Assembly (NCBI GenBank): GCA_021780225.1
Contig: JAJXZF010000003.1
Coordinates: 1-64,000, forward strand
Direction: 5' to 3'
DNA from: Deltaproteobacteria bacterium
GTDB lineage: Bacteria > Desulfobacterota > Binatia > Binatales > Binataceae
Length of the DNA stretch: 64,000 nt
The position numbers and the translations under genes are program-made. Shown in pieces: positions 1 to 64,000 of the stretch; the stretch's first letter is position 1; every line of letters starts with the position of its first letter. Under the pieces are notes generated by a model. The model was not told the origin of the DNA. It made no database searches and saw only the letters and a list, made by a program, of their open reading frames with translations.

Positions 1-1993
<1,993 letters not shown>

Positions 1994-2066
1994 TCGGAAT
2001 GAATCCCGCGGCCTGTTGCTGATCGGCGAAAGTTCATCGACCAGCCGGCCGCGCGCTTCGAGACCC

Positions 2067-2303
2067 ATGAACGAGCAGGAAAATTATTCGGCGCATCCGG
2101 CGGTCGGCGATGCGGAAGGCGGCGGGGCGCAAAACGTCGAGCGGCGCGCGGCCGTTTCGCGCGCTCCGCTGGCGCTCAATGGAGACGCCGAAGCGGTCCG
2201 GCTCTTATTCCCTCTCCTTGTCCAAGGAGAGGGAACCGGAGGCGCAAGAAATCGGGTCGGCGCGCAACTATCGGACGGTTCCGTTATCGATGAACGAACG
2301 TGA
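2067..2303 (+). pseudogene. degenerate partial duplicate of the next gene's N-terminus
   Basis: A 78-codon frame starting MNEQENYSAHP. Its order of motifs, MNEQEN, then GDAEGG, then an Arg/Ala-rich stretch, then DAEAVRLL, matches the gene starting at 2290 (MNERED, GDAEGG, DDEAVRLL). Just after that match the reading is broken by a perfect 13-bp inverted repeat (2208-2235), and the rest is unlike the downstream copy. I read it as a tandem duplication that decayed, possibly through insertion of the palindrome. No transmembrane segment remains. It could instead be a short expressed protein, but nothing supports a function. Confidence 0.45.
2208..2235. repeat. perfect 13-bp palindromic (REP-like) element
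   Basis: TTCCCTCTCCTTG, two bases (tc), then CAAGGAGAGGGAA. Both arms are exact reverse complements. The element sits inside the degenerate ORF 2067-2303. No second copy was noticed in this window. Palindromes of this CCCTCTCC type occur as dispersed repeats in many genomes. Confidence 0.75.
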
Positions 2304-2709
2304 AGATATTCCGATGCCGCGGCCGGCGGCCGGAAATTTTGCAGGCGACGCCGAAGGCGGCGCCGGTCGGAATGCCGAAACGGCGCGTCCGCGCCGCGCC
2401 TACGGCATCGACGACGAGGCGGTTCGGTTGTTGCGCGAAATCCGCGGCGATCTGGCGCGCCTGACCAGAATTTCCGAAAAAGCCTCCCGCCGCGCGCGCG
2501 ATTTCAACCGGCAAATCGAGCGCGGCAAGGTTGCGCGCCGCGCCGTGATCGGCCTGCTGATCGCGGTCGTTGTGCTGCTGCTGATTCAGATTTTGCAAAT
2601 GATGGGATACGGGCCGGGCGGCGGCGGAAGCGATTCGGGCAGCTCGCAAACCCTGCAAAAGATATATCAGCTCCATGCCGATTCGCCGCCTTTTCCGTTA
2701 TGGAAGTGA
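2290..2709 (+). CDS. small single-pass membrane protein, unknown function
   Basis: 139 aa starting MNEREDIPMP. The first ~50 residues are Ala/Gly/Arg-rich and poorly ordered. Residues ~45-80 (DDEAVRLLREIRGDLARLT) look like an amphipathic or coiled-coil helix. One strong transmembrane segment follows at about residues 89-108 (AVIGLLIAVVVLLLIQIL), then a Gly/Ser-rich tail. I chose the ATG at 2290 because the degenerate upstream copy starts at the homologous Met and the frame upstream looks non-coding. Its last bases overlap the possible start of the methyltransferase at 2700. Family not recognised. Confidence 0.55.
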   Translation: MNEREDIPMPRPAAGNFAGDAEGGAGRNAETARPRRAYGIDDEAVRLLREIRGDLARLTRISEKASRRARDFNRQIERGKVARRAVIGLLIAVVVLLLIQILQMMGYGPGGGGSDSGSSQTLQKIYQLHADSPPFPLWK

Positions 2710-3758
2710 ATACCTCAACCGCATTTGCGCGGCGCTCGTTAATGAAGCTCACTGAAGCCAGTATGAATATGAAGCGCGGAATCGCACTCGAATTGCCTTC
2801 GGCCGACAATACTCCTGAAGCGGTTCGGCTCTATCGGGCGGCGAACGAACATTTTCGCGAAGCTCCGTGGCCGGAGCCGTTCAACCGGACCGCCCATCGA
2901 CTGCGCCGCGCTGACGCGCGGGATTTGTCCTTTATCGAATCGGAATCCATGCATCTGGTCGTCACCTCGCCGCCATACTGGACATTGAAAGAGTATTCGA
3001 GCGCTTCGGGCGGCCAGCTCGGCGCAATCGAGGATTATGAAGAATTTCTTGACAACCTCGACCGGGTATGGAGCGAATGCCGCCGCGTTCTCGTTCCGGG
3101 CGGAAGGATCTGCTGCGTGGTCGGCGACGTATGTCTCAGGCGGCGCGACGCCGGACGGCATTTCGTGATGCCGCTGCATGCGGATATTCAGGTGCGGTCG
3201 CGCCGTCTCGGCCTCGATGTGTTGACGCCGATAATATGGCACAAAATCGCCAATGGCGTGACGGAAGTTCAAGGCAATGGCGCCGGCTTTTACGGCAAAC
3301 CTTATCAGCCGGGCGCGATCGTCAAGAACGATATCGAATACGTCCTTTTCCTGCGCAAAGGCGGCGAGTATCGTTCGCCCGCGCCAATCCAGAAAGCGCT
3401 TTCGATCCTGACCAAACAGGAGATGCAAAGCTGGTGGCGCTCCGTATGGACTGACATTCGCGGCGCATCCACGCGCGTCGGCCATCCGGCGCCCTATCCG
3501 GCGGCGCTGGCGGAGAGATTGATTCGGATGTTTTCTTTCGCCGGCGACACGGTTCTCGATCCGTTTGGCGGCACGGGCGCGACGGCGATCGCCGCCGCGA
3601 ACGCGGGTCGGAACTCGGTTACCGTTGAAGTGGAAGAAAGTTACGTAGGAGTCGCCGCGCGCAATATCGCGGGAGCGATCGGCCAGAAGCGGATTTTCGG
3701 CGCCGTTGAAGCAGAATTTAGATTGGAAACCAGTTCGGTAGCTAAATCATGCCGCTGA
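2700..3758 (+). CDS. type II DNA methyltransferase, beta class (N4-cytosine or N6-adenine)
   Basis: 352 aa modification enzyme of a type II restriction-modification pair. The catalytic motif IV (TSPPYW, residues ~87-92) precedes the SAM-binding motif I (DPFGGTGATA, residues ~288-297), which is the beta-class order. SPPY rather than DPPY favours N4-methylcytosine but does not exclude N6-adenine. The next gene, 12 nt downstream, looks like the cognate endonuclease. The ATG at 2700 is taken here; the ATGs at 2763 or 2769 are also possible. Base composition is visibly lower in GC than gyrB and gyrA on either side, suggesting acquisition by transfer. Recognition sequence cannot be read from the sequence. 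Confidence 0.85.
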   Translation: MEVNTSTAFARRSLMKLTEASMNMKRGIALELPSADNTPEAVRLYRAANEHFREAPWPEPFNRTAHRLRRADARDLSFIESESMHLVVTSPPYWTLKEYSSASGGQLGAIEDYEEFLDNLDRVWSECRRVLVPGGRICCVVGDVCLRRRDAGRHFVMPLHADIQVRSRRLGLDVLTPIIWHKIANGVTEVQGNGAGFYGKPYQPGAIVKNDIEYVLFLRKGGEYRSPAPIQKALSILTKQEMQSWWRSVWTDIRGASTRVGHPAPYPAALAERLIRMFSFAGDTVLDPFGGTGATAIAAANAGRNSVTVEVEESYVGVAARNIAGAIGQKRIFGAVEAEFRLETSSVAKSCR

Positions 3759-3770
3759 TGAGACGGTAAA

Positions 3771-4478
3771 TTGGACTACCGGTTGCTCGATACGTTTCGT
3801 GGATTGTTCGACGGATGTCCGTACCTTCATCGCCGCTCCAATTTGGGAGATTTGGTGGCGCGGGATTTTTACGAGGATTTGTTCACGATTGGAAGGTCGA
3901 AACGCCTGTATGACCGCATCAAGCGTCGCGCTTCGGTTCTCAATCTCCAGAATACGAGAGTGGGCGTTAAAGCCAGAAGGGGCGATGGCAGCTTCGGCGA
4001 GTTAGTGCCGAGCGCGGAATCGTCAAATGAAGACGGTTACGCGGTGGGCCGGGGGCCGATCGCGACTATCGAAATCGGAGTCGAGGTTAAAATTCTATTC
4101 AAGGCGATGATTAAGCAGATCGATCGAGTAATCAACGATCTGCGAAAACAGGCGGAGCATTTTCGCTCAAAACACGGACATCCAATTTGTGTGGCCGTAG
4201 TTGGCGTCAATTATGCCGACCATTGTACTTCGTATGAAGGCGTCAGGTCCTACGTCACCGACGGAAAGCGATACAAACATCCTATACAAGAAGCCGCTGA
4301 TGCTGAATCGCGGCTATTGCGGCTTGCGGCTCCAGAGTTTGACGAATTCCTGGCGCTTGATTTTGAAGCGAATAATGAACCTCCTTTCGCTTTTTCGTGG
4401 CGCGATCTGAATCAAACGCGGCTGAAATATGGAGCGATTCTTGCCCGTGTCAGCAATAGGTATGAAAACGGAACCTGA
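3771..4478 (+). CDS. probable type II restriction endonuclease
   Basis: 235 aa, TTG start: a stop (tga 3759-3761) lies just upstream in frame and no ATG is near. It sits directly downstream of the methyltransferase, the usual R-M arrangement. Residues ~102-112 ([11 protein letters not shown]) contain an E-x3-E-V-K arrangement followed by a helix, compatible with a PD-(D/E)XK nuclease core; Asp/Glu residues in the preceding NEDG segment could supply the first acid. The strand [10 protein letters not shown] follows. The assignment rests on context plus this motif, since no family was recognised. The gene is clearly AT-richer than gyrA, which begins 26 nt later. Confidence 0.6.
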
Positions 4479-4504
4479 CGCGATTTAATCAAAGAATTCA
4501 GAAT

Positions 4505-7027
4505 ATGGCGGAAACCAACGGAAACGAACCGATACGCAACGAACCGACGCTGCTGAATATCGAAGACGACATGCGCCAGTCCTATCTGGACTACGCGATG
4601 TCGGTGAATATCGGCCGCGCGCTGCCCGATATCCGCGACGGCCTCAAGCCGGTCCATCGCCGGATTCTCTATGCGATGTTCCGCGAGGGATTGCTGTCGA
4701 ACCGGCGCTACGCCAAGTCGGCGCGCGTGGTCGGCGAGGTGCTCGGCAAGTTCCATCCGCATGGCGACACCGCGGTTTACGACGCGCTGGCGCGGATGGC
4801 GCAGACTTTCAGCATGCGCTACCCGCTGATCGACGGGCAGGGCAATTTCGGCTCGGTGGACGGCGATCCGCCGGCCGCGATGCGCTATACGGAATGCCGT
4901 CTGACGCGGCTGGCCGAGCGGCTGCTCGCCGATATCGACAGCGAGACGGTGGATTTCGTCGACAACTTCGACGGCTCGCAGCAGGAGCCGGAGGTGCTGC
5001 CGGCACAGATTCCGAACCTGCTGATCAACGGCTCGGACGGAATCGCGGTCGGGATGGCGACCAATATTCCGCCGCACAATCTCGGTGAAGTCTGCGACGC
5101 GCTGCTCGCATTGGTCGAAGATCCCGACCTGCCGCTGGAAAAAATTCTCGACCTCATCCCGGGGCCGGATTTTCCGACTGGCGGACAGATTCTCGGCCGC
5201 CAGGCGATCCGGCAGGCCTATTTGAGCGGGCGCGGAACGATCGTGATGCGGGCGCTGGCCGCCGTCGAAACCGACAAGCGCACCTCGAAGGCGTCGATAA
5301 TCGTGCGCGAGATTCCGTACCAGGTGAACAAGGCGCGGATGATCGAGCGGATCGCCGAGCTGGTCAACGACAAGCGGATCGAGGGCATCACGGATATCCG
5401 CGACGAGTCGAGCCGCGACGGGATGCGCGTGGTGATCGAGCTGCGGCGCGACGCCGAACCGAAGGTGGTGCTCAACCAGCTCTACAAATTGACGCAGATG
5501 CAGGTCGGCTTCGGCATGATCATGCTGGCGATTCACGAAGGGCGGCCGCGCGAGATGAGCCTGCGCGATCTGCTGCTCGAATTTTTGCATCATCGCCAGC
5601 GCGTGATCGTGCGCCGCTCGCAATACGAGCTGAAGCAGGCGGAGGCGCGGCTGCACGTCCTCGAAGGCCTGCTGATCGCGCTCAGGAATCTCGACGCCGT
5701 GATCAAGCTGATTCGCGAATCGGCCGACGCCGAGGCGGCGCGCGCCGGCCTGATGAACCGCTTCGGGCTGACGCAGATTCAAGCGCAGGCGATTCTCGAC
5801 CTGACGCTGCGCCGGCTGACGTCGCTGGAGCGCGGCAAGATCGAGGCCGAGCACAAGGAGATGCGGGAGACGATCGCGCGGCTCAAAGAAATTCTCGGCG
5901 ACGAACGCGAGCAGATGGCGCTGATCGCGGAGGACCTGCGCGAGATTCGCAAGGAGTTCGGCGACGAGCGGCGCACCCAGATTATCGAAGCCGAGGGCGA
6001 CTTCTCGATCGAGGACCTGATCGTCGAGGAGGACGTGCTGGTCACCGTCACGCACGGCGGCTATATCAAGCGCACTCCGCTTTCGCTTTTCCGCACGCAG
6101 AAGCGGGGCGGCGGCGGCAAGCGCGGCGCAAGCACGGCCGAGGACGATTTCGTCGAGTATCTGGTGCCGGTCGGCACGCACGATCGGCTGCTGTTTTTCA
6201 CCAGCGCCGGCAAGGTCTACGAGAAGAAGGCCTACGAGCTGCCGGAAGCGGGACGCGGCGCGCGCGGCCGGTCGATCGCCAATTTGCTGAGCCTGGCCGC
6301 CGACGAAAAACTTTCGGCGTTTTTACCGCTGCCGAAAGAGGTCAGCGGCAAGTACGTCTTTTTCGCGACGCGGCGCGGCCTGGTCAAGAAAACCGAGCTC
6401 GACCAGTACGACAATATCCGCGCGAGCGGAATTATCGCGATCAATCTCGAAGACGGCGACGAGTTGATCGGCGTCAGGCTGACCGACGGCGATCAGCAGA
6501 TCGTGCTTTCGACCCGCGAGGGCCAGGCGATTCGCTTCCGCGAAGACGAGGCGCGGGCGATGGGGCGGGGCACCTACGGCGTGGTCGGGATGGAGCTCGA
6601 AGAGCGCGCGGTCAAGGAAGGCAAGACCGTCACGCTGGTCAAGGACGAGGTCGTGTCGATCGCGGTGGTGCGCGATACCGAGACGCTGCTGACGGTTTCG
6701 GAGCGCGGCTACGGCAAGCGCACCGAGGCGTCGGAATACCGCCTGACGCATCGAGGGGGCAAGGGCGTGATCACGATGAACGTCACGGACAAGACCGGCA
6801 AGGTGGTGGGAGTCAGGCAGGTCGGTCCGGACGATCAGCTTGTGCTGGTGACCGATCGCGGCAACATCATCCGGCTCGCGGTGAAGCAGGTGCGAATCAC
6901 CGGGCGCAACGCGCAGGGCGTGCGGTTGGTGAAGCTCGAAGAGGGCAATTTCGTGCGGGCGGTCGCGCCGCTGGCGGAAAAAGACGACGAGGCGGACAAC
7001 GGCGCCGCCGCGCCTGACGAGGAGTAA
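4505..7027 (+). CDS. gyrA: DNA gyrase subunit A
   Basis: 840 aa breakage-reunion subunit of gyrase. The winged-helix region has the [10 protein letters not shown] quinolone-pocket motif (Thr at E. coli Ser83, Asp kept at Asp87), then [10 protein letters not shown] and the catalytic Tyr in AAMRYTE. A long coiled-coil gate follows (residues ~360-490), then a C-terminal beta-pinwheel with repeated blades. The GyrA box, normally QRRGGKG, reads [10 protein letters not shown] (about nt 6107-6136), expanded by Gly codons. The C-terminus is acidic (EKDDEADN...DEE). The start is the first ATG after the endonuclease stop; its ribosome-binding site is weak. Confidence 0.98.
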
Positions 7028-7095
7028 AGACGAAAATCGCAATTTGACGCAAATCGAAAATCTAATTAGTTGTTGACCGTAGGAGGCAATTCGCT

Positions 7096-7242
7096 GTGAA
7101 GCTCGAGAAGACGCAGCCCAAGGACTTTCTCCAAAAGTCGATCAAGCCGGCTGCTCCATCCAATCTGCGACCGCCGCCCGCGCCACCTAAAGTATATCCT
7201 GGCCAAAAGTCGGAAGTTTCCGCGGCAAAACAGGATAAGTGA
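7096..7242 (+). CDS. 48-aa Pro/Lys-rich small protein
   Basis: GTG start preceded by a perfect AGGAGG (7081-7086) at 9-nt spacing, a very strong initiation signal for this window. It encodes a Lys-rich, Pro-rich peptide (MKLEKTQPKDFLQ, then a PPPAPPK core) ending QDK. No transmembrane segment, Cys or known domain. The next gene, 85 nt downstream on the same strand, is a membrane protein, so the two may form a unit. Lower GC than gyrA. Function unknown; toxin/antitoxin or defence roles would be guesses. Confidence 0.6.
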   Translation: MKLEKTQPKDFLQKSIKPAAPSNLRPPPAPPKVYPGQKSEVSAAKQDK

Positions 7243-7327
7243 TCTTTACGATGGCCGCTGATTTTGGCGCGCCGCGCGTGCCGTCGAATACGGCAATCCG
7301 TGGCCGATTCAGGTTCGGCCATCGTCG

Positions 7328-7936
7328 ATGACGTATCAGGCGATTCAAATCCTGCTTATTCTGCTGCCGGGATTTTTTTGCGCAAGGATCGTTGGAGCGC
7401 TCACGGCTCGATCGCAAGTAACCGATTTCGACAAGATAATCGAAGCGCTTTTCTATAGTTTTTTCGTTTATTTTTTTTGCGTTGCGATCATGGGGGCAAG
7501 TCCGATTCTGATTGAACCCAGAACGGGCAGTTATTGGAATGCAATAGAATTCGACCTGCAATCCGCGCGCAAATTCATCATATGGGCCTTTATAACTTCC
7601 GCGCTGCTCGGACTTGCGGTCAGCTTTCTTGGCGCCAACGACTTGCTCACACGGTTCTTGCGGAAGATCAGAGTGACCAAGCGGTCCAGCAGGATTTCCG
7701 TATGGAGCGACGCTTTCCACGATATTGATCAGTTCGTGATAGTCGAATTCACTGATGGCAGGCGTGCGCGCGGGTGGCCGCGTCTGTTCTCTGACACGCC
7801 GGATGAGGCGAGCCTCTTTCTCGAAAAGGCTGCGTGGATTCTCGACGATGGGACGCCTGTGGATATAAGAGGCGCGGGCCTTCTAATCACGAAAAATATG
7901 GCCATCCAGACGGTTTCATTCGTCAACGGCCAATAA
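7328..7936 (+). CDS. membrane protein, DUF6338-like
   Basis: 202 aa. Three hydrophobic segments lie at about residues 5-25 (AIQILLILLPGFFCARIVG), 43-58 and 87-104, followed by a soluble C-terminal domain (FVIVEFTDGRRARGWPRLFSD, then DGTPVDI). The N-terminal LPGF segment, the FDKIIEAL motif and the T-DGRR-x-GWP segment resemble the DUF6338 family as I remember it; this needs a profile search. GC is lower than gyrA and the gene follows a small ORF with a strong RBS, so the pair looks acquired. No enzymatic motif is visible. Confidence 0.6.
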   Translation: MTYQAIQILLILLPGFFCARIVGALTARSQVTDFDKIIEALFYSFFVYFFCVAIMGASPILIEPRTGSYWNAIEFDLQSARKFIIWAFITSALLGLAVSFLGANDLLTRFLRKIRVTKRSSRISVWSDAFHDIDQFVIVEFTDGRRARGWPRLFSDTPDEASLFLEKAAWILDDGTPVDIRGAGLLITKNMAIQTVSFVNGQ

Positions 7937-7979
7937 TTCTGATGGACGAAATCGGGGCGGCGGCGCTATGAGATAGCGC

Positions 7980-8677
7980 ATGCCACTCGATTCGACTCTG
8001 GTTGGAACGCAAGCCGAGCCGCGCGCCTATGACGTCGATGCGCGCTGGACGATGGCCTACGCCGCGTCGCTCGGCGACGTAAATGATCCTTATATCGACA
8101 CGCGCCGATGGACGGAATCGGGGCGCATCCGGTGTTCCCGGTATGCCTCGAATGGCCGACCGCGGGCGCGCTCCGCGCGCGCCATCGCGGCACGTTGACG
8201 GAGGCGGCGCGCGGCGTTCATGCGACGCATCATGCGGTGGTCCATCGCGCGATTCGTCCGCCGGAGCGCCTCACCACGCGCGCGGAGATCGTCGGAATCG
8301 AAGCGCGCAAGGCGGGCGCGTACGAAATCACGAAATTCGATACGCTTGACGAGCGCGGCGGACTGGTCAATACGACCTGGTACGGCACGCTCTATCGGCA
8401 AGTGGACGTCGCTGGCGGAGATCGGGTGGGCGAAGCGCCGGCGCCGCCAGCGCTGAGCGTGTCGCGGATTGTCGCGGCGGAAGCGGGCGGCGATTCCGAA
8501 CGGGTCGCGGAAATTTCGGGACGTTTCAGCGCGATGGTCTTCATGCCGTCGGAAGTGACGGTGCGGATTTTTGCGCGCGAGAAAATCGCGAACGGCGAGG
8601 AGGCGGTGTTCTTCGAGACGTTAAACGCCGAAGGCGGCCGCGCGGTGCGCGACGGAGTTGTGACGCTGCGCGCGTGA
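7980..8677 (+). pseudogene. MaoC-like double-hotdog acyl dehydratase, frameshifted and internally deleted
   Basis: The first ~43 codons (MPLDSTLVGTQ to NDPYIDTRR, frame of 7980) and the rest (from MDGIGAHPVFPVCLEWP at 8108) are halves of one protein in different frames. Losing one base near 8107-8109 would explain it. The second half is also too short. After GTLYRQVDVAGG it jumps from APAPP to LSVSRIVAAEAGG, omitting the roughly 40-50 residues that normally carry the hydratase motif (N-P-I-H-x-D ... G-x-x-x-P-I-L-H-G). The last part (GRFSAMVFMPSEVTV, VFFETLNAEGGR) is the second hotdog. With two lesions it is probably non-functional; a sequencing error could explain only the first. Confidence 0.65.
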
Positions 8678-8782
8678 CGGCTCCGCATTTTCCTTTGCCA
8701 GCGCCGGCCGCGATCCTTGCGCGAACGCGCGCGAGCGTCGAAGATCGAGCGGAATGCCGATAATTCGCCGGGGAGTGAGTTC

Positions 8783-9892
8783 GTGAAAGTGAGAGCCGCA
8801 GTGGCGCGCCGGGCAGGCGCTCCGCTTGAAGTAACGCAGGTCGATCTCGAAGGGCCGAAGGCGGGCGAAGCGCTGGTCGAAATCCGGGCGGCCGGCGTAT
8901 GTCATACGGACGCGTTCACGCTTTCCGGCGCCGATCCGGAGGGGCTTTTCCCGTCGATAATGGGCCATGAAGGCGCCGGCGTGGTGGTTGAAATCGGCGC
9001 GGGCGTGACGACGCTCAAGCCCGGCGATCACGTGATACCGCTCTATATTCCGGAGTGCCGGAATTGTCCCGCGTGCCTTTCGGGAAGAACGAACCTGTGC
9101 ACCGCTATCCGCGAAACTCAGGGCAAAGGCCTGATGCCCGACGGAAGCAGCCGCTTTTCCGAGAACGGCCGGATGGTTCATCACTACATGGGCACTTCGA
9201 CGTTCGCGAATTACACGGTCGTTCCGGAAATCGCCCTGGCGAAAATCCGGCCCGACGCGCCGTTCGACAAAGTGTGTTACATCGGATGCGGCGTGACGAC
9301 GGGAATCGGCGCGGCGCTCAACACGGCCAAGGTGCAGGTGGGCGATCGCGTGGTCGTTTTCGGCCTGGGCGGAATCGGCCTCAACGTGGTGCAGGGGGCG
9401 CGGATGGCCGGGGCCGCGATGATCGTCGGCGTCGATTTGAATCCGGCGCGGCGGGCTGTCGCGGAAAAATTCGGCATCACGCACTTCGTGAATCCTGCTG
9501 ATGTGCGCGGCGACCTGGTTCCGTACCTGATCGATTTGACCAAGGGGGGCGCGGATTTTTCGTTCGAATGCGTCGGCAACGTCGGCCTGATGCGGCAGGC
9601 GCTGGAATGCTGTCAGCGCGGATGGGGCACGAGCGTCATAATCGGCGTCGCCGGCGCGGGGCAGGAAATCTCGACGCGGCCGTTTCAACTGGTGACGGGC
9701 CGCACCTGGAAAGGCACGGCGTTCGGCGGCGCGCGCAGCCGCCGCGACGTGCCGAAGATCGTCGATTGGTACATGGAAGGTCGAATCAATATCGACGATT
9801 TGATTACGCATACGATGCCGCTCGAACGGATCAACGAGGCGTTCGACTTGATGCATCGCGGGGAATCGATTCGCAGCGTTGTGGTTTATTGA
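8783..9892 (+). CDS. class III alcohol dehydrogenase / S-(hydroxymethyl)glutathione dehydrogenase family
   Basis: 369 aa zinc- and NAD-dependent medium-chain dehydrogenase. Catalytic zinc ligands are seen in VCHTDA, GHEGAG and IGCGVTTG. The structural-zinc lobe is [15 protein letters not shown] (four Cys, C-x2-C-x2-C-x7-C). The Rossmann motif is GLGGIGLNV, with Asp in VDLN giving NAD preference. Class III members oxidise the formaldehyde-glutathione (or other thiol) adduct as well as long-chain alcohols, so formaldehyde detoxification or alcohol oxidation is plausible here. Start is the GTG at 8783 with GGGGAG 8 nt upstream, which gives the usual family N-terminus. Confidence 0.9.
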
Positions 9893-9918
9893 AGTACAGC
9901 GGCGGTGGCGGAGGGACG

Positions 9919-11109
9919 ATGGTTAAAAGTTTCATGAGTTTGACCGCGGCGCTGGCGTTGGCAGTTTGTTGTGCGAACGCCGCGGCCGCGAGGGATATTC
10001 CGCCGGCCGACACGCTCCCGATAGCAAAATATCTTCAGTTGGCCGTCAGGCCGTCCTCGCCAAGCGTTGACGAGTTCGTTGGGGACAATCGGGCGCACGC
10101 GGCCTACGAATTGAACGTCGCCAATTTCAGCAACAAGCCAATTCGGATAGTCGCGGTGAGAATCGCTGCCGCAGCGGGCGGACCCGCATTTTCGCAATTG
10201 ATCGATCGCGACGAACTGGCTGGTGATTTCATCAAAATCGGCGCAAAACGCTAGCCCCGGCAGACGCCGGTTCTCGGCCGCGGAGAGGCCGGCGTCATTT
10301 TTCTCTTCCTCAATTTCGGCCCGCCCGACCAGACCCCGGCGGCATTAGTCAATTCGCTCGATATCGAGGCCGCGGGAAAACCGGACACGGAGCAGCGGCT
10401 CACGATCGCTCCAATCCAGGTGATTCGCGGCGGCGCAGCGGTGATTCAACCGCCATTTGCGGGCGCCAACTGGCTTGCCGCCAATGGCCCGTCAAATACC
10501 TCGACGCATCGGAGGGCGATTTTGACGGTTGACGGTTATCCGCGAATCGGCCAGAGATTCGCGATCGATTTTGTCCAAATCGGTCCAGACGGCCGGACTT
10601 ATCACGGCGATCCGAATCGCAACGCCAGCTATTTGGCCTACGACACGCCGATCACGGCGGTCGCCGCTGGAACGATCGCCGCGACGCTCGACGGCGTGCC
10701 GGAAAATACGCCGCAATCGCCGACGATGGCGGCCGAGTTGAATCTGTCAAACGTTGGCGGAAACTTTATTGCGGAAAAAATTGGCGCCGGCCGCTACGTG
10801 ATGTACGCGCATCTGAAGCCCGGATCGCTCACCGTAAAACCCGGGGACAAGGTGGCGGCTGGTCAGACCATCGCCCGTTTGGGGAATACCGGCAATTCGA
10901 GCGAGCCGCATCTTCATTTGCAGGTCTGCGACGCGCCGTCATTCGCGGCCTCGAATGGAATTCCGTATGAATTCGATTCGCTCAAATTGGAAAAGTATCG
11001 AATTGATCGAAAGGACGGGCAGCCCATAAACTTGACGATCGAAGATTCAACCGTCGTGAAACGGCAGACTCCCATGGAAGACGAACTCGTCACTTTTCCC
11101 GGCCGGTAG
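9919..11109 (+). pseudogene. M23 family metallopeptidase interrupted by an in-frame TAG
   Basis: One continuous frame of 396 codons with a single TAG at 10252-10254. Before it: a signal peptide (MVKSFMSLTAALALAVCCANAAAA) and a beta-rich domain ending FIKIGAKR. After it: in-frame coding resumes at once (PVLGRGEAGVIFLFLNFG), leading to the peptidase domain with QRFAIDFV, YVMYAHLKPGSLTVKPGD, and PHLHLQV (the metal-binding H-x-H). This is the M23 subgroup whose first zinc-site motif deviates from H-x3-D. RBS GGAGGGA precedes 9919. Unless the TAG is read through or is an error, only a 111-aa N-terminal fragment and perhaps a piece restarting near 10420 are made. Confidence 0.75.
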
Positions 11110-11114
11110 GTCCG

Positions 11115-11636
11115 ATGGCTGAGGCCGCGATCGCTATCGGCGCATCGGAGCGCCACAGACGCGCGTTGCGCCGGCGCCGGACGCAAGCCGCAAGCATCGC
11201 GACGGCCGTTTTCCTGGCGGTCGGCGCCGCGGGATGTTCCCTCTTCCATCGCGGCGAAACTCCGCAGCAGAAGTTTATCGACGAGCTGAATCGCGGAAAT
11301 GGGGCGCAGGCGAGTCAGACATGGCTGAACATGTCGGAGCGGGATCGCGAAGCGCTTTCTCATGATCAGGGGTTCAAGCCGAAGTTGACGCAGAAAGAGG
11401 TCGAAGAAGCCGTCGAACGGCAGGCGCAACGCAGAGCCGATGAAGGCGTGACCGATCCCGCTTCGACGGGAATCGACGACTCCGTCACGCCCGATCCCGA
11501 AAACGGCGACATCAACACCCAAATGATCGAACAACCGGGCGTTGAGGCCGATCCGAACGCCAAAGGTCTGTCGTCGCTGCCCCAACTGACCGCGCCGGAC
11601 CAGGCGCCCGCATCGATTGAAGAAAACCCGCGATAG
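11115..11636 (+). CDS. hypothetical lipoprotein
   Basis: 173 aa. A basic N-terminus (RHRRALRRRRTQ) leads into a hydrophobic segment (ASIATAVFLAVGAAGCS) with a lipobox-like AAG-Cys at about residue 41, so it is probably exported and lipid-anchored. The N-region is long; the true start could be further in. The mature part is hydrophilic and acidic: a helical segment (QQKFIDELNRGNGAQASQTWLNMS), then a disordered Pro/Asp/Glu-rich tail. It begins 5 nt after the broken M23 peptidase gene, so it was probably co-transcribed with it. No family recognised. Confidence 0.65.
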   Translation: MAEAAIAIGASERHRRALRRRRTQAASIATAVFLAVGAAGCSLFHRGETPQQKFIDELNRGNGAQASQTWLNMSERDREALSHDQGFKPKLTQKEVEEAVERQAQRRADEGVTDPASTGIDDSVTPDPENGDINTQMIEQPGVEADPNAKGLSSLPQLTAPDQAPASIEENPR

Positions 11637-11658
11637 ATCCGTCCGAGCATACGCAACG

Positions 11659-12735
11659 ATGATTTCGAGATGGCGCCGGCGGCGGCTCGCCGCCCTTTGT
11701 TTGAGCCTGACCTTGACGGGCGCGGCGTGGGCGGCGAGCGAGCCGTGCGGTCCTTTCGGCGATCCTCCCGCGCGATTGATCAAGAGCATCACTCCAAAAT
11801 GCGCGAATGGCGTAAGGCTCGGGCCGTGGAACGACGCCGACGGCACGCCGCGCTACGCCTGTCTTTACGAACCGCCGCAAAGTTCGGCGTCGAAACCTTT
11901 GCCGCTGGTGGTGTACCTGCATCCTTCGCTTTTCACGGCCGACAGCGTGAAGGACTCGACCGATCTGCTGGATTTTCTCGCCACCGCGAACGTCAGCGAC
12001 GATCCTGCGCGGCCGGGGTTCATTCTGCTGGCGCCGCAAGGCCGCGACACCGTTCATCAATATTCGTGGCCCGACCGTACCGGAAGCGGATGGGACGTAT
12101 GGTATCGGCAGTTGAGTCCGCCGGGAGCGGTCAAAATTGGCGGACGCGATTATCCGGAGAACGCCGATGCGGCGGCGATCGATCACTTTATCGACGCCGC
12201 CGTCGCGGATGGCAAGGTCGAACGCGGCCGGATATATCTGACCGGATGGTCGAACGGCGGATCGATGGCGTATCTGTACGGATTGAACCGCACGCGAATC
12301 GCGTCGGTGGCAGTCTATTCGGCGCCGGATCCTTTCGGGTTGCAGCCGGACGTCTGCCCGCAAACTCCGGTTGCGAAAACGCCATCCAGCGAGCACGAAG
12401 CGCCAGTCGGCAATCCGACACTCGCCGCCTACCAGGTGCATAACAGTTGCGATATCGCCGGCATTTGTCCGAACGTGCTTTTCCTCGAGGGCAATCTTTC
12501 CCGGCTCGGCGCGAACGTCGCCGACGTCATTGTCGATCGCAAGGATCAAAAGACGCAGGAATGCGACGCTTTTTGCGGAACGAATCCGAACGGCGGCGTG
12601 CTTAATCCGATTGGCGCGATGATTGGCCTGGAGCGTCATCTGCATTGGCCGCGTCCATGGACCGCGGCGATGCTGGACTACTTTCGGCGCCATCCGTTGA
12701 AAACTTCGCATGACGCGCCCTCGCATAAAAAATGA
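11659..12735 (+). CDS. secreted alpha/beta-hydrolase, PHB-depolymerase/feruloyl-esterase-like
   Basis: 358 aa with a signal peptide (MISRWRRRRLAALCLSLTLTGAAWA). The exported part has LVVYLHPS (oxyanion region), the nucleophile elbow GWSNGGS at about residues 195-201, an Asp-containing strand after the core, and a C-terminal His in ERHLHWPRPWT. Several Cys (SEPCGPFG, NSCDIAGICPN, CDAFCG) suggest disulphides in an extracellular enzyme. I chose the ATG at 11659 because it places the signal peptide at the N-terminus and avoids overlap with the lipoprotein gene; an ATG at 11617 is also open. Substrate unknown: an ester polymer or aryl ester is likely for this fold. Confidence 0.75.
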   Translation: MISRWRRRRLAALCLSLTLTGAAWAASEPCGPFGDPPARLIKSITPKCANGVRLGPWNDADGTPRYACLYEPPQSSASKPLPLVVYLHPSLFTADSVKDSTDLLDFLATANVSDDPARPGFILLAPQGRDTVHQYSWPDRTGSGWDVWYRQLSPPGAVKIGGRDYPENADAAAIDHFIDAAVADGKVERGRIYLTGWSNGGSMAYLYGLNRTRIASVAVYSAPDPFGLQPDVCPQTPVAKTPSSEHEAPVGNPTLAAYQVHNSCDIAGICPNVLFLEGNLSRLGANVADVIVDRKDQKTQECDAFCGTNPNGGVLNPIGAMIGLERHLHWPRPWTAAMLDYFRRHPLKTSHDAPSHKK

Positions 12736-12759
12736 ACGCGGAAATTCTGGAGACAAATC

Positions 12760-13914
12760 ATGGATTTTAATTTTACCGAAGAGCAGGACCTGCTCCGGCG
12801 CACGATTTCCGATTTCGCCGCGCGCGAATTGGCGCCGCACTATCAGGAACGCGACCAAGACGAGGATTTGCCGCGCGAAGTGGTGCGCCATCTCGGCGAA
12901 TTGGGCTTGCTCGCGCCGACGGTCGATTCCGCATACGGCGGCCAATCGCTGGATTTCGTTTCGCTTGGAATCGCCTTCGAGGAACTGGGCCGTCACGAAT
13001 TCAACGCCGCGTATGTGCTGCTGCTCTCGGCGCTGGTCGGCGAGATCGTCAACTCCCGCGGCGACGAGCGTCAAAAGCGCGAGTATCTGCCCGCGATCTG
13101 CAGCGGGAAAATCGTGCCCGCGCTGGGCGTGACCGAGCCCGCCGGCGGCTCCGACGCGGCGCACGTGAAACTCAGCGCCCGCCGCGACGGCGACGGCTAC
13201 ATTCTGGATGGCGAAAAGAGCTCGATTTCTTTCGCCTCGTGGGCGGACACGATCCTGCTGATGGCGCGCACGGGAACGATAGAGCAGGGCGCGCGCGGCG
13301 TCAGCGCGTTTTACGTCGATCTGAGATCGCCGGGGGTGAGCCGGGCGCGCTTTCGCGACCTGGGCACGAAGGCGGTCGGCCGCGGCCAGCTCTTCTTCGA
13401 TTCGGTGCGCGTGCCCGCCAACGCGCGCGTCGGCGACGAGGGGATGGGTTTCATTCAGGTGATGCAGGGATTTGATTTCAGCCGCTCGATGATCGGCCTG
13501 ATGTGCATCGGCGCCGCGCAACAGAGCGTTGACGAGACCTGCAAGTATGTTGCCGAACGGCAGGCGTTCGGCGGCAGCCTCGCGCGGTTCGAAGGAGTCT
13601 CATTCCCTCTGGCGGAAGCGGCGGTGCAACTGCGTGCGGCGCGGCTGCTTTGCTACGAAGCGCTCTGGAAGAAAGATCGCGGCGAACCGCACGGATGGCT
13701 CGCGGCGGGATGCAAATGGTGGGCGCCGGAACTGTCAGCGAAGGTGCTCCATCAATGCCTGCTGCTGCACGGGCATCTTGGTTTCAGCATGGACCTGCCG
13801 CATCAGCAGCGGATGCGCGACGTGATCGGACTCGAAATCGGCGATGGCACCGCGCAAATCATGAAGCTGCTGGTCGCGCGGGAGCTGATCGGCCAGGTCG
13901 CGCGCGGCTATTGA
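12760..13914 (+). CDS. acyl-CoA dehydrogenase family protein
   Basis: 384 aa flavoprotein of the ACAD fold: N-terminal helical domain (MDFNFTEEQDLLRRT), FAD/substrate motif ALGVTEPAGGSDA, the middle beta-domain (YILDGEKSSISFA), and the C-terminal helical domain with RQAFGGSLARFE and GHLGFSMDLP. Near the C-terminus the motif usually reading Y-E-G-T, which carries the catalytic Glu in many ACADs, reads GDGTAQI, so Asp replaces Glu. It follows the esterase by 24 nt on the same strand. It would oxidise an acyl-CoA at C2-C3; chain length or ring substrate cannot be told. Confidence 0.88.
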   Translation: MDFNFTEEQDLLRRTISDFAARELAPHYQERDQDEDLPREVVRHLGELGLLAPTVDSAYGGQSLDFVSLGIAFEELGRHEFNAAYVLLLSALVGEIVNSRGDERQKREYLPAICSGKIVPALGVTEPAGGSDAAHVKLSARRDGDGYILDGEKSSISFASWADTILLMARTGTIEQGARGVSAFYVDLRSPGVSRARFRDLGTKAVGRGQLFFDSVRVPANARVGDEGMGFIQVMQGFDFSRSMIGLMCIGAAQQSVDETCKYVAERQAFGGSLARFEGVSFPLAEAAVQLRAARLLCYEALWKKDRGEPHGWLAAGCKWWAPELSAKVLHQCLLLHGHLGFSMDLPHQQRMRDVIGLEIGDGTAQIMKLLVARELIGQVARGY

Positions 13915-13962
13915 TTGGGTTCGTATCTTCGCCCAATCGAACGCTTGCGAAAGTTGCGCAAA

Positions 13963-14733
13963 TCAGGGAATGCGCGCTTTGAAGCGCAGCCGGATGTAAT
14001 CTCCCGTCCACCGTCCGGCTTCGTCGCAGAGCACCGGTTTGAGCCGCTCCACGACTTCCGCGATCGCGTCCTGCCGTTCATTCGGCGGCAGCCGGTTGAA
14101 CAGGGGCTGTCCAAACAATTCCAGCCATCCGGCCATATTGGTTGGCAGCGGGGTTGGTCGCGGAATCAACTCGATATAATCGACGCTGAACCCGGCCGCC
14201 TCAAGGCGCGCGCGATAGTCGTTTACGGTCGGGAAGTACCATGGGATGTTCGCGGCCGCGCCGGCCACGCCCCGCCGCTCAAGGGTCGCGACGATCGACA
14301 CGACAATCGCGGCGACGCATCCGTGTCCGCCCATTTCAGCGACAAAGCGGCCGCCCGGCTTGAGCGCGCGCTTGACGCCGGCGATTACCGCGTCCGGCGC
14401 GGACTTCATCCAATGGAGCGCCGCATTTGAGAAAACCGCGTCGAATTCGCTCGCGAATGCCAGCTTTTCGCCGGCGCATATGCGAGCGTCCAGCCCGCGC
14501 GCCCGCGCCGCCACGATCATGTCCGGCGCCGCGTCGACGCCGACTGCCACAGCGCCCGCGGCGGCGATTTTTTCAGTGAGAACTCCGTCGCCGCAGCCCA
14601 GATCAAGGATCCGTTCGCCCGGATGCGGCGCCAAAAGTTCCAGTACGGGCGCGCCCAAGGCCGGCACAAAGTGCGCGTGCCGGGCGTAATGATCGGCTTT
14701 CCATTCCTGCTTCGGCGGTTCGCTCGATTCCAT
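13963..14733 (-). CDS. class I SAM-dependent methyltransferase
   Basis: 256 aa. Motif I is ILDLGCGDGVLTEKI (residues ~40-54), followed by an acidic loop (GVDAAPDMIVAARARG), DAVFSNAALHWM and the post-core RFVAEMGGHG. This resembles trans-aconitate methyltransferase-like and other small-molecule methyltransferases of the family. The gene points against the acyl-CoA dehydrogenase (convergent, 48 nt apart). Substrate not predictable. Confidence 0.85.
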   Translation of the reverse strand: MESSEPPKQEWKADHYARHAHFVPALGAPVLELLAPHPGERILDLGCGDGVLTEKIAAAGAVAVGVDAAPDMIVAARARGLDARICAGEKLAFASEFDAVFSNAALHWMKSAPDAVIAGVKRALKPGGRFVAEMGGHGCVAAIVVSIVATLERRGVAGAAANIPWYFPTVNDYRARLEAAGFSVDYIELIPRPTPLPTNMAGWLELFGQPLFNRLPPNERQDAIAEVVERLKPVLCDEAGRWTGDYIRLRFKARIP

Positions 14734-14852
14734 CGGACAACGGCTCCCGCGACGGAATCGATCGCCGCCGCCAATTCGGTTTAGTTGATCTCGCGCACGA
14801 GGAGCAAGCCCGTCGCGATTTACGGCTTTGCGACGATGACGACATTCAGCGC

Positions 14853-15050
14853 GGGGTCCACTGAATAAGTTTGCGCTCCGCGTCTATTTTGAGCTCCGTG
14901 TGGATGCCCGGATCAAGTCCGGGCATGACCAAGTCTGTTCGTCATTGCCGGGTCCAGACCCGGCAATCCATCCCTGGTCGCCCAGCGGTGGGCGACCCGC
15001 GTGCCGAGCCGAGCAGGCATCGGGTGGAAGTTATTTGCGGGACGTCATAT
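14853..15050. repeat. MITE-like dispersed repeat, copy 1 (left end degraded)
   Basis: About 198 bp containing AATAAGTTTGCGCTC near the left end, the palindromes ATGCCCGGATCAAGTCCGGGC and TTGCCGGGTCCAGACCCGGCA, and GGAAGTTATTTGCGGGAC near the right end. The left terminal repeat has decayed (GGGGTCCACTG instead of GGCGTCCCGCA). It fills most of the 486-bp gap between the methyltransferase and cbiA. Same orientation as the copies at 33842 and 51728. Confidence 0.8.
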
Positions 15051-15219
15051 TCACGTGGTTGTTCCTGCCGGATGGGATTTTGCGGCGTCAAGACGCGGCT
15101 CCATTCGGGAAATGATCGCGCCGATGCTCATCCGTAATCCGGCATCGTTTGGCATCGCCATTCAGGCGGGTGGACGCCGCACGCGTGGCGTACGCATCGC
15201 GATCGCGTAAAATCGTGCA

Positions 15220-16617
15220 ATGGCGATTGCGAGCGGACGGCCGCGGATCCTGATTGGCGCGACTGGAAGCGGGGCCGGAAAGACTACTGTGACCGTCGGA
15301 TTGATCGCGGCGTTGCGATCGCGCGGGATGCGCGTCGCGGCGTTCAAATGCGGTCCGGATTATCTCGATCCGACCTACCACGCGCGCGCCGCGGGAGCGG
15401 TATCGCACAATCTCGACGGTTGGATGATGGGGCGCGACGCGGTGCTTGCGACCTTCACGCGATGTTCCGCCGAGGCGGATGTCTCGGTGATCGAAGGCGT
15501 GATGGGTTTGTTCGACGGCGCCAGTCCGGCCAGCGAGGAAGGATCGACGGCGGAGATCGCCAAGTGGCTCGGCGCGCCCGTGATCCTGGTGACAGACGCG
15601 TCCGGGATGGCGCGCACGATAGCCGCCGTCGCCCATGGCTTCGCTCACTTCGACCCGGCGGTGAAACTGGCGGGCTTGATCTGCAATCGTATCGGCGGAC
15701 GGCGTCATCTGGACCTGCTGCGCGAGGCGTCCGCCGAAATTCCCGTGCTGGGCGGATTGCCCGTCGATGACGCCGCGGCATTCCCGGAGCGTCATCTGGG
15801 GCTGTTTTACGCCGATGAAGCGCATGTGCCCGGAGCGCGAATTGAGGCATGCGGGCGCAACGCGGCGGAATGGTTCGATCTCGATGCGATGATCGCGATC
15901 GCTCGTTCGGCGCCGGCGCTTGCCGATTGCGCGAGCGGCGAGGGCGTCCGTGCGCGCCGCCGCGATCCGCGCTGCCGGATCGGAATCGCGCAGGACGAAG
16001 CGTTTCATTTTTACTACGACGATAATCTTCGCCGGCTGGAATCGCTTGGCGCCGAGCTGGCGCCGTTCAGCCCGATTCGCGACGCCGCGCCGCCGGCGGC
16101 CGACGGTCTTTATTTCGGCGGTGGATATCCGGAGGCGCACGCGCGCGCGCTTGCGGAAAATCGCCCGATGCTGGAGGCGGTCAGGTCGATGCTGCGCCGC
16201 GGCGTTCCGATCTACGCGGAGTGCGGCGGCCTGATGTATTTCGCGCGCGCGATTCGCGTGCTTGACGGCGGCGTCTTTCCGATGATCGGCGCGATTCCCG
16301 CCGAGGCGGTGATGCATGATCGGCTCCAGGCGCTCGGTTACGTCGAGGTTGAAACGACGCGGCCGACAATCCTTGGCGCCGCCGGCCTCCGCTTTCGCGG
16401 CCATCAATTCCGCTATTCGACGCTCGTCCCGGAACCGCATGGAATCGAGCGCGCCTACGCCGTGCGTCCGCGGCGGAGCGCCGGATTCGACGAGGGCTTT
16501 TCCGCCGGCAATCTGCTCGCCAGCTACGTGCACGCGCACTGGGCGTCGAATCCGCAGGCCGCCGCGGGATTCGTGGATGCGTGCGCCGCCGCGCGCGCAC
16601 GGACTTTGCCGCGATGA
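15220..16617 (+). CDS. cbiA: cobyrinate a,c-diamide synthase
   Basis: 465 aa glutamine- and ATP-dependent enzyme that amidates carboxylates a and c of the corrin ring. The N-terminal P-loop is GATGSGAGKTTVT (about residues 12-24), followed by KCGPDYLDPTYH and NLDGWMM, typical of CbiA/CobB. The C-terminal class I amidotransferase domain has the nucleophile Cys in IYAECGGLMYF and a His in SYVHAHW. The stop overlaps the start of cobQ (ATGA), so the two are translationally coupled. No cobalamin riboswitch was recognised upstream; that gap is mostly a dispersed repeat. Confidence 0.95.
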   Translation: MAIASGRPRILIGATGSGAGKTTVTVGLIAALRSRGMRVAAFKCGPDYLDPTYHARAAGAVSHNLDGWMMGRDAVLATFTRCSAEADVSVIEGVMGLFDGASPASEEGSTAEIAKWLGAPVILVTDASGMARTIAAVAHGFAHFDPAVKLAGLICNRIGGRRHLDLLREASAEIPVLGGLPVDDAAAFPERHLGLFYADEAHVPGARIEACGRNAAEWFDLDAMIAIARSAPALADCASGEGVRARRRDPRCRIGIAQDEAFHFYYDDNLRRLESLGAELAPFSPIRDAAPPAADGLYFGGGYPEAHARALAENRPMLEAVRSMLRRGVPIYAECGGLMYFARAIRVLDGGVFPMIGAIPAEAVMHDRLQALGYVEVETTRPTILGAAGLRFRGHQFRYSTLVPEPHGIERAYAVRPRRSAGFDEGFSAGNLLASYVHAHWASNPQAAAGFVDACAAARARTLPR

Positions 16618-18140
16618 CCGGGCGCGTCCTGATGGTTCAGGGCACCGGGTCGTCGGTGGGCAAAAGCCTGATCGCCGCCGCCTTCTGCCGGATTTTGCGC
16701 GCCCGCGGCATGTCGGTCGCTCCGTTCAAGGCGCAAAACATGGCGCTCAATTCCTTCGTCACGCCTGACGGCTTCGAGATCGGCCGGGCGCAGGCGGTTC
16801 AGGCGGAGGCCGCTGGAATCGCGCCGGCCGTCGAGATGAATCCCATACTGCTCAAACCCGAGCCGGGGATGCGCTCGCAGGTCGTCGTGATGGGCCGGCC
16901 GGTCGCCTCGATGAGCTTTCGCGATTACCACTTGATGCGCCCGGAACTGGTTCGCGTGATTCACGACGCGCTGGCGCACCTGCGCGCCGCGCACGATTTC
17001 GTGGTGATCGAAGGAGCGGGCAGTCCGGCTGAAATCAATCTGCGTTCGCAAGACCTCGTGAACATGCATGTCGCGCGCGAGGCTGACGCGCCGGTGATTT
17101 TGATCGGCGACATCGATCGAGGAGGAGTGTTCGCGCAATTCGTCGGTACGATGGATCTGCTCGAACCGGCCGATCGCGTGCGCGTCGCCGCCTTTCTGAT
17201 CAACAAGTTTCGCGGCGAGGCGGCGTTGCTAGCGCCGGGGATCGAATACCTCGAACAGAGATTCGGCATTCCAATGCTCGGCGTGGCGCCGTTTATCGCG
17301 AATTTGAAAATCGCCGATGAAGATTCGGCCGCGCTCGAGAATCGCCGCGGCCGGCGCGCGTCACACGACGATTTGGACATTGCGGTGATTCAACTCCCGC
17401 ATATTTCCAATTACGACGACTTTCTGCCGCTGGAGCACGAGCCGGGCGTTTGCGTGCGCTTCATCCAGCGCGGCGAGGAAATTGGCGCGCCGGATCTGCT
17501 GGTCATTCCCGGAACGAAGAGCACCGTCGCCGACCTCGCGTGGCTGCGCGCATCAGGCCTGGCCGATGCGATCGTAAATCGCGCGCGGCTGGGCGCGCCG
17601 GTAATTGGAATCTGCGGGGGATGCCAGATGCTCGGGCGGCGAATCGACGATCCGTACGCGGTGGAATCGACGGTCGAGTCGGCGCCTGCCCTGGGGCTGC
17701 TGCCGCTCGCGACGCGCTTCGCCCGCGAGAAGCGCACCGCGCAGGTGCGCGGGCGGGCGATCGCGCCTTCGGTTTTTACCGGGATGTCGACGGAGGATGT
17801 CGGCGATATTTCGGGTTATGAAATCCACATGGGCGGAATCGAGCGCGACGCCGGCTCCCCGCCGTGCTTTCAAGTGCTTCGTCTCAATTCCGCCGCGGAA
17901 GCTGAGGACGGCGCGATCGCCGGCGACGGCGCGGCTGTCGCCGGGACGATGATTCATGGAATTTTCGACAACGATCGCTTGCGCGCCCGGATGCTCGCAT
18001 GGCTGCGGTACCGTCGTGGTATCCCTGCGCCGGCGGTGAAAACGCCGTTTTCGCGCGATGACGAATACGACAGGCTGGCGAGCGTCGTGCGCGAAAATAT
18101 AAACTGGTCTCTATTCGAACGGATTGCCGGGCTTGCGTAG
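16614..18140 (+). CDS. cobQ: cobyric acid synthase
   Basis: 508 aa enzyme that amidates the b, d, e and g carboxylates of adenosyl-cobyrinate diamide. The N-terminal nucleotide-binding domain has QGTGSSVGKSL and FKAQNMALNSFVT. The amidotransferase triad is visible as Cys in IGICGGCQMLG and His in GTMIHGIFDN. Start ATG at 16614 overlaps the cbiA stop by four bases. Together with cbiA it implies corrinoid synthesis or salvage, which the methylmalonyl-CoA mutase downstream would need. Confidence 0.95.
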   Translation: MTGRVLMVQGTGSSVGKSLIAAAFCRILRARGMSVAPFKAQNMALNSFVTPDGFEIGRAQAVQAEAAGIAPAVEMNPILLKPEPGMRSQVVVMGRPVASMSFRDYHLMRPELVRVIHDALAHLRAAHDFVVIEGAGSPAEINLRSQDLVNMHVAREADAPVILIGDIDRGGVFAQFVGTMDLLEPADRVRVAAFLINKFRGEAALLAPGIEYLEQRFGIPMLGVAPFIANLKIADEDSAALENRRGRRASHDDLDIAVIQLPHISNYDDFLPLEHEPGVCVRFIQRGEEIGAPDLLVIPGTKSTVADLAWLRASGLADAIVNRARLGAPVIGICGGCQMLGRRIDDPYAVESTVESAPALGLLPLATRFAREKRTAQVRGRAIAPSVFTGMSTEDVGDISGYEIHMGGIERDAGSPPCFQVLRLNSAAEAEDGAIAGDGAAVAGTMIHGIFDNDRLRARMLAWLRYRRGIPAPAVKTPFSRDDEYDRLASVVRENINWSLFERIAGLA

Positions 18141-18169
18141 CGGCTCTGGTCGAAGTATTCCCGCTGAAA

Positions 18170-18187
18170 GCGGCGTCATGACGCCGC
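18170..18187. promoter_or_regulatory. 18-bp perfect palindrome just upstream of hemQ
   Basis: GCGGCGTCATGACGCCGC, fully self-complementary, centred between the cobQ stop (18140) and the hemQ start (18198), ending 10 nt before the ATG. It could be an operator or a short hairpin covering the hemQ ribosome-binding region. No T-run follows, so it is not a standard terminator. Confidence 0.4.
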
Positions 18188-18197
18188 CATTAAAATC

Positions 18198-19061
18198 ATG
18201 AAACATCCGCATTCCGAAGATGGTTCTCGAACTGTGTCCGACCTGCCGGCGGTTCCCTTGACGCTCGAAGGCGCGGCGCTGCTGCATCAGTTTTTCCGCA
18301 TCCGCCGGCGTCAATGGAATTCTTTGACCAGGAACCGTCGCGACGAAATTATCGCTCAAGCCGCCGAAGCGTTCGCGTCGATGGAACGGCGCGAAGGAGG
18401 CCAAAGCGCGCTCTTTTCCGAGCTCGGACACAAAGGCGATCTGATCGCGGTTCATTTTCGGCGCGGGATGGAAGAGCTCGACGCGGCGCAACTTGAGGTT
18501 TCGCGGCTTGCGCTTGCCGAATTCCTCGATCCCGCTTCGTCCTACGTATCCGTGGTTGAAATCGGCTTATACGAAGCGTCGGTCAAGTTATATTGCGAGC
18601 TCGCGGAGCGCGGCGTCGCGGCCCATTCGCCGCAATGGAACGACGCCGTAGCCGCGGCCGTGGCGGATCAGCGCGAAAAACTTGCGGCGCGCCTGTTTCC
18701 GCAAATTCCGGACCGTCGTTTTCTCTGTTTTTATCCGATGAACAAGCGGCGTTCCGGCGCCGATAACTGGTATTCGCTGCCGATCGGCGAGCGTCAACGC
18801 ATGATGCGCGATCACGGCATGATCGGGCGCCGCTACGCCGGACAGGTGATTCAAGTGATTTCCGGTTCGATCGGTTTCGACGATTGGGAATGGGGCGTCG
18901 ATCTATTCGCCGACGATCCGCTGGTTTTCAAGAAGCTCGTGTACGAGATGCGATTTGACGAGTCGAGCGCCCGCTACGCGGAATTCGGACCGTTTTTCGT
19001 CGGCGTGCGGCTCGCCGCGAACGAACTCGGACGTATCCTCGCCACGCCCGAAGATCGTTGA
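18198..19061 (+). CDS. hemQ: coproheme decarboxylase (HemQ / chlorite dismutase family)
   Basis: 287 aa. It converts coproheme III to haem b in the coproporphyrin-dependent pathway. Signature stretches: CFYPMNKRR, NWYSLP, RMMRDHGMIGRRY (His is the expected proximal haem ligand), GSIGFDDWEWGVDLF, and EMRFDESSARYAEFGPFFVG, which separates HemQ from true chlorite dismutases (these have a distal Arg in a different context). The extra ~40 N-terminal residues are usual for longer family members. It follows cobQ on the same strand, placing two tetrapyrrole steps together. Confidence 0.9.
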   Translation: MKHPHSEDGSRTVSDLPAVPLTLEGAALLHQFFRIRRRQWNSLTRNRRDEIIAQAAEAFASMERREGGQSALFSELGHKGDLIAVHFRRGMEELDAAQLEVSRLALAEFLDPASSYVSVVEIGLYEASVKLYCELAERGVAAHSPQWNDAVAAAVADQREKLAARLFPQIPDRRFLCFYPMNKRRSGADNWYSLPIGERQRMMRDHGMIGRRYAGQVIQVISGSIGFDDWEWGVDLFADDPLVFKKLVYEMRFDESSARYAEFGPFFVGVRLAANELGRILATPEDR

Positions 19062-19091
19062 CGGAATTTGACGGTGCGGTTTGCTTCGCTG

Positions 19092-19127
19092 GCGCCGCGT
19101 CGCTGCTGAATCGATGCGACGCGGCGC
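19092..19127. terminator. 12-bp perfect hairpin between convergent hemQ and selW-like gene
   Basis: GCGCCGCGTCGC (19092-19103), a 12-nt loop, then GCGACGCGGCGC (19116-19127). It lies just past the stops of both convergent genes, so it can serve either direction. No clear T-run, so termination is inferred from position and stem strength. Confidence 0.5.
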
Positions 19128-19129
19128 GG

Positions 19130-19360
19130 TCAGGCCGGCTTAATCCTGGACAAGACCTCTTCGACCTCGCCGTCAACCGGAAAGCGCCCGGTTTGCGCTT
19201 TCGAATAGATCAGCGATCCATCTACGATTACGTCGAACTGACCGGTGCGGCCCGGTTTGATTTCAGCCTGCTGATTGAACCGCTTGGCGATGCTGGCGGC
19301 CAGACCGGCCGCACGGGATTTATACCCTCAGGGCACGCAATACAGAATCTCGATCTTCAT
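19130..19360 (-). CDS. SelW/Rdx-like selenoprotein with in-frame TGA (Sec)
   Basis: 76-aa thioredoxin-fold Rdx (SelT/SelW/SelH) family protein. It starts MKIEILYCVP; codon 11 is TGA (19328-19330), then GYKSRAAGLAASIAKRF, a QFDVIVDGSLIYSK strand pair, GRFPVDGEVEEVL, and a normal TGA stop. The C-x-x-U motif is where family members have CxxU or CxxC. The frame is open across the whole family length on both sides of the TGA. A hairpin with a GGUCU loop follows the TGA (see 19296-19312). Ordinary gene calling would miss or truncate it. It lies downstream of the arginine decarboxylase gene on the same strand (61 nt). Redox role in the cytoplasm, partner unknown. Expression needs SelA/B/C/D elsewhere in the genome. 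Confidence 0.8.
19296..19312 (-). promoter_or_regulatory. bacterial SECIS-like stem-loop for Sec insertion
   Basis: On the minus strand GCGGCC, loop GGTCT, GGCCGC: a perfect 6-bp GC stem. The loop starts 21 nt after the TGA codon, within the spacing known for bacterial SECIS elements, and the GGUCU loop matches the loop of the E. coli fdhF element, which is bound by SelB. It is inside the coding sequence (codons ~17-22). Confidence 0.7.
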
Positions 19361-19421
19361 GGTTTCAGCCTAAAGCCGATGATTGCGCCGCGCAACCGTC
19401 AAGCGCGGCCGCCGGCCGGCG

Positions 19422-19985
19422 TCACTTCCCGTTCGGCAAATCGACGAACACCGCGGCCGCCACGACCGACGTCCACAACCCGTCGCGATCTCCGATCGCC
19501 GATTGCGTGACGTTGCGCGTCGAAACGATTTTGTCGGAGACGCGCCAGATGTCCTTGCGCTCGTCGTAGCTGGCGTTGGGATCGAAGTCCACGCCGAGAA
19601 TCGTCGCCAGCATCATCGCCGCCAGATCTTCCGCGTAATCGCCCGCCTTCTGTTCGGTTTCGCCGAAGCTGTGATGTTCCGACAGATAGCCGTAGTGGCG
19701 CGGATCGGCGGGAATCGCCACCCCGACCGACGCGGCGCACAACCGATGCGGTTCGTCGGTCGCGTTGTCGCTCATCACGGCGAATACGATTTGCCCCGGC
19801 TTCAGATAGCGCAGGCCCTCTTGCGGCGTAATCAGCTTGCAATTCGGCGGAAAAATCGACTTCACGCGCACCAGGTTGAATTCCGCGATTTGCGCGGACC
19901 GCAGCGACAGTTCGAACGCGGTCAGCTTCTCGCGATGCCGGCCGACGCCCTTGGTCAGAAACACCCCTTTCGGAAAAGGACCCAT
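19422..19985 (-). CDS. pdaD: pyruvoyl-dependent arginine decarboxylase
   Basis: 187 aa. It makes agmatine from arginine, a first step to polyamines. Family features: FLTKGVGRHREKLTAFELSL, NLVRVKSIFPPNCKLI (the Ser in VKSI is the predicted self-cleavage residue that becomes the pyruvoyl group), LKPGQIVFAVM, RLCAASVGVAIP, HYGYLSEHHS and GDYAEDLAAMMLAT. The start ATG has GGAGAG upstream. The selenoprotein gene follows 61 nt downstream on the same strand. Confidence 0.9.
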   Translation of the reverse strand: MGPFPKGVFLTKGVGRHREKLTAFELSLRSAQIAEFNLVRVKSIFPPNCKLITPQEGLRYLKPGQIVFAVMSDNATDEPHRLCAASVGVAIPADPRHYGYLSEHHSFGETEQKAGDYAEDLAAMMLATILGVDFDPNASYDERKDIWRVSDKIVSTRNVTQSAIGDRDGLWTSVVAAAVFVDLPNGK

Positions 19986-20110
19986 CTATCTCGTCTCTCC
20001 GTACGCGCGCGGCTGCCCGCAAACGCGATGATGCGCCTTCATTATCCTGACGGCGGCCAGCAAGAAAAGTCCGTGTGACGACAAACTTGGTTCAACGCGT
20101 TACAAATTCG

Positions 20111-21784
20111 TTAAACTTCGTTGTTTGGATGATACTCGCCGAACACGCGCCGCATCGCATCCGCGATTTCTCCCAGCGTCGCGTAGGAGCGCACCGCGTC
20201 GATAATCGGCGGCATCAGATTGCCGCCTTCGCGCGCCGTCCGCTCCACCCGGTCGAGCGCGGCGGCCGCCGCCGGCTGCGATCGTTCCGCGCGCACCCGC
20301 GCGATTCGCGCGCACTGCTTCTCCTCGATCGCCGGGTTTACCTTCAGAATATCTCCCGGAGGCGCGTCGCCCGTGGTGAATTCGTTCACGCCCACGATGA
20401 TCCGCGCCTTGGTCTCGATCTCGCGCTGATAGATGAATGCGGCGTTGTGAATCTCGCGCTGCTGGAAGCCGCGTTCGATTCCCGCTACCGCCCCGCCAAG
20501 ATCGTCGATCGTGTTCAGATATTCGTTGGCCTTCTTTTCGAGTTCGGCCGTGAGCGTCTCGAGGTAATACGATCCGCCCAGCGGATCGATGGTGTCGGTA
20601 ACGTCGGATTCGTGCGCGATCACCTGTTGCGTGCGCAGCGCCAGCAGCACGGAATTTTCGGTCGGCAGCGCCAGCGCCTCGTCCTTGGAATTCGTATGCA
20701 GCGATTGCGCTCCGCCGAGCACGGCGGCGAGCGCCTGCAGCGTCACCCGCACGACGTTGTTTTCCACCTGCTGCGCGGTCAGCGTCGAGCCCGCGGTCTG
20801 CGCGTGAAACCGCATCATCATCGATCGCTCGTCCTTCGCGCCGAAGCGTTCTTTCATGATTCGCGCCCACATCCGGCGCGCCGCGCGGTACTTGGCGATT
20901 TCCTCGAAGAAATTGTTGTGGACGTTGAAAAAGAACGACAACCGGCTCGCGAAGTCGTCCACCTTGAGTCCCGCCTTCACCGCCGCTTCGACGTACGCGA
21001 TTCCGTCGGCCAGCGTGAACGCCAGTTCCTGCGCGGCGGTCGATCCCGCTTCGCGAATATGGTAGCCGGAAATCGAAATCGTGTTCCAGTTCGGAACTTC
21101 CTTGCTCGCGAACTCGAAAATATCCGTGATTATCCGCATCGAACCGCGCGGCGGGTAGATGTAAGTGCCGCGCGCGATATATTCCTTCAGGACGTCGTTC
21201 TGAATCGTGCCGTTGACCTTGTCCCACGCCACGCCGCGTTTTTCAGCGACGGCGAGGTAGAGCGCCAGCAGCGTCGCCGCGGTCGCGTTGATCGTCATCG
21301 AGGTCGAAATCTTGTCGAGCGGCAGCTCCGCCAGCAGCGTTTCCATGTCGGCCAGCGACGCGATCGACACGCCGACCCGCCCGACTTCGCCGCGCGCCAG
21401 CGGATGGTCCGGGTCGCGGCCCATCTGCGTCGGCAAATCGAACGCGACCGAAAGTCCGGTCTGCCCGTTGGCGAACAGGTAACGGTAGCGCCGGTTCGAT
21501 TCTTCCGCGTCGCCGAAGCCCGCGTACTGGCGCATCGTCCACAGCCGCCCGCGATACATCGTCGGCTGCACGCCGCGGGTGAACGGATATTCGCCCGGAA
21601 AGCCCAGATCGCCCAGGAAATCGAAACCGTTCAGATCCTCGGGATCGTACTCGCGTTTGATCTCGATTCCGGAGCTCGTCGCGAATTTTTCGCGCCGCTC
21701 GCCGCCGCGTTTGAGCGCCGGGGCGACGCGCTTGTCGTCCCAATTCTTCCGAGCTTCAGCCAGCGTGCGTTCCTGCTCCGCCAT
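20111..21784 (-). CDS. methylmalonyl-CoA mutase, large-subunit catalytic domain only
   Basis: 557 aa TIM-barrel domain of an adenosylcobalamin-dependent acyl-CoA mutase. MRQYAGF (Tyr89 of the P. shermanii enzyme), SMRIITDIF (Arg207) and ISGYH (His244) keep the residues that give methylmalonyl-CoA specificity; isobutyryl-CoA mutases have Phe and Gln at the first two. The protein ends ([10 protein letters not shown]) before any C-terminal cobalamin-binding domain, so a separate small B12-binding subunit must be encoded elsewhere. It is the last gene of the four-gene carboxylase operon and starts 17 nt after the BCCP gene. It makes succinyl-CoA from methylmalonyl-CoA. Confidence 0.92.
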
Positions 21785-21801
21785 GGTTCTCGCCTCGCCG
21801 C

Positions 21802-22311
21802 CTATTCGACTACGACCAGCAGTTCGCCCTTTTCGACGGTCTGGCCCGGTTTCACTTTGATTTCGGCGATCTTGCCGGCCTTCGGCGACTTCAATTCATT
21901 CTCCATCTTCATCGCCTCGACCACCACCAATCCCTGATGCTGCGCGACGTCGTCGCCCACCGCGACGAGCACGTTCACCACCCGTCCCGGCATCATCGCC
22001 TTCAATTCCGCGCGGCCGCCGGCGTGCTCGCGCGCCGCGGGGCCGTGATGGCGCTTGCGGGCGGCGTCAACCAGCCCGACCCGGGTCGCGCCCCGTCGCG
22101 ACGCCACCACCACTTCGTCGCCGTCGCGCGCGACGTCGAAATCGAACGAGCGCCGCTCCAGCAGAATCGAGTACGACGACGGCCCGACCTGCCGCACGTC
22201 CACTTCGAAATCCCGCCCGCCAATTCCAAGGCGCAGCGTATGCGCCGCAAGTTCTTTGACTTCAATCTGATGTTCGGCGTCGCCCAGCGTCGCCACGAAT
22301 CGCGTCGGCAT
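21802..22311 (-). CDS. biotin carboxyl carrier protein of acyl-CoA carboxylase
   Basis: 169 aa. The C-terminal biotinyl domain has the biotinylation site in [12 protein letters not shown] (Lys), followed by the usual hairpin [12 protein letters not shown] and [13 protein letters not shown]. The N-terminal ~80 residues form a beta-rich region. In many acyl-CoA carboxylases this domain is fused to the biotin carboxylase; here it is a separate gene 24 nt downstream of it. Confidence 0.93.
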
Positions 22312-22335
22312 CGTGCCGGTTTCTCCTTGTCTGTT

Positions 22336-23862
22336 CTAGCGCCGCAGCATGTCGAGGCGGCCGAGTATCTTCCACGGCGAAACCACGCCGCCTGCCGCCG
22401 GCGCCGCGGCCGTCGGCTGCGCCGCCGCCGCGCCGTTATGGCCGTTGCGATACGCCATCACCGCCGCCGCCAGCAGCGCCGCCAGATGCGCGTCGTCGCC
22501 GCCTTGGCCCGCGGCTTCCGGCCGATATTCCTGATTGATGAAATTGGTGTCGAAATCTCCGGCGATAAACCGCGGGTGCTCGACGATCCAGCGATGGAAA
22601 TCAAGGTTCGTGGTCAGCGCTCCGGTCACCACGAACTCCCCCAGCGCGCGCCGCATCCGCCCGATCGCCTCATTGCGATCGCGGCCCCACGCGACCAGTT
22701 TCGCGATCATCGGATCGTAAAAGAGCGACACCTCCGCGCCTTCGTAAACGCCCGCGTCAACCCGAACGCCGGGACCGTCCGGCAGCCGCATCGTTTCAAT
22801 CTTGCCCGGCGCTGGCACGAAACCCGCCGCCGGATCTTCGGCGTAAATCCGGCACTCCAACGCCCATCCGCGCTGCGCCAAATCTTTCTGCTTAAACGGC
22901 AGCGGCATCCCCGCCGCGACCTCGATTTGCGCCTTCACCAGATCGATTCCTGTGACCATCTCGGTCACCGGATGCTCAACCTGGATGCGCGTGTTCATCT
23001 CGAGGAAGTAAAAATTCCGATCGGCGTCGGCGAGAAATTCGATCGTGCCCGCGCCGACGTAGCCGACCGCGCGCGCCGCCCGCACCGCCACCTCGCCCAT
23101 CTCGCGGCGCATCGCCGGCGTGATAAACGGCGACGGCGATTCTTCTACCACTTTCTGATGGCGCCGCTGGATCGAGCATTCGCGCTCGAACAGATGCACC
23201 GTTTCGCCGTGCTGGTCGGCGAAGACCTGCACTTCGATATGGCGCGGCCGGTTCAGATATTTTTCGACATAGAAACGGCCGTCGCCGAACGACGATTTGG
23301 CTTCGCTCGCGACCGTGCGCACCGCCGACGCGAGGTCCGCGTCGTTCTCGATCATCCGCATTCCCTTGCCGCCGCCGCCCGCGGCCGCTTTGAGCATGAT
23401 CGGAAAGCCGACCTTCTTCGCGACGGCGCGGACCTCGTCTTCGGTTTCCAGCGTGTCGGGCGAGCCGGGGGTCACCGGCACGCCGGCCGCGGACATCAGC
23501 TTGCGCGCCTCCACCTTGTCGCCCATTTTCTCGATCGCCTCGGGCGGTGGTCCGATGAAGGTGATTCCGGCCGCCGCGACGGCGCGCGCGAATCCGGCGT
23601 TTTCGGAGAAGAAGCCGTAGCCCGGATGGATCGCGTCGGCGCCGGTGGCGCGGGCGGCGTCGAGAATGCGCTCGATATTCAAATAGCTTTCGCGCGCGGG
23701 CGGCGGCCCGACCGCGACCGCGAAGTCGGCCTCGCGCACATGCAGCGCCGCCCGATCCGCCTCCGAGTACACCGCGACCGACTCGATTCCCAGATCGCGG
23801 CAGGCGCGAATCACGCGCACCGCGATCTCGCCGCGGTTCGCAATCAAAATTCTCTTGAACAT
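22336..23862 (-). CDS. acyl-CoA (propionyl/acetyl) carboxylase, biotin carboxylase subunit
   Basis: 508 aa ATP-grasp enzyme. FKRILIANRGEIAVRV at the N-terminus, the Gly-rich ATP loop AAAGGGGKGMR (about residues 157-167), RDCS-type motif (FERECSIQRRHQKVVEE), EMNTRIQVEHPVTE and the C-terminal biotin carboxylase domain are present. After the standard ~450 residues there is an Ala-rich linker (QPTAAAPAAGG) and a short tail, perhaps a remnant of fusion to a carrier domain. Carboxylates biotin on the BCCP encoded next. Confidence 0.94.
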   Translation of the reverse strand: MFKRILIANRGEIAVRVIRACRDLGIESVAVYSEADRAALHVREADFAVAVGPPPARESYLNIERILDAARATGADAIHPGYGFFSENAGFARAVAAAGITFIGPPPEAIEKMGDKVEARKLMSAAGVPVTPGSPDTLETEDEVRAVAKKVGFPIMLKAAAGGGGKGMRMIENDADLASAVRTVASEAKSSFGDGRFYVEKYLNRPRHIEVQVFADQHGETVHLFERECSIQRRHQKVVEESPSPFITPAMRREMGEVAVRAARAVGYVGAGTIEFLADADRNFYFLEMNTRIQVEHPVTEMVTGIDLVKAQIEVAAGMPLPFKQKDLAQRGWALECRIYAEDPAAGFVPAPGKIETMRLPDGPGVRVDAGVYEGAEVSLFYDPMIAKLVAWGRDRNEAIGRMRRALGEFVVTGALTTNLDFHRWIVEHPRFIAGDFDTNFINQEYRPEAAGQGGDDAHLAALLAAAVMAYRNGHNGAAAAQPTAAAPAAGGVVSPWKILGRLDMLRR

Positions 23863-23910
23863 CAGTTCTGGTCCGATTTTCCTCGCATTGCGCGGCGCCC
23901 TCGCGCCGTC

Positions 23911-25461
23911 TTAGAGCGGAATATTGCCGTGCTTGCGCGGCGGATTCTTCTCGCGCTTGTTTTCCAGCGCCTTCAGCGACGCGATCAGCCGCGGCCGCGT
24001 GTCGCGCGGCATAATTACCTCGTCGATATAGCCCAGTTCGGCGGCCTTGAACGGATTGGCGAAGGTCTGTCGGTATTCCTCGACCAGCCGCGCCTTTTCG
24101 GCGACCGGATCGGCGGCTTTCTCGATTTGTCCGCGGAAGATGATGTTGACCGCGCCGTCCGGCCCCATCACGGCGATTTCCGAGGTCGGCCACGCGAAAT
24201 TGAAATCGCCGCGGATATGCTTGGACGACATGACGTCGTAGGCGCCGCCATAGGCCTTGCGCGTGATTACCGTCACCTTCGGCACGGTCGCCTCGCAAAA
24301 GGCGTAGAGCAGCTTGGCGCCGTGCCGGATAATTCCGCCGAACTCCTGCGCCGTGCCCGGCAAAAATCCCGGCACGTCCACGAAGGTCACCAGCGGAATA
24401 TTGAAGCAGTCGCAGAAGCGCACGAAACGCGCGCCCTTGACCGACGCGTCGATATCGAGGCATCCCGCCAGATAACCCGGCTGGTTCGCGACCACCCCCA
24501 CCGAGTAGCCGCCCAGATGCGCGAAACCGATCAGCATGTTCTGCGCCCAGTCGGGCTGAACCTCGAAGAAATGCCCGTCGTCGACGACCCGCGTGATCAC
24601 CTCGCGCATATCGTATGGCCGGTTCGGATTTTCCGGCACGATCGAATCGAGCGCGTCTTCGCGCCGGCCCGGATCGTCGTCGGTCGGTTTGAACGGCGGG
24701 TCTTCGACGTTGTTCGACGGCATGTACGAGAGCAGTTCGCGAATCGTCAGCAGCGCCGCTTCGTCGTCGGGCGCCTCCAGATGGCACACGCCGGATTTCA
24801 TCGAATGGGTGTCGGCGCCGCCGAGCGCCTGCATCGTCACCTCTTCATGGGTGGTCGCCTTGATTACGTCCGGACCCGTGATGAACATATAGGAGGTATC
24901 GCGCACCATCACGATGAAATCGGTCATCGCCGGCGAATAGACCGCGCCGCCCGCGCACGGTCCCATGATCGCCGAAATTTGCGGCACCACTCCCGACGAA
25001 AGCACGTTGCGCAGGAAAATATCGGCGTAACCGGCGAGCGAAACCACGCCCTCCTGGATGCGCGCGCCGCCCGAGTCGTTGATCCCGATCACCGGGCATC
25101 CCGATTTCGTCGCAAGATCCATCACCTTGCATACCTTCTCGGCGAATGCGCCCGAAAGGCTGCCGCCAAAGACGGTGAAGTCCTGCGAAAAGACGCATAC
25201 CTGCCGGCCGTCGATCGTGCCGTAGCCGGTCACCACGCCGTCGCCCGGAATCTTCTTTTCGCCCATCCCGAAATCGTCGCATCGATGCGTCTTGAACTTG
25301 TCGAGTTCGACGAACGAACCGGGATCGAGCAGAAAATCGATTCTTTCGCGCGCGGTCAGGCGCCCGCCTTCGCGCTGGCGCTTGAGCCGCTCGGCGCCGC
25401 CGCCGCTTTCGGCCTGGCGCGTCAATTCCTGGATTCGTTCGATGTTTTCTTTTAATCCCAT
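23911..25461 (-). CDS. acyl-CoA carboxylase carboxyltransferase (propionyl-CoA carboxylase beta type)
   Basis: 516 aa. Two crotonase-like halves: the N-half with [41 protein letters not shown] and [12 protein letters not shown]; the C-half with [37 protein letters not shown] and [12 protein letters not shown]. This is the PccB/AccD5 type that transfers carboxyl from biotin to propionyl-CoA (and often acetyl- or butyryl-CoA). First gene of the operon carboxyltransferase - biotin carboxylase - BCCP - mutase. Confidence 0.95.
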
Positions 25462-25501
25462 CAGCTAAACCGTCTATCCAGCGGACCGGTGATCGCGTCA
25501 G

Positions 25502-25529
25502 AATATGACGCAACCCGAAAATATATCAA
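25502..25529 (-). promoter_or_regulatory. possible promoter of the carboxylase-mutase operon
   Basis: On the minus strand TTGATA (25524-25529), a 16-nt spacer, and CATATT (25502-25507), about 40 nt before the carboxyltransferase start. It matches the sigma70 -35 at 5/6 and the -10 at 4/6. It is an AT-rich island in otherwise GC-rich sequence. Confidence 0.3.
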
Positions 25530-25592
25530 TTGAGCGTAGGGCGGCGAAACCCGTCCGCGGCGCTCGCCCGGCCCCGGATTTACCGGTATTTG

Positions 25593-25991
25593 ATGAGCAT
25601 GAACGATACGCTGATACGGATTTTGGTCGCCTGCGGATGGGCCGCCGCGGGCGTCAGCGGCTTCGGTACGGCGCTGTTCGTGGCCGGCAGTCCGGTGGCC
25701 GGCGGTCAAGCCGCGGCCTACGCCACGCCGGCGCTGTTTATCGCGCTCGCCTTCGGAATTTATCGCAACAGCCGGCTTTGCGCGCTGGCCGCGCTGATTA
25801 TTTTTTCCGCGATGCGCATCGAGTTTTTTCGGATTGCGCAAGCCGTCCAGCAATCGCACGGCGGCGCGGTAACGATCGGTTTCTGGATTTCGGCGATCGT
25901 CTTCGGCGCCCTTTATCTCTTGGGCGTGGTCGGAACCTTCGCATGGCACGCGCGCCATCCCGAAGCCTCGGCTCCGACGTTTGAGTCCTAG
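25593..25991 (+). CDS. small integral membrane protein
   Basis: 132 aa with about four transmembrane helices (residues ~6-30, 35-55, 56-75 and 93-115) separated by short polar loops (GIYRNSR, RIAQAVQQSHGG), ending in a short hydrophilic tail. The ATG at 25593 gives a natural MSMND start; longer upstream starts read into GC-rich non-membrane sequence. Its stop codon TAG is part of the CTAG that begins a repeat remnant (25988-25991). Function unknown. Confidence 0.6.
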   Translation: MSMNDTLIRILVACGWAAAGVSGFGTALFVAGSPVAGGQAAAYATPALFIALAFGIYRNSRLCALAALIIFSAMRIEFFRIAQAVQQSHGGAVTIGFWISAIVFGALYLLGVVGTFAWHARHPEASAPTFES

Positions 25992-26017
25992 TCGCGGTGT
26001 TCCGCAAATAAGTTTGC
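25987..26017. repeat. solo terminal repeat of the MITE-like family
   Basis: CTAGTCGCGGTGTTCCGCAAATAAGTTTGC-like end resembling the left end of the ~207-bp element (CTAGTGTGGCGTCCCGCAA...), but followed by unrelated sequence. It lies about 60 bp upstream of a full copy and supplies the TAG stop of the preceding gene. Confidence 0.55.
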
Positions 26018-26030
26018 TATTGTCGACGAA

Positions 26031-26068
26031 TCGGGATTCTTCGCTTCGTCCTTCGCTACGCTCAGGAC
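26031..26068. repeat. second palindromic repeat family (ATTCTTCGC...GCTCAGGA), partial
   Basis: GGATTCTTCGCTTCGTCCTTCG...CTCAGGA. Related units appear at 26306-26340, 31843-31881, 31917-31963 and 33806-33832. The family core is TCATTCTGAGCG / CGCTCAGAATGA joined to GCGAAGAAT, a type of short intergenic palindrome common in bacterial genomes. Confidence 0.5.
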
Positions 26069-26074
26069 AAGCTC

Positions 26075-26280
26075 AGTGTCGCGTTCCGCAAATAACTTCC
26101 ATCTGATGCCTGATCAGTTCGGCGCGCAGGTCGCTCACCGCGGGGCGGCCAGGGATGGATTGCCGGGTCTGGGCCCGGCAATGACGCACCGAGATGGTTA
26201 TGCCCGGACTTGATCCGGGCATCCACGCGCAGTGCAAGGCAGACGCGGAGTGTAAACTTATTTGCGGGACACAACACTCA
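26075..26280. repeat. MITE-like dispersed repeat, copy 2
   Basis: 206 bp, reverse orientation relative to copy 1. Left end AGTGTCGCGTTCCGCAAATAA, internal palindromes TTGCCGGGTCTGGGCCCGGCA and ATGCCCGGACTTGATCCGGGC, right end AAACTTATTTGCGGGACACAA followed by CACT. It sits within a ~350-bp block of repeats between the membrane-protein gene and the DUF192 gene. Confidence 0.85.
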
Positions 26281-26305
26281 GAATGACATGATGAAGCGTT
26301 GTTAT

Positions 26306-26340
26306 TGTCATTCTGAGCGAGGCTGCCGAGCGAAGAATCC
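26306..26340. repeat. palindromic repeat, second family
   Basis: TGTCATTCTGAGCGAGGC...GAGCGAAGAATCC unit downstream of MITE copy 2, close to the 3' ends of the DUF192 operon. See the unit at 31843-31881 for the closest relative. Confidence 0.55.
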
Positions 26341-26385
26341 CGTGCCGCTGTGATTCTTTTGTAAAGTAATCAATGGGACATCACA

Positions 26386-26889
26386 TTAGTCGCGGGATTG
26401 AGGAGCAAATCCCAAAAACACCAACTTGTCGCCCGCCGCGACGCCGTGGCGCGCGCAAAAACCGCCGTTCACCTCCAGCACGTATTGCGAGTCGCCATCG
26501 ACCGCGTCGATCGATTCGGTGAACGGCCGCGCCTCGCGCACGATACCGACGATGCGGCGATCCGCGCCGGCGAAAATCATGTCCAGCGGAATCACCGTGT
26601 TCTTCATCCAGAACTGCTGATGACCCGGTTTTGCGAAAACGAAAATCATCCCGGCGTTTTCGTCCATGGTCCGCCGGTACATCAGGCCCATTTCGCGCGC
26701 CGCATCCGTGTCGGCGATTTCGACGTTCACTGTCGTACGGACCGCGCCGTCCGGCGCGACGATTTCGACCCGCGGCCCTTGCGCGCATGCATTGAGCGCC
26801 GCGATCGCGATCAGGATGAAGACCGCCAGAGCCGCGAGCGGAATCCGCTTGTGTAAGAAGTCGTGAAGTGCGGGTTTCACGCGCGCCAA
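26386..26889 (-). CDS. DUF192 family protein
   Basis: 167 aa. The N-terminal basic segment and hydrophobic stretch (LAALAVFILIAIAALNAC) look like a signal or lipoprotein-type signal, with Cys at about residue 35. The conserved DUF192 core follows: VEIADTDAAREMGLMYRR, DENAGMIFVFAKPG, FWMKNTVIPLDMIF, IVGIVREARPF and YVLEVNGGFCARHGV. Probably exported; biochemical role unknown. It starts 1 nt after the MFS gene stop, so it is in the TetR-P450 operon. Confidence 0.9.
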   Translation of the reverse strand: MARVKPALHDFLHKRIPLAALAVFILIAIAALNACAQGPRVEIVAPDGAVRTTVNVEIADTDAAREMGLMYRRTMDENAGMIFVFAKPGHQQFWMKNTVIPLDMIFAGADRRIVGIVREARPFTESIDAVDGDSQYVLEVNGGFCARHGVAAGDKLVFLGFAPQSRD

Positions 26890-26890
26890 T

Positions 26891-28222
26891 CTAACTGATC
26901 GCCGCGTGCTGCGCAGCGCCGCGATGCTCGGGAGCGATTTCTTCCAGCTCCCGCCCGGCGGTCTCGGGAAACGTCAGGTACATCAGGACCGCCGCCGCGA
27001 TCGAAAAGCCCATCAGCAGTTGAATCGCCCGCCAGTGCGATCCGCTCGCCGCGTAAAGATATCCTTCGAGCAGCAGGCCGAGCGCCGCGCCCGTCGTGCC
27101 GGCGACCGTGGTGGCGCTGGCGGCGGCCGAGCGATGCGACGTCGGAAAGAGCTCAGCGCTGTAGGCGACCAATATCGTGGCGCCGGCGGTGTCGAGGAAC
27201 AGCCGGACAATCCAGAGTCCGATCACCGAATCATTGCGCGTCGCATACATCCAGATTGCGAAGATCGGTCCGGCCAGCAGAAACAGCGCGCCCATCGTGC
27301 GCCGTCCGTAACGGTCGCTCAGCCGGCCGGCGACCACGCTGCCGAGAATCCCGATCGCGCCGCCGAAAACGATCAGGCTCGAGACCTGCCCGGGACTCCA
27401 ATGATGAGCGTCCTGAAGATACTTGGGAAAAAACAGGCTGGCCGGACTCCATCCCATCGCATTCAGAAATGCGACCGCGACGACCATCGCCACCGGCCCC
27501 GGCGACACCCGTACCAGCGCCGTGATCGGCTCGAAAAGGCGCCGCGGTTCCGCTTGCGTCCCCATTTCGGCCTCGAAGCGGCGGCTCTCGGGCAGCATTC
27601 GGCGCAACGGAATGATCAGGATAAGCGGCAGCAGCGCGAGCGCATAAAGACCACGCCAGCCATAAGGAATTATCGCAATCAGCGAAAAGACAATCGCGGC
27701 GAGTCCGTAACCGCTCAAAGCCAGAGCGCCTTGCAGGCCGATCGCCCATCCCCGCACGGCGGCGTCGACCTCTTCGGCCAGAATCACCAGCGAAACCGTC
27801 GCTTCGGCGCCGGAAAAGCCGCGCGCCACGAACTGCGACGCGACGAAGCCGTGCCGGTTCGGCGCCAGCGCGCTCGCGCCGGTGAAGATGGTGTAGCCGA
27901 TTATCGTGTACATCAGCAGGCGCCGCCGGCCGAAGATGTCCGCGAGCGGCGAAATCAGAAGCGACAGCAGGTAGCCCAGCCGGATAATCGAGAGCATCGC
28001 GCCGAGCCGGCCTTCCGCGATATTGAGGCCGCGCTGAATCTGCTTGAGCGCGAGACTGAGCAAGGCGCCGTCGTATTGGTCGAAGAAGCCAGCCGTCGTC
28101 GAGATGCCGAAAACCCGCCATTGCCGCGGCGTGAAGGGCGGCAGTTGCAGCCACGCCGGCAGCCGCGGCGCGGCGCGGTCAGGTTCGGCGGCCGATGGCG
28201 TAACGATTGGGGCGTCGCTCAT
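26891..28222 (-). CDS. major facilitator superfamily transporter
   Basis: 443 aa with 12 predicted transmembrane segments. GFFDQYDGALLSLAL (helix 1), the loop 2-3 motif ADIFGRRRLLMYT (variant of G-x-x-x-D-R-x-G-R-R) and its repeat SDRYGRRTMGAL between helices 8 and 9 place it in the sugar/metabolite:H+ symporter type of MFS. The ATG at 28222 (MSDAPIV) is preferred; an in-frame ATG at 28249 is possible. It lies between the P450s and DUF192 on the same strand and may import the P450 substrate. Confidence 0.85.
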   Translation of the reverse strand: MSDAPIVTPSAAEPDRAAPRLPAWLQLPPFTPRQWRVFGISTTAGFFDQYDGALLSLALKQIQRGLNIAEGRLGAMLSIIRLGYLLSLLISPLADIFGRRRLLMYTIIGYTIFTGASALAPNRHGFVASQFVARGFSGAEATVSLVILAEEVDAAVRGWAIGLQGALALSGYGLAAIVFSLIAIIPYGWRGLYALALLPLILIIPLRRMLPESRRFEAEMGTQAEPRRLFEPITALVRVSPGPVAMVVAVAFLNAMGWSPASLFFPKYLQDAHHWSPGQVSSLIVFGGAIGILGSVVAGRLSDRYGRRTMGALFLLAGPIFAIWMYATRNDSVIGLWIVRLFLDTAGATILVAYSAELFPTSHRSAAASATTVAGTTGAALGLLLEGYLYAASGSHWRAIQLLMGFSIAAAVLMYLTFPETAGRELEEIAPEHRGAAQHAAIS

Positions 28223-28309
28223 AACCGATGGGCAAGCGGCCGGCCGCATCGGGCCGTATCCGGGCGCGTCGAGACGCCGGCGGACGGCCTCTGGACGCGC
28301 CCGGCGCGC

Positions 28310-29521
28310 TCAGTCCACCGCCATTGTGAGCGAACTCAGGCCGCGGAGGAAATACGAGCCTTTGTAAGCTAGCGGCGCGTCGGGGGTGGCCAATCGCAGG
28401 CGCGGGAAGGTTTGCAGCGCCGTGCTGATTGCAATCGCGCCTTCCATCCGCGCCAGCGCCGCGCCGAGGCAATAGTGGATGCCGTCGCCGAACGCCAGAT
28501 GCTCGTTCGGATCGCGCGTGATGTCGAACTGCTCCGGATTCCCGAACTTTTCCGGGTCCCGATTCGCCGCCGCGACGATAATAAAAGTTGGCGTGTTGAC
28601 CTTGATTTCGACGCCATCGACAACCAGGTCGTGCTTGGGATAGCGCGCCGCCGACTGAACTGGACAATCGTAGCGCAGCATCTCCTCGATCGCTCGCGGC
28701 GTCAATTCCGGATGCGCCCGGAGCAGGGCGAGTTGTTCGGGATTGCGCCCGAGCGCGAGCATCCCGTTGCCGATTAGATTGGTCGTGGTTTCGTTGCCGG
28801 CCATCAACAGCAAAACCACGAATGCGATCAGTTCATCTTCGGTCAGCGCGTCGGCGTCGTCGCGCGCCGAGACCAGCGCGCTGACGAGGTCGTCGCCCGG
28901 CTCGCGCCGCCGTCGCTCGATCTCCTCGATAAAAAACGCCCACAACGCGCCGAACGACTCTTTCACCTGGTCGGGCAGCGGCACGCCCGGCGGAATCATG
29001 TCGGATTCGACGACCACGTCGGACCAGTGTTTGAAGTTCTCGTAATCGCGCGCCTTGATGCCGAGCATCTCCGAGATAACCATCACGGGCAGCGGATTCG
29101 CGAGGTCGGCCATCACCTCGAATTCGTCCTTTGCCTTCGCTTTGGCCATCAATGACGACGCGATTTCCCGTATCCGCGGCTCAAGATCGCGGATTCGTCG
29201 CGGCGTGAAGGCTTTGCTGACCAGCTTCCGCAGCCGGGTATGGACTGGGGGATCGGAAAAGACCACGCGCGGCGCCGTGCCGAACACCGCCAGCCGTTGT
29301 TCGAGGAACGGCGACCATGGCGGCACGCTCGAGAAGTTCTCGTAATCGCGCAGAATCGCCGCGCAATCCGCGTGGCGCGCCACCAGCGCCATCGGAATGA
29401 ACAAATTCATCAGATGGGGCGGGCGGCGATAAAGCGGCGCGTAGTATGGATACGGATTCGCGCGATACGCCTCGTCCCATGGATTGAAATAGATCGTTTC
29501 GTTGTCGATCGCCGCCGCCAT
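28310..29521 (-). CDS. cytochrome P450 (second of a tandem pair)
   Basis: 403 aa soluble bacterial P450. I-helix oxygen-activation motif MAGNETTTN (about residues 238-246), K-helix E-x-x-R in EEMLRY, and the haem loop [17 protein letters not shown] with the Cys thiolate. N-terminal [16 protein letters not shown] resembles the neighbouring P450 (29537), and long identical stretches ([21 protein letters not shown]) show that the two are paralogues. Monooxygenase of an unknown hydrophobic substrate. Ferredoxin and reductase genes are not nearby. Confidence 0.93.
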
Positions 29522-29536
29522 CGTTTTTCCCTCGTC

Positions 29537-30736
29537 TTAATTTATCGCCAGCTTGAGCGCGCTCAGGCCGCGCAGAAAATACGATCCCTTGTACTGTAAC
29601 GGCGCGTCCGGCTCGGCCAGCCGCAGCCGTGGAAAACGCTCAAGCGCCGCGCCGAACGCGATCGTGGCCTCCAGCCGCGCGAGCGCCGCGCCGAGGCAGA
29701 AATGAATCCCGTCGCCGAAGGCGAGATGGCCGATCGGCGCGCGCGTGAGGTCGAATTTATCCGGATTCGCGTAACGCGCGGGGTCGCGATTCGCCGCCGC
29801 CAGGATTACGAAAATCGTCGTGTTCGCCTCGATCCTCGCGCCGCCAATTTCAACCGGCTCGGCGTTGTAGCGCACCGTGGATTGCACCGGCCCGTCGTAA
29901 CGCAACATCTCTTCGACGGCCTGCGCCGTCAAATCCGGCCGCGCCCGCAACCGGTCGATCTGCTCGGGGTTGCGCCCGAGCGCCAGCGTTCCGTTGCCAA
30001 TCAGGTTGGTCGTCGTTTCATTGCCGGCCAGCAGCAGGAGCAGCACGAAGGCGAGCAATTCGCCAGCGCTCAGGGCGTCGTCTTCGTCATGCGCGGCGAC
30101 CAGCGCGCTGATCAGGTCGGAACCGGGCTCGCGCCGCCGTATCTCGATCGCCTGCGCGAAGTAACCTCTCAATTCCTGCGCCGCCTGCTTGATCTCGTCG
30201 GGCAGCGGCATCCCGGGCGGCACGTTGTCGCTCTCGATAATCTTGTCGGACCAGCGCTTGAACCGCTCGTAATCGCCGGGCGGAACGCCGAGCATCTCCG
30301 CGATCACCATCACGGGGAGCGGAGTCGCCAGGTCGGCGACGATTTCGAGCGCGCCGCGGGATGCGGCCCGATCGAGCAGCGTGGCCGCGATTTCGCGAAT
30401 CCGCGGTTCGAGGTCCTTGATTCGCTTGGGCGTAAACGCGCGGCTCACCAGCTTGCGCAGCCGCGTATGCGTCGGCGGATCCGAGAACAGCATAGTAGCC
30501 GCGCCCGCGAACAGCGTCCGGTCCTGTTCCTCGAACGTCCGGTTCGCCTGGTCCGAGCTGGAAAACCGGCGATAGTCGCCGAGAATCGCCGCGGCGTCGG
30601 CGTAATTCGCCACCAGCGCCATCGGAATGAACAGGTTCAGCAGATGCGGCGGACGGCCATAGAGCGGCCGGTAGTGCGGATAGGGATTGTCACGGAACGC
30701 GGGATCCCACGGATTGAAATAGATCTGTTCGTCCAT
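29537..30736 (-). CDS. cytochrome P450 (first of a tandem pair)
   Basis: 399 aa. I-helix [25 protein letters not shown] (E-x-x-R), haem-binding [17 protein letters not shown]. Start MDEQIYFNPWD at 30736: the ATG overlaps the TetR gene stop as TGATG, so the regulator and enzyme are translationally coupled. The paralogue follows 15 nt downstream. The same frame stays open far upstream but that part is the shadow of the TetR gene. Confidence 0.93.
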   Translation of the reverse strand: MDEQIYFNPWDPAFRDNPYPHYRPLYGRPPHLLNLFIPMALVANYADAAAILGDYRRFSSSDQANRTFEEQDRTLFAGAATMLFSDPPTHTRLRKLVSRAFTPKRIKDLEPRIREIAATLLDRAASRGALEIVADLATPLPVMVIAEMLGVPPGDYERFKRWSDKIIESDNVPPGMPLPDEIKQAAQELRGYFAQAIEIRRREPGSDLISALVAAHDEDDALSAGELLAFVLLLLLAGNETTTNLIGNGTLALGRNPEQIDRLRARPDLTAQAVEEMLRYDGPVQSTVRYNAEPVEIGGARIEANTTIFVILAAANRDPARYANPDKFDLTRAPIGHLAFGDGIHFCLGAALARLEATIAFGAALERFPRLRLAEPDAPLQYKGSYFLRGLSALKLAIN

Positions 30737-31386
30737 CAGCGGCCGGCCTCGTTCGGCGAATCGAAAATCGGGCCGACGGATCGGTCCACGATGTAATTCG
30801 CAAGATTTTTGAGAAACCCGATCGCGGCCTCGAATTCGGCGCGATCGGCGCCTTCGGCGTCGCGCAGCGAATGCTCGATCGCGAGCGATTCGAGCAGGCC
30901 GAATACCACAAATTCGATCGCGCCCGCCGCGCCGCGCGCATCCTCGCTGACGCCGAAAATTGCGGCCAGAATCCGCCGGACGCCCTCGGCGAAACGCCGG
31001 CTGGCGGCGCGCACGGCATCGCGCAGGGCGGCGTCGGTCCGCGACGCGACCACCAGCTCCAGCCAGGCGTAGAACGCCGGGCCGCGGAACGCAGGCCAGA
31101 GCAGGTCGATCAGGGCGTTGATGCGCGCTTCGCGGCTCGCTGGAAGCTCGACCGCGGCGTTGCGGAACTGCTCGAGCCGGAGCGTGAACACATGCTCCAG
31201 CGCGCTCGCGACGAGGTCCTGCTTGCGCGGGTAGTGATGCAACTGGGCGCCGCGCGACACGCCCGCGCGCCGCGCGATTTCGATCGTCGTCGTGCCCGCG
31301 TAGCCGAACTCGTGCAGGCACTCGAGCGTCGCGTCCAACAGTTTGCGCCGGGTTTCGGCGCTGCGTTCTTCCTGTAATCCAGGCAT
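30736..31386 (-). CDS. TetR family transcriptional regulator
   Basis: 216 aa. The N-terminal helix-turn-helix domain runs over residues ~10-57 (TRRKLLDATLECLHEFGY, TTTIEIARRAGVSRGAQLHHYPRKQDL). The all-helical ligand-binding domain follows. Start at 31386 (MPGLQEERSAE) gives the usual short arm before the HTH. First gene of TetR-P450-P450-MFS-DUF192. An inverted repeat between promoter elements at 31486-31518 is the likely autoregulatory operator; the inducer is probably a substrate of the P450s. Confidence 0.9.
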   Translation of the reverse strand: MPGLQEERSAETRRKLLDATLECLHEFGYAGTTTIEIARRAGVSRGAQLHHYPRKQDLVASALEHVFTLRLEQFRNAAVELPASREARINALIDLLWPAFRGPAFYAWLELVVASRTDAALRDAVRAASRRFAEGVRRILAAIFGVSEDARGAAGAIEFVVFGLLESLAIEHSLRDAEGADRAEFEAAIGFLKNLANYIVDRSVGPIFDSPNEAGR

Positions 31387-31485
31387 CGTCGTTTTTTTTT
31401 CGATCCGGTCCGCGCGTGCCGGGATAGTCCGGCGGCAGCTTCCGGCGCGAGCGGGCACACGCGCATCCGCTCAAACAATCAAACC

Positions 31486-31518
31486 GGACTGTTACAATCA
31501 GTCCTGACTGTTTGTCAA
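31486..31518 (-). promoter_or_regulatory. TetR-P450 operon promoter with operator between -35 and -10
   Basis: On the minus strand TTGACA (31513-31518, perfect -35), a 16-nt spacer and TGTAAC (31491-31496). The inverted repeat GGACTG-TTACAAT-CAGTCC (31486-31504) covers the -10 and part of the spacer, as expected for TetR-type repression. A further half-site (GACTG, 31506-31510) lies beside the -35. The regulator start is about 100 nt downstream. Confidence 0.6.
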
Positions 31519-31592
31519 CCGGGGAAATTAGTCCACGACGAATTTTTAAACAATTTCAACCACTTACGAAGTATTTCCGAGATCCATACCGG

Positions 31593-31799
31593 CTAGTGTG
31601 GTGTCCCGCAAATAACTTCCATCTGATGCCTGATCAGCTCGGCGCGCAGGTCGCCCAGCGCGGGGCGACCTGGGATGGATTGCCGGGTCTGGGCCCGGCA
31701 ATGACGATAGAGGTTGTCATGCCCGGACTTGATCCGGGCATCTACGCGCAGCGCAAGGTAGACGCGGAGCGCAAACTTATTCAGGGGACGCCACACTAA
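31593..31799. repeat. MITE-like dispersed repeat, copy 3
   Basis: 207 bp. Left end CTAGTGTGGTGTCCCGCAAA, the two internal palindromes in the same order as copy 2, right end GGGGACGCCACACTAA. The terminal inverted repeats are clear. Placed in the gap upstream of the TetR operon. Confidence 0.9.
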
Positions 31800-31842
31800 T
31801 GTCGTGTTTCACAAGTTGCGGTAACACACATCCAGTACCGTT

Positions 31843-31963
31843 GTGTCATTCTGAGCGGAGGCTGCCGGAGCGAAGAATACCGAAAAGACTTGCGGTTTTC
31901 GGCAAACCCCGGGATTCCCTGCGAGGGACTCAGAACGGTCTTTCGCTGCGCTCAGAATGACAA
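31843..31963. repeat. inverted pair of second-family palindromic repeats
   Basis: GTGTCATTCTGAGCGGAGG...GAGCGAAGAAT (31843-31877) faces CTTTCGCTGCGCTCAGAATGAC (31941-31962), so the outer ends are inverted copies of each other around a region containing ATACCGAAAAG...CTTGCGGTTTTCGG. It lies 40 nt past the end of the crotonase gene (which ends at 32006 on the minus strand) and may form a large hairpin there. Confidence 0.6.
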
Positions 31964-32005
31964 TGCGGGCGCTGCCGCTGATGCGGATATTTTTGAGAAA
32001 CGACG

Positions 32006-32800
32006 CTAACGGCCCTGAAAGCGCGGCGGACGCTTCTCCATGAAGGCCTTGACGCCCTCGCGATAATCCTCGCTGTTGAAGCATCGCGCGACCATCTCGG
32101 CGACTGCGGCGGTGTCGCGTTCGGTTCCGTCGCGCAGACCCTCGCGGATCGTCATTTTGGCGGCGGCCATGGTCAGCGGCGCATTCATCGCCATCCGGCC
32201 CGCGTAATCGCGCACGACGGCCTCCAACTCGTCCTTATCGACCAGCTTGTTGAGGAGGCCCATCGCATAGCCTTCTTCCGAGTCGAAAATCCGCGCCGAC
32301 ATCAGGATATCGCGGGCGTTGGCCGGCCCCGCGACCTGCGTCAGCGACATCACGCCGTCGAGCGGATAGGCGAGGCCGAGCCGCGCCGCCGGGATTCCCA
32401 TCCGCGTGCCGCGCGCAGCGATTCTGACGTCGCACGAGAGCGCGACCTGCAGGCCGCCGCCGATACAGATTCCGGCGATCATCGCGACCACCGGCTTCGG
32501 CGAATGGGTCAGCGCGCTGGTCGCATTCGAGGGCGCCGAGCGATAGGCGCGGGCCTGCTCGGCGTTCGCGCGATGGCCCGGGAATTCGGAAATGTCCGCG
32601 CCGGAAATAAACGAATCGAGCGTGGAACCGCGCATCACGATTACCCGCACGTCAGGGTCGGCGTTAAGCTCCTCGACCGCGCTGACGATGCCCTTCCAAG
32701 CCTCGAAGTTGAGCGCGTTTTTGACCTGCGGGCGGTTGATGACGATCCATCCGAGGTGGGCTTCATGATGGACCAGGACGGGTTTTTCGGCGGTGCTCAT
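32006..32800 (-). CDS. enoyl-CoA hydratase/isomerase family protein
   Basis: 264 aa crotonase. WIVINRPQVKNALNF at the N-terminus, the oxyanion-hole segment STLDSFISGADISEF (residues ~55-69), and AMIAGICIGGGLQVALSCDVRIAA with the second backbone NH site. The canonical catalytic Glu positions are not both obvious (GIPAARLGLAYPLDG lacks a clear Glu), so hydratase activity is not assured. The C-terminus KAFMEKRPPRFQGR is typical. Start at 32800 (MSTAEKPV). Confidence 0.85.
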   Translation of the reverse strand: MSTAEKPVLVHHEAHLGWIVINRPQVKNALNFEAWKGIVSAVEELNADPDVRVIVMRGSTLDSFISGADISEFPGHRANAEQARAYRSAPSNATSALTHSPKPVVAMIAGICIGGGLQVALSCDVRIAARGTRMGIPAARLGLAYPLDGVMSLTQVAGPANARDILMSARIFDSEEGYAMGLLNKLVDKDELEAVVRDYAGRMAMNAPLTMAAAKMTIREGLRDGTERDTAAVAEMVARCFNSEDYREGVKAFMEKRPPRFQGR

Positions 32801-32993
32801 CGGCGCGATCCTCGCTGGCGCTGGCGCGTGCTTCGATGATTCTTTGAGCACATTTCGCGGTCGGGTGAAAAGCGACGCGGAGAATCTATCGTCGGATTAA
32901 ACGCCGATGCGATTGTAATTTTCAGCAGGGATCAACCAAGATGGCGGGGCGCGGGGAGCGCGCAGTCAAGATTTCAAAGGAGCGGGCGCATCA

Positions 32994-33779
32994 ATGGACC
33001 TTAAACTGGCGGGGAAAACCGCGATCGTATTTGGCGGCAGCAAGGGACTCGGACGCGGCGTCGCCGACGCGCTCGCCGGCGAAGGAGTCGCGGTCGCGAT
33101 CGCGGCGCGCGGCCAAGAGGGAATCGATCAGGCGGTCGCCGAAATCAACGGACGGGGCGGGCGCGCGATCGGCGTCGCCGCCGACATGTCCGACTGGCCG
33201 AGTGTCGAGCACGCGGTCGCGCACGCGCGCAAGGAACTCGGGCCGATCGACATCCTCCTCAACAACACCGGCGGACCGCCGCCATCGCGCGCGATCGGCG
33301 TCGCGCCCGAAGTTTGGGAGCAGCAGTTCCGTGCGATGGTGCTGCATACGTTTCGCGTGACCGAACTGGTGCTGCCCGACATGCGCTCGCGCAAATGGGG
33401 ACGCATCATCAACGTCGCCTCGGAATCGGTGGTGCAGCCGATTCCGATTATCGCGGTGTCGAACACTCTGCGCGGCGCCGTGGTCGGATGGGCCAAGACG
33501 CTGGCGGGCGAGGTCGCGGCGGAGGGCGTCACGGTCAATACGCTGCTGCCGGGCGCGTTCAAGACCGACCGTGTGATGCAGGTGCAGCGGAGCATGGCGG
33601 CGCGCCAACAGATCTCGGCCGACGAATTCGCCGAGCGCGCGGCCAAACAGATTCCGGTGGGCCGGATGGGCGACCCCGCCGAGTTCGGCGCGCTGGCGGC
33701 GTTTATCGCGAGTCCGCTGGCGGGCTATATCACCGGCTCGCTGATTCGGATCGAAGGCGGCATCATCAGATCGGTCTGA
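32994..33779 (+). CDS. SDR family protein, atypical (BKR-like) active site
   Basis: 261 aa Rossmann-fold protein. The nucleotide motif is FGGSKGLGRGVA, followed by LLNNTGGPP (N-N-x-G) and IINVASES (catalytic Ser region). Where classical SDRs have Y-x-x-x-K this protein reads SNTLR, so the Tyr and Lys are replaced by Ser and Arg; the flank VVGWAKTLAGEVAAEGVTVNTLLPG aligns well with classical members. This pattern is known from a BKR-like SDR subgroup with uncertain activity. RBS AAGGAG lies upstream of the ATG at 32994. Confidence 0.85.
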   Translation: MDLKLAGKTAIVFGGSKGLGRGVADALAGEGVAVAIAARGQEGIDQAVAEINGRGGRAIGVAADMSDWPSVEHAVAHARKELGPIDILLNNTGGPPPSRAIGVAPEVWEQQFRAMVLHTFRVTELVLPDMRSRKWGRIINVASESVVQPIPIIAVSNTLRGAVVGWAKTLAGEVAAEGVTVNTLLPGAFKTDRVMQVQRSMAARQQISADEFAERAAKQIPVGRMGDPAEFGALAAFIASPLAGYITGSLIRIEGGIIRSV

Positions 33780-33805
33780 CCGCGCCGCACCGATCAGAAA
33801 GATAG

Positions 33806-33832
33806 GGATTCTTCGCTGCGCTCAGAATGACA
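33806..33832. repeat. second-family repeat unit
   Basis: GGGATTCTTCGCTGCGCTCAGAATGAC unit between the SDR stop and MITE copy 4. It matches half of the palindrome pair at 31843-31963. Confidence 0.5.
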
Positions 33833-33841
33833 AAAACAGGC

Positions 33842-34048
33842 TTGTGTGGCGTCCCTTAAATAAGTTTGCGCTCTGCGTCTATCTTGCGCTCGGCGTGGAT
33901 GCCCGGATCAAGTCCGGGCATGACCAACTCAGTTCGTCATTGCCGGGCCCAGACCCGGCAATCCATCCCTGGTCGCCCCCGCGGTGAGCGGCCTGCGCGC
34001 CGAGCTGATCAGGCGTCAGGTGGAAGTTATTTGCGGGACGCCGCACTT
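33842..34048. repeat. MITE-like dispersed repeat, copy 4
   Basis: About 207 bp. Left end TTGTGTGGCGTCCCTTAAAT, internal palindromes ATGCCCGGATCAAGTCCGGGC and TTGCCGGGCCCAGACCCGGCA, right end GTTATTTGCGGGACGCCGCAC. Same orientation as copies 1 and 6. The remaining ~250 bp up to the SnoaL gene hold a degraded second-family repeat near 34117 and otherwise nothing I can support. Confidence 0.88.
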
Positions 34049-34301
34049 GGTGGCGCTTGAAGTATTTCGGCCGGCGAACGCTATAAGAACGTTCGTACCG
34101 GAAAAATTCACAAGCTCTGAGCGGAGGTTGCCGCAGCGAAAGCTTGCCTTGAGTCCGACGAAGCGAATCCCGAAAATCTCCGGCTGCGCCTCGGAATAAA
34201 ACCCGGCGGATTTTGCCGGATGAAGCGGCGATTCTGGCGAGCACGCGCGCCCGGCTTCAGGCTCTTTGATTTCGTGGACGTTGGGCTTGCGTAGAGCCTG
34301 C

Positions 34302-34700
34302 TCAGTCCTCGAACAGGGGGGCTTTGGCCTTGGCGTAAGTGAGTTTCTGAACGAGCTTGCCGTCGGGCCGGAAATGCAGCAGGTCGAGTCCGCGCCACGA
34401 AGTCGGATGGCCCTTCACGTCGAGCGTGCATCGCCAGCTCGCCATCACCTTGCCGGTCGCCGCATCGAAAAAAAGGTCGTCGTCGAGGAATTGCATCCGC
34501 CCGAACGCGCCCGTGAATTGCGGCGTGAAGGCGGCGCGAATCGCGTCGCGTCCGCGACTGCGGCGGCCGTTGAATTCGTCGTAGATCGCGTCGGCGGCGA
34601 AAAATTCCATCACGGCGTCGAGATCGACGCGATTGAACGCATCGACGAACCGCCGCGTCAGATCCGACAGTTGCTCGCGAGTCATAGAGAGATCGTTCAT
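34302..34700 (-). CDS. SnoaL-like / NTF2-fold protein
   Basis: 132 aa of the small cone-shaped alpha+beta fold. LTRRFVDAFNRVDLDAVMEFFAADAIYDEFNGRRSRGRDAIRAAF is the characteristic N-terminal helix-plus-strand segment, followed by the strands FLDDDLFFDAATGKVMASWRC and GLDLLHFRPDGKLVQKLTYA. Such proteins are often isomerases, hydrolases or ligand binders for polycyclic substrates. It lies 21 nt downstream of an LLM oxidoreductase gene on the same strand, so probably acts in the same pathway. Confidence 0.82.
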   Translation of the reverse strand: MNDLSMTREQLSDLTRRFVDAFNRVDLDAVMEFFAADAIYDEFNGRRSRGRDAIRAAFTPQFTGAFGRMQFLDDDLFFDAATGKVMASWRCTLDVKGHPTSWRGLDLLHFRPDGKLVQKLTYAKAKAPLFED

Positions 34701-34721
34701 CGCCCGCGTTCCTTTCGACGG

Positions 34722-35579
34722 TCAGATTTTCGCGATGATGTCGTTCGCGATTCGTTCGAGGCCGGCGCGCAATTTGGCCGGATCGCTCGCCGGTGGCCCG
34801 AACACGACGCGCTGTACGCCAGCGTCTTCGGCGGCGCGCACCGCGTCGCGCTTCGCCGCGCCCATCGCGGTGAACTCGATCGCGTCGGGATTGCGGCCGG
34901 CGCGCTTCGCTTCGTCTCGGACGGTCGCGAAAATCGCCTTCAGCTTCGCGGGATCGACGATAGTGGGAAAGAAGCCGTCGCCGAAGCGTCCCGCCCGTCG
35001 CGCGGCCGCAGGCGAATGGCCGCCGATATGAATCGGCACGCCGCCCGGCTGGACCGGCTTGGGCAGGCTTTTGACGTCATGAAAATGAAAATGTTTGCCG
35101 TGGAAGCTCGCCGGATTGCTGCTCCATACCGCGCGCATCGCCTGGATCGATTCGTCGGTGATCGCGCCGCGCCGATGGAAATCGGCGCCGACCGCCTCGA
35201 ACTCTTCCTTCATCCATCCGCTGCCGATTCCGAGCAGCATCCGGCCGTGTGACAGCAGATCGATCGTCGCGAGCTGCTTGGCGAGGTAGAGCGGATGGCG
35301 CTGCGGCAAAATCACGATGCCGGTGGCGAGCTTGATGCGGCTGGTGAGGGCGGCGGCGTAGCCGAGCGGAATCAGCGGGTCGGGAATCGCGACGTCGTCT
35401 CCGCCCGGCATCTGGCCGTCCTTCGAGCCGGGGTAGGGCGTATGCGGCTGCGGAACGACGACATGCTCGACCGTCCAGATTGATTCGAAGCCGAGCGCTT
35501 CGGCCTCGCGGGCGAGTTGTCCGAACAGCTCCGGACGGCTGAAGGGACCGGAATTGGCGAAGATGATTCCCGCTTTCAT
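34722..35579 (-). CDS. LLM class (F420-dependent type) oxidoreductase
   Basis: 285 aa TIM-barrel of the luciferase-like monooxygenase superfamily. N-terminus MKAGIIFANSGPFSRPEL, IWTVEHVVVP, RIKLATGIVILPQRHPLYLAKQLATID, MLLGIGSGWMKEEFEAVG and VPIHIGGHSPAAARRAGRFGDGF match the TIGR03619-type F420-dependent group. A close paralogue is encoded 34 nt upstream (35614), and a SnoaL-like gene lies downstream. Whether F420 or FMN is used cannot be proven from sequence. Substrate unknown. Confidence 0.85.
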   Translation of the reverse strand: MKAGIIFANSGPFSRPELFGQLAREAEALGFESIWTVEHVVVPQPHTPYPGSKDGQMPGGDDVAIPDPLIPLGYAAALTSRIKLATGIVILPQRHPLYLAKQLATIDLLSHGRMLLGIGSGWMKEEFEAVGADFHRRGAITDESIQAMRAVWSSNPASFHGKHFHFHDVKSLPKPVQPGGVPIHIGGHSPAAARRAGRFGDGFFPTIVDPAKLKAIFATVRDEAKRAGRNPDAIEFTAMGAAKRDAVRAAEDAGVQRVVFGPPASDPAKLRAGLERIANDIIAKI

Positions 35580-35613
35580 GATGCGACTCCGTTCGGATGC
35601 GCCGCCGCGCGCT

Positions 35614-36474
35614 TCAGAGCTTCGCGATGACGTCGTTGGCGAGTTTTTCGAGTCCGCGCGTCAGGCCTTCCTTGTCGAAGGCGGGCGGCGGAATTACCGC
35701 GCGCGAAATCCCCATGTCGCGATACGACTTGAGCGCATCAACGTCGGCGCGGCCCATGCACGAGAGTTCGATCGCGTCGGGATTGCGGCCGGCCTGCTTC
35801 GCCGAATCGCGCATGAGGCCGAACAACTCCTTTAGCCTGGCGTGATCGCCGATCGCGGGGAAGAAGCCGTCGCCGTAGCGGCCGGCGCGGCGCGCCGCGG
35901 CAGGCGAATGGCCGCCGACGTGAATCGGCACGCCGCCCTTCTGCACCGGCTTCGGAAAGCTCATCAACGGGCCGAAGTTGAAATGTTTGCCATGATAGCT
36001 CGAAGGATTGTCGTTCCATGCCGCGCGCAGCGCCTGGATCGCCTCGTCGGTGAGCGCGCCGCGCTTGTGGAAATCGAGGCCGAGCGCGTCGAATTCCTCC
36101 TTGAGCCATCCCGAGCCGATGCCGAGAATCATGCGGCCGTGCGACAGCACGTCGAGCGTGGCGACCTCCTTGGCGGTATAGAGCGGATGGCGCTGCGGGA
36201 GAATCAGGATGCCGGTGGCGAGCTTGACCTTCGAGGTGACCGCCGCGATAAAGCCGAGCGGAATCAGCGGATCGGGAATCGAAACGTCTTCGCCGCCGGG
36301 AATTTTGCCGCTCTTCGAATAAGGATAGGGCGACTGGTAGCCCTGCGGAATGACGACGTGCTCGACCGTCCAGAGCGATTCGACGCCGCACTTTTCCGCC
36401 GTGACCGCCAGATGGGCGAGCAGGTCGGGATTGCTGAACGGGCCGGAATTGACGAACAACAGGCCTATTTTCAT
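35614..36474 (-). CDS. LLM class (F420-dependent type) oxidoreductase, paralogue
   Basis: 286 aa. MKIGLLFVNSGPFSNPDL, LWTVEHVVIPQGYQSPYPYS, KVKLATGILILPQRHPLY, ILGIGSGWLKEEFDALGLDFHKRGALTDEAIQALR (pattern shared with its neighbour), and VPIHVGGHSPAAARRAGRYGDGFFP. The similarity along the whole length shows a tandem duplication with 34722-35579. First gene of a three-gene unit with it and the SnoaL-like gene. Confidence 0.85.
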   Translation of the reverse strand: MKIGLLFVNSGPFSNPDLLAHLAVTAEKCGVESLWTVEHVVIPQGYQSPYPYSKSGKIPGGEDVSIPDPLIPLGFIAAVTSKVKLATGILILPQRHPLYTAKEVATLDVLSHGRMILGIGSGWLKEEFDALGLDFHKRGALTDEAIQALRAAWNDNPSSYHGKHFNFGPLMSFPKPVQKGGVPIHVGGHSPAAARRAGRYGDGFFPAIGDHARLKELFGLMRDSAKQAGRNPDAIELSCMGRADVDALKSYRDMGISRAVIPPPAFDKEGLTRGLEKLANDVIAKL

Positions 36475-36592
36475 GCTACGGCGCTCCTCGGACGATACGA
36501 TTGATTGAGGGACTTTTAGCGCGGCCGGCGGGCCGAAGGGAAACGCTCGCGGACGGCTTTACGCGGCGGGCGCGGCGGGTTATTACGGAGCG

Positions 36593-37468
36593 ATGGAACT
36601 CGGCAAACACGGAGTATGGTTCTTTCTTGACGGAATGAAGGCGCCGGAGACGGCGGCGTTCGCGCGCAAGGTCGAGAAACTCGGCTACAGCGCGTTGTGG
36701 ATTCCGGAGGCGGTCGGGCGCGAACCGTTCGCGCACGCCGGCTACCTTGCGGCGCATACCGAACGCCTGATCTTCGCGACGGGCATCGCGAATATCTGGG
36801 CGCGCGATCCGATCACGATGTCGGCGGCGTCAAAGACCGTCGGCGAGTTGTCGAACGGACGCTTCCTGCTCGGCATCGGCGTGAGCCACAAGCCGCTGGT
36901 CGCGAACCTGCGCGGCCATTCGTATGACAAGCCGTACAGCTACATGAAGGAATATCTGCCGAAGATGAAATCGGCGCTGTATCGGGCGCCGGCGCCGAAA
37001 GAGGACGTGCCGATCGTAATCGCCGCGCTGCATCCAAAGATGCTGGCGCTGGCGGCCGCGGAGACCAACGGCACGCACACCTATTTCGTGCCGCCGGAGC
37101 ATACCGCGAAGGTGCGCGCGGCGATCGGCCCGAAGCCGTGGATTTGCGCCGCCCAGGCCGTCCTGCTCGAGACCGACGCGGCGAAAGCCCGCGCGGCCGC
37201 GCGCGCGTACATGAAGACCTACGTGCCGCGCCTGCCCAACTACACCAACAATCTTAAGAACCTGGGCTGGAAGGACGAGGAGTTCGCCAACGGCTGCAGC
37301 GACGCGCTGGTCGACGCGATCGTCGCGTGGGGCACGGAGACCAAAATCCGCGACCGCATCGACGCCCATCTGAAGGCCGGCGCCACCCACGTCTGCATCC
37401 TGCCGCTCAAGGTCGATAACGAGGCGCTGCCCGACGAGCGCACGATGGAAGCGCTCGCGCCGAAGTGA
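36593..37468 (+). CDS. LLM class F420-dependent oxidoreductase (TIGR03620-like)
   Basis: 291 aa. MELGKHGVWFFLDGMKAPETAAFARKVEKLGYSALW, ERLIFATGIANIWARDP, ELSNGRFLLGIGVSHKPLV and VPIVIAALHPKMLALAAAETNGTHTYFVPPEHT are typical of the F420 group often annotated TIGR03620. It diverges from the paralogous pair (start-to-start 118 nt). The next gene overlaps its stop by 4 nt (GTGA). Confidence 0.87.
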   Translation: MELGKHGVWFFLDGMKAPETAAFARKVEKLGYSALWIPEAVGREPFAHAGYLAAHTERLIFATGIANIWARDPITMSAASKTVGELSNGRFLLGIGVSHKPLVANLRGHSYDKPYSYMKEYLPKMKSALYRAPAPKEDVPIVIAALHPKMLALAAAETNGTHTYFVPPEHTAKVRAAIGPKPWICAAQAVLLETDAAKARAAARAYMKTYVPRLPNYTNNLKNLGWKDEEFANGCSDALVDAIVAWGTETKIRDRIDAHLKAGATHVCILPLKVDNEALPDERTMEALAPK

Positions 37469-37773
37469 TTCGCGGCCGCTTTTCCGCGCAGGCGGCGTCC
37501 GCGGCGATCGCTTTTGCGATCATCGCGGGCGCCGCCGGATGCGGTCCGTCGGCGGAACAGGTCGCGCAGGCCAAGGCTCAGGCCGCCGCGGCGCAGGAGC
37601 GCGCCGAACGGGCGCAGGCCGCAGCCCGGAAGGCGCGCGAGGCCGCGATCAAAGCGCGGATCGCCGCGGATCAGGCGCAGCAGGCGGTTGACGACGCGAC
37701 CCGCGAAATCGATCGCGTCGCCGCGCATATCGACCAGATGCGGCGCGAACGCGACGGCGCATCCGGCGAATGA
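37465..37773 (+). CDS. small Ala-rich coiled-coil lipoprotein
   Basis: 102 aa, GTG start overlapping the preceding stop (GTGA). The N-terminal hydrophobic region (AASAAIAFAIIAGAAGCGPS) ends in a lipobox-like AAG-Cys at about residue 27. The rest is a Glu/Ala/Arg/Gln-rich helix (repeated A-Q-A-A-A, A-R-K-A, A-A-D-Q-A-Q-Q-A) that should form a coiled coil, like Lpp-type or OmpA-associated lipoproteins. Its coupling to an F420 oxidoreductase gene is unexplained. Confidence 0.65.
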   Translation: MIRGRFSAQAASAAIAFAIIAGAAGCGPSAEQVAQAKAQAAAAQERAERAQAAARKAREAAIKARIAADQAQQAVDDATREIDRVAAHIDQMRRERDGASGE

Positions 37774-37865
37774 GCGTCGCCGCCGCTTGTCTCGCTTCCA
37801 AACGCTTGCCATAACGCAACTTTGGCGCTCGCGGATATCGCGCGCGCGTGGGGGATCTTACAGTC

Positions 37866-38516
37866 ATGAAACTCTACAACATGAATCTGTCGAATTTCGC
37901 GACCAAATCGCGAATCGTGATCTACGAAAAGGGCGCGAACGTCGAAATCGCGCCGCCGCCCGGCACGGGATTGAAATCGCCGGAATATCTCGCGATCAAT
38001 CCGCTCGGCAAAATTCCCTGCCTCGACGCCGACGGCCTGATCCTTCCCGAATCCGAGGTCATCAACGAATTTCTCGAAGAGAAGTTTCCCAACCCGCGCC
38101 TGCTTCCCGCGACGCCCGAGGAGCGCGCGCGCGTGCGCCTCTTCACGCGCTTTCACGATCTCTATCTTGAACCGCCGCTGCGCGCGCTCTTCGGCCATCT
38201 GAATCCGAAGAGCCGCGACGACAAGGTCGTGACCGAGAAGCTCACCGAATTGCAGGGCCGGCTCGACTATCTCGAAACGATGCTTGCCCCCGGCGCTTAC
38301 GCCGCCGGCGCCGAATTCACGCTTGCGGACTGCGCGCTCGCGCCGACGATCTTTTTCGCCGTCAATATGCTGCCCGGATTCGGCGCGAAGCCGCCCCTCG
38401 AAGGCCGCCCGAAACTCGCGGCATGGTGGGCGAAGGTGCAGGAACGCCCGTCGATCAAAAAGGCGCTGGCCGAGATGGCCGAAGCGCTCCAGGCGATGCT
38501 CGGCGGCGGACGCTGA
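37866..38516 (+). CDS. glutathione S-transferase family protein
   Basis: 216 aa. The N-terminal thioredoxin-like domain is MKLYNMNLSNFATKSRIVIYEKG with the cis-Pro segment NPLGKIPCLDADG and LPESEVINEFLEE. The C-terminal all-helical domain ends LADCALAPTIFFAVN (the conserved Asp-containing motif) and WWAKVQERPSIKKAL. The ATG at 37866 gives the usual N-terminus; a GTG 18 nt upstream is also open. A strong terminator follows (38543-38576). Confidence 0.88.
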   Translation: MKLYNMNLSNFATKSRIVIYEKGANVEIAPPPGTGLKSPEYLAINPLGKIPCLDADGLILPESEVINEFLEEKFPNPRLLPATPEERARVRLFTRFHDLYLEPPLRALFGHLNPKSRDDKVVTEKLTELQGRLDYLETMLAPGAYAAGAEFTLADCALAPTIFFAVNMLPGFGAKPPLEGRPKLAAWWAKVQERPSIKKALAEMAEALQAMLGGGR

Positions 38517-38542
38517 AGCGCGCGCGGATTTTTTTCGAACGA

Positions 38543-38576
38543 ACGGCGCGGCGCCGCGACAGCGCCGCGCCGTTTT
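38543..38576 (+). terminator. rho-independent terminator after the GST gene
   Basis: ACGGCGCGGCG (38543-38553), 9-nt loop, CGCCGCGCCGT (38563-38573) with T-run TTTT. Strong 11-bp GC stem, 26 nt downstream of the GST stop. The convergent LLM gene ends at 38587. Confidence 0.8.
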
Positions 38577-38586
38577 CATTGTGCGG

Positions 38587-39636
38587 CTATGCGGCGGGCT
38601 TGCCGCGCGCCGCGCGCGATTTTTTGCGGAAATGCGGAATCACCTTGTCCGCGAACAGCTTCATCGACGCGCGCAGCTTCTTCGGCTCGATTCCCGGCAG
38701 CGCCAGCCCGAGCGCCAGATGGGTCGTGAACGACTGGATGCTCTCCAGATGCGCGATCGCGTCGTCCGGCGTGCCGACCATCAAGTCGAAATCTCCCAGC
38801 GCCGCGCGCCGCCGGAATTCGCCGAGCGGCGGAATCGCGCGGTAATTTTCGTCGCCCTTGACGTCGTTCGCCTCCGCGATCCACTGGCCGTAGCGCGTCA
38901 TCAGGTAGTGCAGGCCGAACTCGCATTCGTCCCACGCTTTTCCGGCCTTCGCCGCGACGTAGCCGAAGCGCAGTTGCGCGATATTGAAATCGTCGGGATT
39001 CCGGCCCGCCGCCTTCAGCGCCGCGCGATAGAGCTCGGCTTGGCGCGATCCGGTGCCCGCCAGATGGTAGCCGTTGCGCGCGGCTCGCTCGGTCGCCGGC
39101 CGCGTGCGCGCGCCGATCCAGATGGGCGGATGCGGCCGCTGAGTCGGCTTCGGGTAGAGCGTCGCGTTGCGCACCGTGTAGTGCTGCCCTTCGTAGGTGA
39201 CGTTGTCCTCGGTGAACAGCCGCCGCACGATTTCGACGCCCTCGCGCAGGCGCAGGCTCCGCTCCGCGCGCGGAATATTGAACGCCGCGAATTCGCTCGG
39301 CACGTAGCCCTGCCCGACGCCCAAATCGAACCGCCCGTTGGATAGCGCGTCGATCGTCGCCGCCTGCTCCGCGACGTGTATCGGATGATGCAGCGGCATC
39401 AGCAGCACGAAGGTGCCGATCCGGATGCGTTTCGTGCGCGCCGCGATCGCGGCCGCCAGCGGCATCATTGAGGGCGAATAGCCGTCTTTGACGAAATGAT
39501 GCTCGGTCAGCCAGATGGTGTCGAAACCGAGGTCTTCGGCCTCGGCCGCCAGATCGACATGTTTGCGATAGAGTTCCGCATAGGAAAGCTCGTCGCGCGA
39601 GGAATTGCGAAAGGACATCAACAGGCCGAAGTTCAT
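38587..39636 (-). CDS. LLM class flavin-dependent oxidoreductase
   Basis: 349 aa. MNFGLLMSFRNSSRDELSY, DTIWLTEHHFVKDGYSPS, RIRIGTFVLLMPLHHPIHVAEQ, FDLGVGQGYVPSEF and RPHPPIWIGARTRPATERAARNGYHL match the LLM family; the E-H-H motif in strand 2 and the long insert resemble the bacterial luciferase-like and alkanal monooxygenase-like members. Start at 39636 gives the standard N-terminus. Confidence 0.87.
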   Translation of the reverse strand: MNFGLLMSFRNSSRDELSYAELYRKHVDLAAEAEDLGFDTIWLTEHHFVKDGYSPSMMPLAAAIAARTKRIRIGTFVLLMPLHHPIHVAEQAATIDALSNGRFDLGVGQGYVPSEFAAFNIPRAERSLRLREGVEIVRRLFTEDNVTYEGQHYTVRNATLYPKPTQRPHPPIWIGARTRPATERAARNGYHLAGTGSRQAELYRAALKAAGRNPDDFNIAQLRFGYVAAKAGKAWDECEFGLHYLMTRYGQWIAEANDVKGDENYRAIPPLGEFRRRAALGDFDLMVGTPDDAIAHLESIQSFTTHLALGLALPGIEPKKLRASMKLFADKVIPHFRKKSRAARGKPAA

Positions 39637-39968
39637 CGTGGCGCCTCCTCTCCCGACTCGGGCGCCGCCGCGGATTTGCCGGGCCGGCCGCCGTTTCGCC
39701 GCTACGAATAGCCGCACCGAATCGAAAACGCCAGCGTCATGCAATTTCGCCGGGCGCGCGGCCGACCGGCGCACGGCATGCCGTTTGCTCGATATTCGTC
39801 AGGCGCGAAGATTCGCGCATCGGCCGGTTGATTTTTCCGGCCACCAAGCGCACCGGATGGCCGTTTGCGCGGCAATAATTTGCCGCCGCCGACGCATCTA
39901 CGGCGCGTCGCGTCGCGGTCCGGATCTGACGCGATGCGGCCTGAGCTGAGCGAGCGGGAATTGGAATC

Positions 39969-40358
39969 GTGGCGGTGCGAACTCTGATTGTTGAAGACGA
40001 ACCGATGACGCGGCGGTTGTTGACCTTGCGCCTGGAGCATATCGGATGCGAGGTGGTCGGCGCGGCGGACAACCCGCGCGACGGCTTGAGCCGTTTCCGC
40101 GAATCGCATCCCGACCTGGTTACGCTTGATATCCAGATGCCCGAGTACGACGGGCTCGACTCCGCCGGCCTGTTCGACGCGATTCGAAGCGAAGACCCGC
40201 GCTGCGAAATCGCGGTGATTACCGCCTCCGCCTTTCCTGCTCATCGCGAACGCTTCATCAAGGCGGGCGCGCTCTTGTATGAGCTCAAGCCGGTCGATTT
40301 CCGGCGCCTTGCCGACGAACTGCGCAAATACTTCCCATCCCTGAACCGCTCCACCTAG
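39969..40358 (+). CDS. single-domain response regulator (REC)
   Basis: 129 aa receiver domain, GTG start. Acidic pocket VEDEP, phospho-acceptor Asp in LVTLDIQMPEYDG (about residue 54), Thr-position segment AVITASAF and the conserved Lys in ELKPVDF. No output domain, so it is either CheY-like or part of a phosphorelay; no kinase is nearby. Its TAG stop is part of the CTAG that starts MITE copy 5 (40355), so the element may have altered its C-terminus. The ~330-bp gap before it (39637-39968) holds no feature I can support. Confidence 0.85.
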   Translation: MAVRTLIVEDEPMTRRLLTLRLEHIGCEVVGAADNPRDGLSRFRESHPDLVTLDIQMPEYDGLDSAGLFDAIRSEDPRCEIAVITASAFPAHRERFIKAGALLYELKPVDFRRLADELRKYFPSLNRST

Positions 40359-40562
40359 TGTGGCGTCCCGCAAATAACTTCCATCTGGCGCCCTATCAGC
40401 TTGGCGCGCAAGTCGCCCACCGCGGGACGACAAGGGATGGATTGCCGGGTCCGGGCCCGGCAATGACGAACCGAGTTGGTCATGCCCGGACTTGATCCGG
40501 GCATCCACGCCGAGCGCATGGTAAACGCAGAGCGCAAACTTATCCAGGAGACGCCTCACTAG
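40355..40562. repeat. MITE-like dispersed repeat, copy 5 (CTAG at both ends)
   Basis: 208 bp from CTAGTGTGGCGTCCCGCAAA to GGAGACGCCTCACTAG. CTAG flanks both ends, consistent with either a CTAG target duplication or CTAG as part of the terminal repeat. Internal palindromes as in copies 2 and 3. The first CTAG provides the stop codon of the response regulator. From 40563 to 40785 there is no gene I can support. Confidence 0.9.
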
Positions 40563-40785
40563 CCGTCCGCGTTTCAGTCGAGGCGGCTTTGAGGCGTGCC
40601 GTCCGCGATGCATGGAACTATGTGACGCTAATACAGTCTTGGCCTGAAATTACCTTTCGGTCGTATCCGCGAGCCAAGCTTTCGTCGGGCGTTCAGATTA
40701 AACTTTCACGCTGTGGAAACAATTCGGAACGGCCAGTTGAGCGAACGGTTGGCGAAATGCTAAATGCGAATTCAGAGGGAAGTGT

Positions 40786-42225
40786 GTGAAAGGTTTTGTA
40801 CCTACGCCTGAATCTGTCGTCGATCGAATGGTTGAGCGGCTGTTCAGGGATCGCCCGCCCTCGGCAAGCTCGACAGTTCTCGATCCTGGCTGCGGCGAGG
40901 GCGCATTTATTCAAGGAATTCTCCGATGGCGTAAGCGCAATGGCGCCGAGCTTCCACAGATCTTGGGCGTGGAATCGGATTCTCGAAGAAGTCGCCGTGC
41001 AGAGCGTGAATTTGCCGGGATTCCTCAGATTCAAATCAGGAAAACGGATTTTCTCTCCGGCTCATGTGACGATTCTTTCGATTACATTGTCGGAAACCCT
41101 CCGTATGTGTCGATTTTGGGATTGTCAGAGATCGAAAAGCGGCTTTATCGCGCCCGTTATTCGACCGCGCAGGGCAGATTCGATCTATACCTGTTATTTT
41201 TCGAGCAGGCGCTGCGCCTGTTAAAGGAAGACGGCCGGTTGGTGTTTATCACTCCTGAAAAATATTTATATGTCGACACGGCGAATCCACTGCGAATGTT
41301 ATTAAATCGATTCGATGTTGAAGAAATCGAATTGGCTGACGAGTCGACGTTCGGACCATTGGTGACGTATCCCACGGTAACAACAGTTTCCAAACGCCGG
41401 TACTCGGGTCGCACCAAGGTCATCCGAAGAGACGGCGCGATAAAGCACATTGCGCTTTGTAGTGGCGAACAGTCTTGGATGCCTTTAATCGTCGGCGGAG
41501 CTCAGTCAAAATTTGACGCGCTCCTTGGCGAATTTTGCCTTCGAATCAGCGCTGGTGTCGCAACTGGAGCCGACGAAGTATTTGTTTTGAAAAACGAAGA
41601 GATTGATAATCCCCTCAGGCCGTTCACAATTCCAACGATAGCGGGCCGTGAACTGGGAAATGAAAATCCGCGTCTCGCCGCCCGATCCTCGATGCTGATT
41701 CCATATACACTGGACGGCCGCCTGATTCCCGAATCAAAGCTGGGTTCGCTCGGATTGTATCTTCGACAGGATGGCGCAGCCCGCAAGCTCAAAGCAAGAA
41801 CGTGCGTTCGAAGAAAGCCATGGTACGCATTTCATGAAACTCCGCCTTTGCGGGATATCCTGAATCCAAAGATCCTCTGCAAAGATATAGTTGCGTCTCC
41901 GCGCTTTTGGATTGATCGGAGCGGGGAAATCGTTCCCAGGCATTCTGTATATTATATCGTCCCGAAAAACGCGGCGATCGTCGATGATTTGTGCGAATTC
42001 CTTAATTCAGAAACCGCGGCCGATTGGCTTCGCAGCAATTGTCAGCGGGCGGCGAATAATTTTATCCGTCTTCAAAGCCGCGTGCTGAAGCGTCTGCCGA
42101 TTCCGGGCGAGATTGCCGAACGGTTCCGCCGCCCGGCTGATCAGTCTCTACAGATCGCAAGCCACAAGACATATAGCCGGCGGTCGGTTCTCGGTTCGTC
42201 CGAATTGCTCGATTTCGCGCGATGA
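40786..42225 (+). CDS. type II N6-adenine DNA methyltransferase (gamma class, TaqI-like)
   Basis: 479 aa. SAM motif I VLDPGCGEGAFIQG (residues ~31-44) precedes the catalytic NPPYVS (about 103-108), the gamma-class order; Eco57I/TaqI-type enzymes with this layout make N6-methyladenine. The rest is a target-recognition region (ISAGVATGADEVFVL, PTIAGREL, FIRLQSRVLKRLPIP). GTG start preceded by GAGGGA. The stop overlaps the start of the next gene (ATGA). AT-rich compared with its neighbours. Confidence 0.87.
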   Translation: MKGFVPTPESVVDRMVERLFRDRPPSASSTVLDPGCGEGAFIQGILRWRKRNGAELPQILGVESDSRRSRRAEREFAGIPQIQIRKTDFLSGSCDDSFDYIVGNPPYVSILGLSEIEKRLYRARYSTAQGRFDLYLLFFEQALRLLKEDGRLVFITPEKYLYVDTANPLRMLLNRFDVEEIELADESTFGPLVTYPTVTTVSKRRYSGRTKVIRRDGAIKHIALCSGEQSWMPLIVGGAQSKFDALLGEFCLRISAGVATGADEVFVLKNEEIDNPLRPFTIPTIAGRELGNENPRLAARSSMLIPYTLDGRLIPESKLGSLGLYLRQDGAARKLKARTCVRRKPWYAFHETPPLRDILNPKILCKDIVASPRFWIDRSGEIVPRHSVYYIVPKNAAIVDDLCEFLNSETAADWLRSNCQRAANNFIRLQSRVLKRLPIPGEIAERFRRPADQSLQIASHKTYSRRSVLGSSELLDFAR

Positions 42226-43001
42226 GTACGCCGTTTGATTTGGTGGTCGAGCGCATCGCCAGCGAGCGATATCATAACCAACGGCGACAGATTCATTCCG
42301 ATTTGGTGAGCCAGGGCGTAGTTCGCGATCTTGCGGAAAAGTGCGAAACGCTGCGCGCCGATATCGACTTAGGGCGCGTTCGAACCTGGCTTAATTCCAA
42401 GACGCCGGGAGCGCGCGGACGCAAAATTGATCTCCTCATTGGAGAAGCCGCCCCGGACGGAAAGCCGGACTTGCACAAACTTAGGATCTGCGTTGAAAAC
42501 AAATCCGTCTGGACGGCGCATCGCAACGTGGACGCGCGGTATGACGACCTCAACGACGCATTGCAGGTTATCCATAGTGTCAAGTCTGAAGCGGTGCTGG
42601 TGGCTACGGTCATCGTTGGCGTTGCGCCGCGAGTGCTGAACGTGGCGGATCAGGTTAAAAAACATTACCGTAATGATCCCGAAAAATTCGCCGAATACGT
42701 CCTGCCGCGGCTGTCATCGGGCGATCCGACGCTTTGGGATGAATTTCAGTTCGCTATCAGTGAGAACGACCCTCGCGATGCGCGGAAAACGATCGAGAAG
42801 TTCCGCTCATTACCTACTCGACCGCCCGGCCACACTCACTTGAGAGGATATGATTTCATTCTGCTCGTGCCGGTTTTCGTTGATAACGTTAATCGTCCGC
42901 GAATTGAGCGGGAACACGCTTTGGGCATTGACGTGGACGCTGAATACTCTCGGATGATCGATCGGATCTGTCGCGCCTACGCGGTAAGGTTCAAAGATTA
43001 G
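42222..43001 (+). CDS. type II restriction endonuclease, PD-(D/E)XK-like
   Basis: 259 aa, start overlapping the methyltransferase stop by 4 nt. The nuclease signature is seen as GRKIDLLIGE (Asp at about residue 68) and, after a strand, RICVENKSVWTAHRN (E-N-K at about 90-92), i.e. D-x(n)-E-x-K. A helix follows (ARYDDLNDALQV). Coupled with the gamma-class methyltransferase it forms a complete type II system. No BLAST-level family recognised; specificity unknown. Confidence 0.78.
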   Translation: MSTPFDLVVERIASERYHNQRRQIHSDLVSQGVVRDLAEKCETLRADIDLGRVRTWLNSKTPGARGRKIDLLIGEAAPDGKPDLHKLRICVENKSVWTAHRNVDARYDDLNDALQVIHSVKSEAVLVATVIVGVAPRVLNVADQVKKHYRNDPEKFAEYVLPRLSSGDPTLWDEFQFAISENDPRDARKTIEKFRSLPTRPPGHTHLRGYDFILLVPVFVDNVNRPRIEREHALGIDVDAEYSRMIDRICRAYAVRFKD

Positions 43002-43194
43002 AAATAAAAGATCAGCGCCGGAGTTCCTTTCCTTCAGCCCAAGCTTGACGCCAACTACAAAGCCGTGTGCGGCGCGATCTATCCGTGGGCGGGGCGGGAT
43101 GCGCCGGCATAGTTTTCCCTAAACTCGCGAGGCCGGCGGTGCTAACCTTGTCCGCGCGCGATCCGAATCCGCGCGTTTGCAAGGAGCGTCCGCG

Positions 43195-44211
43195 ATGGCC
43201 GAAAGAAAAAATCGCCAATGGCTGCTGGCCGCCCGCCCGCAGGGGCTGATCAAAACCTCCGATTTCAAATGGAACGAAACCATCGTCCCTCCCCTCAAGG
43301 ACGGCGAAGTTTTGATCCGCAATCTTGCCTTCTCGTTCGACCCGACTCAGCGCGGCTGGATGTCCTTCGACACCTATATCCCCGCGATTCCGCTCGGGCG
43401 GCCAATGATGGCCGCGGCGGCCGGCGAAATCGTCGAATCGAAAAAGCCGGGATTCGCGCCGGGCGATCTCGTGCAGGGGTTGTTCGGATGGGAGGACTAT
43501 ACGACCACCGCGGGCGCTGGGCTGTTCGCGATGCAAAAGCTCGCGCCGGGGACTGACCCGCTGCTCGCGCTCTCGCTATTCGGAATCACGGGCTTGACCG
43601 CGTACTTCGGAACGCTCGCGGTCGGCCAGCCGCGCGCGGGGGAGACCTTCGTCGTTTCGGGCGCCGCGGGCGCGACCGGGTCGGTCGCCGGCATGATCGC
43701 CAAAATCAAAGGATGCCGGGTCGTCGGGATCGCGGGTGGATCGGAAAAGTGCGAATGGCTGACGGGCGAGGCCGGCTTCGACGCCGCCATCGACTACAAA
43801 CGCGAGAACGTCGGCGAGGCGCTCGGGCGCGTCTGTCCAAAGGGAATCGACGCCTATTTCGACAACGTCGGCGGCGAAATCCTCGACCACGCGCTGGCGA
43901 ATCTGGCGAACCGCGCGCGCGTCGTGCTGTGCGGGGCGATATCGCAATACAACGAGGAAAAAGGCGTGTTCGGAGCCGGCCCGAAGAATTATTTCAATCT
44001 GGTCTTTCGCGCGGCGCGGATGGAAGGTTTTCTGGTCTTTCAGTTCGCCGACAGCTATCCCGAGGCGATCGCCGACCTGTCGAAGTGGTACGTTGAGGGC
44101 AAAATCAAAAACAAGCTCGACCTGGCGCGGGGACTCGAACATTGTCCGGAGACGCTGATCCGGCTCTTCACAGGCGCGAACTGGGGCAAGCAGCTCCTTA
44201 AGATGTCGTGA
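43195..44211 (+). CDS. NADP-dependent oxidoreductase, PTGR/2-alkenal reductase type (MDR)
   Basis: 338 aa zinc-free medium-chain reductase. RQWLLAARPQGLIKTSDF, SFDPTQRGWM, GFAPGDLVQGLFGWEDY, FGITGLTAYFG, VVSGAAGATGSVAGMIAKIKGCRVVGIAGG (nucleotide motif) and YFDNVGGEILD match the LTB4DH/curA family that reduces C=C of enones. Start at 43195 (ATG) with AAGGAG 12 nt upstream. Confidence 0.9.
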   Translation: MAERKNRQWLLAARPQGLIKTSDFKWNETIVPPLKDGEVLIRNLAFSFDPTQRGWMSFDTYIPAIPLGRPMMAAAAGEIVESKKPGFAPGDLVQGLFGWEDYTTTAGAGLFAMQKLAPGTDPLLALSLFGITGLTAYFGTLAVGQPRAGETFVVSGAAGATGSVAGMIAKIKGCRVVGIAGGSEKCEWLTGEAGFDAAIDYKRENVGEALGRVCPKGIDAYFDNVGGEILDHALANLANRARVVLCGAISQYNEEKGVFGAGPKNYFNLVFRAARMEGFLVFQFADSYPEAIADLSKWYVEGKIKNKLDLARGLEHCPETLIRLFTGANWGKQLLKMS

Positions 44212-44222
44212 CGGGGCAGGCT

Positions 44223-44457
44223 CGTACATCGAATGTACGCGATCGGACGGCTCGGGCGCGTCTGTGGAAAATGCGTGGATAACCTGACGGAGAATTCTTG
44301 ATAGAGCGTTTCGCGATTTGGTGTCTGTTAAATTTTATTCAATAAAATCAATAGCTTAAGCGATATTTTCTCCGCTGTTCGGCGCTTCAGCCGCCACTTT
44401 CGTCGAATCTTTGTGACCTGTTGATAAGTTGGGCGTCCCGGATTTTCCGAGACGCCC
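44223..44457. other. AT-rich intergenic region with DnaA-box-like sites (oriC-like candidate)
   Basis: Between convergent genes. It contains TGTGGAAAA (44263-44271), CGTGGATAA (44274-44282) and TGTTGATAA (44419-44427), whose complements TTTTCCACA, TTATCCACG and TTATCAACA resemble the DnaA box TTWTNCACA. There is an AT-rich core (44320-44380) with a palindrome ATTTTATT-c-AATAAAAT (44332-44348), and CGTACAT-cga-ATGTACG at 44223-44239. No dnaA, dnaN or recF in the window, so replication-origin function is only a possibility; gyrB/gyrA lie about 40 kb away. Confidence 0.35.
44430..44457. terminator. GC hairpin downstream of the LLM gene at 44482
   Basis: GGGCGTC-c-CGG ... CCG-a-GACGCCC with one mismatch, between the 3' ends of two convergent genes. 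No T-run. Probably a bidirectional terminator. Confidence 0.45.
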
Positions 44458-44481
44458 AGGCATATTAACATCAGGAGCGGA

Positions 44482-45333
44482 CTATTTCCGCAATTTCCCG
44501 CTTAACGATGCATAAGCATCCAATAGCGGCATCACTTTGTCGGCCTTCGCCGGCGGCAAAGGAAAAATAAGATGGGTAAAGCCCATCTCCATGACGCGGC
44601 GCGCCGCGTCTTCCTTGCCTGGCGCCGCGAACAGGCCAAGCTGGATCGTATCGAAGCGTCGGCCGGCGCGATTTGCCGCCTCACGTAGCGCGTTCACGCC
44701 TTCGGCAAGTTGTTCGGGCTTGCGATTAATCGGCATCCATCCGTCGCAATAATCGACGACTCGCTCCGGCGCACGCTTCGCCTCCGAGCCGAGCAGAATC
44801 GGTGGTCCGCCTGCTTGAACCGGTTTCGGATAGCTCCAAATCGGATCGAAATTGACGAATTCCCCATGGAATTCAGCCGCTTCCTTCGACCAAATCGCGC
44901 GTATCGCGAGAATCCGTTCACGCAGGATTTTCCATCGCGATTTGAAGTTGGTGCCGTGATTCTCCATCTCTTCGGCGTTCCATCCGCCGCCGATTCCGAG
45001 AACCAAACGTCCGCCAGAAATAAAATCGAGCGACGCGGCTTCTTTCGCGAGCAAAATCGGGTCGCGTTCGATCACGAGACAGATTCCTGTGCCGAGCTTG
45101 ATTCGCTTCGTCACGACCGCCGCGGCGGTCAGCGCGACGAATTGATCGTGCGTGTGCGAATACTCCATCGGGAGTTCGCCGCCGCCCGGCCACGGCGACT
45201 TACGGCTCGTTGGAATGTGCGTATGCTCAGGAAAGAACAGCGAATCGAGACCGCGCTCTTCGACGGCCCGCGCCAGCTCGGCCGGCTGGATCGCATAGTC
45301 GGTCGGAAACATCATTACGCCAAACGTTGCCAT
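44482..45333 (-). CDS. LLM class F420-dependent oxidoreductase (TIGR03619-like)
   Basis: 283 aa. TFGVMMFPTDYAIQPAELA, LFFPEHTHIPTSRKSPWPGGG, RIKLGTGICLVIERDPILLAKEAASLD, LVLGIGGGWNAEEMENHG and GPPILLGSEAKRAPERVVDYCDGWMP are typical of the F420 group often seen in multiple copies. Preceded by a ~250-bp gap that contains a GST gene fragment. Substrate unknown. Confidence 0.87.
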   Translation of the reverse strand: MATFGVMMFPTDYAIQPAELARAVEERGLDSLFFPEHTHIPTSRKSPWPGGGELPMEYSHTHDQFVALTAAAVVTKRIKLGTGICLVIERDPILLAKEAASLDFISGGRLVLGIGGGWNAEEMENHGTNFKSRWKILRERILAIRAIWSKEAAEFHGEFVNFDPIWSYPKPVQAGGPPILLGSEAKRAPERVVDYCDGWMPINRKPEQLAEGVNALREAANRAGRRFDTIQLGLFAAPGKEDAARRVMEMGFTHLIFPLPPAKADKVMPLLDAYASLSGKLRK

Positions 45334-45457
45334 GACATCACTCCCCTGGATTATTTGATTATCGTCAATATTTCGGACTTGGCGCCATCAGGCGCCACGG
45401 CATGTCCCGATGCGTCCCGCGGCGCCACTTGACGCCACAGGCGCCCGACGCACCATA

Positions 45458-45562
45458 TCAACCCCGCCTTGCGCGGGCCCATCGCGCGAACAGCCGGTAG
45501 CGCAGCGCCGCGCGCATCTTCATCGAGTAGGGCCAACCGCAAGCGCCCATCAGCTTCGGCAT
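45458..45562 (-). pseudogene. N-terminal fragment of a GST-like gene
   Basis: A 34-codon frame on the minus strand, MPKLMGACGWPYSMKMRAALRYR followed by a few residues and a stop. The S-P-Y-S-M-K-M-R-A-x-L-R-Y-R pattern is the N-terminal strand-helix of a class of GST-like proteins. The rest of the domain is missing, so this appears to be a remnant. The intact GST gene at 45582 lies just 20 bp away but differs in sequence. Low-level evidence. Confidence 0.35.
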
Positions 45563-45581
45563 CGCGGTTTCCGGCGCACGG

Positions 45582-46190
45582 TCAGGCCTTCGCGCTCGGC
45601 CGCGACGAGACCTCGGCGTGCCATCGCGCGAGATTCTTCTGCTCCGGCTTGATCGTTATTTTCGAGATGCGGCCGAAGTCAATCGCGATCATCGCGGTGA
45701 TATCGGCGATCGTGTATTTGTCGCCCGCGATAAAGCGGCGGTTCGCAAGTTCGCCGTCGAGCCACGCCAGCGCGTCTTCGGCGTTCTGGCGCTGCGCTTC
45801 GGCGTAATCGGGCACCTGGCGGATGCGGCCTTTGAAGAAGTCGTGCCGCTGGCGGAACGAGTCCGCGATCGGGAGCAGCAGATAGAGTTCCATCCGCCGC
45901 TGCCACATCTCGACCAGCGCGCGCTCTTTCGCGCCGGCGCCGAACAGCGGCGGTTCGGGATGGGTCTCCTCGAAGTAGCGGCAAATCGCGACGCTCTCGG
46001 CGATATGCGCGCCGTCGTCAAGCTCCAGCACGGGCACGCCCGCCATCGGATTGATCTTGCGGAAATCCGGGCCGCGGTTCACGGCCTTGACGATATCGAC
46101 CTGTTCGTAGGGAACCTGGATGCCCTTTTCGGCGAGGAAGACGCGCACCCGGCGCGGATTCGGAGCTGCCTGCGAATCGTAGATTTTCAT
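45582..46190 (-). CDS. glutathione S-transferase family protein
   Basis: 202 aa. MKIYDSQAAPNPRRVRVFLAEKG (thioredoxin-like domain), NPMAGVPVLELDDG with the cis-Pro, HIAESVAICRYFEE, and a C-terminal helical domain with FIAGDKYTIADITAMIAIDFG. Start ATG at 46190 with GGAGGCG upstream. A 19-bp palindrome overlaps its probable promoter (46241-46273). Confidence 0.88.
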   Translation of the reverse strand: MKIYDSQAAPNPRRVRVFLAEKGIQVPYEQVDIVKAVNRGPDFRKINPMAGVPVLELDDGAHIAESVAICRYFEETHPEPPLFGAGAKERALVEMWQRRMELYLLLPIADSFRQRHDFFKGRIRQVPDYAEAQRQNAEDALAWLDGELANRRFIAGDKYTIADITAMIAIDFGRISKITIKPEQKNLARWHAEVSSRPSAKA

Positions 46191-46240
46191 TGACGCCTCC
46201 ACGAGATGGATCGTGCGGCGCGGACCGGCCGCACCAGCGA

Positions 46241-46273
46241 ACTATAGAAACTCCCGGTTGCATCATGCAACCG
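46241..46273 (-). promoter_or_regulatory. palindromic operator and promoter upstream of GST
   Basis: CGGTTGCAT-c-ATGCAACCG (46255-46273), a 9-bp perfect inverted repeat with a single central base. Reading the minus strand, TATAGT (46241-46246) could be a -10 with the palindrome over the -35 position. It lies between the divergent GST and esterase genes and could control either. Confidence 0.4.
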
Positions 46274-46426
46274 CGGATTTGCCGGCGTAACCGGTCCGGC
46301 GCGCGCCATCGGCGGAGCGCTTTACATCGCGGGGGCGCCTGATGCAGTTTAGCGGCAAGCCGCAAGCGGCGGGGCGGCAGCGAAAGCGCCGTCCGCGCGC
46401 GGACTTTACCGGGGAGCGCATCGAAC

Positions 46427-47314
46427 ATGGCCAGCGAAGCAGAAATTCTCGCCAAGGTTAAAGCCGGGATGAGGTCGCCGGCGAAGGACATTCCTTCGCT
46501 GCGCGGATTTATCGAAAAAGGACGGAGCGCGCTCAACGCGCTCGCGCCGGAGATCGGAGAGTTTCATCCCGACGTCGAATTGCGCCCCGGCTTGCGCGCC
46601 GACATCTCCGTGCCCAAGGGCGCGGGACCGTTTCCGATCATGGTTTATCTGCACGGCGGCGGATGGGTCGCGGGCAGCTCGAAGAGCCATCAGAAGCTGG
46701 GGATGCAGTTCGCGGAGGCGGGCTGCCTGACGATCAATCTGGACTACCGGCTCGCGCCGGAAAATCCGTTTCCGGCGGGCCTCGACGATTGCATCCATGC
46801 GGCGCGCTGGGCGGTTGCGAACGGCGCGCGCTACAAGGGCGACCCGTCGCGGCTTGCGATCGGCGGCGATTCGGCGGGGGCGAACCTCGCGGCGGCGACG
46901 ATAATCGCGCTCGGCGCCGATCCGAATCCGATCAAGTTCAAGGCCGGCGTGCTGATTTACGGACTGTTCGACGTTCAGGCGGTGGTGGGGCGGAGCGACA
47001 AGTCGATGAATCTCGACATGATGGCGCGGGCGTATCTGGCCGGCGGCTATCCGGCGTTGCTGAACGATTCGCGGGTGAGTCCGCTCAACGGGGTGGAGGC
47101 GGGCGCGATGCCGCCGCAGTTCATCATTTGCGGCGACGACGATCCGCTGCTGCCGGAGTCGCACGCGATGGCCGAGGCGTGCCGGAAGGCCGGAATCGAG
47201 CACGAGCTGCATATCGTGCCCGACATGCCGCACGGCTATATCCAGGTGTGGATGCTGTCGGCGGCGAACGACTCGCTGCGCAAGCTGTTCGACTTCCTCC
47301 ACCGCCACGTGTGA
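46427..47314 (+). CDS. alpha/beta-hydrolase, hormone-sensitive lipase (HSL) family
   Basis: 295 aa. VYLHGGGWVAGSS (HGGG oxyanion motif), nucleophile elbow GGDSAGANLA (G-D-S-A-G), ICGDDDPLLPE (Asp) and DMPHGYIQVW (His) complete the triad. Family IV carboxylesterase, usually acting on short-chain esters, sometimes lactones. Start at 46427 (ATG) after a short upstream region. Confidence 0.87.
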   Translation: MASEAEILAKVKAGMRSPAKDIPSLRGFIEKGRSALNALAPEIGEFHPDVELRPGLRADISVPKGAGPFPIMVYLHGGGWVAGSSKSHQKLGMQFAEAGCLTINLDYRLAPENPFPAGLDDCIHAARWAVANGARYKGDPSRLAIGGDSAGANLAAATIIALGADPNPIKFKAGVLIYGLFDVQAVVGRSDKSMNLDMMARAYLAGGYPALLNDSRVSPLNGVEAGAMPPQFIICGDDDPLLPESHAMAEACRKAGIEHELHIVPDMPHGYIQVWMLSAANDSLRKLFDFLHRHV

Positions 47315-47463
47315 GGGGGGCGGTGGATAGCACTGTCAGCGTTGTCGGCGTTTGAGAAGAGGGCGTCCGGTCAAGCGTCAAAGATTTTATTGATCGCGAG
47401 ATACGGACGGCCCTCCGAATTGACGACTACGACGACATTGTTATCGTTAAGCGGCGTTCTTGA

Positions 47464-47703
47464 CTAACGATCTTCGTGACGCTCGTTCGTTTCGGTATGC
47501 AGCGCCCTTAGATTGCGGCGATGGTCGGTTCCGCCGCGCTCTCTGGGATTGCGATGATCGATTTCCCAGCCGTGGTTGCCGCCCATACCATACGCGGGCT
47601 TATAAATCGCGTTACCCATCTCGTCGCGACGCCAAAGATTAGGATTTTTTCCTCGCATAGGCGCCGCCTTTTCCCAGCACCATTCGATGTCCGACTTTTT
47701 CAT
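47464..47703 (-). CDS. HNH nuclease-like protein
   Basis: 79 aa with the HNH signature EIDHRNPRERGGTDHRRNLRALHTETNERH: the H-D-H part (DH), the Asn in RRNL and the closing His. No zinc-binding CxxC pairs are visible. The frame continues after its TAG stop for 30 more codons of plausible coding sequence (47371-47463, NNVVVVVNSEGRPYLAINKIF) before a TGA, so either the gene is longer with an interrupting TAG or the tail is an unrelated small ORF. Low GC relative to the chromosome. Same strand as the GHKL gene 198 nt upstream. Confidence 0.6.
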   Translation of the reverse strand: MKKSDIEWCWEKAAPMRGKNPNLWRRDEMGNAIYKPAYGMGGNHGWEIDHRNPRERGGTDHRRNLRALHTETNERHEDR

Positions 47704-47901
47704 ACTTCCTCAGGATTGTTGTCGGTGTCAGTTGAGGTTTTATCGAAGCTTGCGGGGTTGCCTTGCCTATGATGCGCCGAGCGTTATAAAAAGAGTCGAC
47801 ACTTAAACACCTGCCTTTCAGCCCGGTTCAGGGGCGGGTACTTCGCGCCGCTAGCGCCACGAACGCTGAGCGGCGCAGATTTTTTATCAAGTCGTTGATT
47901 G

Positions 47902-48939
47902 CTATTTGCTCGCCTCGACGTGCCGTATCATTGCTTCTACTTGGGAATTCGCAAATAAAGGCATTATTTCGATATTTGGATTCTGATTTCTGAAAACTCG
48001 GAATATCTCATCAGCAAATCCCTGGCCAATTGCATCTATCCCTCTAAAATCTAATATGACTTCTTTGAACCTGTCCATCCGAGCGAGCAATCGGCGTGCC
48101 TGCGACCTGGAAACCAACTGTTCCGCGCCATACTTTGCTAACGCTACAGGAATATGGGTCTTTGAAAAACCATAGTCGTCGTGGCTTGCAGCAAACCTTT
48201 CGAAGACATGCCTTGTCGTTCTTTGCGAATTGGTTGCAATTCGCATTAATACCCATGTTCCCGGCATCACACTTGGTTCTTCGTCTACCTCAATCAGCCA
48301 ATCGTCATCATTTTCGCACATTAGGGCTAGTCCAGCCGAGTTTATCTCGAACTTGTCGAACATTCGAGACGCGAAGAATATCCCTTCTCCCGAATGTGAA
48401 TCAGGATCGGTTGTTAGCTTTCCCTTGGAAAGCTCGAAAATGGCATGTCTCGGATCCTCTAAGCCGTACGTGTGCTGAATTTTATTAAATATGCCGACGC
48501 CATCGTCCATCACAAACATTTTCACTTCAGCTGCGGTCAACGATAGTCCGACCGTTGCGCGCCTTGCTTCCGAGTGCGAAATGGCGTTGTTCAGCATCTC
48601 GGTAAAGCCATGCTGACAGATGTCGTAGACATTTCTCGGAACGGCATTCTCTAGATGTGGGGAAATCTCCCGCCTCCAGACGACGTCTTCTTCGATCTTT
48701 TCCTTAAGATCTAATTCGACCCAAGCGTGCTTCAATTCTGATAGCTCGTATTTCCTACCGCGCGTATGTCCGCTTGCTTCGATCAAGCCCTCAGCGACCA
48801 GCCGAGCAAGCTCTCGATTTACGGTTTGACGAGTAACGCCAAATTTTTTTGCGGCTTCGTTGACGAACTGCGGACGCTTGTATTCTATTGCTTCAAGAAG
48901 CCATTGGGTGAAACTCTTTTGTTGGGAATTTTGCGCCAT
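47902..48939 (-). CDS. HTH-GHKL ATPase-STAS-like (DUF4325) regulator
   Basis: 345 aa. An N-terminal winged HTH (residues ~15-55, TQWLLEAIEY, KFGVTRQTVNRELARLVAEGLI) leads to a histidine-kinase-type ATPase domain with N box FTEMLNNAISHSEA, G1 MFVMDDGVGIF and G2 HSGEGIFFAS (residues ~105-190). The C-terminal domain is STAS/DUF4325-like (KEVILDFRGIDAIGQGFADEIFRVF, residues ~285-320). No phospho-acceptor His motif, so it is more like an anti-sigma-type ATPase with a built-in STAS partner than a sensor kinase. The promoter carries four phased copies of a 10-bp repeat and gives an almost leaderless message. Low-GC island. Confidence 0.7.
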   Translation of the reverse strand: MAQNSQQKSFTQWLLEAIEYKRPQFVNEAAKKFGVTRQTVNRELARLVAEGLIEASGHTRGRKYELSELKHAWVELDLKEKIEEDVVWRREISPHLENAVPRNVYDICQHGFTEMLNNAISHSEARRATVGLSLTAAEVKMFVMDDGVGIFNKIQHTYGLEDPRHAIFELSKGKLTTDPDSHSGEGIFFASRMFDKFEINSAGLALMCENDDDWLIEVDEEPSVMPGTWVLMRIATNSQRTTRHVFERFAASHDDYGFSKTHIPVALAKYGAEQLVSRSQARRLLARMDRFKEVILDFRGIDAIGQGFADEIFRVFRNQNPNIEIMPLFANSQVEAMIRHVEASK

Positions 48940-48946
48940 TGGGAAA

Positions 48947-49021
48947 ATTAGAACACAAACAACACCGATATGTCAATTATTGGAACATGTAGCTTTAAAA
49001 ATTGGAACATTATTGGAACAT
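48947..49021 (-). promoter_or_regulatory. promoter with phased direct repeats (iterons) for the GHKL-STAS gene
   Basis: On the minus strand TTGACA (48971-48976) and TCTAAT (48947-48952) are 18 nt apart, ending about 7 nt before the ATG at 48939, so transcription would begin at or just before the start codon. Direct repeats ATTGGAACAT (plus strand) occur at 48979-48988, 49001-49010 and 49012-49021, plus a degenerate ATTAGAACAC at 48947-48956 overlapping the -10. Start distances are 32, 22 and 11 bp, i.e. near multiples of the helical repeat, so bound proteins would line up on one DNA face. The rest of the gap to 49298 holds no supported gene. Confidence 0.7.
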
Positions 49022-49298
49022 CTGTGCGTTTTTGTTCGCCTTTTGCTGTCAGCCTATGAGACCGAAGCCGAATAGTAGCCAAAGCGGAGATGAGCTTATT
49101 GTTGCTAAGACTAACGGCTCTAAGTTCTGACGATGGAACGTCGGAGGCTGGACTTTGCGCAGCACCGCGAACGTTTGTTAGCGTCTCAGCGTCTCAGAAA
49201 GAAGAAGCCTAGTTTTGAACTTTGCGACACCGGAGGCAGCTTCGAGACCGAGCCGTGTCGGGCGTTGGTCTTGAAATGCAGAAATGAATGGAGCGTTG

Positions 49299-50315
49299 TC
49301 AGAGCAGGTCGCGGAGGAAGTCGATAATCGCGGCGTTGACTTCGGACGGCTTCTCCTGCTGCGTCCAGTGTCCCGAACCCTTGATATGCGCGCGCTTGAG
49401 ATTCGGAACCCATCGCTCCATCCCGATCGTCTGCTCAGGCCATAGCACCGGATCAAGCTCCGCCGTGATCATCATCGACGGTTGATTGACGCGCTCGACC
49501 AGATCCGCCGAATCCTCCCAGTTGCGATCGACGTTGCGGTACCAGTTGAGTCCGCCGCGGAAACCGGTTTTGGTGAAGGCGTTGACGTAAACTTCGAGTT
49601 CCTCTTCGCTGATAAACTTGCCGCGCGGCCCGGCGAGCCGATCGGTGATTCCGCCGCCCGCCGGCCCGAAGACTCCCGGCGGCGGCCGCAGCGAAACGTC
49701 GGGAAGCGGAAACGGATCGGCGTAAAAGCCCGCCAGCGCGCGGCGCACGTCGCGCTCCATCTCGGTTTCGGCCACGCCCGGTTGCTGGAAGTAAAGCACG
49801 TAATGGAAATTGCCGGCCGCCGCCTGCCGCGCCATCTCGGTTGGCCTGGTCGGCACGGGTTGACGGTTCGTGATCCATACGCACTGCGGATGCTCGGGGC
49901 TGCCCGGCGTGGACGGGAGCCATCGCGGCATGAACGGCGTGTTGATCGCGACCACGCGCTCGAAGCGCTCCGGCGCGCGCATCGCGGCGTGCCACACGAC
50001 CAGTCCGCCCCAGTCGTGGCCGACGATTGCGCACTTGGCGATGCCCATCGCGTCGAGCATCCCGACGAGATCCTTCACCAGTTCGGTGACGCGGTAGGCC
50101 TCGATCGGCTCGGGGCAATCGGTTTCGCCGTAACCGCGCTGGTCGGGAGCGAGCGCGCGGAAGCCGGCTTCGGCCAGCGCGGGTAGCTGATGCCGCCAGG
50201 AGTACCAAAGCTCGGGAAAGCCGTGGCAGAAGAGGACCGGATAACCGCCGCCCGCGTCGGCCACGTGCATCCTGATACCGTTGGTGTGCACGAACTGATG
50301 CCTGATCTCGGTCAT
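49299..50315 (-). CDS. epoxide-hydrolase-type alpha/beta hydrolase
   Basis: 338 aa. HGFPELWYSWRHQLPAL (HGFPE oxyanion motif), LAPDQRGYGETDCPE, nucleophile elbow IVGHDWGGLVVW (Asp nucleophile), MITAELDPVLWPEQ (acid) and KGSGHWTQQEKP (His) give the epoxide hydrolase/haloalkane dehalogenase arrangement. Two Tyr of the cap domain, needed for epoxide opening, are plausible in the long insert. Likely substrate: an epoxide from P450 or LLM oxidation, although this is inferred from neighbours only. Confidence 0.82.
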   Translation of the reverse strand: MTEIRHQFVHTNGIRMHVADAGGGYPVLFCHGFPELWYSWRHQLPALAEAGFRALAPDQRGYGETDCPEPIEAYRVTELVKDLVGMLDAMGIAKCAIVGHDWGGLVVWHAAMRAPERFERVVAINTPFMPRWLPSTPGSPEHPQCVWITNRQPVPTRPTEMARQAAAGNFHYVLYFQQPGVAETEMERDVRRALAGFYADPFPLPDVSLRPPPGVFGPAGGGITDRLAGPRGKFISEEELEVYVNAFTKTGFRGGLNWYRNVDRNWEDSADLVERVNQPSMMITAELDPVLWPEQTIGMERWVPNLKRAHIKGSGHWTQQEKPSEVNAAIIDFLRDLL

Positions 50316-50449
50316 CGCTGGTCAGCCTCCGCGCGTTGAGCGTACGGCAACCATGACATATAGCGCGTCGGCTTGCCGCATCGGCGCCGTCGATCGCTCT
50401 CCACGAATCGTATATTCAATTCGTCGCGGCCGGATGCGGGACAAGAAAC

Positions 50450-51019
50450 TTGAGCATTCATCATGATCTGATCACTTTGGGCAAAACCTTCGCGGTCGCG
50501 CTGGCCGTGGGGCTGGACGTGCTGGCGATTTCGGTCGGCGTGGGAATCGCGCAAGTATCGCGCGAGGCGAGTATCCGCCTGGGGCTGTCGTTCGCCGGCT
50601 CCGAGATCGTGATGCAGGTGGTTGGCTACCAGCTTGGCGTGGGCGCCGGAAGATTGCTGGGCGAAATTGGCGCTTATGCGGGCGTCGCGCTGCTGGTTGT
50701 GGTCGGCGCGATGCTGATTCGGGAGTCCATGCGCGAGGAGCCGGAGCCGAATTTCGAGGCGACGCGCGGTCTCGGCCTGATTCTGACGTCGCTGTCGATC
50801 AGCCTGGATTCGCTGGGCGTCGGCGCGGCGCTGCCGGCCGCAAGAATTCCGCTCGCGCCGCTGCTGATCATGTTGTGCGGAACAACGACCTGCTTCACGC
50901 TGATCGGGCTGAAATTTGGCGGGCGGCTGGGCGAACGATACAAACGCGGGGCGGAACGGGCGGCGGGCGCGCTGCTGATCGCGCTCGCGATCGCATTCAC
51001 GATCGAGCGGCTGCTCTGA
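50450..51019 (+). CDS. mntP: manganese efflux pump MntP family
   Basis: 189 aa, six predicted transmembrane helices in two similar halves: AVALAVGLDVLAISVGVG in the first and LSISLDSLGVGAALP in the second, both with the Asp of the MntP family. Start is the TTG at 50450; no ATG is in frame nearby. No yybP-ykoY-like riboswitch could be recognised upstream. Confidence 0.78.
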   Translation: MSIHHDLITLGKTFAVALAVGLDVLAISVGVGIAQVSREASIRLGLSFAGSEIVMQVVGYQLGVGAGRLLGEIGAYAGVALLVVVGAMLIRESMREEPEPNFEATRGLGLILTSLSISLDSLGVGAALPAARIPLAPLLIMLCGTTTCFTLIGLKFGGRLGERYKRGAERAAGALLIALAIAFTIERLL

Positions 51020-51047
51020 CGATTAAGCGCCGCGGCTGGCCTTGACG

Positions 51048-51536
51048 CTATTGCCTGATCGATTTGGGCGCGGTTCCCGGTTGCAGCGAATTGATCGGCG
51101 GAGTGGCCGCGTTAATCGTCACGTCGTAGGTTACCTGTTCGCCGCTGGCGAGCGTGGCGTCGATCTTTGAGTGGCCCGCTTCGGTTCCCAGCAGGACGAT
51201 ATCGCCCGACGGTTGTGGCTCGACGGTCAGCGCGTTCGGATTGGCCACCGTTTTGGTTGCGGCGGCGACGCCCTTTTTCAATCCGGTGATGGTATAAACC
51301 GCGCCTTTATCGACTGAAATTTTGATGATGCGGCGTTTTTTGGCCGGTTCTTCCTTTTTGTGATGAGCGGTTTTGGCGGAGGCCTTGGGACTCGCCTGCG
51401 CGCTGGGCGCGGGGCTGGCTTGCGCGCGCGCGGCGGAAGCGTCCGCGAAAATTCCGCATGCGACGGCGGCGACGGCCGCGAGCGCGAGCATCGCGCGCCA
51501 CGGCTTTTTTCGATCCGGTCCATTTGGATTGCCCAT
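51048..51536 (-). CDS. exported protein with pilus-N (T2SS/T3SS pil_N, CpaC-like) domain
   Basis: 162 aa. Signal peptide MGNPNGPDRKKPWRAMLALAAVAAVACGIFADASAARAQ is followed by a Pro/Ala/Ser/Lys-rich linker (SPAPSAQASPKASAKTAHHKKEE) and a ~75-residue domain ISVDKGAVYTITGL, IVLLGTEAGHSKIDATL, VTYDVTI resembling the N-terminal domain of CpaC/RcpA secretins. No secretin domain follows, so it is a stand-alone piece. Start at 51536 (ATG) with an upstream GGAGGGGG. Confidence 0.6.
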   Translation of the reverse strand: MGNPNGPDRKKPWRAMLALAAVAAVACGIFADASAARAQASPAPSAQASPKASAKTAHHKKEEPAKKRRIIKISVDKGAVYTITGLKKGVAAATKTVANPNALTVEPQPSGDIVLLGTEAGHSKIDATLASGEQVTYDVTINAATPPINSLQPGTAPKSIRQ

Positions 51537-51727
51537 CGCGCTGTCGCCCCCTCCCGTCAGCCTCGAAACCCGCGTCCGTATCGGTGTTGCGAGCGTTTTA
51601 TCGAATCGGCGGTTCACTTGGAAGCCGGGTTTCCGGCGACAGGTGTCGCCGCGACCGCGATGCGTCGGCCGGCCGAGCGTCAGGGCCGGGTTGGTCTGCC
51701 GCCGAACCGGAGCAAATTCCTGTCCGT

Positions 51728-51934
51728 CTAGTGTGGCGTCCCGCAAATAAGTTTGCACTCGCGTCTACCTTGCGCTCGGCGTGGATGCCCGGATCAAGTC
51801 CGGGCATGACCAACTCTGTTTGCCATTGCCGGGCATGGACCCGGCAATCCATCCCTTGCCGCCCCGCGGCGGGTGACCTGCGCGCCAAGCCGATAAGGCA
51901 TCAGAGGGAAGTTATTTGCGGGACATCACACTAG
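51728..51934. repeat. MITE-like dispersed repeat, copy 6 (CTAG at both ends)
   Basis: 207 bp, CTAGTGTGGCGTCCCGCAAA to GCGGGACATCACACTAG. Both CTAGs are intact, so this is the cleanest copy for defining element ends. Internal palindromes ATGCCCGGATCAAGTCCGGGC and TTGCCGGGCATGGACCCGGCA. Placed between the pilus-N gene and the amidohydrolase genes. Confidence 0.92.
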
Positions 51935-52090
51935 CGACGCGGCGAAACGGCGCGAATCCAGGCGAAGAAATGTCATATTCGACTGATATTCGCCGGAAAC
52001 GCGAAACCGGTTGTCCTTGCCCTTTGGCGCGCGACCTGCGATAGAGAAGATATAAACAAGCCTTCACTAAATCATTAGGAGGGACTGCCG

Positions 52091-53242
52091 ATGGCTCCGG
52101 AAAATCCGGTGATTTCGGCCGACTCGCACATGATGGAGCCGGCCGAGTTGTGGACTGAACGGCTCGACGAAAAATTTCGCGATCGCGCGCCGCGCGTGAT
52201 CCGCAGCGAGAGCAAGGGCGATTTTCTGTTCGTCGCGCCGGGAATCTCGCCGTTTCCGGTCGCGGGCGGATTCGCGGCGGGGCGCAGCGGCAAGGAACTG
52301 AAAGAATTCCTGGGGCGCGCCAACCGTCAGGACGGATACGAGGCGGCGCGTCCGAGCGGATGGGATCCGGTCGAGCGGATCAAGGATCAGGATATCGACG
52401 GGGTGCGCGCCGAGGTGCTCTACACGACGCTCGGTATGCCGTTGTTCGGGCTGGACGACGCGGAGTTGCAGCGCGCCTGCTTCCGCGTCTTCAACGACTG
52501 GGTGGCGGAGTTCGCGTCGCACGACCGCAAGCGGTTCCATCCGATAGCGCTGGTCTCGCTCGAGGATATCGGCGAGGGCGTGCGGGAACTGGAGCGGGCG
52601 GCGCGGATCGGGCTCAAGGGCGCGATGATCTGGGGTGCGCCGCCGCGCGAGAAACCCTATTATCTGCGCGACTACGATCCGTTCTGGCGGGCGGCGCAGG
52701 AACTGCGGATGCCGCTGTCGCTGCACGTCGTGACCGGCAAGAAGCCGCCGAAATCGAAGGATGAGCGCGAAAAGATCAAGTCGCGCAATCCGTCCTTCGC
52801 GCGCGGCTATATGAATCTGATCCACGAGGTGCAGAAGTCGCTGACCGACGTCATTTTCGGCGGCGTGCTGATGCGCTTTCCGGAATTGCGCATCGTTTCG
52901 GCGGAAAACGACACCGGATGGATCGCGCATTACATGTACCGGCTCGACCACGCGTTCGAGAAATTCGGCGCGCTTTCGACCGAGCCGCTGGACATGAAGC
53001 CGAGCGAGTACGTGCGGCGCCAGATGTGGGCGACGTTCCAGGACGATCCGATCGGGCCGATGCTGTTCAAGTATTTCGGCGAGGATCGGTTCATGTGGGC
53101 GTCGGACTTTCCGCATACCGATTCGACGTGGCCCAATTCGCTGAAGGTGATCGAAGAGGATTTCCGCGGCGTTCCGGACGGCGTGAAGAACAAGATAATC
53201 AGCCGCAATGCGGCGGAGCTGTATCGCATAGAATTGAACTGA
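52091..53242 (+). CDS. amidohydrolase family protein (ACMSD-like TIM barrel)
   Basis: 383 aa of the amidohydrolase_2 type. SADSHMMEP near the start (D-S-H instead of the classical H-x-H), ISAEND-like (RIVSAENDTGWIAHYMYRLDH) and the terminal SDFPHTDSTWPNS are typical of this group of decarboxylases and hydrolases for oxidised aromatic or carboxylic compounds. Preceded by AGGAGG at 52078-52083. The next gene, 86 nt downstream, is a second metal-dependent amidohydrolase. Confidence 0.85.
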   Translation: MAPENPVISADSHMMEPAELWTERLDEKFRDRAPRVIRSESKGDFLFVAPGISPFPVAGGFAAGRSGKELKEFLGRANRQDGYEAARPSGWDPVERIKDQDIDGVRAEVLYTTLGMPLFGLDDAELQRACFRVFNDWVAEFASHDRKRFHPIALVSLEDIGEGVRELERAARIGLKGAMIWGAPPREKPYYLRDYDPFWRAAQELRMPLSLHVVTGKKPPKSKDEREKIKSRNPSFARGYMNLIHEVQKSLTDVIFGGVLMRFPELRIVSAENDTGWIAHYMYRLDHAFEKFGALSTEPLDMKPSEYVRRQMWATFQDDPIGPMLFKYFGEDRFMWASDFPHTDSTWPNSLKVIEEDFRGVPDGVKNKIISRNAAELYRIELN

Positions 53243-53328
53243 GTATTCGATCCGCGGCGAGGATCGCGCCGCGGATCACGGATTGCGCGGCGGCGCAACG
53301 GGGCGACGCCCCGCACAGGGGAAGTTCG

Positions 53329-55008
53329 ATGGCATACGACCTGGTAATCAAAAACGGCACGGTGGTTGACGGCCTCGGCGCGCCGCGGTTTCGCGCGGAC
53401 GTCGCGGTGGAGGGCGATCGGATCGCCGAAATCGGCAAGGTGAGCGAACGCGGAAAACGCGAGATTGACGCCTCGGAATTGATCGTCGCGCCGGGCTTCG
53501 TCGATCCGCATACTCATTACGACGCCCAGATCTGCTGGGACCCGATGCTGAGCTGCACGTCGTGGCACGGAATCACCACGGTCGTGATGGGCAACTGCGG
53601 CGTCGGCGTGGCGCCGTGCAAGCCCGACAATCGCGAAGTCACCGCGTGGGACCTGACCAACGTCGAGGCGATTCCCTACGAATCGCTGGCCAAGGGCGTG
53701 ACGTGGGATTGGATAACCTTTCCTGAATTTATGAACGCCGCGCAGAAGCGTCGCGCCGGAATCAACCTCGGATTCCTCGCCCCGCTGACGCCGTTCCGCC
53801 ATTTCGTGATGGGCAAGGAGTCGATGGAGCGGGCCGCGACCGAAACGGAGACGAAGCAGATCGCCGCCCTGATCGACGAGGCGATGGCGGCCGGCGCGAT
53901 GGGAATTTCGACCACCACGTTGGCGCAGCATATCGGCTTTCAGGGCACGCCGCTGGCCTGCCGGCTGGCGAGCAAGGACGAGCTCAAGGCTTACGCCAAC
54001 GTGCTCCGGCGCCAGCGCAAGGGATCGATGGAGGTGGCGCTGACGAAAAAGATCGGCCGCGTCAGCGACAGCGAATACGAACTGCTCGACATGCTGCTGA
54101 CCGAAAGCGGCCGGCCGGTGACCTGGCTGGCGATGGCGACGACGCCGAAGAATCCAGAGCGCGTCTATGAAACCCTGACCCGGTTGGAGCCGCTCATCCG
54201 GCGCGGCGGACTGCCGCAAGTGCTGTGCAAGCCGTTCGTCGCGCAGCTCGATTTGCGCAATCCGTTCACGTTCTCGGATATGCAATCGTGGAACCGCGCC
54301 TTCAATCAGCCGGTCGAAGAGCAGAAGCGGATTTACGCCGATCCGGGATTTCGCGCGGCGTTCCGCAAAGATTTGCAAAGCCCGCATCTGTTCAACGGCA
54401 AATGGCATCGCGTGGAAATTCTCGAAGCCGCCAACCCGGCGCTCAAGCAGTACGAACGCAAGACCATCGGCGAGGTCGCGGAGGAGCGCCGCGAAGATCC
54501 GCTGGATACGTTCCTCGACCTCGCGATCAAGGACGATCTGAATATTCAGTTCACGATGGCGCAGTATCATGAAGAGGGAATCCGCAATCTGATCAACGAT
54601 CCGCGCACGTTGATCGGCCTGTCGGACGGCGGCGCGCACGTCGACATGCTGTGCGACGCCGGCTACGCCACCTATCTGCTCGGCAACTGGGTGCGCCGGC
54701 GCGAAGCGATTTCGCTGGAGCGCGCGGTCCAGCGCATCACGTCCGAACCGGCGGATTTCTTCGGCATCCGCGATCGCGGCCGGCTGAAGGCGGGGCTTAA
54801 GGCGGACATCGCGATTTTCGATTACAACACGGTCGATTCCGGCAAGCGGGCGCGGATGCAGAACGATCTGCCGGGCGGCGCGCGGCGGCTGGTGATGCCG
54901 GCGGAGGGTATCGAGTACACGGTGGTCAACGGCAGCGTCTTGTTCGAGCACGGCAAGCATACCGGTGCGCTGCCGGGCGAAGTGGTGCGTTCGACGCCGG
55001 CCGATTGA
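53329..55008 (+). CDS. N-acyl-D-amino-acid deacylase-family amidohydrolase
   Basis: 559 aa. VIKNGTVVDGLGAPRFRADVAV, ASELIVAPGFVDPHTHYDAQ (H-x-H), GITTVVMGNCGVGVAPC (metal-associated Cys, as in D-aminoacylases), and SDGGAHVDMLCDAGY (Asp/His). C-terminal AGLKADIAIFDYNTVDSGKRARMQNDLPGGARRL is usual for the group. The ATG at 53329 is preceded by a GGGGAAG RBS. Longer upstream frames overlap the previous gene and are not coding. Followed by a strong terminator. Confidence 0.85.
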   Translation: MAYDLVIKNGTVVDGLGAPRFRADVAVEGDRIAEIGKVSERGKREIDASELIVAPGFVDPHTHYDAQICWDPMLSCTSWHGITTVVMGNCGVGVAPCKPDNREVTAWDLTNVEAIPYESLAKGVTWDWITFPEFMNAAQKRRAGINLGFLAPLTPFRHFVMGKESMERAATETETKQIAALIDEAMAAGAMGISTTTLAQHIGFQGTPLACRLASKDELKAYANVLRRQRKGSMEVALTKKIGRVSDSEYELLDMLLTESGRPVTWLAMATTPKNPERVYETLTRLEPLIRRGGLPQVLCKPFVAQLDLRNPFTFSDMQSWNRAFNQPVEEQKRIYADPGFRAAFRKDLQSPHLFNGKWHRVEILEAANPALKQYERKTIGEVAEERREDPLDTFLDLAIKDDLNIQFTMAQYHEEGIRNLINDPRTLIGLSDGGAHVDMLCDAGYATYLLGNWVRRREAISLERAVQRITSEPADFFGIRDRGRLKAGLKADIAIFDYNTVDSGKRARMQNDLPGGARRLVMPAEGIEYTVVNGSVLFEHGKHTGALPGEVVRSTPAD

Positions 55009-55056
55009 GGAATCGCCGCCCACCGCGAAGCGAACGGAAAATAGTCAGCAGGGGCA

Positions 55057-55087
55057 CGGCGGCCGCGAGGCCGCCGCGCCGTTTTTT
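55057..55087 (+). terminator. rho-independent terminator after the amidohydrolase pair
   Basis: CGGCGGCC (55057-55064), loop GCGA, GGCCGCCG (55069-55076), then CGCCG and TTTTTT (55082-55087). Strong 8-bp GC stem and T-run, about 50 nt after the stop at 55008. Confidence 0.8.
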
Positions 55088-55140
55088 CGCGTGCGGCGGT
55101 TTCGATCGGATTGGAAAGGTTCGTATGGCGGCTGGCTATT

Positions 55141-56514
55141 TTAGGGCGGCTTGACGCCCGCGAGGCGCCATCCGGGATGGTCCGCCGCGAGGCGCGCGTG
55201 TCCGGCTCCGAAGAAACTCTCGCGCAATGTGCCATCCGGGGTTGGTTCAGAAAGCCGTCCGCGGCGGCGCAGCACCGGCACGACCAGATCGATGAAATCG
55301 GTGAAGCTGCCGGGCTGATAAATCGGCACCAGATTGACGCCGTCGATATCGGCTTCGTCGGCCCATCGCTCGATTTCGTCGGCGACGCGTTCGGGCGAAC
55401 CGACGGCGAGCGGAATCAGGCTGGCGAGCTTCATCTCCTCGCGCGCGTCCGCGAGCGTCGCGATACCTCCGGGATGCGCGGCCGTGAACCATCGCGCCGC
55501 CGCCTTGATGCCCTCGGAGTCGAGTTGGTCAAGGCGGTCGTCGTCCTTGAATTGCGCAAGGTCGATGCCGGTCCATCCGCCGAACAGCGCCAAGCCGCCT
55601 TCGGGACTGGCGTAGGAGCGCAGCCGCGCCTCCTTCAGGCGCGCCTCTTCGCCGGTTTCGGCGACAATCACGGCGAGGCCCGCGAGCAACTTGAGATTGC
55701 GCGGATCGCGGCCTTCGGCGGCCGCGGCGGCGCGGATCCGGGCGACGCGGGGGCGGGCCGCCGCGACGTTCGGGTAGGTGACGAAAATCGCCTCGCCGTG
55801 GCGCGCGCCGAAACGCACGCCGCGGCTGGATTGTCCCGCCTGCAGCAGAAACGGCGTGCGCTGCGGCGAGGGTTCGCACATGTGCGGACCGGCCACGGCA
55901 TAGTAACGGCCGCGATAATCGATTGGATGGACGCGCGCGGGATCGATATGCATGTCGCGCGCGCTGTCGCGCACCATCGCGCCGTCCTCCCAGCTCGCCT
56001 CCCAGAGTTTATACGCCACCTCCATATACTCTTCGGCGCGCTCGTAGCGGTCGTTGTGAGGCAGGCGATCGCCCAGCCCGTTGCGCGCGGCGCTCTCCAG
56101 ATATGAAGTGACTATGTTCCAGCCGACGCGTCCGCCGGTGAAATGGTCGAGCGACGAGAACAACTTGGCGGTATGGAACGGCGGATAATAAGTCGTGCTG
56201 TAGGTGGCGATGAATCCGAGCCGCCGCGTCGCCATCGCGAGCGCCGGAAAGAGCACCGTCGGATCGTTGCCGGGGAATTGCACGGCGTGCCGCACGCCCA
56301 TCTCGGCGCCGCCCTTGTAAATGTCGTAAACGCCGTGGACGTCGGCGAAAAAGAGCGAATCGAAACCGGCCTCGTCGAGCATCCGCGCCAGTTCGACCCA
56401 GTGGCCAAGGCGTTTGTAATCCTCCGAGGTGCGATCGCGCGGATTGCGGAATTGGCCGAACGACTGCAGCGCCGCGCAACATTGGTTGAAGGCGTTGAGG
56501 TGAATCGTCTTCAT
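55141..56514 (-). CDS. NtaA/SnaA/DszA-type flavin monooxygenase (LLM)
   Basis: 457 aa. Longer than the F420 members and typical of FMNH2-dependent desulphurisation/NTA-type enzymes: MKTIHLNAFNQCCAALQSFG, FDSLFFADVHGVYDIY, SGGRVGWNIVTSY (as GGRVGWNIVTSYLESAARNGL), MGVRHAVQFPGNDPTVL and QRTPFLLQAGQSSRGVRFGARHGEAIFV. Needs a partner flavin reductase encoded elsewhere. In the same strand direction as the SDR (56552) that starts upstream, 37 nt away. Confidence 0.85.
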   Translation of the reverse strand: MKTIHLNAFNQCCAALQSFGQFRNPRDRTSEDYKRLGHWVELARMLDEAGFDSLFFADVHGVYDIYKGGAEMGVRHAVQFPGNDPTVLFPALAMATRRLGFIATYSTTYYPPFHTAKLFSSLDHFTGGRVGWNIVTSYLESAARNGLGDRLPHNDRYERAEEYMEVAYKLWEASWEDGAMVRDSARDMHIDPARVHPIDYRGRYYAVAGPHMCEPSPQRTPFLLQAGQSSRGVRFGARHGEAIFVTYPNVAAARPRVARIRAAAAAEGRDPRNLKLLAGLAVIVAETGEEARLKEARLRSYASPEGGLALFGGWTGIDLAQFKDDDRLDQLDSEGIKAAARWFTAAHPGGIATLADAREEMKLASLIPLAVGSPERVADEIERWADEADIDGVNLVPIYQPGSFTDFIDLVVPVLRRRGRLSEPTPDGTLRESFFGAGHARLAADHPGWRLAGVKPP

Positions 56515-56551
56515 CGCGTCAATGGGTCGCGGCGCCGCAATCCGGCGCGAT

Positions 56552-57307
56552 CTAGCTGATGGTCCAGCCGCCGTCGATCACGAACGGCGCGCCGGTCGCG
56601 AAAGATGCGTCGTCGCTGGCGAGAAACAGGGCGACCTTGGCGATTTCATCCGCCTCGGCCATCCTGCCGAACACCGAAATGCGGTTGAGAGCGTGTTGTT
56701 TCGGCGGCTCGCCCTTGCGTATCCGCTGCGCCATCGCGGTTTCGATCGCGCCGGGACAGATCGAGTTGACGCGGATGTTGTAACGCCCGTATTCGAGCGC
56801 GGCGACGCGGGTGAGCGCAATCACGCCGGCTTTGGAGGCCGAATAGGCGGCTCCGCCCTTGATCGCGACCATCCCGGCGATCGAGGCCTGATTGATGATC
56901 GAACCGCCGCCCGCTTTGACCATGTGCGGCAGCGCGTACTTCATCCCGAGGAATACGCCGCGCAGATTGATCGCGATGACGCGATCGAACTGCTCTTCCG
57001 TCATGTTGGCGACGTAGTTGGAATCGCCCTCAATGCCGGCGTTGTTGTACACGATGGCCGGCGGGCCGAGTTTCGCGACGGTTTCCTCGACCATGCGGCG
57101 GGCGTCTTCGCTTTTCGAAACGTCGGCGCGAATCGCGATCGCGTGACCGCCGCTGGCGGTTATCGCCGCGGCGGTCTCTTTGACTTGCGCCTCGTTGATA
57201 TCGACCGCGGCGACGCGCGCGCCCTCCTTGGCGAAAAGAATCGCGGCGGCTTTGCCCATTCCCGAACCGGCGCCTGTGATGAGCGCAATTTTATTGGCGA
57301 GTTTCAC
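56552..57307 (-). CDS. classical SDR family oxidoreductase
   Basis: 251 aa. Full SDR signatures: ITGAGSGMGKAAA (T-G-x3-G-x-G), VYNNAGIEG (N-N-A-G), INQASIAGMVAIKGGAAYSASKAGV (catalytic Ser and Y-S-A-S-K), and RVNSICPGAIETAM. GTG start at 57307 with GGGAGA upstream gives the short N-terminus (VKLANKIALITG). Upstream partner of the DszA-like monooxygenase gene. Would oxidise or reduce an alcohol/ketone intermediate. Confidence 0.9.
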   Translation of the reverse strand: MKLANKIALITGAGSGMGKAAAILFAKEGARVAAVDINEAQVKETAAAITASGGHAIAIRADVSKSEDARRMVEETVAKLGPPAIVYNNAGIEGDSNYVANMTEEQFDRVIAINLRGVFLGMKYALPHMVKAGGGSIINQASIAGMVAIKGGAAYSASKAGVIALTRVAALEYGRYNIRVNSICPGAIETAMAQRIRKGEPPKQHALNRISVFGRMAEADEIAKVALFLASDDASFATGAPFVIDGGWTIS

Positions 57308-57398
57308 GATAATCTCCCTTCTCCGGATCGCCGTGGTTTGCCGGCGCCGATCATGCTGCAATTATCTCCGGCAATCGAATAACATTTAATTTTCGCAA

Positions 57399-58145
57399 AT
57401 GAAAAGGATTTCATCGACCTCCGGATGGCGCCTGATTTGGTTGAGTCTCGCCCTTTTGGGATTATGCGCGACCGCGGCGTATGCGCAGAATTCGTTCGTA
57501 ATTCCGGCCCCGCAAATGCAAAGCCAGCCGACGCCGAGCTACCGGCCACGCCCGACGCCCCGACCGACGCCGCCGCGACACAACGTCGTGACGGTACCGG
57601 TGCAGCCAACACCGTCACCGCCGCCGTCTCCTCCGCCACCGCCGCCACCACCTCCAACTCCGCCAGAGGCGGTCGCGCCGCCGGCGCAACCGATTCTGCC
57701 GGCGGTATTCAGGGGATGCTGGGAAGGCGAAGTCTCGGTGCTCGATTCGATCGAAAGGTTGCCGGGAGCGCCGCCGGTCGGTTACTGGACGCCGAAGACC
57801 TACCGAATGTGCTACAAGCGCGTCGGATATGGTCCGTTCCAACTGACCTTCACGGAGGCCGGCATCCAGCGCAACCGCATGATCACGAATGCGCAGGGCA
57901 CGATGGACGTGGTTTCGACGGACGGCCGAACCTATGCGACGCTGCGCGCGTTACTGCATTTCGACGAATATCACAGCCGCGGCTACTTCCGCGGTTTGAC
58001 GTTTCCGGTCGACGAAGTCACCAAGCTGCAATGCCAGATAGAGCCGGACGGAATGCACGTAATCGGCAGCGTCTATGGGATGCGCAATACGCAGCCGTGG
58101 TTTCGCGCCTATTGGCACGCGGTATTCGTGCACGTGCCGGGATAA
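57399..58145 (+). CDS. exported Pro-rich hypothetical protein
   Basis: 248 aa. Signal peptide MKRISSTSGWRLIWLSLALLGLCATAAYAQ, then a low-complexity Pro-rich region (residues ~40-95, runs of P, PTPRPTPP), then a globular domain LPAVFRGCWEGEVSVLDSIERLPG, YRMCYKRVGYGPFQLTFTEAG and LQCQIEPDGMHVIGSVYGM with several Trp and Cys. The GCWEG motif occurs in some secreted proteins of unknown function. No enzymatic motif. Confidence 0.65.
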   Translation: MKRISSTSGWRLIWLSLALLGLCATAAYAQNSFVIPAPQMQSQPTPSYRPRPTPRPTPPRHNVVTVPVQPTPSPPPSPPPPPPPPPTPPEAVAPPAQPILPAVFRGCWEGEVSVLDSIERLPGAPPVGYWTPKTYRMCYKRVGYGPFQLTFTEAGIQRNRMITNAQGTMDVVSTDGRTYATLRALLHFDEYHSRGYFRGLTFPVDEVTKLQCQIEPDGMHVIGSVYGMRNTQPWFRAYWHAVFVHVPG

Positions 58146-58157
58146 GGGTTTGTCGCG

Positions 58158-58946
58158 TCAACGCCGCAACCGTCCCGCCAAATCGACGCGATTGCGAAGC
58201 GTCGCCAACTCATCCTCCGAGGGCGGAGGCGTGGTCGGAACGTTCGCCGGAATCTTGAGCTCGAATCCGGTCGCCCTGCGCACGTCTTCGGGCGTTACTC
58301 CCGGATGCACCGACGCGAGCCGCATCCGGCGCGTGTCATCGTCGAAGTCGAAAACGCACATCGGCGTGACGCACAGTTTCGGACCGCCGCCGGGGATGCC
58401 CAATTTCGCGCGCGCGTTCGCGCCGCCGCGGCCATAACCGAAGGCGCTGATAAAGTCGCATCTCTCGACCAGCAGGCGCGGATTATGATTGTTCAACACG
58501 ATGTAATAACGGCCGACGTGCGTGCTTAATGTCGGCGTGCCGACCGAGCCGGGGCCGCGGAACTTAAGCTTGCGGTAATCCCCGCCAACGCCGATCAGGT
58601 TGGTATTGCCGTAGGCGTCGACCTGCACGCCGCCGATAAAGAAGACGTGGTTGCTCCAGTCTTTCACGCGGTCGAAGCGATGGCCGGTGTCGCTGTACGA
58701 TTCGGCCCATCGCACCACGCGCCGGTCCCATCCGTAGGCCGGCATCGGAATGGTTTCAAGATGCGCGACGTTCATGCGCGCGCCCAGAAACACAAGATCC
58801 ATATTCGGGCCGTGCCGCAGATGCGCCAGCCGTACCGCCGCCTCCGGTACCGGCGACGCGACGCCCACGCGCAGCACTTCGCCGTCGTTGAGCTGGCGCG
58901 CGAGAAAAACGGTCATCAGTTCCGGGATTGAGTATCCTTCGTTCAT
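58158..58946 (-). CDS. CoA-transferase beta subunit-like (IpdB-type)
   Basis: 262 aa. YSIPELMTVFLARQLNDGEVLRVGVASPVPEAAVRLAH, MDLVFLGARMNVAHLE, DWSNHVFFIGGVQVDAYGNTNLIGVGGDYRKLKFRGPGS and FISAFGYGRGG match the IpdB/glutaconate-CoA transferase beta-like family. In steroid catabolism IpdA/IpdB open the remaining ring as a CoA hydrolase. The alpha partner (59661) is separated from it by a membrane-protein gene. Confidence 0.8.
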   Translation of the reverse strand: MNEGYSIPELMTVFLARQLNDGEVLRVGVASPVPEAAVRLAHLRHGPNMDLVFLGARMNVAHLETIPMPAYGWDRRVVRWAESYSDTGHRFDRVKDWSNHVFFIGGVQVDAYGNTNLIGVGGDYRKLKFRGPGSVGTPTLSTHVGRYYIVLNNHNPRLLVERCDFISAFGYGRGGANARAKLGIPGGGPKLCVTPMCVFDFDDDTRRMRLASVHPGVTPEDVRRATGFELKIPANVPTTPPPSEDELATLRNRVDLAGRLRR

Positions 58947-58961
58947 CTTGAAATCCCCGGG

Positions 58962-59609
58962 CTAAAGCGGGTTGAGATGCCGTGACGCCTCGGCCGCGGA
59001 AGCCGCGGCCGAGGCGAATTGCGCTTCGAACCGCTTCGGATAGAGCCTGCTGAAGACGATGCCCGCGATAAAAATCGCCATCGGAATAAGCAGGCCGAAC
59101 AAGACCAGCCGGCCGGTAAGAAAAGCCGCGACGCCGAACAGCGTATTCACGGTTAGAATTCCGCACCAGAGCAAAGTCAGAAAAACGTTGAGCCGCTTGA
59201 ACAACGGATGGTCCCAGATTTCGGGCGGCGCCTGCTCCTGCGCATACTGAAGCGTGAACGGCCATCCGGCCACCAGCGTAAGCCACGCCACAACCGCGAA
59301 AACGCCCCAGATCATGAAGATGTTGTAGCGTATAAACAGCCACGGACCGGCGAGCGCCGCGACGATCGCCGCGAATGCGAAAAACGCCGCCGACACGCAA
59401 TCCATCAGCTTCACCGCGTCCCTGCCGTATTCATGCGCGAGAATCGCCGCGAAGACCGCAAGCCCGGCGATCGCGCCGCCGGTCCAATAGCCGCGGATGC
59501 TCAGCGCCCAGTACGCGAGCCATCCGATTGCGCCGAAATTGGTCGCGATGCTGCCGCGCCTGGGCGAACCGGCGGAGTCAGGCGCCGGCGCTGAATTACG
59601 TTTTTCCAC
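58962..59609 (-). CDS. integral membrane protein between the CoA-transferase subunits
   Basis: 215 aa, GTG start. About five transmembrane helices: GAIGWLAYWALSI, AIAGLAVFAAILAHEYG, CVSAAFFAFAAIVAALAGPWLFIRY, MIWGVFAVVAWLTLVAGW, and a C-terminal pair (VFLTLLWCGILTVNTLFGVAAFL, LVLFGLLIPMAIFIAGIVF). The end is Ala-rich. Its Shine-Dalgarno lies in the loop of a 9-bp hairpin (59611-59640). No family recognised. Position within an IpdA/B pair suggests a link to uptake or a membrane step, but that is inference. Confidence 0.7.
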   Translation of the reverse strand: MEKRNSAPAPDSAGSPRRGSIATNFGAIGWLAYWALSIRGYWTGGAIAGLAVFAAILAHEYGRDAVKLMDCVSAAFFAFAAIVAALAGPWLFIRYNIFMIWGVFAVVAWLTLVAGWPFTLQYAQEQAPPEIWDHPLFKRLNVFLTLLWCGILTVNTLFGVAAFLTGRLVLFGLLIPMAIFIAGIVFSRLYPKRFEAQFASAAASAAEASRHLNPL

Positions 59610-59610
59610 A

Positions 59611-59640
59611 AATAGTCAAATCATCCTTTCATTGACTATT
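59611..59640 (-). promoter_or_regulatory. hairpin sequestering the SD of the membrane-protein gene
   Basis: On the minus strand AATAGTCAA (59632-59640), a 12-nt loop containing AAAGGA, then TTGACTATT (59611-59619), directly before the GTG start (59607-59609). The stem is a perfect 9-bp inverted repeat. It could lower initiation of this gene relative to its neighbours, act as a protein-binding operator, or as an RNA thermometer. Confidence 0.5.
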
Positions 59641-59660
59641 CCCGAGCCTCGGAGGCCGAA

Positions 59661-60539
59661 TTAGTATTCGTGCAAGGCAAGCAGGCGCTTGATTCCGATT
59701 CGTTCGAGATAATCGCCGTGGGTCGCCGGCCCGCGGCAATAACGGTCAAGGAATCCGTCGAGCGCTTCGCGATCGCCGGCCGCTGCGCTTTGTGCGGCGT
59801 CGGCATACTCCTTCAAATGCTCGTTGTCCTGCACGTGGAAGCCGCGCGAATAAAACGGATGGGCGCCGAAGGGCGCGCGTACGATCGCGTCCGCCGCGGC
59901 GATCGTCGTGGCCCACGGATTCGCGCGAATCTCCTCGTTCGCGACAATCTGCTCGACCTGCACGATCGTGCGATCGGCCGCGCGATACATGAACAGATCG
60001 ATCCATCCCGGTCCGCCCAGATGGCGCACATTGCCGTAGGCGTCGGCGTGCGCGGCGTGGAGAATCGTCACGTCCGGCTTGATCGGCGGCACGGCGATCA
60101 GCGTCTCGCCGCGAATCGGATCGGTGAAAACCTTGAGGTCCGGATTAACCTCCGGCAACGACGTGCCGGCCGCTCCGCGCCACGGCAGGAACGGCAGGGC
60201 CTGCGCGGCGGCCTGCAAGCCCGCGCACAGGATTCCCTCTTCGCATTCCCACACTTCGATTTCGCCGCGCTCCGCCGCGCGCCGGAACATCGGCGTCACC
60301 GGATAGCCGAAGCCGCCGCCCGCGTAGTAGCTGACGACCTTGCGGACGCATCCGGCGGCGATCAGCAGGTCCAGCGAGAAGCCGGCGTCGGCCACGGTCA
60401 GGTCTTTGACTCCCCGGCGGATAATCTGCCGCACCAGCGCCATCGGCGTGGGCTGGCCGATCGCGATTGTCATTCCATTTTCGATCCAGCCGCCCGCCGC
60501 GACCTCGTCGATAATGCGCTCCCGCCGCCGCGTGTTCAT
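59661..60539 (-). CDS. CoA-transferase alpha subunit-like (IpdA-type)
   Basis: 292 aa. [107 protein letters not shown] and [16 protein letters not shown] are typical of the IpdA/glutaconate CoA-transferase alpha family. First gene of the unit IpdA - membrane protein - IpdB. Possible ring-opening hydrolase activity (steroid-type) or acyl-CoA transfer; sequence alone does not decide. Confidence 0.82.
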
Positions 60540-60708
60540 CGCCGCCGCCTTTCAATTGAACTCAGCAAGCCCGAAAATTCGCCCCAGTTTGAGCCGAAAC
60601 CGCGCGCGGCGGCAAGCGCAAATCGAGTCCGGTTCGCGCGCTTGGAGATTTCGCGGCGGCGTTAGTAAACTCGCGCCCACGGACATTTCGCGAAGGGAGC
60701 AGGCGGAC

Positions 60709-61521
60709 ATGGCGCTCTACAAGTTCGAGGATTACGCAAATCGCTACAAGCACATCAAGATGGAGCGGCGCGACGGCATCCTGCAGATGACGCTCCATAC
60801 CAACGATGCGGAAATGAAGTGGGGGATGGGTCCGCATGAGGAATTGTCGTATGCGTTCAACGACGTCGCGCGCGATCACGACAATCGCTGCGTGATTATC
60901 ACCGGCACTGGCGACGCCTTTTGCGCCGAAGTGGACGGCGGCCAGGGGCGCGGCGTCAAAATCACCGGCGACGGCGCGCCGCAGCCGGCCGGCGTCCGTT
61001 CCACCACTTGGGACCATATCTACAACGACGCCAAGTATCTGCTGATGAACCACCTCAATATCGAGGTTCCGATGATCGCGGCGGTGAACGGCCCGGCGTT
61101 GATTCATGCGGAACTGGCCGTGCTGTGCGATATCGTGATCGCGTCGGAAAACGCCGCGTTCCAGGACGCGCCGCACTTTCCCAACGGAATCGTGCCGGGC
61201 GACGGCGTCCATGTCGTCTGGCCGCTCGTGCTCGGACCGAACCGGGGCCGCTATTTTCTTCTGACCGGGCAGCGGCTGTCGGCGAAGGAGGCGTTCGATC
61301 TCGGCGTGGTCAGCGAAGTGATGCCAAAAGATCGGCTGGTGGCGCGCGCGTGGGAGCTGGCGCGGCAAATCACGACCAAGCCGACCCTAGCGGTGCGTTA
61401 CGCGCGCGTCGCGCTGACGCAGCAGCTCAAGAAGCTGATGCTCGACAATCTCGGTTACGGCCTGGCGCTTGAGGGCCTTGGCGCCGCGCAATCGTGGCCG
61501 GGCGCGCGCAAACGGGACTGA
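60709..61521 (+). CDS. crotonase-fold protein similar to 6-oxocamphor hydrolase
   Basis: 270 aa. The N-terminal [30 protein letters not shown]-like ([15 protein letters not shown]), and [19 protein letters not shown] lead to the strongest part: [38 protein letters not shown], which closely matches what I remember of 6-oxocamphor hydrolase of Rhodococcus. Asp of FQD and a His of PHF are among residues expected in C-C bond cleavage of beta-diketones. Start at 60709 after AGGGAGC. Divergent from the CoA-transferase unit. Confidence 0.72.
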
Positions 61522-61624
61522 ACGGCGCCAGCAGCCGCCGGCGATAGACTGGGATGGCCCTAGTCGTGATAGAAATGTCGCTGGCGGCGGATGGTCACGG
61601 GTCGTCGCGCAAAAGGAGCGGGGA

Positions 61625-62740
61625 ATGAAACTTGGAGTATTCCTGATGCCGTCCCATCCGCCGGAACGCGATTTCAAGGCCGGCCAGGAATGGGACCTCG
61701 AAGTAATTCGCACCGCCGATCGTCTCGGCTACAGCGAGGCGTGGATTGGCGAGCATTTCACTTCGCCGTGGGAGCCGAATCCGGCGCCGGACCTGTTGAT
61801 CGCGCAGGCGTTGACGCAAACGAGCCGCATCAAGCTCGCCCCCGGCGCCCATCTGCTGCCCTATCACCATCCGGCCGAGCTGGCCTGCCGCGTCGCCTTC
61901 ATGGACCATCTGGCGCAGGGCCGCTACATGCTCGGCATCGGCGCGAGCGGACTGCCCAGCGACTGGCAGCTATTCAATGTCGATGGCTACGGCGGCCAGA
62001 CCCGCGACATGACGCGCGAATCGCTCGATATCATGCTGAAAATCTGGGCCACCGACGGCGGCCTCGAATACAACGGCAAGTATTGGAAGGTCAACGTGCC
62101 GAATCCGATGCTGCGCACGTTGAAACATCATCTGAAGCCTTTCCAGAAGCCCCATCCGCCGATCGGTATCGCGGGCTTCAGTCCCAATTCCGATACGCTC
62201 AAGCTGGCCGGCGAACGCGGCTTCATTCCGCTCAGCCTCAACCTGAGCACCGCCTATGTCGCGACTCATTGGGACGCGGTGGTCGAGGGCGCGCGCCGCA
62301 CCGGACGCACTCCGGATCGTTCGGAGTGGCGGATCGTGCGCGAAATTTTCGTCGCCGAGACCGACGACGAGGCCTATCGCGGATGCGTCAAAGGCGCGAT
62401 GGGCCGCATGATGCGCGAGTATCTGCTGCCGCTGTTCGCCGACTTTCAGTTCACCAAATTTCTCAAGCCCGACGAAAATGTTCCGGACTCCGACGTGACG
62501 CCCGAGTACTTGGCCGATCACGGATGGCTGGTCGGCTCGCCCCGGACGGTCACGCGCAAGCTCGGCGAGATGTACGAGGAACTGGGCGGTTTCGGCACGC
62601 TGCTGCTGTTCGGCTTCGACTACGCCGACGATCCGGCGCCGTGGCTGAAATCGATGCGGCTGCTGGCCGAGGAAGTTCTGCCGCATTTTCAGGATCGGCG
62701 GTCGAATGGCGCCGTCGCGGCGGCGGCCCGGGCCGGCTGA
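61625..62740 (+). CDS. LLM class flavin-dependent monooxygenase (limonene-monooxygenase-like)
   Basis: 371 aa. MKLGVFLMPSHPPERDF, SEAWIGEHFTSPWEPNPAPDLLIA, LAPGAHLLPYHHPAELACRVAFMDHLAQGR, GIGASGLPSDWQLF and PPIGIAGFSPNSDTLKLAGERGFIPLSLN resemble the LimB/2,5-diketocamphane-type branch of the luciferase-like family. Next to the 6-oxocamphor-hydrolase-like gene and the thiolase-like gene, which supports degradation of a cyclic ketone or terpenoid. Start at 61625 (ATG) with AGGAGCGGGG upstream. Confidence 0.82.
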   Translation: MKLGVFLMPSHPPERDFKAGQEWDLEVIRTADRLGYSEAWIGEHFTSPWEPNPAPDLLIAQALTQTSRIKLAPGAHLLPYHHPAELACRVAFMDHLAQGRYMLGIGASGLPSDWQLFNVDGYGGQTRDMTRESLDIMLKIWATDGGLEYNGKYWKVNVPNPMLRTLKHHLKPFQKPHPPIGIAGFSPNSDTLKLAGERGFIPLSLNLSTAYVATHWDAVVEGARRTGRTPDRSEWRIVREIFVAETDDEAYRGCVKGAMGRMMREYLLPLFADFQFTKFLKPDENVPDSDVTPEYLADHGWLVGSPRTVTRKLGEMYEELGGFGTLLLFGFDYADDPAPWLKSMRLLAEEVLPHFQDRRSNGAVAAAARAG

Positions 62741-62839
62741 AGCGGACTTGGCACGACGCGATCGTCGCCGCGCGCCGATCGCGTCATTTTTTAATCTCGA
62801 TTTTTTCGATTGATCCCACACGGCAACCATGAGGTGTCG

Positions 62840-64000
62840 ATGAACGAATATACCGTCAATGACAGGGTCGCGATTATCGGCGTCGGCGAAACGACCTATT
62901 ACAAGCGCGGACAGGCGCCCGTTCCGGAATTCCGCCTCGCCTGCGAAGCGATTATCAAGGCCGCCGACGACGCCGGAATCGACGTCCGCGATATCGACGG
63001 AATCTCCGGCTACGCCGACGACCGCAATGAGGCGTCGCGGCTGGCGACCGCGCTCGGACTGAAACATCTCGGTTTCGCCGGGATGGTCTGGGGCGGCGGC
63101 GGAGGCGGCGGCTCAGGCGCGGTCGGCAACGCGGCGGCGGCGGTCGCGGCCGGGTACAGCAAGTATTGCGTGGTTTTCCGCGCGCTGGCGCAGGGCCAGT
63201 TCGGACGTTTCGGCCAGGCGCCGGTGACCAATCACGTCTCCGGAACGGCGGCTTATACCGCTCCCTACGGACTCTACGTGCCGGCGCAATGGGTCGCCCT
63301 GCGCACCCGCCGCTTCATGCATCAGTACGGCATCAATCAGGAGCCGCTGGCCGCGGTCGCGATGGCCGACTACTACCACGCGCAATTCAATCCGCGCGCC
63401 GTGATGTACGGACGGCCGCTCACGCGCGAGCAATACGACAAGTCGCGATGGATCGTCGAGCCGTTCCATCTCTACGACTGCTGCATGGAGAACGACGGCT
63501 CGGCGGCGCTGATTCTGACCACCGCGGATCGTGCGAAAGACGCGCGCAAAAAGCCAGCTTACATTATGGCCGCCGCGCAAGGCTCGAATTATCGCCACAA
63601 CGCGACCGTCGAAAATTCGTCCGACTACGCCTCGTCGAACTTCAAGACGCTGGGACCGCGCCTGTTCGAGATGGCGGGCATCGAGCCCAAGGACGTCGAT
63701 TGCGCGCAAATCTACGAGCATTTCAGCGGCGCGGTCATGATCAGCCTGGTCGAGCACGGCTTCTGCAAGCCCGAAGAGATCATGGAGTTCGTCACCTTCG
63801 AGAATATCACCGCGCCCAAGGGCAAACTGCCGATCAACACCAGCGGCGGCAATATCGCCGAGTGCTACATGCACGGACTGGAGCTGGTGACCGAAGCGGT
63901 GCGCCAGGTGCGCGGCGATTCGACCTGCCAGGTTCCCGATGCGAAAATCGCGCTCGTGGCTTCGGGTCCAATGGTTTCGCCGGTCAGCGACCTGATCGTT
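62840..64000 (+). CDS. thiolase-like protein, SCP-x/Ltp2 type (3' end outside window)
   Basis: 387 codons in an open frame to the edge. VAIIGVGETTYYKRGQAPVPEF, DIDGISGYAD, GNAAAAVAAGYSKYCVVFRALAQG, PYGLYVPAQWVALRTRRFMHQYG, VEPFHLYDCCMENDGSAALI and LPINTSGGNIAECYMHGLE belong to the thiolase superfamily. The N-terminal catalytic Cys of true thiolases is absent (WGGGGGGGSGAVGN at the expected place), as in Ltp2-type aldolases of steroid side-chain breakdown. ATG at 62840 after a GAGGTG RBS. Confidence 0.85.
   Translation, partial: MNEYTVNDRVAIIGVGETTYYKRGQAPVPEFRLACEAIIKAADDAGIDVRDIDGISGYADDRNEASRLATALGLKHLGFAGMVWGGGGGGGSGAVGNAAAAVAAGYSKYCVVFRALAQGQFGRFGQAPVTNHVSGTAAYTAPYGLYVPAQWVALRTRRFMHQYGINQEPLAAVAMADYYHAQFNPRAVMYGRPLTREQYDKSRWIVEPFHLYDCCMENDGSAALILTTADRAKDARKKPAYIMAAAQGSNYRHNATVENSSDYASSNFKTLGPRLFEMAGIEPKDVDCAQIYEHFSGAVMISLVEHGFCKPEEIMEFVTFENITAPKGKLPINTSGGNIAECYMHGLELVTEAVRQVRGDSTCQVPDAKIALVASGPMVSPVSDLIV

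Follow-up and report, generated by a model that had tools for sequence, protein, structure and literature searches.

A selenocysteine-containing SelW gene (selW; Rdx family) was identified on the minus strand of a 64,000-nucleotide stretch of DNA from the uncultured Binatota lineage (hereafter the window); the gene is almost certainly genuine, with its in-frame UGA decoded as selenocysteine (Sec). A preliminary description of this DNA had read a 76-codon minus-strand frame with the pattern C-V-P-x-G-Y-K as a SelW/Rdx gene and its TGA as Sec, and had proposed a genome search for selA, selB, selC and selD and an alignment with Cys homologues. The Rdx profile matches the frame across the TGA, all four sel genes are present, and the Cys homologues carry Cys exactly at the TGA position and lack the downstream hairpin; together with the conservation of the TGA and the selection acting on the hairpin, these results uphold the Sec reading. 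The same description had called the gene hidden, which is right in that plain ORF calling splits it, so that plain gene callers can miss selW, and overstated in that NCBIfam already holds SelT/SelW/SelH models. Feature coordinates are collected in Table 1.

Table 1. Features of the selW locus, in window positions
Feature	Position	Strand	Evidence
selW (SelW/Rdx), 76 codons read through the in-frame TGA	19130..19360	minus	PF10262, TIGR02174; codon position of the TGA shared by every same-family homologue
TGA codon 11, read as selenocysteine (CVPU)	19328..19330	minus	TGA conserved; Cys in L076-L078
SECIS hairpin, GCGGCC - GGUCU - GGCCGC	19296..19312	minus	Covariation and synonymous-codon constraint; absent from Cys homologues; fits the bSECIS model
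Pyruvoyl-dependent arginine decarboxylase (pvlArgDC), just upstream of selW; context, not part of the selenoprotein	19422..19985	minus	PF01862, E=2.5e-57

The selW gene and conservation of its TGA

The selW frame runs from an ATG at 19360-19358 to a terminal TGA at 19132-19130 and, with U at codon 11, encodes a product of 76 residues (MKIEILYCVPUGYKSRAAGLAASIAKRFNQQAEIKPGRTGQFDVIVDGSLIYSKAQTGRFPVDGEVEEVLSRIKPA). When read across the TGA (as Cys/Sec), it matched the Pfam Rdx profile PF10262 with E=2.2e-18 (66.6 bits, cut-off 22.6; profile positions 1-70 of 74), and is therefore not a chance frame. It also matched the NCBIfam subfamily-level model TIGR02174 (SelT/SelW/SelH) at 58.2 bits, above the cut-off of 34.2, and scored 72.4 bits against NF041051, a narrower equivalog of the Campylobacter type, below the cut-off of 88 for that model. 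The redox motif lies near the N-terminus (C8-V-P-U11), and CxxU was found in every locus read. Among solved structures the top sequence match was C17orf37 (2ljk); SelW-related proteins of bacteria (e.g. 2fa8 and 2p0g) came next, and by its similarity to these members SelW may have a thioredoxin-like fold. The gene is present as one copy in its own assembly (3.80 Mb, 118 contigs, 96.9% complete), and no homologue was found in the plasmid collection.

Homologues were sought in 57 genomes (its own and those of relatives). selW was present in 32 of the 35 same-family genomes, with one in-frame TGA in each (32/32), and the TGA occupies the identical CxxU codon in every locus read, including homologues from records titled Myxococcota, Planctomycetota, Acidobacteriota, Actinomycetota, Chloroflexota and Gammaproteobacteria. 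A fairly close homologue (L054, 64% identity) belongs to a record with the title Candidatus Binatus soli, on which basis the host is assigned to the Binatota lineage. A Cys codon (TGT/TGC) takes the place of the TGA in three genomes of the same class (G040, G042 and G053; Cys-form loci L076-L078). The region 3' of the TGA showed dN/dS of 0.10-0.25 relative to the nearest relatives, indicating purifying selection.

The hairpin downstream of the TGA

The hairpin consists of a 5' arm at 19312-19307, a loop at 19306-19302 and a 3' arm at 19301-19296. The preliminary description was correct about the 6-bp GC stem and the GGUCU loop and had placed the start of the stem 21 nt after the TGA; it is the loop that starts there, the stem beginning after 15 intervening bases. 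Its proposal that the hairpin is SECIS-like agrees with the published bSECIS constraints and with the compensatory changes described below. These constraints, taken from a review (PMC13188914), were applied by hand: a loop of 3-9 nt with G in its first two positions, a stem of 4-16 bp, a spacing of 16-37 nt and an MFE no higher than -7.5. The hairpin lies within all of them (loop 5 nt; stem 6 bp; GG; spacing 21 nt; MFE of the isolated hairpin -11.6 kcal/mol).

Covariation was assessed in a gap-free alignment of 39 distinct homologues, giving 234 possible pairs, of which 227 are kept, and the full six-pair stem is present in 32 of the 39. Compensatory changes were observed at pair 3 (G-C, A-U, C-G, G-U and U-G) and at pair 6 (C-G and G-C). 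In the loop, G at position 2 and U at positions 3 and 5 never vary, and homologues from other phyla retain pairing with different stem bases. To control for the bias of the encoded Ala-Ala-Ser/Gly-Leu-Ala-Ala peptide, 2000 sets of codons were drawn for the unchanged peptide, with codon use taken from elsewhere in the same genes. These synonymous reshufflings, which ignore the kinship of the sequences, gave a mean of 179 pairs, a maximum of 193 and 13 or fewer full stems, against the observed 227 and 32. A serine in the loop is always encoded by AGT (33/33), a codon used for 3 of the 96 serines in the rest of these stretches. Cys homologues retain just 1-3 of the six stem pairs.

Folding of the hairpin region as a single sequence was unexceptional (z=-0.43); the significance of the hairpin derives from the comparison across homologues, not from single-sequence folding. 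Rfam searches returned no SECIS match, at the gathering threshold over the window or at E<=5 over the gene. An Rfam match to HgcF (14.5 bits versus a threshold of 70) was dismissed as chance.

Inferred Sec decoding and alternative readings

The same assembly encodes the complete decoding machinery: selA (567 bits), selB (370 bits), selD (387 bits) and tRNA-Sec (selC) with anticodon UCA, the last detected by both the Rfam model and ARAGORN in three genes (G000:C18:23065-23160 and 25926-26021, L082; G000:C70:11401-11493, L083). selB and selD lie ~3 kb apart on contig C17. We considered and rejected the possibility that the three tRNA genes are odd suppressor tRNAs, all being tRNA-Sec with anticodon UCA. 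Two of the three are nearly identical and 2.8 kb apart, and several relatives carry extra partial tRNA-Sec copies (the first ~42 or last ~34-64 bases), which look like scars of integration at selC.

Across the genomes, selW, selA and selC are all missing from one same-family member (G031), and G042, whose SelW is of the Cys form, has no selA, as expected for a Sec-dependent gene. Exceptions were G015, with selW and selC and no selA match, and G008 and G016, with selA and without selW; incomplete assemblies or gene loss can explain these.

Two further genes of the genome were inspected as selenoproteins. selD has its own in-frame TGA at the catalytic site (L084:8949-8951, G000:C17; AAG-U-AGKLGP), making it a second selenoprotein candidate. 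The main formate dehydrogenase alpha subunit (L116, G000:C9:79172-81199), the sole one above the cut-off, carries Cys and not Sec despite the Sec-decoding capacity of the genome.

Several other readings of the locus were weighed. A Cys-form SelW could merely look interrupted, through a sequencing error or through a nonsense mutation leading to a pseudogene, and the window does come from a fragmented assembly of 118 contigs. The identical TGA in 32/32 same-family genomes and in other phyla speaks against this reading, since a TGA in every same-family homologue is no sequencing error, as does the purifying selection 3' of the TGA; judged by these sequence comparisons, error and pseudogene are excluded, with a negligible residual probability. 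It is highly improbable that UGA is read through as a residue other than Sec, with a suppressor tRNA supplying Cys or Trp: the genome has the full selA/B/C/D set with an ordinary tRNA-Sec, the hairpin is selected specifically where TGA is present and is absent with Cys codons, and ordinary genes here, selW included along with the upstream decarboxylase gene, also terminate at TGA, so the genetic code is not reassigned.

The hairpin itself might be a by-product of the conserved peptide and GC-rich codons and not a SECIS element, a proposal with which the single-sequence z-score would agree. The reshufflings with the peptide fixed never approached the observed pairing, and the exclusive use of AGT at the loop serine and the compensatory changes at several pairs point the same way, leaving the by-product explanation with practically no chance of being correct. 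As judged from the homologues, the hairpin is under selection, its pairing being maintained well above the level that the protein sequence would impose.

Because complete machinery occurs with a conserved cis-element, we infer Sec decoding at this codon. SelB with Sec-tRNA(Sec)UCA would bind the hairpin just 3' of the UGA, and Sec would be placed at residue 11 of the 76-aa product, completing its CVPU redox pair. The most likely role of SelW is that of a small thiol/selenol oxidoreductase, as its family membership and CxxU motif suggest. It is probably glutathione-linked like other SelW proteins; SelW has been found to interact with glutathione (PMC1088965).

Relation to known systems and gene neighbourhood

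Few bacterial selenoproteins are as common as Sec-containing SelW, and both the family and the decoding system are well known. SelW-like proteins were the most abundant selenoprotein family in a Sargasso Sea survey (PMC1088965) and, with SelD, the most widespread in GOS (PMC2398784); Geobacter sulfurreducens, Desulfotalea and others have been listed with SelW-like selenoproteins (PMC1794560). The window gene resembles bacterial SelW-like selenoproteins (PF10262, TIGR02174) in family, length, CxxU and UGA-encoded Sec with a hairpin just downstream, and differs from them only in its host lineage (Binatota) and its conserved mcm-pvlArgDC neighbourhood. Its hairpin shares with the E. coli fdhF-type bSECIS a small apical loop starting with G, a short GC stem and the 21-nt spacing, and nothing essential differs; the loop is GGUCU in the window and AGUCU in most relatives. 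The Rdx proteins of the Cys-form loci L076-L078, from same-class genomes, can be aligned to the window protein, with CxxC at the CxxU position, and differ in having a Cys codon for the TGA and no hairpin. The window selW leaves the understanding of Sec decoding unchanged; its contribution is to Binatota, which gains Sec decoding as a trait and a lineage-wide Sec-SelW. The main Binatota genome paper (PMC8262859) makes no mention of selenium, and a non-exhaustive literature search for selenocysteine with Binatota returned only a reference-list match; within that check, the trait seems to be so far unreported.

In 25 of 29 same-family loci, selW is preceded on its strand by pvlArgDC (gaps ~16-330 bp), and methylmalonyl-CoA mutase (mcm; PF01642 in the window) lies upstream in 24 of the 29, including two (L040 and L044) in which the decarboxylase is missing and mcm directly precedes selW. 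The order mcm-pvlArgDC-selW on one strand (19130-21784, minus, in the window; loci L021-L049) was not seen in outgroup homologues. The three genes may form an operon; a pattern scan for promoters and terminators around selW found none. There is a slim chance that the Binatota SelW, encoded by the final gene of this cluster, operates in a fixed metabolic setting, assisting either methylmalonyl-CoA metabolism or the pyruvoyl arginine decarboxylase as a dedicated redox partner or repair factor; if true, a defined physiological role could be assigned to bacterial SelW. The conserved neighbourhood is a lead on bacterial SelW function. Farther upstream on the minus strand, ORFs at 21802-25461 of the window resemble, by reading only, a propionyl-CoA carboxylase set.
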